In this document: one piece after another, positions 1 through 40,572 of the stretch
Numbering within the stretch: the first letter of the stretch is position 1
Layout of the letters: each line of letters opens with the position of its first letter
Origin: an uncultured Bacteroidales bacterium
GTDB lineage: Bacteria > Bacteroidota > Bacteroidia > Bacteroidales > UBA932
Direction of reading: 5' to 3'
Assembly (NCBI GenBank): GCA_900319485.1
Contig: ONOQ01000014.1
Span: forward strand, 1-40,572
DNA length: 40,572 nt
Notes under the pieces: generated by a model
Databases searched by the model: none
What the model saw: the letters and a program-made list of their open reading frames with translations, nothing else
What the model was told of the DNA's origin: nothing
Position numbers and translations under genes: made by a program

Positions 1-7
1 CTTTTCG

Positions 8-81
8 AGCCGATAGAGGGATTCGAACCCACGACCCCGAGATTACAAATCACGTGCTCTGGCCAACTGAGCTATATCGGC
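8..81 (-). tRNA. tRNA-Thr (anticodon UGU)
   Basis: Read on the minus strand this folds as a full tRNA: 7-bp acceptor stem (GCCGATA with TATCGGC), 4-bp D stem (GCTC/GAGC), anticodon loop TTTGTAA giving anticodon TGT (Thr), 5-nt variable region and T loop TTCGAAT. The discriminator base is T and no CCA is encoded. Two stems each contain one T-T opposition: the third pair of the anticodon stem and the second pair of the T stem. It has its own promoter upstream, and dxs lies behind it in the same orientation. Confidence 0.95.
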
Positions 82-113
82 GCTCATAAGCCCTCTAACT
101 TCTTAAAGGACTG

Positions 114-145
114 CAAAGGTAGCTACTTTTTTTGAATCTGCCAAA
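114..145 (-). promoter_or_regulatory. Promoter of tRNA-Thr
   Basis: On the minus strand a TTTG (-33 element, 145-142) is followed after exactly 20 nt by TACCTTTG (-7 element, 121-114), matching the Bacteroidota vegetative promoter TTTG-N19/20-TAnnTTTG. The mature tRNA begins 32 nt downstream, leaving room for a short 5' leader removed by RNase P. Confidence 0.75.
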
Positions 146-150
146 CTTTT

Positions 151-2028
151 TTAAACATTTTTCATCATCTCCCTCAAAAGATCAAAGAGAGATTCGGTGT
201 CCAGGCCGCACTCCTCACGCTGGGCTTTCTGGGTGTCCTGCACCACAAATTTGTCCGGGATGCCCACTCCTTTAATTATAGGAGCATCCGGCCTGGCGGC
301 GAAATACTCGCTCACGGCGCCGTAGAGGCCGCCCTTCAGGCTGCCGTCCTCCACGGTGAGAATGGCCTTGCAGGAGGAAACCTCCTCCATAATATCCTGG
401 TCCAGAGGCTTTAAGAAACGCATATCGTACACCGAAGGCCCCACCCAGTAATCGGCCTTATGACGCTGCGCGGCCTCAAGGGCGCGGTTTGCCACGGGGC
501 CAAGGGCAAGGACCGCAACGCCCTTCCCTTTCATCAGGCATTGGCCTTTTCCTACGGGAAGAACATCGGCATCGGCCTTTTCCCAGTCCATACCCTCCCC
601 GTAGCCGCGGGGGTAGCGGATGAAAAACGGCCCGCCGGGATACTCCAGCGCCGTGTACATGAGGTTCCTCAGTTCCAGTTCATTTCTGGGGGCCGATATC
701 ACCACCCCGGGAATGCTGCGGTATGCGGACATATCGAACGCGCCGTTATGGGTGGCGCCGTCCTCCCCTACAAGGCCCGCCCTGTCAAGGCAGACAGTGA
801 CGGGAAGGTTCTGGAGGGCTACGTCGTGGATTATGTTGTCATACGCCCTCTGGGAGAACGATGAATAGATGTTGCAGAAGGGCCTGAGGCCTGCCGCGGC
901 AAGGCCTGCGGAGAACGTTACCGCGTGGCCTTCCTCTATGCCAACGTCAAAGAACCTTTCAGGAAAGGCGTCCTGGAGACGGTTCATTCCGCATCCGGAT
1001 GCCATTGCGGGGGTAACGCCGACTACCCTCTTATCCTTGCCGGCAAGTTCCACAAGGACCTTCCCGAAGACGTCCTGATAGCGGTCTGGGGCATTTACGG
1101 TTTTGAGGCGGGTACCCGTTGCTGCGTCAAACTTTCCGGGGGCGTGCCAGGTGGTGGGATCCTCCTCTGCGGGAGCGTAACCGGCGCCCTTACGGGTATG
1201 GAGATGAAGGATACGGGGGCCGCGGAGGTCCTTGATGCGGGAAAGGACGGATACCATCTGGCCGATATCGTTCCCGTCTATGGGGCCGAAGTACCTGAAA
1301 CCCAGGGCCTCGAAGAGGGCGCCTCCGCTGGAGCGGACAAGGTTTGCCTTGGTGTCTATGACCCGCTTCTGGATCCAGTCACGGAGTTTTCCTTCTCCAA
1401 GGCGGTTCCATATCCCCCTCTTCACCCTGTTGTAGGTCTGGGAAGTGGTAACCCTGAGGAGGTAGTCGTGGAGACCGCCGAGGTTCTGGTCTATGGAGAT
1501 GTCGTTGTCGTTGAGGATTACAAGTATATCGGCCTTGGAAGAGCCGGCGTTGTTGAGGCCTTCCCACGCCAGGCCGCCCGTCATAGCGCCGTCACCTATC
1601 ACTGCGACGGATTTATACGTTGCGCCCGTAAGCCTTGCGGCCTCTGCGAATCCAAGCGCGGCCGATATTGACGTGGAGGAGTGCCCGGCACCAAAGGCGT
1701 CGTAGGGGCTTTCGTCCATCTTGGGGAAGCCGCTGATGCCGCCTCTCATACGGTTTTTGCGGAAAAGTTCACGGCGGCCGGTGAGAATCTTGTGGGCGTA
1801 GGCCTGATGACCTACGTCAAAGACAATCTTATCCTCGGGCGTATTATATATATAATGGAGAGCCACTATGAGCTCCACGGCCCCGAGGCTTGAGCCAAGG
1901 TGACCGGGGTTCACGCTGCAGCACTCCACCATATAATCCCGGAGCTCCCTGCATACTTCTTCCAGCTTTTTCCTGGGCAGTTTACGGAGGTCTTCCGGGG
2001 AATCAATCTTTTCCAGCAGTTTATACAT
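151..2028 (-). CDS. dxs: 1-deoxy-D-xylulose-5-phosphate synthase
   Basis: Cytosolic thiamine-diphosphate enzyme that condenses pyruvate and glyceraldehyde-3-phosphate to DXP, the entry step of the MEP isoprenoid pathway. At 625 aa it has the usual family length. The N-terminal domain has the PGHLGSSLG segment and the ThDP/Mg motif GDGAMTGG...NDN. The central pyrimidine-binding domain has the catalytic glutamate in DVGIEEGHA, and RYPRG precedes the C-terminal transketolase domain. The start is fixed by the MYKLLEKI N-terminus and a -7 box 6 nt upstream. It is monocistronic and divergent from the MFS pair. A polyprenyl synthetase that consumes the pathway's products lies about 11 kb away. Confidence 0.97.
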   Translation of the reverse strand: MYKLLEKIDSPEDLRKLPRKKLEEVCRELRDYMVECCSVNPGHLGSSLGAVELIVALHYIYNTPEDKIVFDVGHQAYAHKILTGRRELFRKNRMRGGISGFPKMDESPYDAFGAGHSSTSISAALGFAEAARLTGATYKSVAVIGDGAMTGGLAWEGLNNAGSSKADILVILNDNDISIDQNLGGLHDYLLRVTTSQTYNRVKRGIWNRLGEGKLRDWIQKRVIDTKANLVRSSGGALFEALGFRYFGPIDGNDIGQMVSVLSRIKDLRGPRILHLHTRKGAGYAPAEEDPTTWHAPGKFDAATGTRLKTVNAPDRYQDVFGKVLVELAGKDKRVVGVTPAMASGCGMNRLQDAFPERFFDVGIEEGHAVTFSAGLAAAGLRPFCNIYSSFSQRAYDNIIHDVALQNLPVTVCLDRAGLVGEDGATHNGAFDMSAYRSIPGVVISAPRNELELRNLMYTALEYPGGPFFIRYPRGYGEGMDWEKADADVLPVGKGQCLMKGKGVAVLALGPVANRALEAAQRHKADYWVGPSVYDMRFLKPLDQDIMEEVSSCKAILTVEDGSLKGGLYGAVSEYFAARPDAPIIKGVGIPDKFVVQDTQKAQREECGLDTESLFDLLREMMKNV

Positions 2029-2034
2029 AGTTCA

Positions 2035-2042
2035 CAAAGATA
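2035..2042 (-). promoter_or_regulatory. -7 promoter element of dxs
   Basis: TATCTTTG on the minus strand lies 6 nt before the dxs ATG. With initiation a few bases after this box, the mRNA would start at or next to the start codon. A 12-bp perfect palindrome, GGAAAATTTTCC (2052-2063), lies just upstream in the intergenic space shared with the divergent MFS gene. It could be a regulator site or chance AT-rich symmetry. No clear -33 TTTG is visible. Confidence 0.65.
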
Positions 2043-2099
2043 CGCATTTTTGGAAAATTTTCCTTAATTTAGCGGTCTGGAAAACAAACAAAAAGAGAT

Positions 2100-3491
2100 A
2101 TGTCAGAAAAAGTGTACAGATTCCTGAACGACAATCCGGTGGCCCGCTGGTCGGCGCTGGTCCTGATTGCATCAATGATGTTCTTTGCCTATATGTTCGT
2201 GGACGTGATGTCCCCGCTGAAGTCCCTGGTGGAAAGCGCAAGAGGCTGGTCCAGCGGCACTTTCGGCACATATGCGGCATCTGAATACATCCTCAACGTA
2301 TGCGGTTTCCTCATCCTTGCGGGCATCATCCTGGACAAGATGGGCATCCGTTTCACGGGTGTCCTGAGCGCCAGCCTTATGGTTGTTGGCGCCGCAATAA
2401 AGTTCGTGGGCATCTCGGACTGGTTCCAGGCCACGGCTTTCTGCGGCTGGCTTGACAGCTGGTGGGTTTCAATGCCCGGCAGCGCCAAGATGGCAAGCCT
2501 TGGATTTATGATCTTCGGCTGCGGCTGCGAAATGGCAGGCACCACCGTTTCCAAAGCCATCGCAAAATGGTTCGACGGCAAGGAAAAGGCCCTGGCAATG
2601 GGTCTGGAGATGGCTATCGCCCGCCTCGGCGTGTTTGGCGTGATGTGGATCGCTCCACTTATATCGGCCAAATTTGACAATTCCATTGTGGCTCCGGTGG
2701 CGTTCTGCGCGGCGCTGGTTGCAATCGGCCTCATCTTCTACTGCGTCTTCTGCGTGCTTGACCGTAAGTTTGACGCCCAGCTTATTGCCTCCGGCAAGGG
2801 CGTTCCCGGCGCAGATCCTGAGGATGAATTCAAGGTGAGTGACCTTGGCACCGTGCTTTCCAGCAAGATGTTCTGGATTGTGGCAATTATGTGCGTGCTT
2901 TATTACAGCGCCATCTTCCCGTTCCAGCGTTACGCCCCCAACTTCCTTGAGACCACCCTTGGAATTGATGCAGCATCGGCAGCACAGCTGTTCAGTTTCT
3001 TCCCTATCCTGGCTATGATTCTCACCCCCATCCTGGCCGGTTTCCTGGACTTCAAGGGCAAGGGCGCAACAATGCTTATGGGCGGCGCGGTGATTATGAT
3101 AGTGTGCCACCTCAGTTTCGCTTTCCTTCTCCCGGCATTCCCCAGCAAGTGGCTTGCCGTTACCCTCATCGCCATCCTGGGCGTGAGTTTCTCAATGGTG
3201 CCGGCCGCACTGTGGCCTTCCGTCACAAAGATTGTGGACGCAAAGGTCCTTGGAAGCGCATACTGCCTCATCTTCTGGGTACAGAATATCGGCCTCTGCC
3301 TTGTTCCGCTGCTCATAGGTAAAGTCCTTGAGGCAACCGGAGGTTACCTTGCGCCTATGCTCATCTTCTCAAGTTTCGGCGTTCTGGCGTTCATCCTCAC
3401 CTTCCTCCTCAAGATTGAGGACAAGGTTGGAAACGGCGGCAAGGGCTACGGCCTGGAACTCCCCAACGTCCAGAAGGAAGAGAACAAATAA
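2100..3491 (+). CDS. MFS transporter, MFSD1-like (first of tandem pair)
   Basis: Inner-membrane major facilitator protein of 463 aa with about 12 hydrophobic segments. The mid-protein sequence AIAKWFDGKEKALAMGLE...ARLG and the late segment VPAALWPSVTKIV...LGSAY..WVQNIGL resemble the signature regions of the MFSD1 family (lysosomal dipeptide transporter in animals), as I remember them. The central cytoplasmic loop (about residues 222-250) is charged and ordinary in length. The leader (2073-2099) is A-rich. A weak -7-like TAATTTAG lies at 2065-2072. The stop codon overlaps the next start (TAATG), so the two are co-translated. The substrate cannot be read from sequence; small peptides are the family-based guess. 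Confidence 0.85.
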   Translation: MSEKVYRFLNDNPVARWSALVLIASMMFFAYMFVDVMSPLKSLVESARGWSSGTFGTYAASEYILNVCGFLILAGIILDKMGIRFTGVLSASLMVVGAAIKFVGISDWFQATAFCGWLDSWWVSMPGSAKMASLGFMIFGCGCEMAGTTVSKAIAKWFDGKEKALAMGLEMAIARLGVFGVMWIAPLISAKFDNSIVAPVAFCAALVAIGLIFYCVFCVLDRKFDAQLIASGKGVPGADPEDEFKVSDLGTVLSSKMFWIVAIMCVLYYSAIFPFQRYAPNFLETTLGIDAASAAQLFSFFPILAMILTPILAGFLDFKGKGATMLMGGAVIMIVCHLSFAFLLPAFPSKWLAVTLIAILGVSFSMVPAALWPSVTKIVDAKVLGSAYCLIFWVQNIGLCLVPLLIGKVLEATGGYLAPMLIFSSFGVLAFILTFLLKIEDKVGNGGKGYGLELPNVQKEENK

Positions 3492-4945
3492 TGGCTGGTT
3501 CCGCTAAGAACTTTTACAGGCCGGCTGCATGGATTGCGCTGGCCTGTCTTGTAGTGCCGATGTTCGCGTCGTACTACTTTGACGATATGTTCTCCAGCAT
3601 ATCCTACCTCTTTGAGAATCCGTCCCTGACGGCTCTTGGGTGGGATGCCGCCGGGTATGGCCTGTACACCAGCGGATACAGCGTCCTGTGCGTGTTTGGC
3701 GGATTGGTCATTGGCGGAATCCTGCTTGACAAATGGGGCGTACGCGTGAGCGGATCCCTGTTTGTGGGGATGATGGTCCTTGGGGCCGGGATGGTTACGG
3801 GGGCTGTGCTTCACGGCGGCGCAGCCGCTCTCCGGTGGGCCTACGTAGGGACGATGCTCTTCGGCCTTGGGTCCGAGATTGCAGGAACCGCTGTCACGCG
3901 TTCAATAGCCAAATGGTTCCGCGGAGGGCCGATGGCCCTTGCCATGGGCCTCCAGCTTGCCATAGCGCGTCTTGGAACCGCATTTGCCCTGGTTCTTTCC
4001 CCCCGCCTTGTACAGCAGGTCCCGGACCACGTCTATTCCCTGGCCGAAACCTCCCGTCCTGCCCTTGTGGGTATGGGCCTTATGGCCCTTGGCCTTATCC
4101 TCTGGGCCATTTTTGTGGCCTTGGATGCTCGTGCCTCCTCCAGGGCAGAGGCTTCGGACGGCGTAGCCGCCCGTGGCTTCGTGAACGGGAGGGGCCCAGA
4201 CTTGTCTGGGAGGGATAGCTCCGAAGGAGCGTACCGGTCCGAAGCCTCTGCCCCGGAGGAAAAGCATGAGATGGCCGATCAGGTCGGCCATGACGATGAG
4301 ACCTTCCGGTTCAAGGATGTGCTGGGAGTGCTGGGTAATAAGAACTTCTGGATGCTGGGGCTACTCTGCGTGCTGTTTTACAGCAGCATCATAGCGTTCA
4401 AGAAGTTTGCTGGAGCCATCCTGGTGCCGCGCTTTGACATTCCGGCGCAGGCGGCGGGATGGATGGTTTCCATGCTTCCGTTCTCTACCGTGATCTTTGC
4501 CCCGCTGTTTGGTATGATGGTGGACAAGGCCGGAAATGGCACGCGCTGGATGATACTTGGCGCCATCCTGTCCCTCATTGCCCACGCTATCCTGGCATTT
4601 GCTCCCGCCGGAGTCCCCTTCTGGGGATACCTTGCAATGGTGTTCCTGGGATTTGGCTACTCCCTGGTCCCGGCCGCACTGTGGCCATCCGTGCCAAAGA
4701 TAGTCCCGGACAAGGTGCTTGGAACCACCTTCGCGCTTATATATTGGGTGCAGAACCTTGGACTGCTGAGCTTCAAGATGATTGCAGGCAATATCCTGGG
4801 GGCGCATTCGGCCGATGCCGGCGGCCCCGTTGCGGTGGAAATAATGTTCTTCGGCCTTTGCATCGCGGCCCTTGCCGTGGCCTTTGTGTTCCACTTCACA
4901 TCCCTCCGTCACCCGGAACTTCGTCTGGACGCACCTAATAACTAG
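3491..4945 (+). CDS. MFS transporter, MFSD1-like, with repeat-derived loop insertion
   Basis: Paralogue of the preceding protein: GSEIAGTAVTRSIAKWF and VPAALWPSVPKIVPDKVLG align directly with its partner. It has 484 aa and about 12 membrane segments. The loop between the two six-helix halves (about residues 218-269) has an insertion absent from the partner. Its DNA consists of palindromes: a 111-bp branched structure (4143-4253) and one copy of the 27-bp family (4269-4295). The reading frame stays open through the insertion, and it lies in a cytoplasmic linker, so the protein is probably still functional. The start overlaps the previous stop by 1 nt. A hairpin at 4988-5004 may end the transcript. 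Confidence 0.85.
   Translation: MAGSAKNFYRPAAWIALACLVVPMFASYYFDDMFSSISYLFENPSLTALGWDAAGYGLYTSGYSVLCVFGGLVIGGILLDKWGVRVSGSLFVGMMVLGAGMVTGAVLHGGAAALRWAYVGTMLFGLGSEIAGTAVTRSIAKWFRGGPMALAMGLQLAIARLGTAFALVLSPRLVQQVPDHVYSLAETSRPALVGMGLMALGLILWAIFVALDARASSRAEASDGVAARGFVNGRGPDLSGRDSSEGAYRSEASAPEEKHEMADQVGHDDETFRFKDVLGVLGNKNFWMLGLLCVLFYSSIIAFKKFAGAILVPRFDIPAQAAGWMVSMLPFSTVIFAPLFGMMVDKAGNGTRWMILGAILSLIAHAILAFAPAGVPFWGYLAMVFLGFGYSLVPAALWPSVPKIVPDKVLGTTFALIYWVQNLGLLSFKMIAGNILGAHSADAGGPVAVEIMFFGLCIAALAVAFVFHFTSLRHPELRLDAPNN
4143..4253. repeat. 111-bp branched palindromic element inside MFS gene
   Basis: The ends are a perfect 17-bp inverted repeat (4143-4159, GGGCAGAGGCTTCGGAC, with 4237-4253). Between them are at least three smaller hairpins: CCCGT/ACGGG (4170-4174, 4185-4189), CCCAGAC/GTCTGGG with a 2-nt loop (4195-4210) and GCTCC/GGAGC with a 3-nt loop (4218-4230). 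As single strand or RNA this would fold into a multi-armed, cloverleaf-like shape. It is translated in frame as about 37 residues of the MFS loop. It has no coding capacity of its own and looks like a non-autonomous repeat. Confidence 0.75.
4269..4295 (-). repeat. 27-bp palindromic repeat (copy 1, in MFS gene)
   Basis: On the minus strand: CGTC, arm ATGGCCGA, 5-nt loop cctga, arm TCGGCCAT, then CT. It differs from the intergenic copy at 8259-8285 at a single loop base. On the coding (plus) strand it is read as M-A-D-Q-V-G-H-D, nearly the same peptide that the reverse-oriented copy gives in the MATE gene. Confidence 0.85.
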
Positions 4946-4982
4946 CATTCTCTTACATATTGGCAAAATATTTGCAAAAAAG

Positions 4983-5014
4983 TTTGGCGGTTTGAAAAAA
5001 CCGCTTTATCTTTG
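4983..5014 (+). promoter_or_regulatory. Promoter of the efflux operon
   Basis: TTTG (4983-4986) is followed after exactly 20 nt by TATCTTTG (5007-5014), a full match to the Bacteroidota promoter. The ATG of the ATPase is 32 nt downstream. A hairpin (GCGGTTT, loop GAAA, AAACCGC; 4988-5004) fills the spacer. It may act as a terminator for the upstream MFS pair or affect promoter access. Confidence 0.75.
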
Positions 5015-5046
5015 CAGTGTAATAGCATACTAATACAGCAATAACA

Positions 5047-5763
5047 ATGGCGCTCATAGAGCTTAGGGACATAAACAAGACTTACAACAACGGACAGCCG
5101 CTGCACGTGCTCAAGGGCATCAACCTTGACATTGAACGCGGGGAGTTCGTTTCCATAATGGGAGCGTCCGGCTCCGGAAAATCCACCCTCCTCAACATCC
5201 TCGGGATCCTTGACAACTATGACACCGGCACGTACCATCTTGCCGGTAAACTCATCAAGGACCTCAGCGAGAGCCAGGCGGCGGAATACCGTAACAGGAT
5301 GATCGGGTTCATCTTCCAGAGTTTCAACCTCATTGGCTTCAAAACGGCCGTGGAGAACGTTGAACTGCCGCTTTTCTATCAGGGCGTCCCCCGCAGGAAG
5401 CGTCATGAGATGGCAATGGAGTACCTTGAGAAACTTGGTCTCACCCAGTGGGCCACCCATTTCCCCAACGAGATGTCCGGCGGCCAGAGGCAGCGCGTTG
5501 CTATTGCCCGCGCCCTCATCACAAAGCCTGAGATTATCCTGGCCGATGAACCAACCGGCGCCCTGGACTCCAAAACCAGCGTGGAAGTGATGGAACTTCT
5601 CAAGCAACTCAACAAGGAGGAGGGCATCACCATCATAGTGGTAACCCACGAGAGCGGCGTTGCCAACGAAACCAACAAGATCATACATATAAAGGACGGC
5701 ATTATCGGCCAGATAGAAGAAAACGCCGGCCATAACGCCTGGGACGGAACTATGATGAAGTAG
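5047..5763 (+). CDS. ABC transporter ATPase (MacB/LolD type)
   Basis: Cytoplasmic nucleotide-binding subunit that powers the two permeases that follow. The 238-aa protein has Walker A (residues 39-47, GASGSGKST), a Q-loop glutamine (about 91), the signature MSGGQ (143-147), Walker B with catalytic glutamate (IILADE, ending at 168) and switch histidine (about 201). The DEPTGALD extension is typical of the MacB/LolD branch. It is the first gene of a five-gene operon, and the gap to the next start is 2 nt. It is a stand-alone ATPase, unlike MacB, where ATPase and permease are fused. The presence of an adaptor and a TolC-like channel points to export across both membranes. Confidence 0.93.
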   Translation: MALIELRDINKTYNNGQPLHVLKGINLDIERGEFVSIMGASGSGKSTLLNILGILDNYDTGTYHLAGKLIKDLSESQAAEYRNRMIGFIFQSFNLIGFKTAVENVELPLFYQGVPRRKRHEMAMEYLEKLGLTQWATHFPNEMSGGQRQRVAIARALITKPEIILADEPTGALDSKTSVEVMELLKQLNKEEGITIIVVTHESGVANETNKIIHIKDGIIGQIEENAGHNAWDGTMMK

Positions 5764-5765
5764 CG

Positions 5766-7016
5766 ATGAGGGACCTTATCAATGAAATATGGAATTCCGT
5801 GCGCAACAACAAACTGCGCACAGCCCTCACCGGATTTGCCGTGAGTTGGGGAATCTTCCTCCTCATATGCCTGCTTGGCGCAGGAAACGGCATCATAAAT
5901 GCCTTCCAGGGCAGTTCCGACCGCTTTGTGACCAACTCCATGGACATAATGGGCGGCCGCACCTCCCTTCCGGCAAACGGCTACAAGGAGGGCCGATGGA
6001 TAAATCTGGACAGGGGAGACCTGGATATCATTGAAGGCAAGGAGTTCCAGGACCAGGTGGACAAGGTTGCGCCCGTAACCAGCGGGGTATCGGACAAGAT
6101 GGCCCTTGGCGTGAAGACAGTAAGCACGTCCATGCAGGGCGTGACGCCCCAGTACCTTGAAATTGAAAAGATCCAGATGGACAAGGGCCGGTTCATCAAT
6201 CCCCTGGACGTGGAGCAGCGCCGGAAAGTGGTAGTCCTGAGCACCAAACACGAAAAAGAACTTGACCGCAACCTTGTGGGCAAGTGGGTGAGCATGCAGG
6301 GAATCAGTTTCCGGGTTATCGGCATATATCATTCCGACGAAAGCGACTGGAGGACATCGGCCTATATCCCCTACTCCACGATGAAGGGCATATTCAAGCC
6401 CGGAGAAGAGATTGACGACATCTTCATAACATTCAACGGGGTGAGCAATCTGGAAGAGAGCCGGGAACTTGAAAACACCATCTCAAGCCGCCTTAAAGCC
6501 CATCACGAGGCCCATCCGGACGACCCTAACGCCATCTGGATTTGGAACCGCTACTCCCAGAACGCCCAGATATCCCAGGGCCAGAGGCTCATTTCAATCG
6601 GCATGTGGATCCTTGGAATCCTTACCCTCATAAGCGGAATAGTGGGCGTTTCCAACATTATGCTCATTTCCGTGAAGGAGCGCACGCACGAGTTCGGCAT
6701 CCGGAAGGCAATAGGCGCAAAGCCCGGGAAGATCCTCAGCCTCATAATAGCGGAGAGCGTGAGCATCACGGCTTTCTTCGGATATGTGGGAATGGGAATA
6801 GGGATGCTTGCCTGCGAGATAATGGACAAGACCCTTGGGCAGCGGAGCATGAATCTGGGCTTTGACACCATCAAGATGATGGATAATCCCACCGTGGGCC
6901 TTGACGTTGCCCTGGAGGCTACCCTTCTCCTCATAGTGGCAGGTACCCTGGCCGGGCTCATCCCCGCCTGGAAGGCCGCTAAAGTTAAACCCATAGAAGC
7001 ACTGAGAGCGGAATGA
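5766..7016 (+). CDS. ABC transporter permease, MacB/FtsX type (1)
   Basis: Inner-membrane permease of 416 aa. After a short cytoplasmic N-terminus it has one membrane helix (about residues 22-42), a large periplasmic MacB core domain (about 45-270) and three C-terminal helices of the FtsX domain. The conserved cytoplasmic segment VSVKERTHEFGIRKAIGAKP-like (here ISVKERTHEFGIRKAIGAKP) follows the second helix. It overlaps the next permease by 4 nt (ATGA), implying translational coupling. The two permeases are homologous but divergent, so a heterodimer is likely. The substrate is unknown; antimicrobial peptides, lipids or lipoproteins are possible for this class. Confidence 0.92.
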   Translation: MRDLINEIWNSVRNNKLRTALTGFAVSWGIFLLICLLGAGNGIINAFQGSSDRFVTNSMDIMGGRTSLPANGYKEGRWINLDRGDLDIIEGKEFQDQVDKVAPVTSGVSDKMALGVKTVSTSMQGVTPQYLEIEKIQMDKGRFINPLDVEQRRKVVVLSTKHEKELDRNLVGKWVSMQGISFRVIGIYHSDESDWRTSAYIPYSTMKGIFKPGEEIDDIFITFNGVSNLEESRELENTISSRLKAHHEAHPDDPNAIWIWNRYSQNAQISQGQRLISIGMWILGILTLISGIVGVSNIMLISVKERTHEFGIRKAIGAKPGKILSLIIAESVSITAFFGYVGMGIGMLACEIMDKTLGQRSMNLGFDTIKMMDNPTVGLDVALEATLLLIVAGTLAGLIPAWKAAKVKPIEALRAE

Positions 7017-8257
7017 GAATAGACAGGGACACATTCAGGGAGATACTGGACAGCCTCCTGAGGAACCGTTCCAGGAGCCTTCTCACGGGCTTCGGGGTGT
7101 TCTGGGGCGTGTTTATGCTTATGCTCCTTTCCGGCGGCGGCAACGGCTTCAGGGAACTACTGGAAAAGAACTTCGAGGGCTTTGCCCACAACACGTGCAT
7201 AGTATTCCCCTCGGAGACCACAAAGCCCTACAAGGGCTTCCAGAAGGGCAGGTACTGGAGCCTCAACCTCTCCGACGCAGACCGCCTCAAGAACCTTGTT
7301 CCGGAACTTGAGACCGTAACGCCGCTCGTGAGCCTGTGGGGAAGGAGCGTTTCCAACGGAGACCGCCTCTTCACGGCATCCGTGAAGGGCGTGAGGCCGG
7401 ATTATGCAAATATCGAAACTCCAAAACTGGTATATGGCAGGTATATAAACTGGATGGACATCCAGGAGGACAAGAAGGTGTGCGTCATAGGAAAGAAAGT
7501 CTACAAGACACTCTTCCCGGAAGGCGGAGACCCCAGCGGCAAGAAGGTGGTGATGGATGGCGTATATTACCAGGTTGTGGGCGTAGACTACAACGAGGGC
7601 AATATGAACGTGAACGGAAGGGCCGATGAAGCGCTCACCATCCCCATGTCCACCATGTCCCGCACATATAACTTCGGGAACCAGATCCAGCTCCTGTGCT
7701 TCACCGCAAAGGAAGGCATACAGATGGCCGATCTAATCCCCCGTATCCGCACCATCATAGCCCGTAACCACTATGTCCACCCGGACGACGAGCAGGCGAT
7801 GTATATGATAAACACCCAGGTGCTCTTCGGCATAATTGACAACCTGTTCAAGGGAATCAACTTCCTGGTGTGGCTGATCGGCCTTGGAACGCTCCTTGCC
7901 GGGGCAATAGGCGTTTCAAACATTATGATGGTGTCAGTCAAGGAGCGCACCACGGAGATAGGCATACGCCGCGCTATCGGCGCAACGCCCAACCAGATCC
8001 TGTGGCAGATCATTGCGGAGAGCATCGTGCTCACCCTGGTTGCCGGAATGATGGGAATCGTGGCAAGCGTGCTTGTGCTGGCGGGCCTTGAACTTGGAAT
8101 GACGGAGGACGGCATCCTGAAAGCCACCTTCCAGGTGTCCTTCGGCGTGGCGCTCCTTGCAGCCCTGCTGCTTTCAGTACTTGGATCACTTGCCGGCCTG
8201 GCGCCGTCGCTGCGCGCAATGGCCATCAAGCCCGTAGATGCAATGAGAGATGAATAA
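7013..8257 (+). CDS. ABC transporter permease, MacB/FtsX type (2)
   Basis: Second permease, 414 aa, with the same plan: one N-terminal helix (about residues 20-40), a periplasmic MacB core domain and three C-terminal helices, with VSVKERTTEIGIRRAIGATP after the second. Clear similarity to the preceding protein, especially at both ends, indicates an old duplication. The ATG overlaps the previous stop by 4 nt. It is followed by a 54-bp gap holding a copy of the 27-bp palindromic repeat, and then by the adaptor gene. Confidence 0.92.
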   Translation: MRIDRDTFREILDSLLRNRSRSLLTGFGVFWGVFMLMLLSGGGNGFRELLEKNFEGFAHNTCIVFPSETTKPYKGFQKGRYWSLNLSDADRLKNLVPELETVTPLVSLWGRSVSNGDRLFTASVKGVRPDYANIETPKLVYGRYINWMDIQEDKKVCVIGKKVYKTLFPEGGDPSGKKVVMDGVYYQVVGVDYNEGNMNVNGRADEALTIPMSTMSRTYNFGNQIQLLCFTAKEGIQMADLIPRIRTIIARNHYVHPDDEQAMYMINTQVLFGIIDNLFKGINFLVWLIGLGTLLAGAIGVSNIMMVSVKERTTEIGIRRAIGATPNQILWQIIAESIVLTLVAGMMGIVASVLVLAGLELGMTEDGILKATFQVSFGVALLAALLLSVLGSLAGLAPSLRAMAIKPVDAMRDE

Positions 8258-8258
8258 A

Positions 8259-8285
8259 CGTCATGGCCGACGTGATCGGCCATCT
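8259..8285 (+). repeat. 27-bp palindromic repeat (copy 2, intergenic)
   Basis: CGTC, arm ATGGCCGA (8263-8270), 5-nt loop cgtga, arm TCGGCCAT (8276-8283), then CT. It begins 2 nt after the permease stop codon and fills half the gap to the adaptor gene. In the transcript it would form an 8-bp hairpin between operon genes, which could stabilise or partly terminate the upstream message. No T-run follows. Confidence 0.85.
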
Positions 8286-8311
8286 AAAATGAATAATAAT
8301 ATAGATGTCAT

Positions 8312-9412
8312 ATGAAAAAGTTTGGTAAGTACTTTATGATTTTCCTGGCCGTAGTGGTGTTTGCCGGCACATTCGTGTACCTTTTCCAGCGTTCACGGCC
8401 CAAGGAGGCCCTCTATGAGGAGCAGGAGGCAAGCGTCGGAGACATTGTCCGTTCTACCGTAGTCACCGGCAAGATCCAGCCCCGCGACGAGGTTAACATC
8501 AAGCCCCAGATAAGCGGCATCATCTCCGAACTCTACAAGGAGGCCGGCCAGATGGTGAAAAAGGATGAGATCATTGCCAAGGTTAAGGTTATTCCCGATA
8601 TGGGCCAACTCAGCAGCGCCCAGAGCCGCGTACGCCTTGCAGAGGTTAACCTGAACCAGGCCAAGACCAACTACACCCGTGAGAAAGCCCTCTATGACAA
8701 GGAACTTGTGAGCGCCGACGAATACGAGAAAGTGCTCCAGGCCTACAACCAGGCCAAGGAGGAACTCGCAGGCGCAAAAGAGGCCCTTGAGATTATCCGT
8801 GACGGCGTTTCATCGGCCAATGCAAGCGGCAGTTCCACCCTTGTGCGCTCCACCATCTCCGGCCTCATCCTGGACGTTCCGGTAAAGGTTGGCAACTCCG
8901 TCACGCAGTCAAACACCTTCAACGACGGTACCACAATTGCCACTGTGGCCGATATGGACGACCTCATCTTTGACGGCAACATTGACGAGACCGAGGTGGG
9001 ACGCCTTTCCACCGGAATGCCAGTGAAGATATCCGTAGGCGCCCTTCAGGACCTTTCCTTCGACGCAGTGCTGGAGTACATCTCCCCCAAGGCAACCGTC
9101 AACAACGGCGCAAACCAGTTCGAGATTAAGGCTTCCGTTAAAATCCCTTCCGGGGTAACCATCCGCTCCGGCTACAGCGCCAACGCGGAGATAGTGCTTG
9201 ACAAGGCCGATGACGTGGTGATGCTTCCTGAATCGGCCATACAGTTTGAAGGGGAAAAGACTTATGTGATGCTCAAGGAGGCCGATACTTACGTACGCCG
9301 CGACGTTGAGACTGGCCTTTCAGACGGAATCAACATTGAGGTTAAGGACGGCATCAAAGCCGGAGACAAGGTGCGCGGCGCCCAGATTATAATCAAGAAG
9401 AATCAGCAGTAG
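8312..9412 (+). CDS. Periplasmic adaptor (HlyD/MacA family) of efflux complex
   Basis: Membrane-fusion protein of 366 aa linking the ABC permeases to the outer-membrane channel. It has one N-terminal membrane anchor (about residues 7-24), a first half-lipoyl segment (about 45-85), a coiled-coil hairpin rich in A, K, E and Q (about 100-160), a second lipoyl half beginning STISGLILDVPVKVG, and beta-barrel and membrane-proximal domains. There is no lipobox, so it is anchored by its helix. It lies between the permeases and the TolC-like gene, with 6 nt to the latter. Confidence 0.92.
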   Translation: MKKFGKYFMIFLAVVVFAGTFVYLFQRSRPKEALYEEQEASVGDIVRSTVVTGKIQPRDEVNIKPQISGIISELYKEAGQMVKKDEIIAKVKVIPDMGQLSSAQSRVRLAEVNLNQAKTNYTREKALYDKELVSADEYEKVLQAYNQAKEELAGAKEALEIIRDGVSSANASGSSTLVRSTISGLILDVPVKVGNSVTQSNTFNDGTTIATVADMDDLIFDGNIDETEVGRLSTGMPVKISVGALQDLSFDAVLEYISPKATVNNGANQFEIKASVKIPSGVTIRSGYSANAEIVLDKADDVVMLPESAIQFEGEKTYVMLKEADTYVRRDVETGLSDGINIEVKDGIKAGDKVRGAQIIIKKNQQ

Positions 9413-9418
9413 CCTACT

Positions 9419-10741
9419 ATGAAAGCAATTTTACTTGCACTTGCCGTTGCGGCCTTACAGCAGCCGGCCGATTCCCTTCCTGACCTTTCGCACCCCTGGA
9501 GCCTTCAGGAGTGTATGGACTGGGCCCTGGAGCATAACCTTACTGTGATCCAGCAGGAACTCTCCCATCAGTCAAAGGACGTGGACAAGAATACCGCGGA
9601 GATGTCCTGGCTTCCAAACCTCAACGCCCAGGTGAGCGAGAATCTGAACTTCGGCCGAGGCCTTGGCGGGAACAACACCTACGAATACGGCAACAGCAGC
9701 ACCACGGGAATTTCCGTGGGCACTTCCATGAACCTTTTTGACGGCCTGGCAACTCCCAACCGCATAAAACTGGCGCGCCTGAATCTGGACGCCGCCACCG
9801 AGGACCTTGAAAAGGCCCGCGAGGATATCCGCGTGGCCGTTGCAAAGGCATATGTCCAGATAATCTATAACCTGGAGATTGAGGATGTGGCTGAGCAGCA
9901 GGTAACCATCGATTCCCTGCAGGTGGAGCGCCTTTCCGGAATGATGGGCGTTGGAAAGAGTTCAAAGGCGCAACTTTCCCAGCAGAAGGCATCCCTTGCA
10001 CAGAGCAGGGTTACCCTGGTGCAGGCAAAGAACAACGTCCGTGCGGCAATCCTTGACCTTGCGCAACTTCTGGAACTCCCCTCCTGGGACGGCTTTTCGA
10101 TTGTGAGGACCTCCCCCGCCCCTCCCACAGACGTATCTCTGGGACACCCGGACGACATCTATGCCGATGCCGTTTTGGACCGTCCTTCCATCAAGGCCGA
10201 GGAACTCAGGCTTAAGGGAACGGAGCGTTCAATAGAGATTGCAAAGAGCGGATACTACCCTTCCCTTTCACTGAACGCGGGGCTTGGGACAAACTACTAC
10301 TCCACCTTCCCCACCGCCGGGTTCTGGAACCAACTGGGAGCCAACTTCTCACAGTATGTGGGGCTCTCCCTCAACATCCCCATCTTCAACAGGTTCCAGG
10401 TGAGGAACCAGGTAAGATCGGCAAAAATCCAGCAGGAAGCCCAGAGGGTGCAACTTCGCCGCGCCAAGCAGGGACTGTACAAGGAGATTTACCAGGCCTG
10501 GAACGGTGCAGTTGCGGCCCAGGCCAAATATGACGCTTCGCTGGAAGCCAGCGCCGCCGCAAAGGACGCCTTCACGCTGATGGAGGCCCGCTATGAGGCC
10601 GGCGCCGCCACCCTCACGGAGTTCTCCGACGCCCGCAACCGTATGATGAAGGCCGAATCCGACCTGGTCCAGGCCTCCTGCGAATACCTCTTCCAGACCG
10701 CCCTGGTCCATTTCTACCGCACAGGGTCCCTGGAGCTGTAA
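9419..10741 (+). CDS. TolC-like outer-membrane efflux channel
   Basis: Outer-membrane efflux protein of 440 aa, close to the family norm. A short hydrophobic N-terminus (about residues 1-16) acts as the export signal. Two long alpha-helical repeats follow, rich in A, Q, E, K and R (LDAATEDLEKAREDIRVAVAKAYVQ-type), with the second at about 330-430 (QQEAQRVQLRRAKQGLYKEI). It is the last gene of the efflux operon and completes a tripartite ATPase-permease-adaptor-channel machine. No terminator hairpin is visible before the next gene, whose promoter starts 14 nt downstream. Confidence 0.92.
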   Translation: MKAILLALAVAALQQPADSLPDLSHPWSLQECMDWALEHNLTVIQQELSHQSKDVDKNTAEMSWLPNLNAQVSENLNFGRGLGGNNTYEYGNSSTTGISVGTSMNLFDGLATPNRIKLARLNLDAATEDLEKAREDIRVAVAKAYVQIIYNLEIEDVAEQQVTIDSLQVERLSGMMGVGKSSKAQLSQQKASLAQSRVTLVQAKNNVRAAILDLAQLLELPSWDGFSIVRTSPAPPTDVSLGHPDDIYADAVLDRPSIKAEELRLKGTERSIEIAKSGYYPSLSLNAGLGTNYYSTFPTAGFWNQLGANFSQYVGLSLNIPIFNRFQVRNQVRSAKIQQEAQRVQLRRAKQGLYKEIYQAWNGAVAAQAKYDASLEASAAAKDAFTLMEARYEAGAATLTEFSDARNRMMKAESDLVQASCEYLFQTALVHFYRTGSLEL

Positions 10742-10754
10742 AAAGAAAAATGCG

Positions 10755-10762
10755 TATCTTTG
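10755..10762 (+). promoter_or_regulatory. -7 promoter element of the U32 gene
   Basis: TATCTTTG is followed after 7 nt (CAGCGCT) by the ATG at 10770. It lies only 14 nt after the TolC-like stop codon, and the -33 region would fall within that gene. The spacing implies a leaderless or nearly leaderless transcript. Confidence 0.65.
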
Positions 10763-10769
10763 CAGCGCT

Positions 10770-12053
10770 ATGACCAGGAAGGAACTTGAAATAATGGCGC
10801 CTGCTGGCAACTTCGGTTGCCTTATTGCCGCAATCCAGGGCGGGGCGGATTCCGTGTACTTTGGGATTGGCCACCTCAATATGCGTTCACATTCGGCCAA
10901 TAATTTCTCCAGGGAGGACCTCCCGGAAATTATGCGAATATGCCGTGAGTATGGCGTGAAGGCATATATGACGCTGAATATCACCCTTTACGGGGAGGAT
11001 CTTCAGCCTGCTTATGAGACGCTTGATGCTGCAAAGGCCGCCGGAGTGAATGCCATCATCGCTTCCGATATGGCGTGCATCCTCTATTGCCGGAAAATTG
11101 GCCTGGAGGTGCATATTTCCACTCAACTCAGTATCTCTAACATAGAGGCGCTGCGCTTTTACGCCCAGTTTGCCGACGTAGTTGTGCTGGCCCGTGAACT
11201 GAACCTGGACCAGGTCCGTGACATCCACCAGGCCATTGTCTCAGAGCATATCACCGGCCCGTCAGGTGAACTTGTGCGCATTGAAATGTTTGCCCACGGG
11301 GCGTTCTGTATGGCGGTTTCCGGCAAATGCTATATGTCCCTCAGTGCATACGGGGCCAGCGCCAACAGGGGTGCATGCCTCCAGCCCTGCAGGAGGGGTT
11401 ACCTCCTTACGGACTACGAAACCGGCTTTGAGGTGAACGTGGACAACAAATACCTGATGTCCCCCAAGGACCTCTGTACCATAGATTTCCTGGATAAGTT
11501 TGTGGAAGCAGGCGTGAAGGTGTTCAAGATTGAGGGCCGCGCACGCAGCGCAGATTACGTAAAAACAACCGTGGAATGCTACCGTGAAGCCGCAAATGCG
11601 GTGGCCGACGGCACCTACACCCCGGAACTTGGCGCCTCATACAAGGACCGCCTTGCAACGGTTTTCAACCGCGGTTTCTGGGACGGTTACTATCTTGGAG
11701 CCAAGATGGGTGAATGGAGCGCTGTTTATGGCTCCCAGGCCACCCGCAACAAGGTTTACATAGGGAAAGTGACCAATTGGTTTGGCCGCATTGGCGTAGC
11801 GGAAATCCAGGTTGAAACTCGCGATCTCCCCAAGGGCTGCGATATGCTCATCATAGGCAACACCACCGGCATAATTGAATTCAAGGCCGATGACCTCCGC
11901 GTGGATTATGAGCCCGCGGATGTAGCCCCTCAGGGTTGCCGCTGCTCCGTTGCCGTTCCGCTGGACGGTATGCCGGAGGATCACGTGGCGCCGGATCCTG
12001 AAAACAGTCGCCTTCACCCTCACCGCGGCGACAAAGTGTACATCTGGGTTTAG
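10770..12053 (+). CDS. U32-family protein (TrhP/YegQ-like tRNA hydroxylation)
   Basis: The 427-aa protein opens with the typical U32 segment LEIMAPAGNFGCLIAAIQGGADSVYFG. It carries the cysteine-bearing core (AHGAFCMAVSGKCYMS, NRGACLQPCRR) and the IEGRARSADYV motif of the family. The cysteines probably bind an iron-sulfur cluster. In E. coli, relatives TrhP/YegQ hydroxylate uridine 34 of tRNAs and RlhA hydroxylates 23S rRNA. The old name 'peptidase U32' is probably misleading. TrhP is the closest guess from length and layout, but orthology within the family cannot be fixed here. The 3' end overlaps the convergent PIN gene by 4 bp. Confidence 0.9.
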   Translation: MTRKELEIMAPAGNFGCLIAAIQGGADSVYFGIGHLNMRSHSANNFSREDLPEIMRICREYGVKAYMTLNITLYGEDLQPAYETLDAAKAAGVNAIIASDMACILYCRKIGLEVHISTQLSISNIEALRFYAQFADVVVLARELNLDQVRDIHQAIVSEHITGPSGELVRIEMFAHGAFCMAVSGKCYMSLSAYGASANRGACLQPCRRGYLLTDYETGFEVNVDNKYLMSPKDLCTIDFLDKFVEAGVKVFKIEGRARSADYVKTTVECYREAANAVADGTYTPELGASYKDRLATVFNRGFWDGYYLGAKMGEWSAVYGSQATRNKVYIGKVTNWFGRIGVAEIQVETRDLPKGCDMLIIGNTTGIIEFKADDLRVDYEPADVAPQGCRCSVAVPLDGMPEDHVAPDPENSRLHPHRGDKVYIWV

Positions 12054-12484
12054 GAGGAGGCCATCATCTGGGCCACGAAATCCTCTGGAGAGATTACCTT
12101 CATAGGGTTATACTCTCCGTTTTTAAGCAGCAGTTTTTTGTCTCCGGTGATGAAAAAATCACACGAAGCATTGTATGCGCTGGCATACTGTGCATCATCT
12201 TCCAAATCTTCGGAATGATTAGTCATTGCCCAGCTGAGATCAATCCAATCTATGGCTTTAATCTCTGCAAACAAGAGCAGTTGATTCAGATATTTCACAA
12301 AAGAATCATAATCGACACCCATCTTTCTGGCAGAGTAATGAGCATCAATTATACTTTGAGTTGAAACCAGCAGTTTGAAAGCCTTGCTCTTTGCGGCCGA
12401 CAGAATTGCTTCAGACTGCTGTTTAAGTGGACGCCCCCCGATTATCCAGTCAAGAAGGACGTTGGTATCAATATATATTTTCAT
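12050..12484 (-). CDS. PIN-domain toxin (VapC-like)
   Basis: The 144-aa PIN-domain protein is a predicted metal-dependent RNase. Candidate acidic metal ligands are D6 in the N-terminal IDTNVLLD, the central SEDLEDDAQYASA cluster (about 91-103) and D115 in FFITGDKKLL. It starts 2 nt after the stop of the ribbon-helix-helix gene, in the usual antitoxin-first order of type II toxin-antitoxin modules. Base composition is lower in GC than the flanking housekeeping genes, consistent with transfer. The tail overlaps the convergent U32 gene by 4 bp, and no terminator is seen. The RNA target is unknown. Confidence 0.88.
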   Translation of the reverse strand: MKIYIDTNVLLDWIIGGRPLKQQSEAILSAAKSKAFKLLVSTQSIIDAHYSARKMGVDYDSFVKYLNQLLLFAEIKAIDWIDLSWAMTNHSEDLEDDAQYASAYNASCDFFITGDKKLLLKNGEYNPMKVISPEDFVAQMMASS

Positions 12485-12486
12485 AT

Positions 12487-12762
12487 CTATTCTCCTCCCT
12501 TCCCTAAAATATAAGCCAGGCGGTCATCCGCCGCCAATTGTTCCGGTGTTGGAGCAGGAATAATCCCGCTCAAAGCGTGTATTTGAGGGTCTATCTTAAA
12601 GTCCTTGGGCAGTTTTGGGATAACAGGCTTAACCGCTTCTGCCACAACCTCTTCAAGATACGCATTGAGGGACATATTGTTTTGTTTGGCCTTGAACCTG
12701 GCGCGGTTCAGGATGTCCTTTCTGAACCGGATAACAGTTTGCTCCCTGATTACAGTTTCCAT
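12487..12762 (-). CDS. Ribbon-helix-helix antitoxin
   Basis: A 91-aa protein. Its N-terminal segment (TVIRFRKDILNRARFKAKQ, then NMSLNAYLEEVVAEAV) fits an Arc/ParD-type ribbon-helix-helix DNA-binding domain. The C-terminal 45 residues are proline-rich and acidic, as expected for a toxin-binding tail. I chose the ATG at 12762 (METVIREQ). An in-frame upstream ATG at 12801 would add 13 residues but lies upstream of the predicted -7 box. It is the first gene of the module and probably represses itself through the inverted repeat at 12766-12789. Confidence 0.85.
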   Translation of the reverse strand: METVIREQTVIRFRKDILNRARFKAKQNNMSLNAYLEEVVAEAVKPVIPKLPKDFKIDPQIHALSGIIPAPTPEQLAADDRLAYILGKGGE

Positions 12763-12765
12763 AAT

Positions 12766-12809
12766 GATAACATTTTTGCAAATGTAATCACTATTTTTCA
12801 TATTTGCAA
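12766..12809 (-). promoter_or_regulatory. Promoter and operator of the toxin-antitoxin module
   Basis: On the minus strand TTG (12809-12807) precedes TACATTTG (-7, 12786-12779) by 20 nt, and the antitoxin ATG follows 16 nt later. A 24-bp inverted repeat (12766-12789; arms GATTACATTT and AAATGTTATC around GCAA, 9 of 10 positions symmetric) covers the -7 box and start site. It is well placed as an autorepression operator. Confidence 0.65.
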
Positions 12810-12834
12810 CAGTGGAGAACCAAAAGGGGAAGGG

Positions 12835-13809
12835 TTAGACCGTGCGGCCTACGAGACTGTTGGCAAAGGCCTTGAGGGCCTCGTGACCATCGGCGCCCAT
12901 ACGGGCGTCGGTGCCTTTGAAGATGGCGCGGGCGCTTAGGTCCCCGATGGCCTTGCGGGCGTCATCGGCCACGCCTACGCTGTCGTAGAGGGCCTTCACG
13001 CGGACTATCTTGGCGGCCTTTTCATCCGGGGTTTCCGCGGGGGCGTTCAGAGCATCTATTATGCCCTCGGCGCCCTTTTCCTGGGCCCTGATGGTGAGCC
13101 AACTCTTCTTGCAGTTGAGGATGTCCCCGCCGATTGGCTTTCCAAAGACCTTTTCATCGCCATAGGCATCAAGGTAATCGTCGGCAACCTGGAACGCCAG
13201 ACCAAGGTAATAACCGTACTCATAGAGGCACTCCTGGCTCCATTTGTCGGCTCCGGCAATGAGGGCGCCCATCTGGGCGGCGCAGGCTATGAGAACGCCT
13301 GTCTTAAGGCCGATCATTGTCATATACTCCTTCATAGGGACGTTGTCACGGCGCTCGAAATCCATATCCATCTGCTGGCCGTCACATACCTCCGATGCCG
13401 TTTTTGAGAAGAGCCTGAGGGCTTCCGGGAGCACCGCGGCAGGAGCCTCCGCAATACGCTTGTATGCATCGATGCACATAACGTCTCCGCTGAGGATTGC
13501 CGTATCCTCATTCCACTTCTTCCACACGGTGGAGTGGCCGCGGCGGAGGGGGCTGCGGTCCATAATGTCGTCGTGGATGAGGGTGAAGGTGTGGAAAACC
13601 TCCAGGCCGGCAGCGGGTTCAAGGATGTGCGGGCCCAGTTCATCGGCAAATATACCGTACGTGGTAAGGCACAGGCGAGGCCTTATGCGTTTTCCGCCGA
13701 TTTCAATCATATACCGCAGGGGGTCATACAGCCCCGCTGGCTCCTTCTGGAACTCAATACTAGAAAAAAGGCTCTTCAGGGCCTCGGAGATGGTGTTTTC
13801 CGGAATCAT
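12835..13809 (-). CDS. Polyprenyl (all-trans isoprenyl diphosphate) synthetase
   Basis: A 324-aa enzyme that elongates allylic diphosphates with isopentenyl diphosphate. The first aspartate-rich motif is LIHDDIMDRSPLRRG and the second is QVADDYLDAYGD, both with Mg-binding aspartates. GGKRIRPRL near the N-terminus binds diphosphate. The start at 13809 (MIPENTISEAL) is preferred over an upstream GTG at 13848 because a -7-like box (13826-13833) lies between them. Chain length (farnesyl, geranylgeranyl or longer) cannot be fixed from sequence. It would use products of the pathway begun by Dxs. recO follows upstream on the same strand. Confidence 0.93.
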   Translation of the reverse strand: MIPENTISEALKSLFSSIEFQKEPAGLYDPLRYMIEIGGKRIRPRLCLTTYGIFADELGPHILEPAAGLEVFHTFTLIHDDIMDRSPLRRGHSTVWKKWNEDTAILSGDVMCIDAYKRIAEAPAAVLPEALRLFSKTASEVCDGQQMDMDFERRDNVPMKEYMTMIGLKTGVLIACAAQMGALIAGADKWSQECLYEYGYYLGLAFQVADDYLDAYGDEKVFGKPIGGDILNCKKSWLTIRAQEKGAEGIIDALNAPAETPDEKAAKIVRVKALYDSVGVADDARKAIGDLSARAIFKGTDARMGADGHEALKAFANSLVGRTV

Positions 13810-13825
13810 TGCGCCAAATTTTCCG

Positions 13826-13833
13826 TAAAGATA
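13826..13833 (-). promoter_or_regulatory. -7 promoter element of the polyprenyl synthetase gene
   Basis: TATCTTTA on the minus strand, one mismatch from TAnnTTTG, lies 16 nt before the ATG at 13809. It supports the shorter start and an independent transcript beginning just after recO. Confidence 0.5.
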
Positions 13834-13847
13834 CGCAATTTTTGGCA

Positions 13848-14495
13848 CTATGCGTAGAGTTCCCGGAGGACGGAGAGGGATTTTACGCGGATGGGCTGGT
13901 CCGTGTGGTACTCAAGGTATTTGAGAATGCTCTCGCAGAGGGAATTGCGCACGGGACCGGTGAGCGGGACCAGCATTGATTCCGAGAAACTGCCCTGAAG
14001 CATCTGGCGCATTTCTATCGCGTGCTCCTGCACGAACGGCGCTATGTCCTGGAAGGTGGGCCTGAAGCCAAGGGCTCCGGCAAGTTCCAGGAGGAAGCGG
14101 ACGTGGTAGTTGGAAAAATCGGCTTCCAGGGCATTGAGGGCGAGGATGCTCCCCACGCACCACTCGTAGAGTCCGTCTTCAACGGCGCCTTCCCGGATGG
14201 TACGGAAAAGAACCTCCGAGAGGAAGAGCGTCATTGTGTTCTTATGGATGTTGCCGCGGATTCCGGAGAGGGAATCGAGGGCGTGGATGCCCTTCAGGGA
14301 CCATAGGTCGCTCCTTGGGTTTTCCACTACATCGGCCTCAAGGATATTGAGGGGAAGGAACAGCGCTGCGGCGGTCTTTTTTCCGGGCCGCACTATAAAC
14401 CCCCGCCTGCCATACTCCCTTGAGAGGGTGTGCACTACAAGCGCCCCCTCCTTAACCTTGGTGGTTGCAAGGACTATGAATTCCAGGTTATTCAT
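13848..14495 (-). CDS. recO: DNA repair protein RecO
   Basis: A 215-aa RecO-like protein. The N-terminal OB-fold (LEFIVLATTKVKEGALVVHTLSREYGRRGFIVRPGKK) matches the family's start, and a helical C-terminal domain follows. It works with RecF and RecR to load RecA on SSB-coated DNA. It lacks an obvious four-cysteine zinc site, and it is slightly short, as is common in this phylum. It starts 8 nt inside the end of rdgB, so the two genes are coupled. Confidence 0.85.
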   Translation of the reverse strand: MNNLEFIVLATTKVKEGALVVHTLSREYGRRGFIVRPGKKTAAALFLPLNILEADVVENPRSDLWSLKGIHALDSLSGIRGNIHKNTMTLFLSEVLFRTIREGAVEDGLYEWCVGSILALNALEADFSNYHVRFLLELAGALGFRPTFQDIAPFVQEHAIEMRQMLQGSFSESMLVPLTGPVRNSLCESILKYLEYHTDQPIRVKSLSVLRELYA

Positions 14496-15108
14496 TAAGG
14501 AATGCAGCCATAGCCCTCAGCGCGTTTCCGCGGTGCGAGATAGCGTTTTTCTCATCTTCCGTGAGTTCCGCGGCGGTAACGTCACGGCCTTCCGAGATAA
14601 AGATGGGGTCATAGCCAAAACCGCCGTTTCCGTATAGTTTACGGCCGATTTTCCCCTCCATACATCCGTCAAAGAAATGCTTCTTTCCGCCTATGATAAG
14701 GGTGACGCAGGTGCGGAAGCGGGCCTTCCTTGTAGCATGGGGCGTATCAATTCCTAACTCCCTGGCAAAAGACGCCTCCATCTCACGGCGCGCCATTTCC
14801 AGAAGGAGTTTTGCAATATTGGCCGATGGATTTTTTTCAGGGCCCGCATAGCGTGCTGTCTCCACGCCGGGAGCGCCGCCTAGGATATCCACCTCCAGGC
14901 CGGAGTCGTCGGCAAAACAGTCAAGGCCGGTTTTCTGATATATGTAGTCGGCCTTCTGCTGGGAGTTGGCCCTGAGGGAATTACCTGTTTCGGGAATGTC
15001 TTCCGTGATGCCTAACTGGGCGGGGGTTACAATTTCAAAACCCTTTCCCAGAATTTCCGATGCTTCACGGACTTTATGTATATTGTTGGTTGCAAAAACT
15101 AATTTCAT
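14488..15108 (-). CDS. rdgB: dITP/XTP pyrophosphatase (Ham1/RdgB)
   Basis: A 206-aa house-cleaning nucleotidase that hydrolyses non-canonical purine triphosphates (ITP, dITP, XTP) to monophosphates. The start MKLVFATNNIHKVREA is the typical Ham1 substrate-binding N-terminus; an ATG two codons upstream (15114) is also possible. FADDSGLEVD holds the catalytic aspartates, GAPGVETARYAG follows, and the end has GYDPIF...DEKNAISHRG(N)AL. It is divergent from the S41 protease gene, with which it shares a palindromic promoter region. Confidence 0.95.
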   Translation of the reverse strand: MKLVFATNNIHKVREASEILGKGFEIVTPAQLGITEDIPETGNSLRANSQQKADYIYQKTGLDCFADDSGLEVDILGGAPGVETARYAGPEKNPSANIAKLLLEMARREMEASFARELGIDTPHATRKARFRTCVTLIIGGKKHFFDGCMEGKIGRKLYGNGGFGYDPIFISEGRDVTAAELTEDEKNAISHRGNALRAMAAFLNE

Positions 15109-15132
15109 ATTCATACACTAATCTAACCGGCC

Positions 15133-15163
15133 GCAAAGATAGCACTATTTTTGCTATCTTTGC
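15133..15163. promoter_or_regulatory. Back-to-back promoters of rdgB and the S41 protease
   Basis: A perfect 11-bp inverted repeat (GCAAAGATAGC, 9-nt spacer, GCTATCTTTGC) contains one TATCTTTG on each strand: 15141-15134 for rdgB (25 nt to ATG) and 15155-15162 for the protease (9 nt to ATG). The two -7 boxes are only 13 bp apart, so polymerases on the two strands should exclude one another. Confidence 0.65.
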
Positions 15164-15171
15164 CTAACGAT

Positions 15172-16770
15172 ATGAAACGAATTGCTATTATCTTGGCGGC
15201 AACGGCCCTTTTATCGGCCCCCGCTTATGCCCAGTCAAGTCAGTTTACGCTGGGTAAATGGGTAGAAGTCCATAATGCCATCCTTAAGGAACTTAACCGT
15301 TCCTACGTGGATTCCCTGGAGGTGGGACGCATTGAGCGCGCCGCCGTGGACGCTATGCTGGATGCGCTGGATCCATATACCGTGTACGTTCCGGAAGAGG
15401 AGCAGGAGAACTTCCAGATGATGCTCACAAGTGCCTACGGAGGCATCGGGGCCATCATCTACAAGCCTGACATCAACGGGAACGTCATTATCAACGAGCC
15501 CTACGAAGGCTCTCCCGCGGCACGCGCCGGCCTTCGGTGCGGAGATGAGATTGAACTCATAGACGGTGTCACCACCCACGGCCTTGAAAGCGGGGAATGC
15601 ACGGAAAAGATGAGGGGGAAACCCGGAACGGACGTAGTTTTCCATGTCAAGAAAGTGAGCGGAGAGATGGTGGACGTCACCGTGCGCCGTGAACGCATAG
15701 TGCTTCCTTCCATTGAATATGTGGGAATGCTCAATGAGGCCGATGGCTACGTGATGATGTCAAAGTTCACGGAAGGCGTGGGCCAGGGCATACGTGACGC
15801 CGTACTGAAACTGAAAAAACAGGGGATGAAGCGCCTTGTGCTGGACCTCAGGGGTAACGTCGGCGGTATGCTGTCGGAGGCCGTGAACATTGTATCCCTC
15901 TTTGTTCCCAAAGGATCCGTGGTGGTTACCGCCAAGGGACGTTCCGGCGGTGAAACCTCCTACAAGACCTCCACTGAGCCAATTGATACCAAACTCCCCA
16001 TTGTGGTACTGGTGGATTCCGGAAGCGCATCGGCCTCGGAAATAGTGTCCGGAGCACTCCAGGATTATGACAGGGCAACAATTATCGGCACGCGTACATA
16101 TGGAAAGGGCCTTGTCCAGAGCATCCGCCCGCTGCCGTACGACGGCCAGTTGAAGGTTACAACTTCAAAATATTACACTCCTTCCGGAAGGTGCGTCCAG
16201 GCCATTGACTACTCACACCGCAATGAAGACGGTTCCGTGGGACATATTCCGGATTCCCTTACCCACGAGTTCAAGACCGTTGGCGGCCGCACAGTACGTG
16301 ACGGCGGCGGCATCACCCCGGACTTTGAAGTGAAGCCCCACAAGTATTCCCGCCTCACTTACTCTCTGGTCCTTGGCGGCATAGTGGACCAGTATACAAT
16401 GAAGTATGTGCGTGAGCATCAGGCAATCCCTGCCGTGGACGATTTCCACTTCACGGATTATGAGGACTTTGTGGCTTTTGCCCGTGACAAGGAGTTCGAT
16501 TACCGCTCCAGCGCACGCGCAATGTTCGACGAAATGAAAAAGACCCTTGAGGAAGACGGTCTTGCCGCCACCATGGCTCCCCAGCTTGATGCCCTTGAGA
16601 AGTCCCTGGAGATGGATAAGGACACGTTCCTGCGTCTCAAGAAGGATGAAATCATACCCTTCATAGAGGAAGAGATCGTGGTCCGCTACTACTTCCAGCA
16701 GGCAGGCATCAAGGTGCGTCTCCGCTACGACGAGCAGCTTCACCAGGCCCTCCTCAAGCCCTCAATCTAA
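15172..16770 (+). CDS. Secreted S41 (CtpA-like) carboxy-terminal processing protease
   Basis: A 532-aa exported serine protease. It has a signal peptide (MKRIAIILAATALLSAPAYA), a linker, a PDZ domain (about residues 85-170, YGGIGAIIYKPD...GSPAARAGLRCGDEI) and the S41 catalytic domain. SGSASASE gives S287 as the likely nucleophile, and TYGKG gives K312 as the general base. The 25-residue spacing is typical of CtpA/CtpB. A helical C-terminal extension (about 400-530) follows. The start at ATG 15172 is fixed by the signal peptide and the -7 box; a longer TTG-initiated frame would begin upstream of the -7 box. The likely site is the periplasm, but the substrate is unknown. Confidence 0.93.
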   Translation: MKRIAIILAATALLSAPAYAQSSQFTLGKWVEVHNAILKELNRSYVDSLEVGRIERAAVDAMLDALDPYTVYVPEEEQENFQMMLTSAYGGIGAIIYKPDINGNVIINEPYEGSPAARAGLRCGDEIELIDGVTTHGLESGECTEKMRGKPGTDVVFHVKKVSGEMVDVTVRRERIVLPSIEYVGMLNEADGYVMMSKFTEGVGQGIRDAVLKLKKQGMKRLVLDLRGNVGGMLSEAVNIVSLFVPKGSVVVTAKGRSGGETSYKTSTEPIDTKLPIVVLVDSGSASASEIVSGALQDYDRATIIGTRTYGKGLVQSIRPLPYDGQLKVTTSKYYTPSGRCVQAIDYSHRNEDGSVGHIPDSLTHEFKTVGGRTVRDGGGITPDFEVKPHKYSRLTYSLVLGGIVDQYTMKYVREHQAIPAVDDFHFTDYEDFVAFARDKEFDYRSSARAMFDEMKKTLEEDGLAATMAPQLDALEKSLEMDKDTFLRLKKDEIIPFIEEEIVVRYYFQQAGIKVRLRYDEQLHQALLKPSI

Positions 16771-16796
16771 ATCACCCTTCGGCGTAATGCCGATGC

Positions 16797-16896
16797 GGGC
16801 AACGATTTACACGAAAACGGCTGTTTTTGTGCATTTCATTGACCAAATGGGCAACGAAACACACGAAATCGGCCTTTTTTGCACGTCTCGTTGCCC
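16797..16896. repeat. Tandem pair of 48-bp palindromic repeats
   Basis: Two 48-bp units (16797-16844 and 16849-16896) separated by 4 bp both start GGGCAACGA and share ACACGAAA, CGGC and TTTTTG blocks, with roughly three quarters of positions identical. Each unit is itself an imperfect palindrome: the second ends TCGTTGCCC, complementary to its own start. They lie in the 182-bp gap between the S41 and RNase R genes and seem to be non-coding. The rest of this gap holds a small hairpin near 16780 and the RNase R promoter. Confidence 0.75.
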
Positions 16897-16925
16897 CGAA
16901 CGGGCCGCGGCTGCCAAAAATTGCG

Positions 16926-16933
16926 TATCTTTG
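16926..16933 (+). promoter_or_regulatory. -7 promoter element of rnr
   Basis: TATCTTTG lies 19 nt before the ATG at 16953, giving a short A-rich leader (TAAAGATAAACAAGATATT). The box sits inside the longest open frame and argues against any start upstream of 16953. Confidence 0.65.
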
Positions 16934-16952
16934 TAAAGATAAACAAGATATT

Positions 16953-18956
16953 ATGTCAAGAAAAAGGCGTGGAGGCAGCCAGAAGCGGGCAAGCCGGCAG
17001 GAAAAGAGATCCAAGAAAAGAGTAGTTCCGGAGTATGTGGGCATCGCTCACATGTCCCGTGAGGGCTTTATCTTTGTGAAGGTTGAAGGGCAGGAGGACG
17101 ACATCTATGTCAAGGCCTCCAAAACCCGCGGCGCGCTGCACGGAGACACCGTGAGGGTGGCCGTTACCCAGGAAGGTAAGGGCCGGGAGAAACGCCGCAG
17201 CGGTGAAGTCATTGACATCATAGAGCGCTCCAACAAGCCTTTTGTGGGTATCCTTCACATTGTGGGCAAGCAGGCCTGGGTGCTTATGAGTTCCAAGACT
17301 ATGCCCTATGACATTTCCGTTCCGGTGCCGGAAGGCGCAGAGAGGGGAATGAAGGTGGCGGCCGTTGTGGACGGCTGGGAAAGGGGCGGAGGCCCTTACG
17401 GCCACGTTGTGGACGTGCTTGGCCTTCCCGGAGAGAACGAAACGGAAATGCACGCCATCCTGGCGGAATTCGGCCTGCCCTACAGGTTCAGCCCTGAAGT
17501 TGAGAATGCGGCCGATAAAATCCCCGATGAAATTACGGACAAGGACCGCAGCGGCAGAAAGGACTTCCGAAAGACTCTCACATTCACAATTGACCCCACG
17601 GACGCCAAAGACTTTGACGACGCCCTCAGTTTCAAAAAACTGGAGGACGGAAACTATGAGGTGGGGGTCCATATTGCCGATGTAACCTATTACGTGCAGC
17701 CAGGCACTCCCGTGGACAAGGAGGCCCAGGAGCGCGGAACATCCGTCTATCTTGTGGACAGGACCGTCCCTATGCTTCCGGAAAAACTCTCCAACAAACT
17801 CTGCTCCCTGCGTCCCGGAGAGGAGAAACTCACCTTCTCCACTGTTTTTGTAATCACTCCCCAGGGCAAGGTCCTGGACCAGTGGTTCGGCCGCACACAC
17901 ATCATTTCCGACTACCGCTTTGACTACGAGAAAGCCCAGTCCATCATAGAAGGCGCCAAACCGGAAGATGTCCCGGAGCCCATCCAGGAGGCCATTCTCA
18001 TCCTCAACAAACTGGCCCTCAAGTTCCGCGACCGCCGCTTCAAGAACGGCGCCGTTAACTTCGAGCGCCCTGAGATGAAGGTGGACATAGACGACAAAGG
18101 CAGGCCCATCGGCGTGCATCAGAAAATATCGGCCGAGGCAAACTGGCTCATAGAGGAGTTTATGCTGCTTGCAAACCGCACCGTTGCGGAATGGGTGGGC
18201 AAGGCAAAGCGCACCTTTGTATACCGCGTCCACGATGAACCAAATATGGAAAAACTTGCCGGCCTGAGGGACTTTGCCGGGCACTTCGGCTACAAGATGG
18301 GAGCGCTTGACGGCGGCCGTGACATAGCCCACGCCCTCAACGGCCTTATGGCCGATGCAAAGGACAAGCCCGAACTTGGCGCCATCCAGATCCTGGCCCT
18401 CCGCTCTATGGCAAAGGCATGTTACAGCGTGGACAATATCGGCCACTATGGCCTTGCGTTCCCTTACTATACGCACTTCACCTCCCCTATCCGCCGATAC
18501 CCCGATATGATGGTGCATAGGCTCCTTTCCCAGTACCTCAGGAAGGGTCCCAATGCCGATTCCATGTACTATGCCCAGCAGTGCAAGCACGCATCGGAGC
18601 GTGAAGTGGTTGCCGCCGAAGCCGAGCGTGAAAGCATCAAGTACAAACTGGTGGAGTTTATGCAGGACAAGATAGGCCAGGAATTCGACGGCCACGTGTC
18701 AGGCGTAACGGAATGGGGCGTTTACGTGGAGATCGAGCCCACCAAGATTGAGGGAATGATCCCCTACCGCACAATCAAGTGCGACTTCTTCATCTTTGAC
18801 CAGGACCACTACAGGGCCGTTGGAAAGCGTACCCGCAGGTCCATACGCCTTGGAGACCCTCTCCGCATCCGCGTGAAGGGCACGTCCCTGGAGCAGAAAA
18901 TCCTGGATTACGAACTTATTGAGGAAGATTTCTTATCACCCGCAGCCGGTAAGTGA
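16953..18956 (+). CDS. rnr: Ribonuclease R
   Basis: A 667-aa processive 3'-5' exoribonuclease that degrades structured RNA. It has a basic N-terminal tail (MSRKRRGGSQKRASRQEKR), cold-shock/OB domains (about 30-200), the RNB catalytic domain (about 240-570) with IDPTDAKDFDDALSF carrying the metal-binding aspartates, HFTSPIRRYPDMMVHR near its end, and an S1 domain (about 580-655, GHVSGVTEWGVYVEI). The start is set by the MSRKRR tail and the promoter; the frame continues 42 codons upstream through the repeat pair but is probably untranslated there. The 3' end overlaps the convergent porin gene by 41 bp. Confidence 0.95.
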   Translation: MSRKRRGGSQKRASRQEKRSKKRVVPEYVGIAHMSREGFIFVKVEGQEDDIYVKASKTRGALHGDTVRVAVTQEGKGREKRRSGEVIDIIERSNKPFVGILHIVGKQAWVLMSSKTMPYDISVPVPEGAERGMKVAAVVDGWERGGGPYGHVVDVLGLPGENETEMHAILAEFGLPYRFSPEVENAADKIPDEITDKDRSGRKDFRKTLTFTIDPTDAKDFDDALSFKKLEDGNYEVGVHIADVTYYVQPGTPVDKEAQERGTSVYLVDRTVPMLPEKLSNKLCSLRPGEEKLTFSTVFVITPQGKVLDQWFGRTHIISDYRFDYEKAQSIIEGAKPEDVPEPIQEAILILNKLALKFRDRRFKNGAVNFERPEMKVDIDDKGRPIGVHQKISAEANWLIEEFMLLANRTVAEWVGKAKRTFVYRVHDEPNMEKLAGLRDFAGHFGYKMGALDGGRDIAHALNGLMADAKDKPELGAIQILALRSMAKACYSVDNIGHYGLAFPYYTHFTSPIRRYPDMMVHRLLSQYLRKGPNADSMYYAQQCKHASEREVVAAEAERESIKYKLVEFMQDKIGQEFDGHVSGVTEWGVYVEIEPTKIEGMIPYRTIKCDFFIFDQDHYRAVGKRTRRSIRLGDPLRIRVKGTSLEQKILDYELIEEDFLSPAAGK

Positions 18957-19893
18957 TGCCGAAGGCAAAGTGATGCCCGAAGTTTGAGCAGGAGGCATCG
19001 GAATTGGTCCAGTAGACGGCGTGGAGGCGGATGTCGTCGTTCTTAAGCGGGAAGAATTCCACACCGCCGCCCACAGTCAGGAAGCGGGAACGCACGGGGA
19101 CAAAGTCCTCTGCAAAATCCTTGTTATAGTCAAAACTGCCCTTTGCGAAAAGAGTGGCCACGGGGAATTTGTACTCCACTTTTAGGATGGCGGAATAATC
19201 GGCCGCAAGATACTCCTTGGCAAGGCCCGTGCGGTAAAGGGCGTCCAGTTCAACGCCGAAGTTTCCGGCCTCGAACCTGTTGCCCAGGCCTATGTTCAGG
19301 AAGCCGCTGTGCAAGGGGTCGTCCATCCAGTTGGCGCTCCAGATGGTGTTCCACCAGGGGGCGATGCGGCCGTACCAGATGAGACCGGCGTGGAAGAGGT
19401 CATTGTAGCCGAAGCCAAGCGGAGACTGGGTGAACTGAAGGTAAAGGGTCTGCTCCGGCGCTATCTTGCATATTGCGTTGCCGCCTATTGCATAGACGTC
19501 CGGCATACGGTCGGCGAACATTCCCCAGTAATAAAGGTCAATGGGGGCGTCGTCAAATTCAAAACTGCCCACCATAATGGGCACTTTGCCGCCCTGGAGG
19601 GCCCAGTGATCGCTGATATCCCACCTGAGCCAGAGATGGTCCGTGGCGTTGAGGGGGATATTGGGGTTGTAAAGCGGCTTTGTAAAGCGCTGACGCCAGT
19701 AAAAGGAAAGATTGGGGCCGATATTTCCGCCGAGGATAAGGTTGAAATAATCGGCACGGATATTACCGGCATACTGACCGCCGACAATGGCGGTTTCATA
19801 CCCCAGACGGGTCTCCCCATAAAGTTGGTTCACCTGCGAAAATGCAGGCAGGGTGGCTATCAGCAGTAGTGTTGCTACAAAAAAGCGTTTCAT
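18916..19893 (-). CDS. Outer-membrane beta-barrel porin-like protein
   Basis: A 325-aa exported protein. The signal peptide MKRFFVATLLLIATLPAFSQ is followed by alternating aromatic and polar strands (YFNLILGGNIGPNLSFYWRQRF, FEVGNFGVELDALYRTG-like) and ends in a strand-like segment, HHFAFGITYRLRV. The layout resembles the phosphate-selective porin (OprO/OprP) superfamily, but the substrate cannot be inferred. I chose the ATG at 19893; a start at 19914 lies upstream of the -7 box. The last 41 bp overlap the end of rnr on the opposite strand, so the two messages are antisense to each other at their ends. Confidence 0.75.
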   Translation of the reverse strand: MKRFFVATLLLIATLPAFSQVNQLYGETRLGYETAIVGGQYAGNIRADYFNLILGGNIGPNLSFYWRQRFTKPLYNPNIPLNATDHLWLRWDISDHWALQGGKVPIMVGSFEFDDAPIDLYYWGMFADRMPDVYAIGGNAICKIAPEQTLYLQFTQSPLGFGYNDLFHAGLIWYGRIAPWWNTIWSANWMDDPLHSGFLNIGLGNRFEAGNFGVELDALYRTGLAKEYLAADYSAILKVEYKFPVATLFAKGSFDYNKDFAEDFVPVRSRFLTVGGGVEFFPLKNDDIRLHAVYWTNSDASCSNFGHHFAFGITYRLRVIRNLPQ

Positions 19894-19901
19894 AGTGCTT
19901 G

Positions 19902-19909
19902 CAAAGATA
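19902..19909 (-). promoter_or_regulatory. -7 promoter element of the porin-like gene
   Basis: TATCTTTG on the minus strand lies 8 nt (CAAGCACT) before the ATG at 19893, so the transcript should be leaderless or nearly so. It lies 4 nt from the terminator stretch of pgk. Confidence 0.65.
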
Positions 19910-19912
19910 CGC

Positions 19913-19943
19913 AAAAAAGGCCGATTTTACTAAACCGGCCTTT
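19913..19943 (-). terminator. Rho-independent terminator of pgk
   Basis: On the minus strand an 8-bp stem (AAAGGCCG with CGGCCTTT, 12-nt loop) ends in a run of six T. It lies 21 nt after the pgk stop codon and just before the porin promoter. Confidence 0.75.
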
Positions 19944-19963
19944 AATTCTTAGAGAATGGATGA

Positions 19964-21217
19964 TTAGTCCTGGATGGCAGCGATGCCGGGGAGGATCTTG
20001 CCCTCGATGGCTTCCAGCATTGCGCCGCCGCCGGTGGAGACGTAACTCACTTTGTCGGCGAAGCCCATCTGGGTAACTGCTGCAACGGAGTCACCGCCGC
20101 CCACGAGGGTATAAGCGCCCTGAGCGGTGGCATCGGCCAGGTCCTGAGCAATCTGAAGGGTTCCCTTTGCAAAGTTGGGGAGTTCGAAAACGCCCACGGG
20201 ACCGTTCCAGAGGATGGTCTTGGACTTCATAATGATCTCTCTCCAGATCTCAAGCGATGCGGGAGAAGCATCCATGCCTTCCCATTCGTCGGGAATCTGG
20301 TCGATGGGGAAGATCTGGCGGGGAGTGTCGTTATCAAAGGACTGGCCGCAAACGGTGGCAACGCTCAGGGAGAGGTTTACGCCGCGCTCCTTGGCTTCCT
20401 TCATGATCTCAAGGGCATCGGGAATCAGTTCATCCTCGTGGAGGGACTGGCCGATATGACCGCCCTGAGCCTTGATGAAGGTGTAACCCATACCGCCGCC
20501 GATGATGAGGTTGTCAACCTTTCCGACGAGGTTTTTCAGGACTGCAAGTTTGGAACTTACCTTGGAGCCGCCGATGATTGCGGTGAGGGGACGCTGGGCG
20601 TTCTTCAGAACGTTGTCAATAGCCTTTATCTCACCTTCCATCAGGTAGCCGAACATCTTGTCATTGGGGAAGTACTCTGCGATGAGCGCGGTTGAACCAT
20701 GCGCGCGGTGGGCAGTGCCGAAGGCATCATTGATGTAGCAGTCGGCATAACTTGCGAGAGTCTTCACGAACTCCTTCTGGGAAGCCTTCACGGCTGCCTT
20801 TGCGGCTTTCTTTTCCTCGTCTGATGCGTCCTCTGCAAGACCGCGGGGTTTGCCTTCTTCCTCTGCGTAGTAGCGGAGGTTTTCAAGGAGGAGGACCTCA
20901 CCGGGCTTAAGGGCATCGGCCTGAGCCTTTGCCTTCTGGCAGTCATCGGCAAACTGTACGGGAACGCCAAGGCATTCTGACACGCGGGCCACGATGTGCT
21001 TCAGGCTGAACTTGGGATCTACCTTCTTGGGACGGCCAAGGTGGGACATGATGATGAGGGAGCCGCCTTCTGCGAGAACCTTCTTGAGGGTGGGCATAGC
21101 CCTGCGGATACGGGTGTCGTCGGTGATCTCAAACTTGTCGTTGAGGGGAACGTTGAAATCTACGCGGACGATGGCGCGCTTTCCGGCAAAATTGTACTTG
21201 TCAATAAACTGTTGCAT
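19964..21217 (-). CDS. pgk: Phosphoglycerate kinase
   Basis: A 417-aa glycolytic enzyme transferring phosphate from 1,3-bisphosphoglycerate to ADP. It has RVDFNVPLN near the N-terminus, SHLGRPK (substrate arginine), [12 protein letters not shown], the hinge region GGSKVSSK, and the nucleotide-binding GPVGVFE...GGGDSVAA near the C-terminus. The usual family length is about 390-420. It is a single-gene transcript with its own promoter (21252-21259) and terminator (19913-19943), divergent from the methyltransferase gene. Confidence 0.97.
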
Positions 21218-21251
21218 AGTATATATTGGTTTACATTTATTGTCTAACCTA

Positions 21252-21259
21252 CAAATTTA
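21252..21259 (-). promoter_or_regulatory. -7 promoter element of pgk
   Basis: TAAATTTG on the minus strand matches TAnnTTTG and lies 34 nt before the pgk ATG. The AT-rich leader (ATGTAAACCAATATATACT just before ATG) has no Shine-Dalgarno sequence. The divergent methyltransferase promoter lies 13 bp away. Confidence 0.65.
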
Positions 21260-21272
21260 GTAATAATTTCCG

Positions 21273-21280
21273 TATCTTTG
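21273..21280 (+). promoter_or_regulatory. -7 promoter element of the methyltransferase gene
   Basis: TATCTTTG lies 20 nt before the ATG at 21301. An ATG at 21294 is out of frame with the gene and was not used. Confidence 0.65.
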
Positions 21281-21300
21281 CATAGATTAAGTTATGAATT

Positions 21301-22248
21301 ATGGCCGTAGAATTCCCCGCAACTTATTGGAAAGATTATGAACTGCTGGACTCCGGAAATGGAGAGAAACTGGAGCGCTTTGGAAAATATGTGCTCCGCC
21401 GTCCGGAGCCAAAGGCCCTTTGGACGCCTTCTATGCCTGAGGCCGATTGGAAGCGCCTCTCACACGTAGTTTTCAGGCCCGGCGCAGGATTTGGAAAGGC
21501 GGGGAAGGAAGACAGCGGCACCTGGGAGAAGTCAAAGCGGATGGACGACCAATGGGGAATAGTCTATAACGGTGAGCAGGACCCCGAGACCCACGCGGCC
21601 AGTGACCTTCACATCAGTCTCCGCCTTGGCCTTACCTCCTTCAAGCACGTTGGCGTGTTCCCGGAGCAGGCCCCAAACTGGGAATTCATCTACAGGGAGA
21701 CATCCCGTCTTGTGCGTATCCATAAGGCAAACGGCCTTCCCGCCCCCAAGGTCCTTAACCTCTTTGCCTACACCGGTGCCGCATCCCTTGCAGCCAAGTG
21801 CGCCGGGGCCGATGTAACCCATCTGGACTCCGTGCGCCAGGTTGTCACCTGGGCCCGTGAAAATATGGAGCGGAGCGGTCTTGACGGCATCCGCTGGGTG
21901 GTGGAAGACGCCCTCAAGTTTGCAAAACGTGAGGCAAAGCGCGGCAACAAGTATGATGGAATCATCCTGGATCCTCCGGCTTACGGCCATGGTCCGGACG
22001 GAGAGAAGTGGAAACTGGACGAACTCCTCTTCGGCCTCCTGCAGAATGTATCGGCCATACTCTCTGAAAGGGACGCCTTTATGGTGCTCAACCTCTATTC
22101 AAACGGCTACAGCGCCGCCCTCGGGGAGACCGTGGTCCGCGAAGCCTTCCACGGCGCATTCAAGGAAATGACTTCCGGAGAACTTGCCTTCACAGACTCC
22201 TTCGGGAAGGTCCTTCCCCTCAGCATTTACGTACGCCTGAAGCGGTAG
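21301..22248 (+). CDS. Class I SAM-dependent methyltransferase (RlmI/RlmK-like)
   Basis: A 315-aa protein. The C-terminal Rossmann methyltransferase domain has the SAM-binding motif KVLNLFAYTGAASLAAKCAG (about residues 150-168), the acidic THLDSVRQVV, and the catalytic-type motif GIILDPPAYG (about 220-229). This is the PF10672-like group that includes rRNA cytosine and guanine methyltransferases (RlmI, RlmK/L). The N-terminal 90 residues, rich in W and aromatics, are not a clear PUA domain. An rRNA target is the best guess. It is monocistronic and ends at a strong bidirectional terminator. Confidence 0.85.
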   Translation: MAVEFPATYWKDYELLDSGNGEKLERFGKYVLRRPEPKALWTPSMPEADWKRLSHVVFRPGAGFGKAGKEDSGTWEKSKRMDDQWGIVYNGEQDPETHAASDLHISLRLGLTSFKHVGVFPEQAPNWEFIYRETSRLVRIHKANGLPAPKVLNLFAYTGAASLAAKCAGADVTHLDSVRQVVTWARENMERSGLDGIRWVVEDALKFAKREAKRGNKYDGIILDPPAYGHGPDGEKWKLDELLFGLLQNVSAILSERDAFMVLNLYSNGYSAALGETVVREAFHGAFKEMTSGELAFTDSFGKVLPLSIYVRLKR

Positions 22249-22289
22249 TCTTCCTGGCACAAAACCTACTGTCAATCAACCACTTACAC

Positions 22290-22323
22290 AAAGTCGGGTG
22301 CACCTGTAGGTGCACCCGACTTT
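22290..22323. terminator. Bidirectional terminator
   Basis: A perfect 15-bp stem (22290-22304 with 22309-22323) around loop TGTA, with A-rich left and T-rich right flanks (ACAAA..., ...TTTT), lies between two convergent genes. It can terminate both the methyltransferase message and the DUF2723 message. Confidence 0.85.
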
Positions 22324-22348
22324 TCGTAAATCACTCAGACTCAGACGT

Positions 22349-25300
22349 TTAATCGGCAGACTTCAGCAAGGCGTCGAATGTGGATGTCAGGGATTCTGAG
22401 AGGTCCGTGTCTCCGTACTGCTTGCAAACATCGGCGATGTAGAGGAGAACGCGGCCGGACTGCTCGAATTCGTTCATCCCGAGGCTGCCCCAGTTGATAT
22501 AGAAACAGGCCGATTCCATCAGGGCGTCCGTCATCTTCACGGCTAACTCATGGGCCTTGTCCTGGGCGCCAAGATAGTAGTAGTTCTCTATCATCTGGGC
22601 AACCATATAATCGTTGCCGGCAAAACCAAGGGAAATACTCTCAAGAGGGAAATTCTCCTCCGGGAAGTTCTCCTGGCAAAGGTCCATTATCTCTATGGCT
22701 TTTTCATCCTCTCCTTCGTCTATGAGGGCGTTGGCAACGGTGAGGAACATCTGCCTCTGGCCAAGTACGCCAAGGAAGGTGTAATTGTTCTGGTAGTCCA
22801 CAAACCAGTCCGTGCGCTTGAGGGCGTCCCACTTGTACTTTGTCTTGAAATCATTGTACAGTTGAAGGGCGTCCACCTTTCCGGCGTCCGTGGATGAAAT
22901 CTTGTTCTTGATGGGCGTGAAGCGGTAGGAGTAGCCGTCATACATAAGGTAATCCTTGATACCCACGTTGAGGTCTCCGCCCTGGTTCAGGACGTGCAGC
23001 GGCCTGTCCCACTCATATCCGTCCAGGAGGTCCAGGAGGAATATTTCCGGCTTGGAAAGGTAGTTCTTGTCCTTGGACATAGTGAGGACTATGTGCTCCG
23101 GGATCTGATCGGCAAACTTCTCCGGGACAATTCCGTATTTCAGGCAGTTCTCCTTGTTCACCGGCATCACTATGTTCCGGGCGCAGATGAAGTCGTACTT
23201 GCCGCCGCCTTCGAATACCGCCTTCATCTTGGGATCCTTGAACACCTCCATTACGTCGTGGAGGAACATAGGAGAGCCGTCGTCGTACTGGATGGTCACA
23301 AACTCGTTGGTGCCGTAGAGGTACTGGCTCTGGGGCACTGTGAGAGGCAGCGGGGCGCTCTCGTTGCAGGCCCATTTCATCTGGTCAATGTACCAGTCCG
23401 TGCCAAGCAGGGAGGTGTTCACAACGCGGACATCCGTGCGTATGCCTTCCACCTCCTGGGCATACCAGAGAGGGAATGTATCGTTGTCTCCGTGTGTTAC
23501 AAGATAACCGTTGGGGCCTACGGAATTGAGGTAGTTGGTGGCCATCTCAACTGCCGTGTAGCGGTTAGATCGGTTGTGGTCATCCCAGTTCTGGGCGGCC
23601 ATAAGCGCGGGAACGCCCATACAGAGCACCCCAACTCCCGTTGCCACCAGTTTCTCCCTGCCCTTGAGGGCATCCGTAATCCACTGGTAAAGGCCCAGCA
23701 CGCCAAGGCCGATCCATATTGCGAACATATAGAAGGAACCCGCGTACGCATAATCCCTTTCACGCACCTGGTACGGCGGCTGGTTAAGGTACAGCACAAT
23801 GGCAATGCCCGTCATAAAGAACATAAGGAACACCAGCCAACTGCCCCTCTTGTCTTTGTCGAACTGGAAAACAAGGCCGACAATTCCAAGGAGAAGCGGC
23901 AGGAAGAAGTAGTGGTTCTTGCCCTTGTTCTCACGCAGCGGCGCCGGGGCGTTGCTCTGGTCCCCCAGCCTGATGGCATCCAGGAAGCCTATTCCGCTTT
24001 CCCAGTTGCCGTCAAAGACATTGCCCGGCACGGGACTGTGGATGTCGTTCTGGCGCCCCACGAAGTTCCACATAAAGTAGCGCCAGTACATCCAGTTGAG
24101 TTGGTAGTCGAAGAAGTATGCAAGGTTGGCCCCGAAGGTGGGCTTGCGGGTTTTGGTGCCGCGCACCCTGGTTCCCTTGCCCTGGGTGTACATCTCATAG
24201 AACTCCGCATAACGGGGATCCGACGACGACCACATCCTGGGGAAGAGCATCTTGCCTTCCGGCTTGTAGATGGCTTCCGTGGGAGCATCGGCCTTTATGT
24301 ACTTGCCGTTCATGGGAGCCCAGTACTTGGAGTTGTCAAGGTCATAGGGGGCGTCCCAGTACTGACCGTAGAGGAGCGGCGTGGAACCGTACTGCTCACG
24401 GCTGAGGTAACGGACAAGCGTGTAGGGGTTGTCGGGCTGGTACTCGTTGGTGGGCGTTTTCACGCTGGAGCGGATAATCACTATTGAGAACAGGCTGAAG
24501 CCCATAACCAGCGTTGTGACGCAGAGGAGCACGGTGTTCCAGAACACCCTTCCTTTCTTAAGAGTTGCAAACAGTCCCCAGAAGCAAAGGGCCAGAAGCG
24601 CTACCATGAAGAACAGCGCGCCGCTGTTGTAGGGAAGGCCGAAGCCGTTCACGAACAGGCGGTCCACCCCTGCCGCAACCTTGGGAAGGTAAGGGATGAA
24701 GAGGTAAACCAGCAGGAACTCTATCACGACGCCTATGAGGAATATGCCGATGAGTTTCTTGAAAGGCAGGCTCTTGTCCTCGTTCATCCGGTAATAGTAC
24801 ATAAATACGAAGGCCGGAATGGTAAGGAGGTTCAGAAGGTGAACGCCGATGGAAAGACCCATCAGGAAAGCGATGAGAACTATCCAGCGGTTTGCGTGAG
24901 GCTGGTCTGCGGTGTCATACCACCGGCACATTGCCCAGAAGACCACCGCCGTGAAAAGGGAACTCATGGCATACACCTCTCCCTCGACGGCGCTGAACCA
25001 GAAGGTGTCGGAGAAGCAGTAAGCCATTGCGCCAACTGCACCGGAAGCAAGGATTGCTATTGACTGGCCGATGGAATAACCCTCAGGAGTCTTGACAACA
25101 AGTCTCCTTGCAAAGAACACTATTGTAAGGTACAGGAAAAAGATGGTGAGACCGCTCAGGATGGCATTCATGGCGTTCACCGCCACGGCGGCGTGCGCGG
25201 CGTCAAAGGGAATTGTAAAGAAGCGTGCCAGCAGTTGGAACACGGGGTTTCCCGGGGGGTGACCCACTTCCAGTTTGTATGACGAAGCGATGAACTCACC

Positions 25301-25414
25301 GCAGTCCCAGAAGGATGCCGTGGGCTCTATAGTGGCCAGATACGTGGCGCACGATGCCACCAGCACCGCCACAGCCACAATCCAGTTCCACTTATTGAAT
25401 GTTTTCCTGTCCAT
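22349..25414 (-). CDS. DUF2723 membrane protein (TMEM260-like putative protein O-glycosyltransferase)
   Basis: A 1021-aa protein. The N-terminal half has about 10-12 membrane helices, and the C-terminal half is soluble and probably periplasmic, with a helical repeat-like end (about 870-1020). Near the N-terminus EPTASFWDCGEFIASSYKLEVG then HPPGNPVFQL match the hallmark of DUF2723: an acidic residue in the first loop plus HPPG. DUF2723 includes animal TMEM260, described as a protein O-mannosyltransferase, and it belongs to the GT-C fold. A role in O-glycosylation of exported proteins is therefore plausible but unproven. Its promoter lies in a hairpin after the ACP gene, and its end faces a strong terminator. 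Confidence 0.88.
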   Translation of the reverse strand: MDRKTFNKWNWIVAVAVLVASCATYLATIEPTASFWDCGEFIASSYKLEVGHPPGNPVFQLLARFFTIPFDAAHAAVAVNAMNAILSGLTIFFLYLTIVFFARRLVVKTPEGYSIGQSIAILASGAVGAMAYCFSDTFWFSAVEGEVYAMSSLFTAVVFWAMCRWYDTADQPHANRWIVLIAFLMGLSIGVHLLNLLTIPAFVFMYYYRMNEDKSLPFKKLIGIFLIGVVIEFLLVYLFIPYLPKVAAGVDRLFVNGFGLPYNSGALFFMVALLALCFWGLFATLKKGRVFWNTVLLCVTTLVMGFSLFSIVIIRSSVKTPTNEYQPDNPYTLVRYLSREQYGSTPLLYGQYWDAPYDLDNSKYWAPMNGKYIKADAPTEAIYKPEGKMLFPRMWSSSDPRYAEFYEMYTQGKGTRVRGTKTRKPTFGANLAYFFDYQLNWMYWRYFMWNFVGRQNDIHSPVPGNVFDGNWESGIGFLDAIRLGDQSNAPAPLRENKGKNHYFFLPLLLGIVGLVFQFDKDKRGSWLVFLMFFMTGIAIVLYLNQPPYQVRERDYAYAGSFYMFAIWIGLGVLGLYQWITDALKGREKLVATGVGVLCMGVPALMAAQNWDDHNRSNRYTAVEMATNYLNSVGPNGYLVTHGDNDTFPLWYAQEVEGIRTDVRVVNTSLLGTDWYIDQMKWACNESAPLPLTVPQSQYLYGTNEFVTIQYDDGSPMFLHDVMEVFKDPKMKAVFEGGGKYDFICARNIVMPVNKENCLKYGIVPEKFADQIPEHIVLTMSKDKNYLSKPEIFLLDLLDGYEWDRPLHVLNQGGDLNVGIKDYLMYDGYSYRFTPIKNKISSTDAGKVDALQLYNDFKTKYKWDALKRTDWFVDYQNNYTFLGVLGQRQMFLTVANALIDEGEDEKAIEIMDLCQENFPEENFPLESISLGFAGNDYMVAQMIENYYYLGAQDKAHELAVKMTDALMESACFYINWGSLGMNEFEQSGRVLLYIADVCKQYGDTDLSESLTSTFDALLKSAD

Positions 25415-25426
25415 ATTATATACAAT

Positions 25427-25460
25427 AAGCCTGCAAAGTTAACAAAAACTTTGCAGGCTT
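25427..25460 (-). promoter_or_regulatory. Hairpin containing the DUF2723 promoter
   Basis: A perfect 14-bp inverted repeat (25427-25440 with 25447-25460, 6-nt loop) lies between the ACP stop and the DUF2723 start. On the minus strand it could slow or end ACP transcription, although no T-run follows. The same DNA contains TAACTTTG (25441-25434), a full TAnnTTTG match 19 nt before the DUF2723 ATG, so terminator-like hairpin and promoter overlap. Confidence 0.6.
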
Positions 25461-25467
25461 GAAAATA

Positions 25468-25707
25468 CTAAAGGGCTGCAAGGACTGCATCACATACCTC
25501 TCCTACGGTTTTGGGAAGGGGTGCGTTGTCCGGGAAGCGCATCTTGAACTTCTCCTCAGCGGCAAGGGAAAGGAGCATCATCGTGAGAGAGTCAATACCA
25601 AGGCCGGTGGTAAGAGGAGTGTCAAAAGTTACATCTGTGAGGTCCGTATTGGGCCTGATGACGGAAATAACTTCCTTAAGACCGTCAAAAACTTCCTGTC
25701 TTGTCAT
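25468..25707 (-). CDS. Acyl carrier protein (dedicated, non-FAS type)
   Basis: A 79-aa carrier protein with the phosphopantetheine attachment serine S40 in GLGIDSLTMM and a helical, acidic ACP profile. It differs from housekeeping AcpP, which has the motif LGADSLD. It begins 3 nt after the stop of the acyltransferase-ligase fusion, so the two are one operon. The obvious reading is that the ligase loads a fatty acid on this carrier and the acyltransferase domain then uses it. In Caulobacter a separate ACP (AcpR) serves ceramide synthesis, and this gene may be its counterpart. Confidence 0.9.
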   Translation of the reverse strand: MTRQEVFDGLKEVISVIRPNTDLTDVTFDTPLTTGLGIDSLTMMLLSLAAEEKFKMRFPDNAPLPKTVGEVCDAVLAAL

Positions 25708-25710
25708 AAC

Positions 25711-28371
25711 TTATACACGCGCTACTTTCATACTGCCGGTGCGCTTGAAATCTTCCGTGCGCACGGTCATCTTGATGATCCTGTGGGTGGTGGGAAGGGT
25801 TGCGTTCACCTTGTCCACAAGGGCCTGCATATAGGCGTGGATTTCCTCCGGAGTCTTGCCGTCGAATGCGGGCATAAACGGAAGGATCTCGATTGCAATT
25901 ACCTTTGCGCCGTTTAGGTCGTCTTCCTTGACCATTGCGTCACGCACGCAAGGATCTGCGTAGAAGGGCTCCTCAAGGCTCTCAGGGCTCACATTCTCAC
26001 CGTTGGGGAGGATGATGAGGTTCTTGATACGGCCGGTGATGTAGAGGAAGCCTTCGTCGTCAAAGCGGCATAGGTCGCCGGTGCGGAACCAGCCGTCCTC
26101 GGTAAAGGCCTCGGCGGTACGTACGGGATCCTTGTAGTAGCCGGAGAACACGTTGTCACCCTTTACAAGGAGTTCACCGTCAACAAGTTTAGTTTCCTGA
26201 CCGGGATAGATGCGGCCGATGGAAGTGGGCTTGCGGATAGCATCGGCATTGGCCGATGTAAGGTTTGCGGTTTCTGTAAGGCCATAGCCGAAGCAGAACT
26301 CTACGCCAAGCTTTGTGAAGATATCCACAAGGCGCGGAGGCACGTTTGCTGCGCCGGAGATGATCATGCGAAGTTCTCCGCCAAGGAACTGAGGGCCGTA
26401 CATCTTGACAAGTCCGGAAAGGATGTCGCAGATACCGGGAACAATCACCAGGAGGGTGGGCTTGATCACGGGCAGCTTGCCGATGGTTGCCTTCATATCC
26501 TCTGCGGTGAAGAGGAGGTTACCGGTATAGAAGCAGCCTGCCATGCCTGCAATGGCGCCGAATACATGGCTGAGCGGCAGGAGGGCGATATAGCGGTGCA
26601 CGCCAATCACATGACCGGGCTTGAAGATGGCGTTGTAGTTACCTCTCATAAGGGCCCTGTGGCTGAGGACTGCGCCCTTGGGAGAGCCAGTGGTGCCACC
26701 GGTGAAGAAGATGGCGGCGGGGCTTTCGGGATCTATGTCAAGGACGGCGGGGGCCTCAACGTCTGCGATTGAAGCGGCGGGAAGCACCTTGGTGCCCTGG
26801 ATGCCCTCGGTAAGAGGCATAAACTCATCACGCACGAAGATGGCGGCAATGTCAAACTTCATGCAGCAGCCAACCGCTGCGGGAGCAGGAAGCTGGGCGG
26901 GGAAGTTCATTACAACGTGTCCGGCCGATGTTATGGCAAGGTAAAGTTCTACTGCGTTCTGGCTGTTACGGTCCCAGACGGCGATATGGGAACCCTTGGG
27001 AAGACCAAGGCTGTTGATGAAGGCCCTACGGCGCGCGACACGCTTGCCAAGTTCTGCATAAGTGATGGTGTTTGTCTGATCGCTGAGAGCAGGCTTATCT
27101 GCATACTGCTTGGGAAACCAGTCCACAAACTGTCCCATTGTGGGGAAGTAAGGTAATGCTTCGAACTCCTCCTTGGGGAGCATGTTGTGGAAGTACTCTG
27201 TGTTTGTCATTATTTGTTTGGTTTTGGGTTTTGTATCTTCTGCGATGTCTTTTACGTATGAACGCCTTCTCTGGTACATACGGGTGTCAAAGTTGTCCCA
27301 GAGTGACTGCACCTTATGGTTTTCCTCCAACTGGGGATTCATAAGCATATGCTTGATGCCCAGGCGGATATAGTTTTCCATAAGGTATTTGAACATAAGG
27401 AGAGCCGCGCCCTTGGCCTGATATTCGGGAAGGATGCCGATAAGGAGGGCTTCCGTGGTATCATTGCGCTTGGGGGACAGGGCGGGAAGGAGGTGGATCC
27501 ATCCGAAGGGAAGGATCTTGCCCTTTGCCTTCCTCACTGCGGCCGATATATGCGGCATTGTGACGGTGAAGCCAACAAGTTCATCTTTCTCGTTGACCAC
27601 AAATGCCACAAGGTCCTTGTTGAGCACGGGAACGTACTGGTTCACGTAGCCGTCTATCTGCTCCTGGGTGAGTTTTGTGTACTCGTAAAGGCCGGCGAAG
27701 GCCTCGTTGAGCACGTGGAACATCTCACGGCCGCGCTTTGCCATCTTACGGAGAGTGCTGGCGGTGTAGATGCGGATGCCGAAACGCTCAGAGATCTTAT
27801 CGGCAAAAGCGAACATGGGAGGAAGTTCCGAAGGGATGTCCATCACCCTCTGGGTCCAGTCCACATCTTTGGTAAAGCCCAGGCGCTCAAGATATTCCGG
27901 ATAATAGGGATAGTTGTAGATGACGGTGAAGGGGCTCTCGTTCTCGAAGCCTTCCACAAGAAGGCCTTCCCTGTCCATATCTGTAAAGCCCAGGGGGCCT
28001 TTGATCTTGGTGGCGCCCCTTACCTTACCCCATTCTACAACGGCGTCAATGAGGGCCTTGCAAACATCGAAGTCCTCTATGAAATCAATCCATCCGAAGC
28101 GGACGGAGTTCTCATTCCACTTTTTATTGGCGTTATGATTGATGATGGCGGCTACGCGGCCGGCGATTTTACCATCCTTGTAAGCCAGGTAAAGTTCACG
28201 GTCACAGAACTCCAGGGAGGGGTTTTCGGTGCCAAGAGACTTGTATTCGTCGTCTTCAAATGCAGGGACCCATTTGTCCGATCCCTTGTACAGCTTAATG
28301 GGAAAATCTATGAATTCCTTAAGCATTTTCTTCCCGGTTACGGGAAGTACGGTTATAGCGGTTTTAGTCAT
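25711..28371 (-). CDS. Fusion: YghO/bCerS-like acyltransferase + AMP-forming acyl-ACP/CoA ligase
   Basis: An 886-aa two-part protein. Residues 1-about 375 resemble the GNAT-related YghO family, which I recall as including bacterial ceramide synthase (PIKLYKGSDKWVPAF, GRVAAIINHNANK, IKGPLGFTDMDREGLLVEGF, YNYPYYPEYLERLGF). Residues about 400-886 are an ANL adenylating enzyme: FFTGGTTGSPKG (555-566), GYGLTET (695-701), WFRTGDL (761-767) and a C-terminal catalytic lysine K882 in TGSMKVAR. An A-rich linker (about 377-387) ends at Met388, which could be an internal start. An ACP gene follows after 3 nt. I infer a route from free fatty acid to acyl-ACP to N-acylated product, plausibly ceramide; no serine palmitoyltransferase is in the window. 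The start at 28371 is set by a -7 box 6 nt upstream. Confidence 0.85.
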   Translation of the reverse strand: MTKTAITVLPVTGKKMLKEFIDFPIKLYKGSDKWVPAFEDDEYKSLGTENPSLEFCDRELYLAYKDGKIAGRVAAIINHNANKKWNENSVRFGWIDFIEDFDVCKALIDAVVEWGKVRGATKIKGPLGFTDMDREGLLVEGFENESPFTVIYNYPYYPEYLERLGFTKDVDWTQRVMDIPSELPPMFAFADKISERFGIRIYTASTLRKMAKRGREMFHVLNEAFAGLYEYTKLTQEQIDGYVNQYVPVLNKDLVAFVVNEKDELVGFTVTMPHISAAVRKAKGKILPFGWIHLLPALSPKRNDTTEALLIGILPEYQAKGAALLMFKYLMENYIRLGIKHMLMNPQLEENHKVQSLWDNFDTRMYQRRRSYVKDIAEDTKPKTKQIMTNTEYFHNMLPKEEFEALPYFPTMGQFVDWFPKQYADKPALSDQTNTITYAELGKRVARRRAFINSLGLPKGSHIAVWDRNSQNAVELYLAITSAGHVVMNFPAQLPAPAAVGCCMKFDIAAIFVRDEFMPLTEGIQGTKVLPAASIADVEAPAVLDIDPESPAAIFFTGGTTGSPKGAVLSHRALMRGNYNAIFKPGHVIGVHRYIALLPLSHVFGAIAGMAGCFYTGNLLFTAEDMKATIGKLPVIKPTLLVIVPGICDILSGLVKMYGPQFLGGELRMIISGAANVPPRLVDIFTKLGVEFCFGYGLTETANLTSANADAIRKPTSIGRIYPGQETKLVDGELLVKGDNVFSGYYKDPVRTAEAFTEDGWFRTGDLCRFDDEGFLYITGRIKNLIILPNGENVSPESLEEPFYADPCVRDAMVKEDDLNGAKVIAIEILPFMPAFDGKTPEEIHAYMQALVDKVNATLPTTHRIIKMTVRTEDFKRTGSMKVARV

Positions 28372-28377
28372 ATCGTA

Positions 28378-28385
28378 CAAAGATA
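28378..28385 (-). promoter_or_regulatory. -7 promoter element of the acyltransferase-ligase gene
   Basis: TATCTTTG on the minus strand lies 6 nt (TACGAT) before the ATG at 28371, predicting a leaderless mRNA. It sits 5 nt beyond the menG stop codon, separating this operon from the upstream one. Confidence 0.65.
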
Positions 28386-28389
28386 GCAA

Positions 28390-29088
28390 TTATTTCTCAC
28401 CTACGAAAAGCCTGCACAGTCCAAAAGTGAAATTCCTATGCCTAACGGAGTGAAAACCAGCCCTTTCCATCATGGCGCAGAAGGTCTCAGGCCGAGGGAA
28501 GGCATATACGGATTCAGGAAGATAACGGTACGCGGCGCGGTTTCCGGAGATGAGCCCGCCGATAAGGGGCAGGATGTGCCGGAAATATATATCGTAGAGT
28601 GATTTGACAAAGCGGTTGTCCGGGATTCCCAGTTCCAGGATCACGGCGCGGCCGCCGGGCTTCAGGACGCGGAGGAATTCTGCAAGGCCCTGCTTCCTGT
28701 CTTCGAAGTTCCTTATGCCGAAAGCGCAGGTGACGCGGTGGAAAGTATCGGCCTCAAAAGGCATACGGAGGGCATCGGCCTGCAGGAGTTTTATTCGGTC
28801 GTGGACGCCTTCGCGGGCGGCTTTCCGCATCAGGGGCTCCATCATTCCGGCCGATATGTCTATGCCGGTGACCCTTCCGCCGGGCTCCATAGCCTTTGCT
28901 ATTGCGATAGTGCTGTCACCGGTGCCGCAGGCTACGTCCAGGATCTGCTGCTGCGTGCCGTCCACAATCTCCTTCAGGGCCTTTTTCCGCCAGATATTGT
29001 CAATACCCAGGGACATAAGGTGGTTGAGGCGGTCGTAGGAAGGCGCGATGTCGTCGAACATCTTCTCTATTTTCTCTTTCTTTGGCAT
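28390..29088 (-). CDS. menG: Demethylmenaquinone methyltransferase (MenG/UbiE)
   Basis: A 232-aa SAM-dependent enzyme that performs the last methylation in menaquinone synthesis. FDDIAPSYDRLNHLMSLGID is the typical UbiE/MenG start, ILDVACGTGDSTIAI is SAM motif I, GIDISAGMM follows, and CAFGIRNFEDRKQGLAEFLRVLKPGG-type segments match the family. It is the last gene of the minus-strand series. It starts 2 nt after the yidD stop. In anaerobic Bacteroidales menaquinone serves fumarate respiration. The name menG is preferred over ubiE because the phylum makes menaquinone. Confidence 0.94.
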   Translation of the reverse strand: MPKKEKIEKMFDDIAPSYDRLNHLMSLGIDNIWRKKALKEIVDGTQQQILDVACGTGDSTIAIAKAMEPGGRVTGIDISAGMMEPLMRKAAREGVHDRIKLLQADALRMPFEADTFHRVTCAFGIRNFEDRKQGLAEFLRVLKPGGRAVILELGIPDNRFVKSLYDIYFRHILPLIGGLISGNRAAYRYLPESVYAFPRPETFCAMMERAGFHSVRHRNFTFGLCRLFVGEK

Positions 29089-29090
29089 AA

Positions 29091-29327
29091 CTAAGGCACT
29101 GGATCATAACCGCTTCCGCCCCAGGGATGGCACCTCAGGAGGCGCCTCACCGTAAGGTACAGCCCTTTGAACGGGCCGTGCTTCCGGAACGCCTCCAGGG
29201 CGTACTGGGAGCAGGTGGGGGTGAATCGGCAGGTAGGGGGCGTAAAAGGGCTTATGCACACCTGGTAGAACTTTATAAGCACCACCGCCGGAAAAATAAG
29301 TATCTTTTTAACCGTATCCTTTAACAT
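29091..29327 (-). CDS. yidD: Membrane protein insertion efficiency factor YidD
   Basis: A 78-aa protein with the YidD signature: [34 protein letters not shown] and [18 protein letters not shown] hydrophobic, amphipathic N-terminus binds the inner membrane near YidC. It overlaps the end of rnpA by 7 nt, the common rnpA-yidD arrangement, implying coupled translation. Confidence 0.95.
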
Positions 29328-29812
29328 ATCTTCTGGAGGACGGCAGTCATATCGGCATAAATCACCTCATAAGGCAGGACCTCCGGAGCGGTGTAGATGA
29401 AAAGGATATCCACGGGGGCCGATACAAGATCCTTCTGGCGCCGATACGCCTCCCTTATGCGCCGCTTCAGCAGATTGCGTTTCACCGCGCGCTTGAACAG
29501 CCGCTTTGGCACTGACACCACAATCCTGGAGGCATCTGCGTGCGTGTGGATGGCGTTGCCGGAGGAAAATTGGTTTTTCGGGCACTGTCCCGAAAAATAA
29601 TTTTCTTCCGGCGCCAGGGGGGCAGATGCCCGGTCGGGGCCGGGCATGACGGATGCCGGGGCGGAGACGGGCATGGCAGATGCCGGGGCCTGGGGCCGAA
29701 GGATGTATTTACAACGGAGGCAGCCGGAAGAAAGGCCCTTTCCGCGTTCAAAGAGAGCGGAGACAGCCGTCTGGCCGCTCAGGCGCTCGCTTTTAGGAAG
29801 GGTCTGAGGCAT
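29321..29812 (-). CDS. rnpA: Ribonuclease P protein component with repeat-derived insertion
   Basis: A 163-aa protein cofactor of RNase P, which trims tRNA 5' ends. It begins LPKSERLSG, normal for the family, and has the RNA-binding core [29 protein letters not shown] (written here in parts: VSVPKR, then [18 protein letters not shown]) at about 96-125. Between them, about residues 41-92 form an insertion made of low-complexity sequence (APASAMP/APASVMP) and [17 protein letters not shown]. The underlying DNA is palindromic repeats (29559-29611, 29624-29690). Usual length is nearer 110-140 aa. The essential core is intact, so the gene is probably functional. It starts 1 nt into the hemD stop (TAATG). 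Confidence 0.9.
29559..29611. repeat. 53-bp hairpin element inside rnpA
   Basis: An imperfect inverted repeat: the left arm (29559-29582, starting CCGGAGGAAAATT) and the right arm (29589-29611, ending AATTTTCTTCCGG) match at about 21 of 24 positions around loop CACTGT. It is translated in frame on the minus strand as about 18 residues. It is a different sequence family from the CGTC palindromes beside it. Confidence 0.75.
29624..29690 (-). repeat. 28-bp palindromic repeat (copy 3, in rnpA) plus degenerate copies
   Basis: 29651-29624 on the minus strand: CGTC, arm ATGCCCGG, 6-nt loop ccccga, arm CCGGGCAT, CT. It fits the family exactly, with arms different from copies 1 and 2. It is read as V-M-P-G-P-D-R-A-S. 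To its right, 29652-29690 holds one or two decayed relatives (ATGCC...GGGCAT, GATGCCGGGG) that encode the similar peptide P-A-S-A-M-P-V-S. Confidence 0.8.
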
Positions 29813-30552
29813 TACAGGCTTTCCAGGTATAACTCTATGGCGCGTGCCACGGAAGGGGCTTCCGGGGTGGGAGCCTTGACATCAATCCTCAGGCCGGCGT
29901 CCTCCATAGCCTTCACGATGGACTTGCCGAAAGACACCATTTTAATGTCTCCCTGCTGGAAATCCGGGAAGTTCTCCTGGAGGGATTTTACATCGGCCAC
30001 GTTATAGAACACTATCATATCGAAGGACTTGATGTCCACGGCCGACAGGTCCTGGCTGACGGATTTCACAAAAACGCCCGTGGTGTAATCCAGTCCCTTC
30101 TTTTCAAGGAGGGAGGTGAGGGCGTCCTGGGAAGAGTTGTCGCTTGTTGTCACAAGGAATTTCTCTCCTTTGTGCTTGGGGCCGATAAGGTCCACCACGC
30201 TTTCCGGAGTGCCGTTGCCGAAGAAAATCTTGCGCTTGCGGTATACGATGTGCTTCTGCAGGTACATTGCCACGGCTTCGGTGGTGCAGAAGTACTTCAT
30301 AGTCTCAGGGATCTTGTTGCGGAGTTCCTCTGCCAGGGAGAAGAAAGCGTCTATTGCGTGCCTGGAAGAGAAGATGATTGCCGTATAATCCAGAATGTTG
30401 ATGCGCTGGGCACGGAATTCACGTGAAGTGAGGGGCTCTATTTGGAAAAAGGGGCAAAAAGTAAACTCTACTCCGAATTTTTGGGAGACGGCCTGATACT
30501 GCGTGAGAACGCGCGGGGCGTTCTGGGAAACCAAAATCTTACTGATGCTCAT
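29812..30552 (-). CDS. hemD: Uroporphyrinogen-III synthase-like protein
   Basis: A 246-aa HemD-type protein that closes hydroxymethylbilane to uroporphyrinogen III in tetrapyrrole synthesis. It has two alpha/beta lobes: the N-terminal ILVSQNAPRVLTQYQAV, then IIFSSRHAIDAFF (about 72-84) in the region normally SxxAV, and the C-terminal DMIVFYNVADVKSL and KMVSFGKSIVKAMEDAG. Sequence conservation in this family is low, so the call rests on these segments plus the DUF4271 neighbour, a pairing common in the phylum. It overlaps rnpA by 1 nt and follows the DUF4271 gene after 15 nt. Confidence 0.85.
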   Translation of the reverse strand: MSISKILVSQNAPRVLTQYQAVSQKFGVEFTFCPFFQIEPLTSREFRAQRINILDYTAIIFSSRHAIDAFFSLAEELRNKIPETMKYFCTTEAVAMYLQKHIVYRKRKIFFGNGTPESVVDLIGPKHKGEKFLVTTSDNSSQDALTSLLEKKGLDYTTGVFVKSVSQDLSAVDIKSFDMIVFYNVADVKSLQENFPDFQQGDIKMVSFGKSIVKAMEDAGLRIDVKAPTPEAPSVARAIELYLESL

Positions 30553-30567
30553 TCTGTCTTTCTAGCG

Positions 30568-31194
30568 CTACAAAACCACTGCCGAAACTACCAGCGCAGC
30601 AGTGGGAATAAATTCAAGCGCGCAAAGGTACAAAAAAGTTCTCAAACCATTGCAAGTTAATGACAAAATTTGCGCCTTGCGGATAATAAAAACGAAATAC
30701 ACCACAACCAGAAGGACATACATTACGCTCCTGATTATCACGTCATTGGCATCCACCACCGTAAGAAGGCCCAGTGCCGGAAGAGCGATGAGCATAAGGA
30801 GGATGAAGAACGTGTATATGGCCCTGTGAGCCAGGCGGAAATATTCATAATGGCGTCGGGGCTTGAGGAAAAGATATATGATGAGCCTCACAAGAAGATA
30901 TGCCGCCAGTACGCCCACGCAGGCCAGAAGGTACCAGCCTTCACCCATATCGCCGATCTGCTGCATAAAGAGGGGGTCGTAGAGCCTGTACCGGGACATT
31001 ATGAGTACCGCGGGGATGAGAAGGACGTACGCGAACATATTCCTGTCCCTTGTGACCCTGACGCTGAACTCCAGGGCCTCCGAGCCTCGGGCGCGGAAAA
31101 CGGCATCGGCCAGATACGGGGCAAAGTGGAAAAAAGTGGGCAGAAGCGCAAGCGCCAATGCCACAAAAACCACCATTATGATATTAACTATCAT
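30568..31194 (-). CDS. DUF4271 integral membrane protein
   Basis: A 208-aa protein with about six hydrophobic segments (first at about residues 3-22, then near 50-65, 85-110, 125-145, 155-170 and 185-205) and a basic loop RLIIYLFLKPRRHYEYFR. It matches the DUF4271 pattern found next to hemD in Bacteroidota. The molecular function is not known. It lies 15 nt before hemD and 3 nt after the SUI1 gene, inside the same minus-strand series. Confidence 0.8.
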   Translation of the reverse strand: MIVNIIMVVFVALALALLPTFFHFAPYLADAVFRARGSEALEFSVRVTRDRNMFAYVLLIPAVLIMSRYRLYDPLFMQQIGDMGEGWYLLACVGVLAAYLLVRLIIYLFLKPRRHYEYFRLAHRAIYTFFILLMLIALPALGLLTVVDANDVIIRSVMYVLLVVVYFVFIIRKAQILSLTCNGLRTFLYLCALEFIPTAALVVSAVVL

Positions 31195-31197
31195 CTC

Positions 31198-31542
31198 CTA
31201 GTTGCCTCTCTTCGCGTTGTATCCAAGGCCTTTGAGGATTTCCACAACCTTGTCACGGAAATCCCCCTGGATGGTTATCTCCCCGTCCTTAGCGGAGCCG
31301 CCCACCCCAAGCCTTGTCTTGAGGGTGCGGCCAAGTTCCTTGAGGTCATCGGCCTTTCCTACAAAGCCGGTGATGAGCGTGACCTGCTTTCCGCCGCGGT
31401 TCCGCCTGTCTATCCCCACTATGAGGCGCTGCTTCCCCGGGGGAAGGGTTTCCTCCTCCGGGGTTGCCGCAGTCTCATACTTGAAGTCAGGGTTGGTGGA
31501 ATACACCACGCCAAGACGCTCTTTCCAGTCTCCGCCTGCCAT
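31198..31542 (-). CDS. SUI1/YciH-type translation factor
   Basis: A 114-aa protein. The C-terminal 75 residues form the SUI1/eIF1 fold (RLIVGIDRRNRGGKQVTLITGF, LKTRLGVGGSAKDGEITIQGDF, ILKGLGY). The N-terminal 40 residues are a polar tail with KERLGVVYSTNPDFKYE, standard for bacterial YciH. Bacterial members are thought to influence start-codon fidelity. That is of interest here because several genes in this window appear leaderless. It overlaps the malQ stop by 1 nt. Confidence 0.93.
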   Translation of the reverse strand: MAGGDWKERLGVVYSTNPDFKYETAATPEEETLPPGKQRLIVGIDRRNRGGKQVTLITGFVGKADDLKELGRTLKTRLGVGGSAKDGEITIQGDFRDKVVEILKGLGYNAKRGN

Positions 31543-33965
31543 TACTTTCCGCGTCCTGCCGCGTCAATTAGGTTACGGAGGTGGGCATTGAGTTTATCGT
31601 TGCCGATAAGGTCTTCCAGGCCCACGTGCATACGGTAACGCCAGTAGTGGCGGGGAATGGCGGGGATGTTGATGCGTTCATCGGCGGGATTGCCCTGATA
31701 ACGAACCTCTCCGTCCGTGGCCAGCCAGTCCTGCAGGGGCAGGATGGCAAGCATTGCGGGGGATTTCATATGCTGGGCAACCACAAGGTCTGCAACCCAG
31801 GGCTCGCAGAAATACGGGGCGTCTCCCTCGCAGCCAAGCATCTGATTGTAGAACTTCCGGGTGGCCTCACGGTCTTCCTCCCACCAGGCGCGAAGCGGCG
31901 AAGTGTCGTGGGTGCCGGTGGCGCAGACGCACCAGTAAGGGTACCAGGCGGGATTTGCAAAGGCGTCCTTGGGATCCTTTGGCATACGCTGGATTTCCAG
32001 GCTCAGGATATTGAGTTCATCCATCACTGAAGGCACGCAGGCGGGGATCATGCCAAGGTCTTCGCCGCAGGCCAGCATACCCGTTGAGCGGAGAAGGGCC
32101 GGCAGTTTACGCATTGCGCTGTCACGCCAGAAGTCGTTGTGGCGGTGCCAGAAGAAGTCGTTGTAAAGTTCGTTGTAGCGGTGCTTGAGCCACTCCGGCA
32201 GCCAGGCGTATGCCTGTGTGTACTGGGCCGATATACGGGGATGCCAGTGGTCCGGCTGGCGGGGATCCTCCACGAACAGGCGGTCCGTGCCCTCACCCGC
32301 AGCAGGGTCAAAGCCCTGCGCGCGGAGGTCGTCTCCGGAATAGGGAAGAGCCGGAGAGAAGTGCCCCATAAGGCCGCTGGTATACTGCGAAGGGATTTCC
32401 CAGATGCGGAAGAAGCCCAGGATATGGTCTATGCGGAAGGCGTCGAAGTACTGGGCCATCTTGCCCATACGGGCCTTCCACCAGGCGTAACCGTCCTTTG
32501 CCATCTCCTCCCAGTTGTAAGTGGGGAAGCCCCAGTTCTGGCCGTCTGCGCTGAATGCATCCGGCGGTGCGCCGGCCTGGCTGTCAAGATGGAAGAGGTG
32601 GGGGTGCTGCCAGGCGTCAGCGCTTACGCGCGATACGCCGATGGGAAGGTCTCCCTTGATGGCCACGCCGTGAAGGTGGGCGTATTTTACCGCGTCACGA
32701 AGTTGGCGGTCCAGAATGAACTGGAGATAGCAGTAGAAGCCAACTTCATCCTTGTGCTCCTCGGTGAAGGAATCGGCCTTCTTTGCGCTGTAGGTGGAAT
32801 ACTTTCCCCACTGGGAGAAGTCCGGGCTGCCGTGGATATCACGCAGCACGCTGAATACGGCATAAGGCAGGAGCCAGTCCTTGTTTTCCTCCACAAAGGC
32901 GGCGTAAGCGGGAGACTCCGTGTCCTTCTGGACGGCATAGTGCTTCCGGAGCATCTCAAGTTTGGCCTCATTTACGGCCTCGTAGTCTATCTGGGGAAGT
33001 TTTTCAAGTTCTTCCTGCTTTGCCTTGTATGCGGCGGTCTTACGGATGCCGGCTTCCGGCAGATGGATGAACTGCGGATGCAGGGCGAACGAACTCACGG
33101 CGTTGTAGGGATAGGAATCCTTCCAGGTGTGAGTCATGGTGGTATCGTTTACGGGAAGAAGTTGGATTACGTTCTGATGGGTCTGGACCGCCCAGTCTAC
33201 AAGGCGCTTGATGTCATTGAATTCACCTACGCCGAAACTATCCTTTGTGCGGAGAGAGAACACGGGAACGGCAACGCCCGCGCCCCTCCAGGGCTCAGTG
33301 GGAAAACTGGGGGTAAGGTCTGCGATAACAAGTTGGGTGTCCTTGGCGGGAACTTCCGCGAAGAAGTGGTTGGGGCCGTCTTCCCAGCGCCTGATGGCCT
33401 TGGTCTTGGTTTCCACTATCACGAACTTGTACTCCATGGGCTCCTTGACGTCCATAGTGAGGAACCACCAGGGGAAGATGCCGTCTTCCATAAGGTGCAC
33501 CTTCTTCCAGTTTCCAAGGCCGTTTCCAGTGCCCACGATGGCCAGGGATTCGTCACTGCGGACCTCCGGTGCGGGAACGTGGAAACTGACATTGCCCCTC
33601 TGGCCTGCCTCAGGCTGGGGATTGCGGAAAGAAGCGCCTGAAGGCCTTCTGAAGATTACGTCGCTGAAGGCCGATGAATAGAAGGCCGAATTGGACGGCT
33701 TGTCCTGCCAGCGGGAACGCACGATGATGTTTTTCCCGGCCGACGGAGACTTGTACGTATGGCCGCGCCACTCCTTCTTCACAACCTTTCCTTCACGGAC
33801 CGTCTCAAAGGAGAAGGTGTCCCCTTCCTTGAGATCCCTGCCGGTGAGCACGATCTGCCACAGGCCTCCGAATGAGTACTGCATGGGAACGCGGCGTTTG
33901 CCAATCCTGAGGTGAATGGTCTCTCCCCAGGAAGTGTGGTATTGCAATTGGATGTTAATGGTCAT
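31542..33965 (-). CDS. malQ: 4-alpha-glucanotransferase (GH77) with two N-terminal starch-binding modules
   Basis: An 807-aa amylomaltase that transfers maltosyl and longer glucan units, used in glycogen and maltodextrin metabolism. Two CBM20-like modules (about residues 1-110 and 120-230; the second has VGTGNGLGNWK and MEYKFVIV) precede the GH77 barrel (about 250-805). The barrel contains FRIDHILGFFRIWEIP (nucleophile aspartate), ACGEDLGMIP (acid/base glutamate) and GTHDTSPLRAWW. The CBM20 pair resembles plant DPE2. There is no signal peptide, so it is cytoplasmic. It is the first gene of the malQ-SUI1-DUF4271-hemD-rnpA-yidD-menG series. Confidence 0.94.
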   Translation of the reverse strand: MTINIQLQYHTSWGETIHLRIGKRRVPMQYSFGGLWQIVLTGRDLKEGDTFSFETVREGKVVKKEWRGHTYKSPSAGKNIIVRSRWQDKPSNSAFYSSAFSDVIFRRPSGASFRNPQPEAGQRGNVSFHVPAPEVRSDESLAIVGTGNGLGNWKKVHLMEDGIFPWWFLTMDVKEPMEYKFVIVETKTKAIRRWEDGPNHFFAEVPAKDTQLVIADLTPSFPTEPWRGAGVAVPVFSLRTKDSFGVGEFNDIKRLVDWAVQTHQNVIQLLPVNDTTMTHTWKDSYPYNAVSSFALHPQFIHLPEAGIRKTAAYKAKQEELEKLPQIDYEAVNEAKLEMLRKHYAVQKDTESPAYAAFVEENKDWLLPYAVFSVLRDIHGSPDFSQWGKYSTYSAKKADSFTEEHKDEVGFYCYLQFILDRQLRDAVKYAHLHGVAIKGDLPIGVSRVSADAWQHPHLFHLDSQAGAPPDAFSADGQNWGFPTYNWEEMAKDGYAWWKARMGKMAQYFDAFRIDHILGFFRIWEIPSQYTSGLMGHFSPALPYSGDDLRAQGFDPAAGEGTDRLFVEDPRQPDHWHPRISAQYTQAYAWLPEWLKHRYNELYNDFFWHRHNDFWRDSAMRKLPALLRSTGMLACGEDLGMIPACVPSVMDELNILSLEIQRMPKDPKDAFANPAWYPYWCVCATGTHDTSPLRAWWEEDREATRKFYNQMLGCEGDAPYFCEPWVADLVVAQHMKSPAMLAILPLQDWLATDGEVRYQGNPADERINIPAIPRHYWRYRMHVGLEDLIGNDKLNAHLRNLIDAAGRGK

Positions 33966-33985
33966 AATGCGTGTTATTAAGCCAT

Positions 33986-33993
33986 TAAATTTA
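33986..33993 (-). promoter_or_regulatory. -7 promoter element of the malQ operon
   Basis: TAAATTTA on the minus strand, one mismatch from TAnnTTTG, lies 20 nt before the malQ ATG. It is the only promoter-like box found for the seven-gene minus-strand series. The 107-bp gap (33966-34072) also holds the divergent rsgA promoter. Confidence 0.45.
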
Positions 33994-34025
33994 GTGATTT
34001 TGTACCTACTTACAAAACAAAAAAT

Positions 34026-34033
34026 TATCTTTG
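34026..34033 (+). promoter_or_regulatory. -7 promoter element of rsgA
   Basis: TATCTTTG lies 39 nt before the chosen rsgA ATG (34073). An ATG at 34048 opens a 25-codon overlapping frame ending at 34125. It has no protein-like features and is not called. Confidence 0.6.
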
Positions 34034-34072
34034 TGGAAGATTATTCAATGAGCAGGGATTTTTTCGCGACGA

Positions 34073-34996
34073 ATGAAAACCGCCACCGTAGTAAAGAACG
34101 CCGGAAGCCACTATCTTCTGAGTGAACTGCCCGCCTGGAACGTGTTCCCGGCGGTGCTCCGCGGCGTTCTCAGGCTTGGCGCCGGAAAAACCACAAATCC
34201 CGTTGCCGTGGGAGACATCGTATCCTATGAGGACGGGCAGGACGGAATGGCTGTCATCTCTTCCGTTCTCCCCCGCCGCAATTACGTCATACGCCGAAGC
34301 ACCAATCTTTCCCGCCAGGCGCATATAATCGCAGCCAACGTGGATATGGCGTATCTTGTGGTGTCGCTGTACTTCCCGGAGGTAAAACTCCCCTTCCTGG
34401 ACAGGGTCCTTGTAACCTGCGAGGTTTACGGCATCCCCGCAACCATAGTGCTCTCCAAGACCGATATGTATTCCGGGGAGGCCCCAGAGGCAATAGAGGC
34501 GTTCCGCCACATCTATGAGAGCGCAGGGTACCCGGTCATAGAAACATCTGTGGTTACCGGAGAAGGCATTGACGCCCTCAGGGAAGCCTGCAAGGGCCGC
34601 GTAAACCTTTTCTCCGGGGAATCCGGGGTTGGAAAATCGTCCCTCATCAAAGCCCTTGACCCTTCGCTGGACCCAAAGATCGGGGATATATCGGCCGCCC
34701 ATCTTCAGGGCAAGCACACTACGTCCCTCTATGAGATGTACCCCCTTGCGCCCGGCGGCTATGTCATTGACTCCCCCGGGCTTCGCGGATTCGGGCTCGT
34801 AGACCTTGAGAAGGAGGAGATCGCACGTTATTTCCCTGAAATGCTGCGGGTTTCCGAAGGCTGCCGTTTCACCCCCTGCACCCATACCCACGAGCCAGGC
34901 TGCGCCGTGAAGGAGGCCGTAGAGAAGGGCATAATCGCCCCGGAGCGCTACAACTCCTACCTCGGTATGCTTGAAGAGGACAAGAAGTTCCGATGA
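34073..34996 (+). CDS. rsgA: Ribosome small-subunit-dependent GTPase RsgA
   Basis: A 307-aa circularly permuted GTPase that acts late in 30S subunit maturation. Order of motifs: OB domain (about 1-70), G4 SKTD (128-131), G1 GESGVGKS (182-189), G3 DSPG (233-236), then a zinc site C264, C269, H271, C277. The permuted order G4-G1-G3 is diagnostic. It overlaps the MATE gene by 4 nt (ATGA), so the two are co-transcribed. Confidence 0.96.
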   Translation: MKTATVVKNAGSHYLLSELPAWNVFPAVLRGVLRLGAGKTTNPVAVGDIVSYEDGQDGMAVISSVLPRRNYVIRRSTNLSRQAHIIAANVDMAYLVVSLYFPEVKLPFLDRVLVTCEVYGIPATIVLSKTDMYSGEAPEAIEAFRHIYESAGYPVIETSVVTGEGIDALREACKGRVNLFSGESGVGKSSLIKALDPSLDPKIGDISAAHLQGKHTTSLYEMYPLAPGGYVIDSPGLRGFGLVDLEKEEIARYFPEMLRVSEGCRFTPCTHTHEPGCAVKEAVEKGIIAPERYNSYLGMLEEDKKFR

Positions 34997-36369
34997 AGCC
35001 CCTCCACAAGGAAATCCTCTCCCTGGCGGTTCCCTCAATCCTTGCCAACATCACCGTCCCGCTGGTCGGGATGGCCGATATAGCCGTGGCCGGCCACCTT
35101 GGCGGCGGCACCGGCGCGGCGGCGCTCATCGGCGGCATCACGATAGGCACGATGCTATTCGACCTGCTGTACTGGAACTTTGCGTTTCTGCGCTCCGGAA
35201 CCGGTGGTCTCACGGCACAGGCCTACGGGCGGCTCCTTGCCGGCACGGGCGGAGTGGACCAGGTCCAGGGCATACTGCTGCGGGCGCTGCGGATTGCCTT
35301 GATATCCGGGGTGGCGCTCATTGCGCTGCAATGGGTGGTCCTGTGGCTGGCTTTTTTGCTGGTGGACTGTACGCCGCAGGTTCGTGAACTGGCATCCCAG
35401 TACTTCAAAATCCGCATCTGGGCAGCCCCTGCAACCCTTTCACTTTTCGCTTTCAAGGGTTGGTTCATCGGCCTTCAGGATACCGTGAGGCCGATGATTG
35501 CCGATTTACTGGTGAACGGCCTCAACATATTATTGTCATTCGGGCTGGGCTTTGGCCTCTGCGGCCTTCCTGCTATGGGCTTTGCGGGCGTTGCGGCCGG
35601 CACGCTCATCGCCCAGTGGTGCGGCTTCACGTACGCGGCCATTGCCGCTTGGCGAAAGTTCCCGCACAAGACCCCCGATCAGGTCGGGGGTGACGTCATT
35701 CCCGGCTCCGACCGGGAATCTCCGTCGTTTTTCCGGATGAACCGGGACCTTGTGCTGAGGTCCCTGGGGATGATTGCGGTGTATATTGGGTTCACGGTGA
35801 TATCTGCCCGGTTTGGAGACACTATGCTGGCCGTAAGTTCCATCCTTATGAAACTGCTGCTGGTGTTCAGTTACTTCACGGACGGCTTTGCGTATGCCGG
35901 GGAGGCGCTTACGGGGAAATTCATCGGCGCGGAAGACAAACAGGGCGTTCACGCCGCCGTAAAGGGCTGCTTCATCTGGGGCTGGGGCCTTGCCGGAGCG
36001 TTTATGCTGCTGTACGGCCTTGGCGGGGTGCCTGCTTTCCGGCTTCTCACATCGGACGTAACCGTGGTTGAAGCCGGGCGGGAATTCATCCCCTGGCTGC
36101 TTCTGATGCCGCTTATAGGCGTTCCGGCCTTCATCTGGGACGGCATCTTCACGGGGGCCACGGCAACATCGGCAATGAGGGACAGCACCCTCCTTTGCGC
36201 CGTGGGCTTCTTTGCCGTATGGTTCGGAGGGTACTGCCTGGCTCTGGCTCTAGGGCAAGAGGCTCCCGGCGGTCCCACGGCCATACACATCCTTATGGCT
36301 GCATATTTTGTCCATCTTGCCGTCCGTTCAGTCTACCTCAGCGTCCGCTGGTGGAGAATCAAGAAATAA
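34993..36369 (+). CDS. MATE-family efflux transporter with repeat-derived loop insertion
   Basis: A 458-aa MATE/DinF-like exporter with about 12 membrane helices. The start MKPLHKEILSLAVPSILANITVPLVGMADIAVAGHLG is typical: two-lobed, with the AVAGHLG segment. Substrates are probably drugs or metabolites, driven by Na+ or H+. The cytoplasmic loop between the two lobes (about residues 226-243, PDQVGGDVIPGSDRES) is encoded by two head-to-head palindromic repeats (35669-35721). This is the same topological position as the insertion in the second MFS gene. The start overlaps rsgA by 4 nt. No terminator is visible before the lacZ promoter. Confidence 0.9.
   Translation: MKPLHKEILSLAVPSILANITVPLVGMADIAVAGHLGGGTGAAALIGGITIGTMLFDLLYWNFAFLRSGTGGLTAQAYGRLLAGTGGVDQVQGILLRALRIALISGVALIALQWVVLWLAFLLVDCTPQVRELASQYFKIRIWAAPATLSLFAFKGWFIGLQDTVRPMIADLLVNGLNILLSFGLGFGLCGLPAMGFAGVAAGTLIAQWCGFTYAAIAAWRKFPHKTPDQVGGDVIPGSDRESPSFFRMNRDLVLRSLGMIAVYIGFTVISARFGDTMLAVSSILMKLLLVFSYFTDGFAYAGEALTGKFIGAEDKQGVHAAVKGCFIWGWGLAGAFMLLYGLGGVPAFRLLTSDVTVVEAGREFIPWLLLMPLIGVPAFIWDGIFTGATATSAMRDSTLLCAVGFFAVWFGGYCLALALGQEAPGGPTAIHILMAAYFVHLAVRSVYLSVRWWRIKK
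35669..35721. repeat. Head-to-head pair of palindromic repeats (copies 4 and 5, in MATE gene)
   Basis: Copy 4 (35695-35669, minus): CGTC, arm ACCCCCGA, loop cctga, arm TCGGGGGT, CT. Copy 5 (35694-35721, plus): CGTC, arm ATTCCCGG, loop ctccga, arm CCGGGAAT, CT. The two share a central TGACGTCA and overlap by 2 bp. They are read in frame as P-D-Q-V-G-G-D and then V-I-P-G-S-D-R-E-S. Confidence 0.85.
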
Positions 36370-36373
36370 TGAC

Positions 36374-36401
36374 TATCTTTGTGTGATATTAACCACACAA
36401 A
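36374..36401 (+). promoter_or_regulatory. Promoter (-7) and leader inverted repeat of the GH2 gene
   Basis: TATCTTTG (36374-36381) lies 27 nt before the ATG at 36409. An 8-bp perfect inverted repeat (TTTGTGTG 36378-36385, CACACAAA 36394-36401, 8-nt spacer) overlaps the box and start site. It could be a regulator site or a 5' mRNA hairpin. Confidence 0.6.
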
Positions 36402-36408
36402 GCACGCT

Positions 36409-39369
36409 ATGAATCTTTTACTTTTGGCCGCAGCGGTCCTTCCCCTCTGGCAGGATATGCAGGCAACTTCAGTCAATGCAGAGACCAAACGCACGGAAGT
36501 AATCTATTACGCAAACCGTGAAGACGCCCTGAAGAAGGGTTTCCGTGAAAGCGAGAACTATGTGAGCCTCAACGGAATATGGGACTTCAAATACTTTGAG
36601 GACTATAACAGCCTTACTCTTGAGCCCGCCAGTTGGGACAGGATCAAAGTACCGGGGAACTGGGAAATACAGGGCTACGGATACGCCTACTATACAAATA
36701 TCCCGTACGATTTCTGCCCGGTGAATCCTCAGCCTCCCGTGCTTCCGGATTCCTTCCCCGCGGGCGTGTACCACAGGACTTTCACGGTTCCCGAATCTTG
36801 GGCCGGCCGTGACGTCTTCCTCAACCTCTGCGGCACCAAAAGCGGCACCTACGTCTATATAAACGGAGAGGAGGTGGGCTATGGAGAGGATTCCAAGAGC
36901 CTCCACCGCTATAATATCACAAAGTACCTGAAACCCGGAGAGAATGACCTGAGGCTAAAGATCTATCGGTATACATCGGCCTCATACCTGGAAGACCAGG
37001 ACTTCTGGCGCATAAGCGGCATCGAAAGGGACGTGTACCTCTCAAGCGAAAAGGCCGATACCGGCTTTGATTTCAGCGTCATCTCCACCCTTGACGAGGA
37101 CCTTCAGACCGGCATCTTCAAACTCAGGATGAACTCAAAGGCGCCCGTGGAGGTGTTCTATGAACTCCTTGACAAGGACGGATCGGCAGTGGCCGATGCA
37201 ATCTTCGAGTTCAGCGGCTCTATGGCAACGGTAACCGATACCATCCCTTCCGTACGCCGCTGGAGCGCTGAAACCCCCGAACTTTACACCCTCCTTCTCA
37301 GGGTCAACGGGGAATACACCCGCTTCCACGTGGGATTCCGCCGCCTTGAGGTGAAAGAGGTCCCGGACACTGACGGCCGCCCGGTGCACGCTTTCCTGGT
37401 GAACGGCCAGCCCGTCAAGTTCAAGGGCGTCAACCTTCACGAGCACAATCCCTACACCGGCCATTATATCACAAAGGAGAACCTCCTGGAGGACCTCCTC
37501 CTCATGAGAAAGGCCAACATAAACGCCATCCGCACATGCCACTATCCCCAGCCACGCGAATTCTATGAACTCTGCGACTCCCTTGGCTTCTACGTGTACG
37601 ACGAATGCAACATTGAAAGTCACGGTATGGGATATGACCTGAGCCAGACACTTGGCAACAAGCCGGAATGGATGACAAAGCACATAGACCGCACCCTCAA
37701 TATGTACAGGCGCACGGCAAACTACCCCTGCGTCACCATCCTCTCACTTGGCAACGAAGCCGGCAACGGCGTGAACTTCTATGAGACCTACAAACTCCTT
37801 AAAGCACTTGAAAAGGACGGCCAGAACAGGCCTGTGGTATATGAGAGGGCCGAATTAGAGCACAACACGGACTTCATCAACCCTATGTACCCGGACACCA
37901 GGTGGCTCAAGAAGATGGGAGAAAACCTCAGTGACCGCCCCGTTGTTCTTTGCGAATACACCCACGCAATGGGTAACTCCAACGGCTCCCTGGATCTTAT
38001 GTGGGATCAGTTCTATGCCCACACGCATCTTCAGGGCGGTTTCATCTGGGACTGGGTGGACCAGGGCCTGTACGACGAAAAACGCGGCTGGACCTACGGC
38101 GGAGACTACGGCGAGAATCCCCCTTCAGACCAGAATTTCTGCTGCAACGGCATAGTGAATCCGGACCGTGACCCTCATCCCGCATTCTATGAGGTAAAGC
38201 ACCAGTACCAGAACATTTCCGTAAGCGCCAAGGACCTTGAAAACGGAGTGTTTCAGGTGTTCAACCGCTTCTATTTCACCACTTTGGACGGCGTCAAACT
38301 CAAATGGTGGGTGGAACGCGACGGAAAGCGGCTCTTCCTTGCAAAGGGCAAGGTGAAACTCAGTGCCGGCCCTCAGGAGTATCAGGAGTTCAAGGTTCGC
38401 CTTCCCCGTATGAGGAAACCCGGCCAGTACCGCATTTTCTTCACCACGGCCGATGCCTGTGACGAGATCTTCATCAAGGACACATCGGCCCCTGAAAAAG
38501 TAACGGTCAAACGGAGTGTCAACTTTACCGACGGAGACACCCAGATCGTTGTCCGCGGCCAGAAGGTTGAACTTGTCTTCAACAAGGAATGGGGCTGCGT
38601 GAAGAGTTGGAAGGTGGGCGGAAAGGACGTTGTGGACCCTTCATTCGGCATAAGGCCCAATTACTGGAGGGCGCCCATAGACAACGACTACGGCAACTTT
38701 GCCCCGGAACGCACCTCCATATATAAAGAGGCCTGGAAGCCCGTTGCCGTCAAGGCTGAGGAGGCCGATGGAACTGTCCGCATCCTGGTGAAAGGCAAGG
38801 GCGTAAGGGCGTCAGAGGTTTGGACCGTGTTCCCTGACGGCGCCATCAAGATTGAGGTGGAAACCGCCGCGGAGCCTACTCTCAAGGGCGTTGAGATCCC
38901 CCGCCTTGGCGTAAGGTTCAGGGTGGTCGATGACGCATTCTCATACTTTGGCCGCGGGCCGGTGGAAAACTACTGGGACAGGGCTTCCTGCACGTTCAAG
39001 AGCATTTACAAGAGCGCTGCATCCAAGGAATACTATCCTTATGTAAGGCCTCAGGAATGCGGTCACCACACGGACGTGAACTGGCTCAGCATTGGCGGCG
39101 TCACCGTCCAGGGACTGTTTGAATTCAATGCCCTGAGGCAGACCATCGAAGACCTTGACGGCGGTATAAAGAAGAGCCAGACACACATTACGGATGTCCC
39201 GTTCAACGATTTCACGGAGGTCTCAATAGACTATCGCCAGAGCGGAATCGGCGGCTACGACAGTTGGGGCGCACGCCCGGAACCCGCATACACTTTGTGG
39301 AGCGATGAGAACTATTCATACACATTTACACTCATTCCATCCGGAAAACCGTCCAAATACGTGTACTAA
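36409..39369 (+). CDS. Secreted GH2 beta-galactosidase
   Basis: A 986-aa LacZ-type enzyme that cleaves terminal beta-galactosides. A short hydrophobic N-terminus (MNLLLLAAAVLPLW) suggests export. The GH2 sugar-binding domain (about 60-220, VPGNWEIQGYG, GSGIERDVYL-like FWRISGIERDVYL) is followed by an immunoglobulin-like domain. The barrel has acid/base E450 in LGNEAGNG and nucleophile E516 in VLCEYTHAMGNS, with a C-terminal small-chain-like domain (WRAPIDNDYG to the end). The start at 36409 is chosen because an upstream ATG (36379) lies inside the promoter box. The following lipoproteins suggest a small glycan-use cluster, but no SusC/D pair is present here. Confidence 0.93.
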   Translation: MNLLLLAAAVLPLWQDMQATSVNAETKRTEVIYYANREDALKKGFRESENYVSLNGIWDFKYFEDYNSLTLEPASWDRIKVPGNWEIQGYGYAYYTNIPYDFCPVNPQPPVLPDSFPAGVYHRTFTVPESWAGRDVFLNLCGTKSGTYVYINGEEVGYGEDSKSLHRYNITKYLKPGENDLRLKIYRYTSASYLEDQDFWRISGIERDVYLSSEKADTGFDFSVISTLDEDLQTGIFKLRMNSKAPVEVFYELLDKDGSAVADAIFEFSGSMATVTDTIPSVRRWSAETPELYTLLLRVNGEYTRFHVGFRRLEVKEVPDTDGRPVHAFLVNGQPVKFKGVNLHEHNPYTGHYITKENLLEDLLLMRKANINAIRTCHYPQPREFYELCDSLGFYVYDECNIESHGMGYDLSQTLGNKPEWMTKHIDRTLNMYRRTANYPCVTILSLGNEAGNGVNFYETYKLLKALEKDGQNRPVVYERAELEHNTDFINPMYPDTRWLKKMGENLSDRPVVLCEYTHAMGNSNGSLDLMWDQFYAHTHLQGGFIWDWVDQGLYDEKRGWTYGGDYGENPPSDQNFCCNGIVNPDRDPHPAFYEVKHQYQNISVSAKDLENGVFQVFNRFYFTTLDGVKLKWWVERDGKRLFLAKGKVKLSAGPQEYQEFKVRLPRMRKPGQYRIFFTTADACDEIFIKDTSAPEKVTVKRSVNFTDGDTQIVVRGQKVELVFNKEWGCVKSWKVGGKDVVDPSFGIRPNYWRAPIDNDYGNFAPERTSIYKEAWKPVAVKAEEADGTVRILVKGKGVRASEVWTVFPDGAIKIEVETAAEPTLKGVEIPRLGVRFRVVDDAFSYFGRGPVENYWDRASCTFKSIYKSAASKEYYPYVRPQECGHHTDVNWLSIGGVTVQGLFEFNALRQTIEDLDGGIKKSQTHITDVPFNDFTEVSIDYRQSGIGGYDSWGARPEPAYTLWSDENYSYTFTLIPSGKPSKYVY

Positions 39370-39378
39370 AATACTGGT

Positions 39379-39403
39379 TTAATAAAAAAGTTTATTAACT
39401 TTA
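39379..39403 (+). promoter_or_regulatory. Possible promoter and AT-rich inverted repeat before the lipoprotein gene
   Basis: TTAATAAA (39379-39386) and TTTATTAA (39391-39398) form a perfect 8-bp inverted repeat with a 4-nt spacer. TAACTTTA (39396-39403), one mismatch from the -7 consensus, overlaps its right arm. A leader of about 63 nt, ending in the A-rich stretch ACACAAACAAAA before the ATG, would follow. Confidence 0.4.
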
Positions 39404-39466
39404 CCGCCCGTTACAAAACCTAAATCGGCAACAAATCATTAACCATTATTTTAAACACAAACAAAA

Positions 39467-39952
39467 ATGAAGAAGTTATTCAAATTCGCAGTCGTAGCAT
39501 TTGCCGCCGCTGCAGTTGCAGTTGCCTGCCAGAAACCCGCTAATGATCAGAAGCAGGACGAGCAGAAACAGGACGAGCAGAAGCAGGATGAGCAGAAGCA
39601 GGACGAGCAGACTCCCACCACTGCAAATCTCTTCGTGGTCAACACTCCCGGTTGGGATGCTCCCGTTATGTGGGCCTGGGGCAATGACGCCATCAAGATG
39701 CCCGGCGAGTGGCCCAACGGTTTCGAGCCCGAGGCCGGAACAACTCTTATCAAGGAGAAGGAATATGTTCACTTTGTCCTTGGCGAGGCATTCTTTGGCG
39801 AAGGCATCGGTTTCCTCATCGTCAACAAGACCAATTCAGTCCAGACAGTGGATGTAGCCGGCCTCACCATCAAAGCCGGAGACGACCTCTACTATGAGAT
39901 TGGCGCAGAAGCCGGTACAGACGGCAAATTCGCCCTCACCCCCATTCAGTAA
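39467..39952 (+). CDS. Lipoprotein with QKQDE repeats, possible starch-binding-like domain
   Basis: A 161-aa exported protein. It has a signal peptide with a lipobox-like AVAC (Cys at about residue 21), a charged flexible linker of four Q-K-Q-D-E repeats (about 28-48), then one compact domain of about 110 residues rich in tryptophan (NTPGWDAPVMWAWGND, GEWPNGFEPE) and ending in beta-strand-like segments. The tryptophan pattern resembles short starch-binding modules such as CBM26, but this is a weak analogy. The linker would hold the domain away from the membrane. A glycan-binding surface lipoprotein is plausible next to the GH2 gene. The gene ends at a strong terminator. Confidence 0.75.
   Translation: MKKLFKFAVVAFAAAAVAVACQKPANDQKQDEQKQDEQKQDEQKQDEQTPTTANLFVVNTPGWDAPVMWAWGNDAIKMPGEWPNGFEPEAGTTLIKEKEYVHFVLGEAFFGEGIGFLIVNKTNSVQTVDVAGLTIKAGDDLYYEIGAEAGTDGKFALTPIQ
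39548..39610 (+). repeat. 15-bp coding tandem repeat, four units
   Basis: Four near-identical units of CAGAAGCAGGACGAG (39548-39607, with two silent-type variants) plus a final CAG. It encodes the Q-K-Q-D-E linker of the lipoprotein. The unit is a multiple of three, so changes in copy number would alter linker length without shifting the frame. Confidence 0.9.
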
Positions 39953-39982
39953 GAATCTCTCTCACTGATATAGATTAAAGAA

Positions 39983-40011
39983 CAACCCCCGGAAGAGTCT
40001 TCCGGGGGTTG
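39983..40011. terminator. Bidirectional terminator
   Basis: A near-perfect stem of about 13 bp (CAACCCCCGGAAG paired with CTTCCGGGGGTTG) with a tight 3-nt loop lies between two convergent genes. T-rich sequence follows on the plus strand (GATCATTTATT) and A/T-rich sequence on the minus strand. Confidence 0.85.
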
Positions 40012-40032
40012 ATCATTTATTAAGAGATGCAA

Positions 40033-40572
40033 TTACTTGACTACGTAGCCAGGGAAGTTGACGTTACCGCCATCCTTGCTGCGATATGCATTGACACCAA
40101 TCACGTCGCCTGCGCTAACCTGAGTAGTGAAATTGGCACGAGGAACTTTAATCTCCATAATCACAAGGTCAGACTTGGTTGCAGGATTGTTGCCGGCAAT
40201 GACAATGTTATCCAGAGTCATACCCTTTGAGTCTCCGCCATTGGGATTGTTTTCGATGACAGGAGCATCAGCACTGCCGCCAAACAGATACATAAATACG
40301 AATGCCTCATACTTGTTGGAGCCCATACCAGTGGAACCGCTACAGTCGCCGGTGGTAAGGTCATTGTCAAGGTCGAAGTAGAGATAAAGATATGCTCCGC
40401 CGCTCCAAAGCCTTGAACCGGGATCTGTCTCAAGATAGACATAGAAGTTATCAGCATCGTTCCAAACCTTGAACGCCTTGAAGGAATCGGACTCGGGCGC
40501 GCTGGGAACACCGGCCCACTCTGAGAAGTCGCCGTCAATGGTGATGTTGGCGGGAGCGGCAGCCACTTCCTC
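40033..40572 (-). CDS. CBM9/DOMON-like exported protein (5' end outside the window)
   Basis: At least 180 residues of a protein whose start lies beyond the right edge; the frame is open to the last base (…E-E-V-A-A-A-P). The segment ITIDGDFSEWAGVPS is the typical beginning of a CBM9-like or DOMON-like beta-sandwich. It is followed by FKVWNDADNFYVYLET, aromatic and acidic strands (YLYLYFDLDNDLTTGD) and an end near FPGYVVK. Such domains bind sugars or haem, and beside a GH2 enzyme sugar binding is more likely. The missing N-terminus probably carries a lipoprotein signal, but this cannot be seen. Confidence 0.7.
   Translation of the reverse strand, partial: EEVAAAPANITIDGDFSEWAGVPSAPESDSFKAFKVWNDADNFYVYLETDPGSRLWSGGAYLYLYFDLDNDLTTGDCSGSTGMGSNKYEAFVFMYLFGGSADAPVIENNPNGGDSKGMTLDNIVIAGNNPATKSDLVIMEIKVPRANFTTQVSAGDVIGVNAYRSKDGGNVNFPGYVVK

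Follow-up and report, generated by a model that had tools for sequence, protein, structure and literature searches.

Escherichia coli Aas combines a PlsC-type O-acyltransferase domain and, behind it, an acyl-ACP synthetase domain in one chain. To our knowledge, the source of the N-acyl chain in Bacteroidales sphingolipids is poorly defined. For the ceramide pathway, YghO is assigned as the aca (acyltransferase) gene in E. coli BL21, and AasR/AcpR are reported to feed serine palmitoyltransferase (SPT) in Caulobacter (PMC9386255). Gut Bacteroidales sphingolipids are described as entering host metabolism (PMC7235224). The window analysed here, a stretch of 40,572 nucleotides from an uncultured Bacteroidales bacterium, encodes a single protein in which a YghO-type tandem GNAT is followed by an AMP-forming acyl ligase, with a dedicated ACP gene beginning 3 nt after its stop codon (Table 1). 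The order of acyltransferase and putative acyl-ACP synthetase is that of Aas, but the acyltransferase is a tandem GNAT rather than PlsC and the ACP is encoded separately. The parts are known already; the single-chain arrangement was not found described, since a literature search by title and abstract start returned no fused ceramide synthase/acyl-ACP ligase.

Table 1. Features of the fused gene and its surroundings (positions in the window)
Feature	Position	Strand	Remark
Fused gene, 886 aa: YghO/bCerS-type tandem GNAT, linker and AMP-forming acyl ligase	25711..28371	minus	
GNAT domain, YghO/bCerS family, clade A, residues 1-380	27232..28371	minus	
Interdomain linker, residues 381-387	27211..27231	minus	pLDDT <50 at 381-399 in the 887-residue model
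AMP-forming ligase domain, residues 388-886, RTGSMKVARV at C-terminus	25714..27210	minus	
Dedicated ACP, 79 aa, GIDSL phosphopantetheine site	25468..25707	minus	
Hairpin, 14-bp perfect stem, just 3' of the ACP	25427..25460	no strand	Folding energy against shuffles
TATCTTTG, between ubiE and the fusion (gap of 18 nt)	28378..28385	minus	Motif match only, weak

The open reading frame (25711-28389) opens with TTG, the ATG at 28371 being the likelier start. For the N-terminal half Pfam returned a weak Acetyltransf_1 match (26 bits), and for the C-terminal half AMP-binding at 181 bits and AMP-binding_C_3 at 22.5 bits. The preliminary description had called a YghO/GNAT-like domain, a complete ligase with its C-terminal lysine and a coupled ACP, all of which were borne out; hhalign paired the GNAT half with YghO at 100% probability over 368 columns. 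The AlphaFold model of the GNAT domain is good (pLDDT 91.5) and has a tandem-GNAT fold that matches N-acyltransferases. The full-length model is poor (pLDDT 66, pTM 0.48, from an alignment with only two other ligase rows), and the secondary structure of its N-terminal half agrees with the separate domain model. Met388, directly after the linker, was probably the start of a formerly separate ligase. The hairpin beyond the ACP (-23 kcal/mol, z -6.7, with 0 of 200 shuffles as good) is a probable transcript end. The Bacteroidetes -7 box has the consensus TAnnTTTG; the upstream motif TATCTTTG fits it, and the fusion possibly has its own promoter.

The window belongs to a draft genome of 91 contigs, and a relative (G011) carries the GNAT and ligase genes unfused in tandem, 13 nt apart, as might be expected if an assembly or sequencing artefact had joined two neighbouring genes. 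However, the fusion was found in two genomes, that of the window (G000) and that of a second species (G005), in frame across the junction in both and with unlike linkers; in the tree of GNATs the two pair as sister species (UFBoot 100). Given the fusion in a sister species and separate tandem genes in a relative, sequencing error is unlikely, and an artefact of either kind is judged highly improbable. Nor is the fused gene a product of chance, since both halves are under purifying selection (dN/dS 0.08-0.16 in eight pairs compared, synonymous sites being close to saturated).

The GNAT half is a full-length homologue of E. coli BL21 YghO (28% identity over 379 aligned columns, E 4e-46) and retains all 22 columns conserved in at least 95% of 156 family members; YghO retains 16 and departs at six, and is therefore a distant reference. 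Searching the sequences of solved structures with the GNAT profile returned no match below E 0.12. By full-length homology, by family-conserved residues and by an SPT encoded in the same genome, the domain resembles the described bCerS/aca proteins (C. crescentus CCNA_01212, E. coli BL21 YghO and B. fragilis BF9343_4218), from which it differs in its fusion to a ligase, in a clade other than that of the Bacteroides gene and in the lack of CerR among ten searched genomes. The genome of the window has two further YghO-type GNATs, making three paralogues, and the surrounding genes differ among all three. It is the GNAT at C76:41015, not the fused domain, that is orthologous to the Bacteroides/Segatella gene. 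The fused domain lies outside the 84-sequence clade (support 1.0) that holds C76:41015 along with the B. finegoldii and S. copri proteins; on this tree, the fused domain is a paralogue of the Bacteroides gene. With two other YghO-type GNATs present, one of them in the Bacteroides-gene clade, ceramide synthesis need not depend on the fusion. The fused domain groups with GNATs of SPT-GNAT-CerR operons (local support 0.985; UFBoot 85). By these phylogenies, clades A, D and E are claimed to group apart from clade B, but not A to be nearest to D, because support for the deep branches between GNAT clades is weak (UFBoot 39-85). The trees omitted pieces shorter than 330 or 300 aa and duplicate copies; 16 of 45 GNATs, namely that of G267 and others lacking a locus, stand outside them.

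The ligase domain contains the P-loop FFTGGTTGSPKGA, together with GYGLTET and the catalytic lysine (Lys882) within RTGSMKVARV, and its best family-scan matches are FadD-type ligases. An ACP adjoins the ligase in all 18 Bacteroidales loci that have it, although ACP versus CoA specificity is unreadable from sequence; aligned ACPs of such loci share the DSL triplet (15/15) and mostly the exact GIDSL (11/15). Rhodobacterial AasR-AcpR, from the sphingolipid cluster, likewise pairs a ligase with its own small, specialised ACP in SPT-bearing organisms. However, BL21 AasR carries the annotation fatty acyl-AMP ligase (FAAL-type), and the fusion ligase is shorter (499 versus 562 aa), divergent and poorly alignable with it, as judged by alignment and family scan.

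Across genomes, the ligase keeps company with the GNAT. Neighbourhoods annotated with a codon-scored gene caller show that clade A GNATs occur in 13 of the 18 Bacteroidales genomes with the ligase and lie near it in 11 of these 13, in five kinds of arrangement. Within the genus, ten genomes have both genes, one has only the GNAT, one only the ligase and 13 neither (p 3e-5), among the matches listed, down to about E 1e-29; neither this table nor the other co-occurrence counts correct for shared ancestry or for incomplete drafts. Only one of the 13 genomes with both genes showed the trio next to SPT: in G220, of another family, ligase, ACP and GNAT, in this order, are abutted by a reductase and SPT on the opposite strand. 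These patterns bear on whether the ligase and ACP supply SPT, the GNAT being merely carried on the same chain. AasR/AcpR are reported to do so in Caulobacter (PMC9386255), and SPT occurs in most genomes with this GNAT type, but the ligase-ACP pair is linked genomically to the GNAT, physically so in 11 of 13 genomes as against one beside SPT, the ligase aligns unlike AasR, and half of the genus genomes without the ligase (7/14) nonetheless have SPT. Such a role is accordingly considered quite unlikely.

The ligase-ACP pair also has a life apart from this GNAT. Lachnospira eligens encodes homologues of both (ligase 53%, ACP 44% identical) in a cluster that also holds lysophospholipid acyltransferases, a patatin and an SGNH hydrolase, and in G018, G223, G102 and G042 the pair sits beside PlsC-like acyltransferases, with neither a clade A GNAT nor a true SPT. 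The pair is therefore not sphingolipid-specific. Together with the Aas-like domain order, this would suit lipid remodelling, in which fatty acids freed from membrane lipids are recharged by ligase and ACP and the GNAT re-acylates a lyso-lipid, making no new ceramide. However, the L. eligens and Bacteroidales modules with a PlsC-like partner have no YghO-family GNAT beside them, and clade A GNATs no PlsC-like partner, in the stretches examined; moreover, the modelled GNAT fold is of the N-acyltransferase kind, and if the lyso-lipid were a lyso-ceramide, the step would again amount to N-acylation of a long-chain base. Remodelling thus appears improbable.

The preliminary description proposed searching the genome for sphingolipid genes, with divided results. 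SPT is present (C88:34325-35548) and has Ala at the position of SulA Lys281, as do nine further Bacteroidales SPTs, with Ser in BL21 (position located by counting from the PLP lysine); a sulfonolipid rather than a sphingolipid product is unlikely because the cysteate-using SulA has Lys281 there. CerR was not found in the genome of the window or in any other of the ten searched genomes with a clade A GNAT (Bacteroidales CerR query, E<=1e-15; S. copri control, 43%), G006, G010, G014, G015 and the genome of L235 lying outside the search. The 'CerR' genes of SPT operons are 23-27% identical to BL21 CerR and fall within a large epimerase family. SPT-reductase pairs occur in G220, G027, G008, G011 and G006; the window's genome has only relatives of the G220-type reductase, at 42% identity. 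In the form first suggested, a simple fused counterpart of the Caulobacter trio is rejected on three grounds: the ligase is unlike AasR, the search of ten genomes gave no CerR, and the Bacteroides-gene orthologue is another GNAT, of which the fused domain is a paralogue.

Of 14 genomes with a clade A GNAT that were tested for SPT, 12 have it (the genome of L235 being outside the test), the exceptions being G010 and G015, which are 63% and 77% complete. Within the genus, the tie to SPT is only suggestive, whether for the GNAT (9/11 with it versus 6/14 without, p 0.06) or the ligase (8/11 versus 7/14, p 0.23). The two genomes with no detectable SPT, and the unlike neighbourhoods of the three paralogues, which suggest divided acceptors, leave some room for the same chemistry on a different amine, for example the precursor of an amino-acid lipid, N-acylated from ligase-made acyl-ACP. 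Set against this are the G220 trio abutting SPT and reductase, the frequency of SPT among the tested genomes and the shared grouping of the fused GNAT with SPT-operon GNATs, and a different acceptor seems a possible but secondary reading.

On balance, and with moderate confidence, the fusion is best explained as an Aas-like bifunctional acyl-ACP synthetase/N-acyltransferase, which loads free fatty acid onto ACP and uses it to N-acylate a long-chain base. The C-terminal ligase would use ATP to convert free fatty acid, recycled or scavenged, to acyl-AMP and pass the acyl chain to the phosphopantetheine of the neighbouring ACP, which we infer to be loaded in preference to CoA. The N-terminal tandem GNAT would then move the chain from acyl-ACP to the amino group of the base. 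Sphinganine is a likelier base than 3-ketosphinganine, because the examined genomes are without CerR and in several a short-chain reductase adjoins SPT; the product would be dihydroceramide. What stands of the ceramide assembly line originally envisaged is that the GNAT is linked with ligase and ACP (in G220 also with SPT and reductase), while the acceptor amine is inferred. The fusion would work beside, not in place of, the widespread Bacteroidales CerS orthologue.

The YghO-type GNATs of Bacteroidales thus form a multi-paralogue family, and annotation of 'bCerS' by single best hit may therefore choose the wrong gene. With its own ACP, the fusion is an immediate candidate for the enzyme that brings free fatty acids into ceramides, in a two-gene system testable in E. 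coli. More tentatively, Bacteroidales may run parallel ceramide-synthase-type GNATs, each wired to its own ACP-charging route: a ligase, fused here; fatty acid kinase and PlsX with a separate ACP of its own; or ordinary fatty acid synthesis. If so, the charging module would decide whether the N-acyl chain of ceramide derives from fatty acid of the host, of the diet, of recycling or of new synthesis, and the fusion would channel free fatty acid directly into ceramide.

The preliminary description's architecture, a GNAT–ligase fusion followed by an acyl carrier protein (ACP) gene, stands: the fusion is in frame in two species and both of its domains are conserved. The N-terminal half (residues 1–380) is homologous to Escherichia coli YghO across its full length, and its predicted fold (pLDDT 91.5) resembles PDB structures of N-acetyltransferases with tandem GNAT domains (Foldseek E 1.6e-14 at best, with 12% identity). 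The C-terminal half is a complete AMP-forming ligase. Both domains are under purifying selection: eight pairwise comparisons gave dN/dS values of 0.08–0.16 (synonymous sites close to saturation). Among the genomes with the ligase, the fusion occurs in the window's genome and in G005, and in the GNAT tree the two species are sisters (UFBoot 100); the linkers differ, the junction is in frame in both, and the assembly gap of Ns that breaks the G005 ligase lies away from the junction. In the unfused relative G011, the GNAT frame closes with TAA and the start codon of the ligase, ATG, lies 13 nt further downstream, so loss of the GNAT stop codon readily explains the origin of the fusion. No named cultured carrier was found among the genomes searched. 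The window belongs to the order Bacteroidales: identical match coordinates were obtained for genomes of its order sample (G081, G173) and of the Segatella copri family search (G231, G253). As a hairpin lies directly 3' of the ACP gene (see table), the transcript probably ends after the fusion and ACP genes; a TAnnTTTG match at 28385 may tentatively be regarded as the promoter of the fusion gene.

Coordinates of features in the window, on contigs C76 and C88 of its genome (G000) and at loci (L) fetched from it or from other genomes
Feature	Location	Strand	Remarks
Fused gene	25711-28371	minus	ATG start, 886 aa; ORF reading
ubiE	28390-29088		fusion gene begins 18 nt after
ACP gene	25468-25707		begins 3 nt past end of fusion gene
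Hairpin	25427-25460		directly 3' of ACP gene; z -6.7
RnpA homologue	29321-29812		Pro/Ala-rich insert ahead of conserved domain
Serine palmitoyltransferase (SPT), G000	C88:34325-35548
Clade-B GNAT, G000	C76:41015
Clade-C GNAT, G000	C76:80518
FakA - DegV/FakB - YghO-type GNAT - PlsX - ACP operon, G000	L013 4059-8900 = C76:78058-82899
Flavin amine-oxidase-like gene (PF01593), G009	L053 7544-9010		between GNAT and ACP
Lachnospira eligens ligase-ACP cluster	L299, NC_012780.1 267733-287196		megaplasmid

The ligase was found (≥50% identity) in 18 Bacteroidales genomes, comprising 11 of 25 of the window's genus, five others in an order sample of 198, one of 41 in the Segatella copri family and L235, from a contig scan. 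An ACP gene adjoins it in all 18 (that of G011 counted from a small contig carrying the ligase's end). The GNAT type present in the fusion (type A) occurs in 13 of the 18, a strong association within the genus (p 3e-5), and lies near the ligase in 11 of these 13. Besides the two fusions, the two genes are arranged in tandem (G011), convergently (G003, G019 and, with one gene between, G009), divergently (G008, G015, G027, L235) or in the order ligase-ACP-GNAT (G220); G010 and G014 have them on separate contigs, and G006 and G143 carry type A without the ligase. Because linkage persists across so many rearrangements, gene order provides strong evidence that GNAT, ligase and ACP function jointly.

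The fused GNAT is one of three YghO-type GNATs in the window's genome. Another falls in clade B with those of Bacteroides finegoldii and Phocaeicola massiliensis and both Segatella copri GNATs (84 sequences, support 1.0). In the S. copri family, all 41 genomes encode a YghO-type GNAT (E≤1e-50; one copy in 37, two in four), and the 29 fetched as loci, out of 45, all belong to clade B. As Bacteroides/Phocaeicola and S. copri-family GNATs fall there, the published B. fragilis ceramide synthase BF9343_4218, which serves as the ceramide synthase reference in PMC10865984, most likely belongs to clade B, being placed through its relatives. The fused domain falls in clade A (UFBoot 100) and is a paralogue of the clade-B gene. 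Clade A groups with clades D and E (support 0.985; UFBoot 85), which include GNATs of Bacteroidales SPT-GNAT-CerR operons (G035, G063, G073, G118, G189, G203, G207, L224). SPT-GNAT-CerR-like operons were seen at L035, L154, L155, L156, L157, L083, L193 and L224; according to PMC11334938, these three genes lie apart from one another in those Bacteroidota that produce sphingolipids. The remaining GNAT of the window's genome, in clade C, lies in an operon whose FakA-FakB-GNAT order recurs in all eight clade-C loci of the genus, with PlsX and ACP seen in seven; from its gene content, this operon gives a second ceramide-synthase-like GNAT its own putative acyl-ACP supply. With type A tied to ligase-ACP and type C to FakA-FakB-PlsX-ACP, a private acyl-ACP route is thus predicted for at least two of this genome's three GNATs. 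A further GNAT clade adjoins a CDP-alcohol phosphatidyltransferase in three genomes (L122 in G027, L045 in G020, L188 in G017), possibly a phosphosphingolipid head-group step.

The preliminary description had proposed searching for SPT and CerR. SPT is present in the window's genome, with Ala, as in Spt, where cysteate-using SulA has Lys (rule from PMC9304779), and CerR was not found in any of the ten type-A genomes searched (for comparison, Segatella copri gives a match at 43%). SPT occurs in 12 of 14 tested type-A genomes, the two others being 63% and 77% complete. Within the genus, its association is weak with type A (9/11 against 6/14, p 0.06) and weaker with the ligase (8/11 against 7/14, p 0.23); across the 198-genome sample, SPT is found in 41/49 genomes with a YghO-type GNAT versus 28/149 without, a count that accepts any clade at E≤1e-95, a cut-off favouring GNATs like the fused one, and ignores ancestry. 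The best single piece of evidence linking the trio to sphingolipids is G220, from another family, where ligase, ACP and type-A GNAT are followed 48 nt on, convergently, by a short-chain reductase and SPT. This reductase type adjoins SPT in G220, G027, G008, G011 and G006, and is present apart from it in G009. Its pairing with SPT, together with the failure to find CerR in the type-A genomes searched, points to a eukaryote-like order (SPT, 3-ketosphinganine reductase, sphinganine, N-acylation), for which the BT_0972 reductase serves as comparison (PMC9278070). For the window's genome we infer this order, since the closest reductase relatives found there reach only 42%. Two SPT types exist in the genus (76–94% identity to that of the window's genome in six other genomes, 52–58% in eight), which suggests replacement by transfer.

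The architecture, conservation and linkage observed most likely reflect a three-step scheme, in which we infer the ACP specificity, acyl donor, acceptor and fatty acid source. The ligase would convert free fatty acid and ATP to acyl-AMP, the acyl group would be loaded onto the neighbouring ACP, and the GNAT would use the acyl-ACP to acylate a long-chain base at its amine. E. coli Aas combines an acyltransferase and an acyl-ACP synthetase in one chain; it follows the same logic, with a PlsC domain where the fusion has a GNAT. The earlier reading of a fused Caulobacter-type trio identified the parts rightly, though these do not amount to a fusion of the Caulobacter enzymes themselves, and its YghO/ceramide synthase-like N-domain is a full-length YghO homologue, albeit a paralogue of the Bacteroides-type GNAT. 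A ceramide product is plausible, but another gene makes a stronger candidate for this genome's standard ceramide synthase.

The ligase-ACP pair also has other partners. Of the five ligase genomes lacking type A (G018, G223, G102, G042 and G267), the first four were compared, and in each a PlsC-like acyltransferase adjoins the pair; searches of these four found neither type A nor a true SPT. The Firmicute Lachnospira eligens ATCC 27750 encodes homologues of both ligase (53%) and ACP (44%) in a cluster that also holds two lysophospholipid acyltransferases, a patatin and an SGNH hydrolase. Since the pair sits with PlsC-like partners in Bacteroidales and with lysophospholipid acyltransferases in L. 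eligens, ligase and ACP appear to be a portable acyl-charging module, joined to different acyltransferases.
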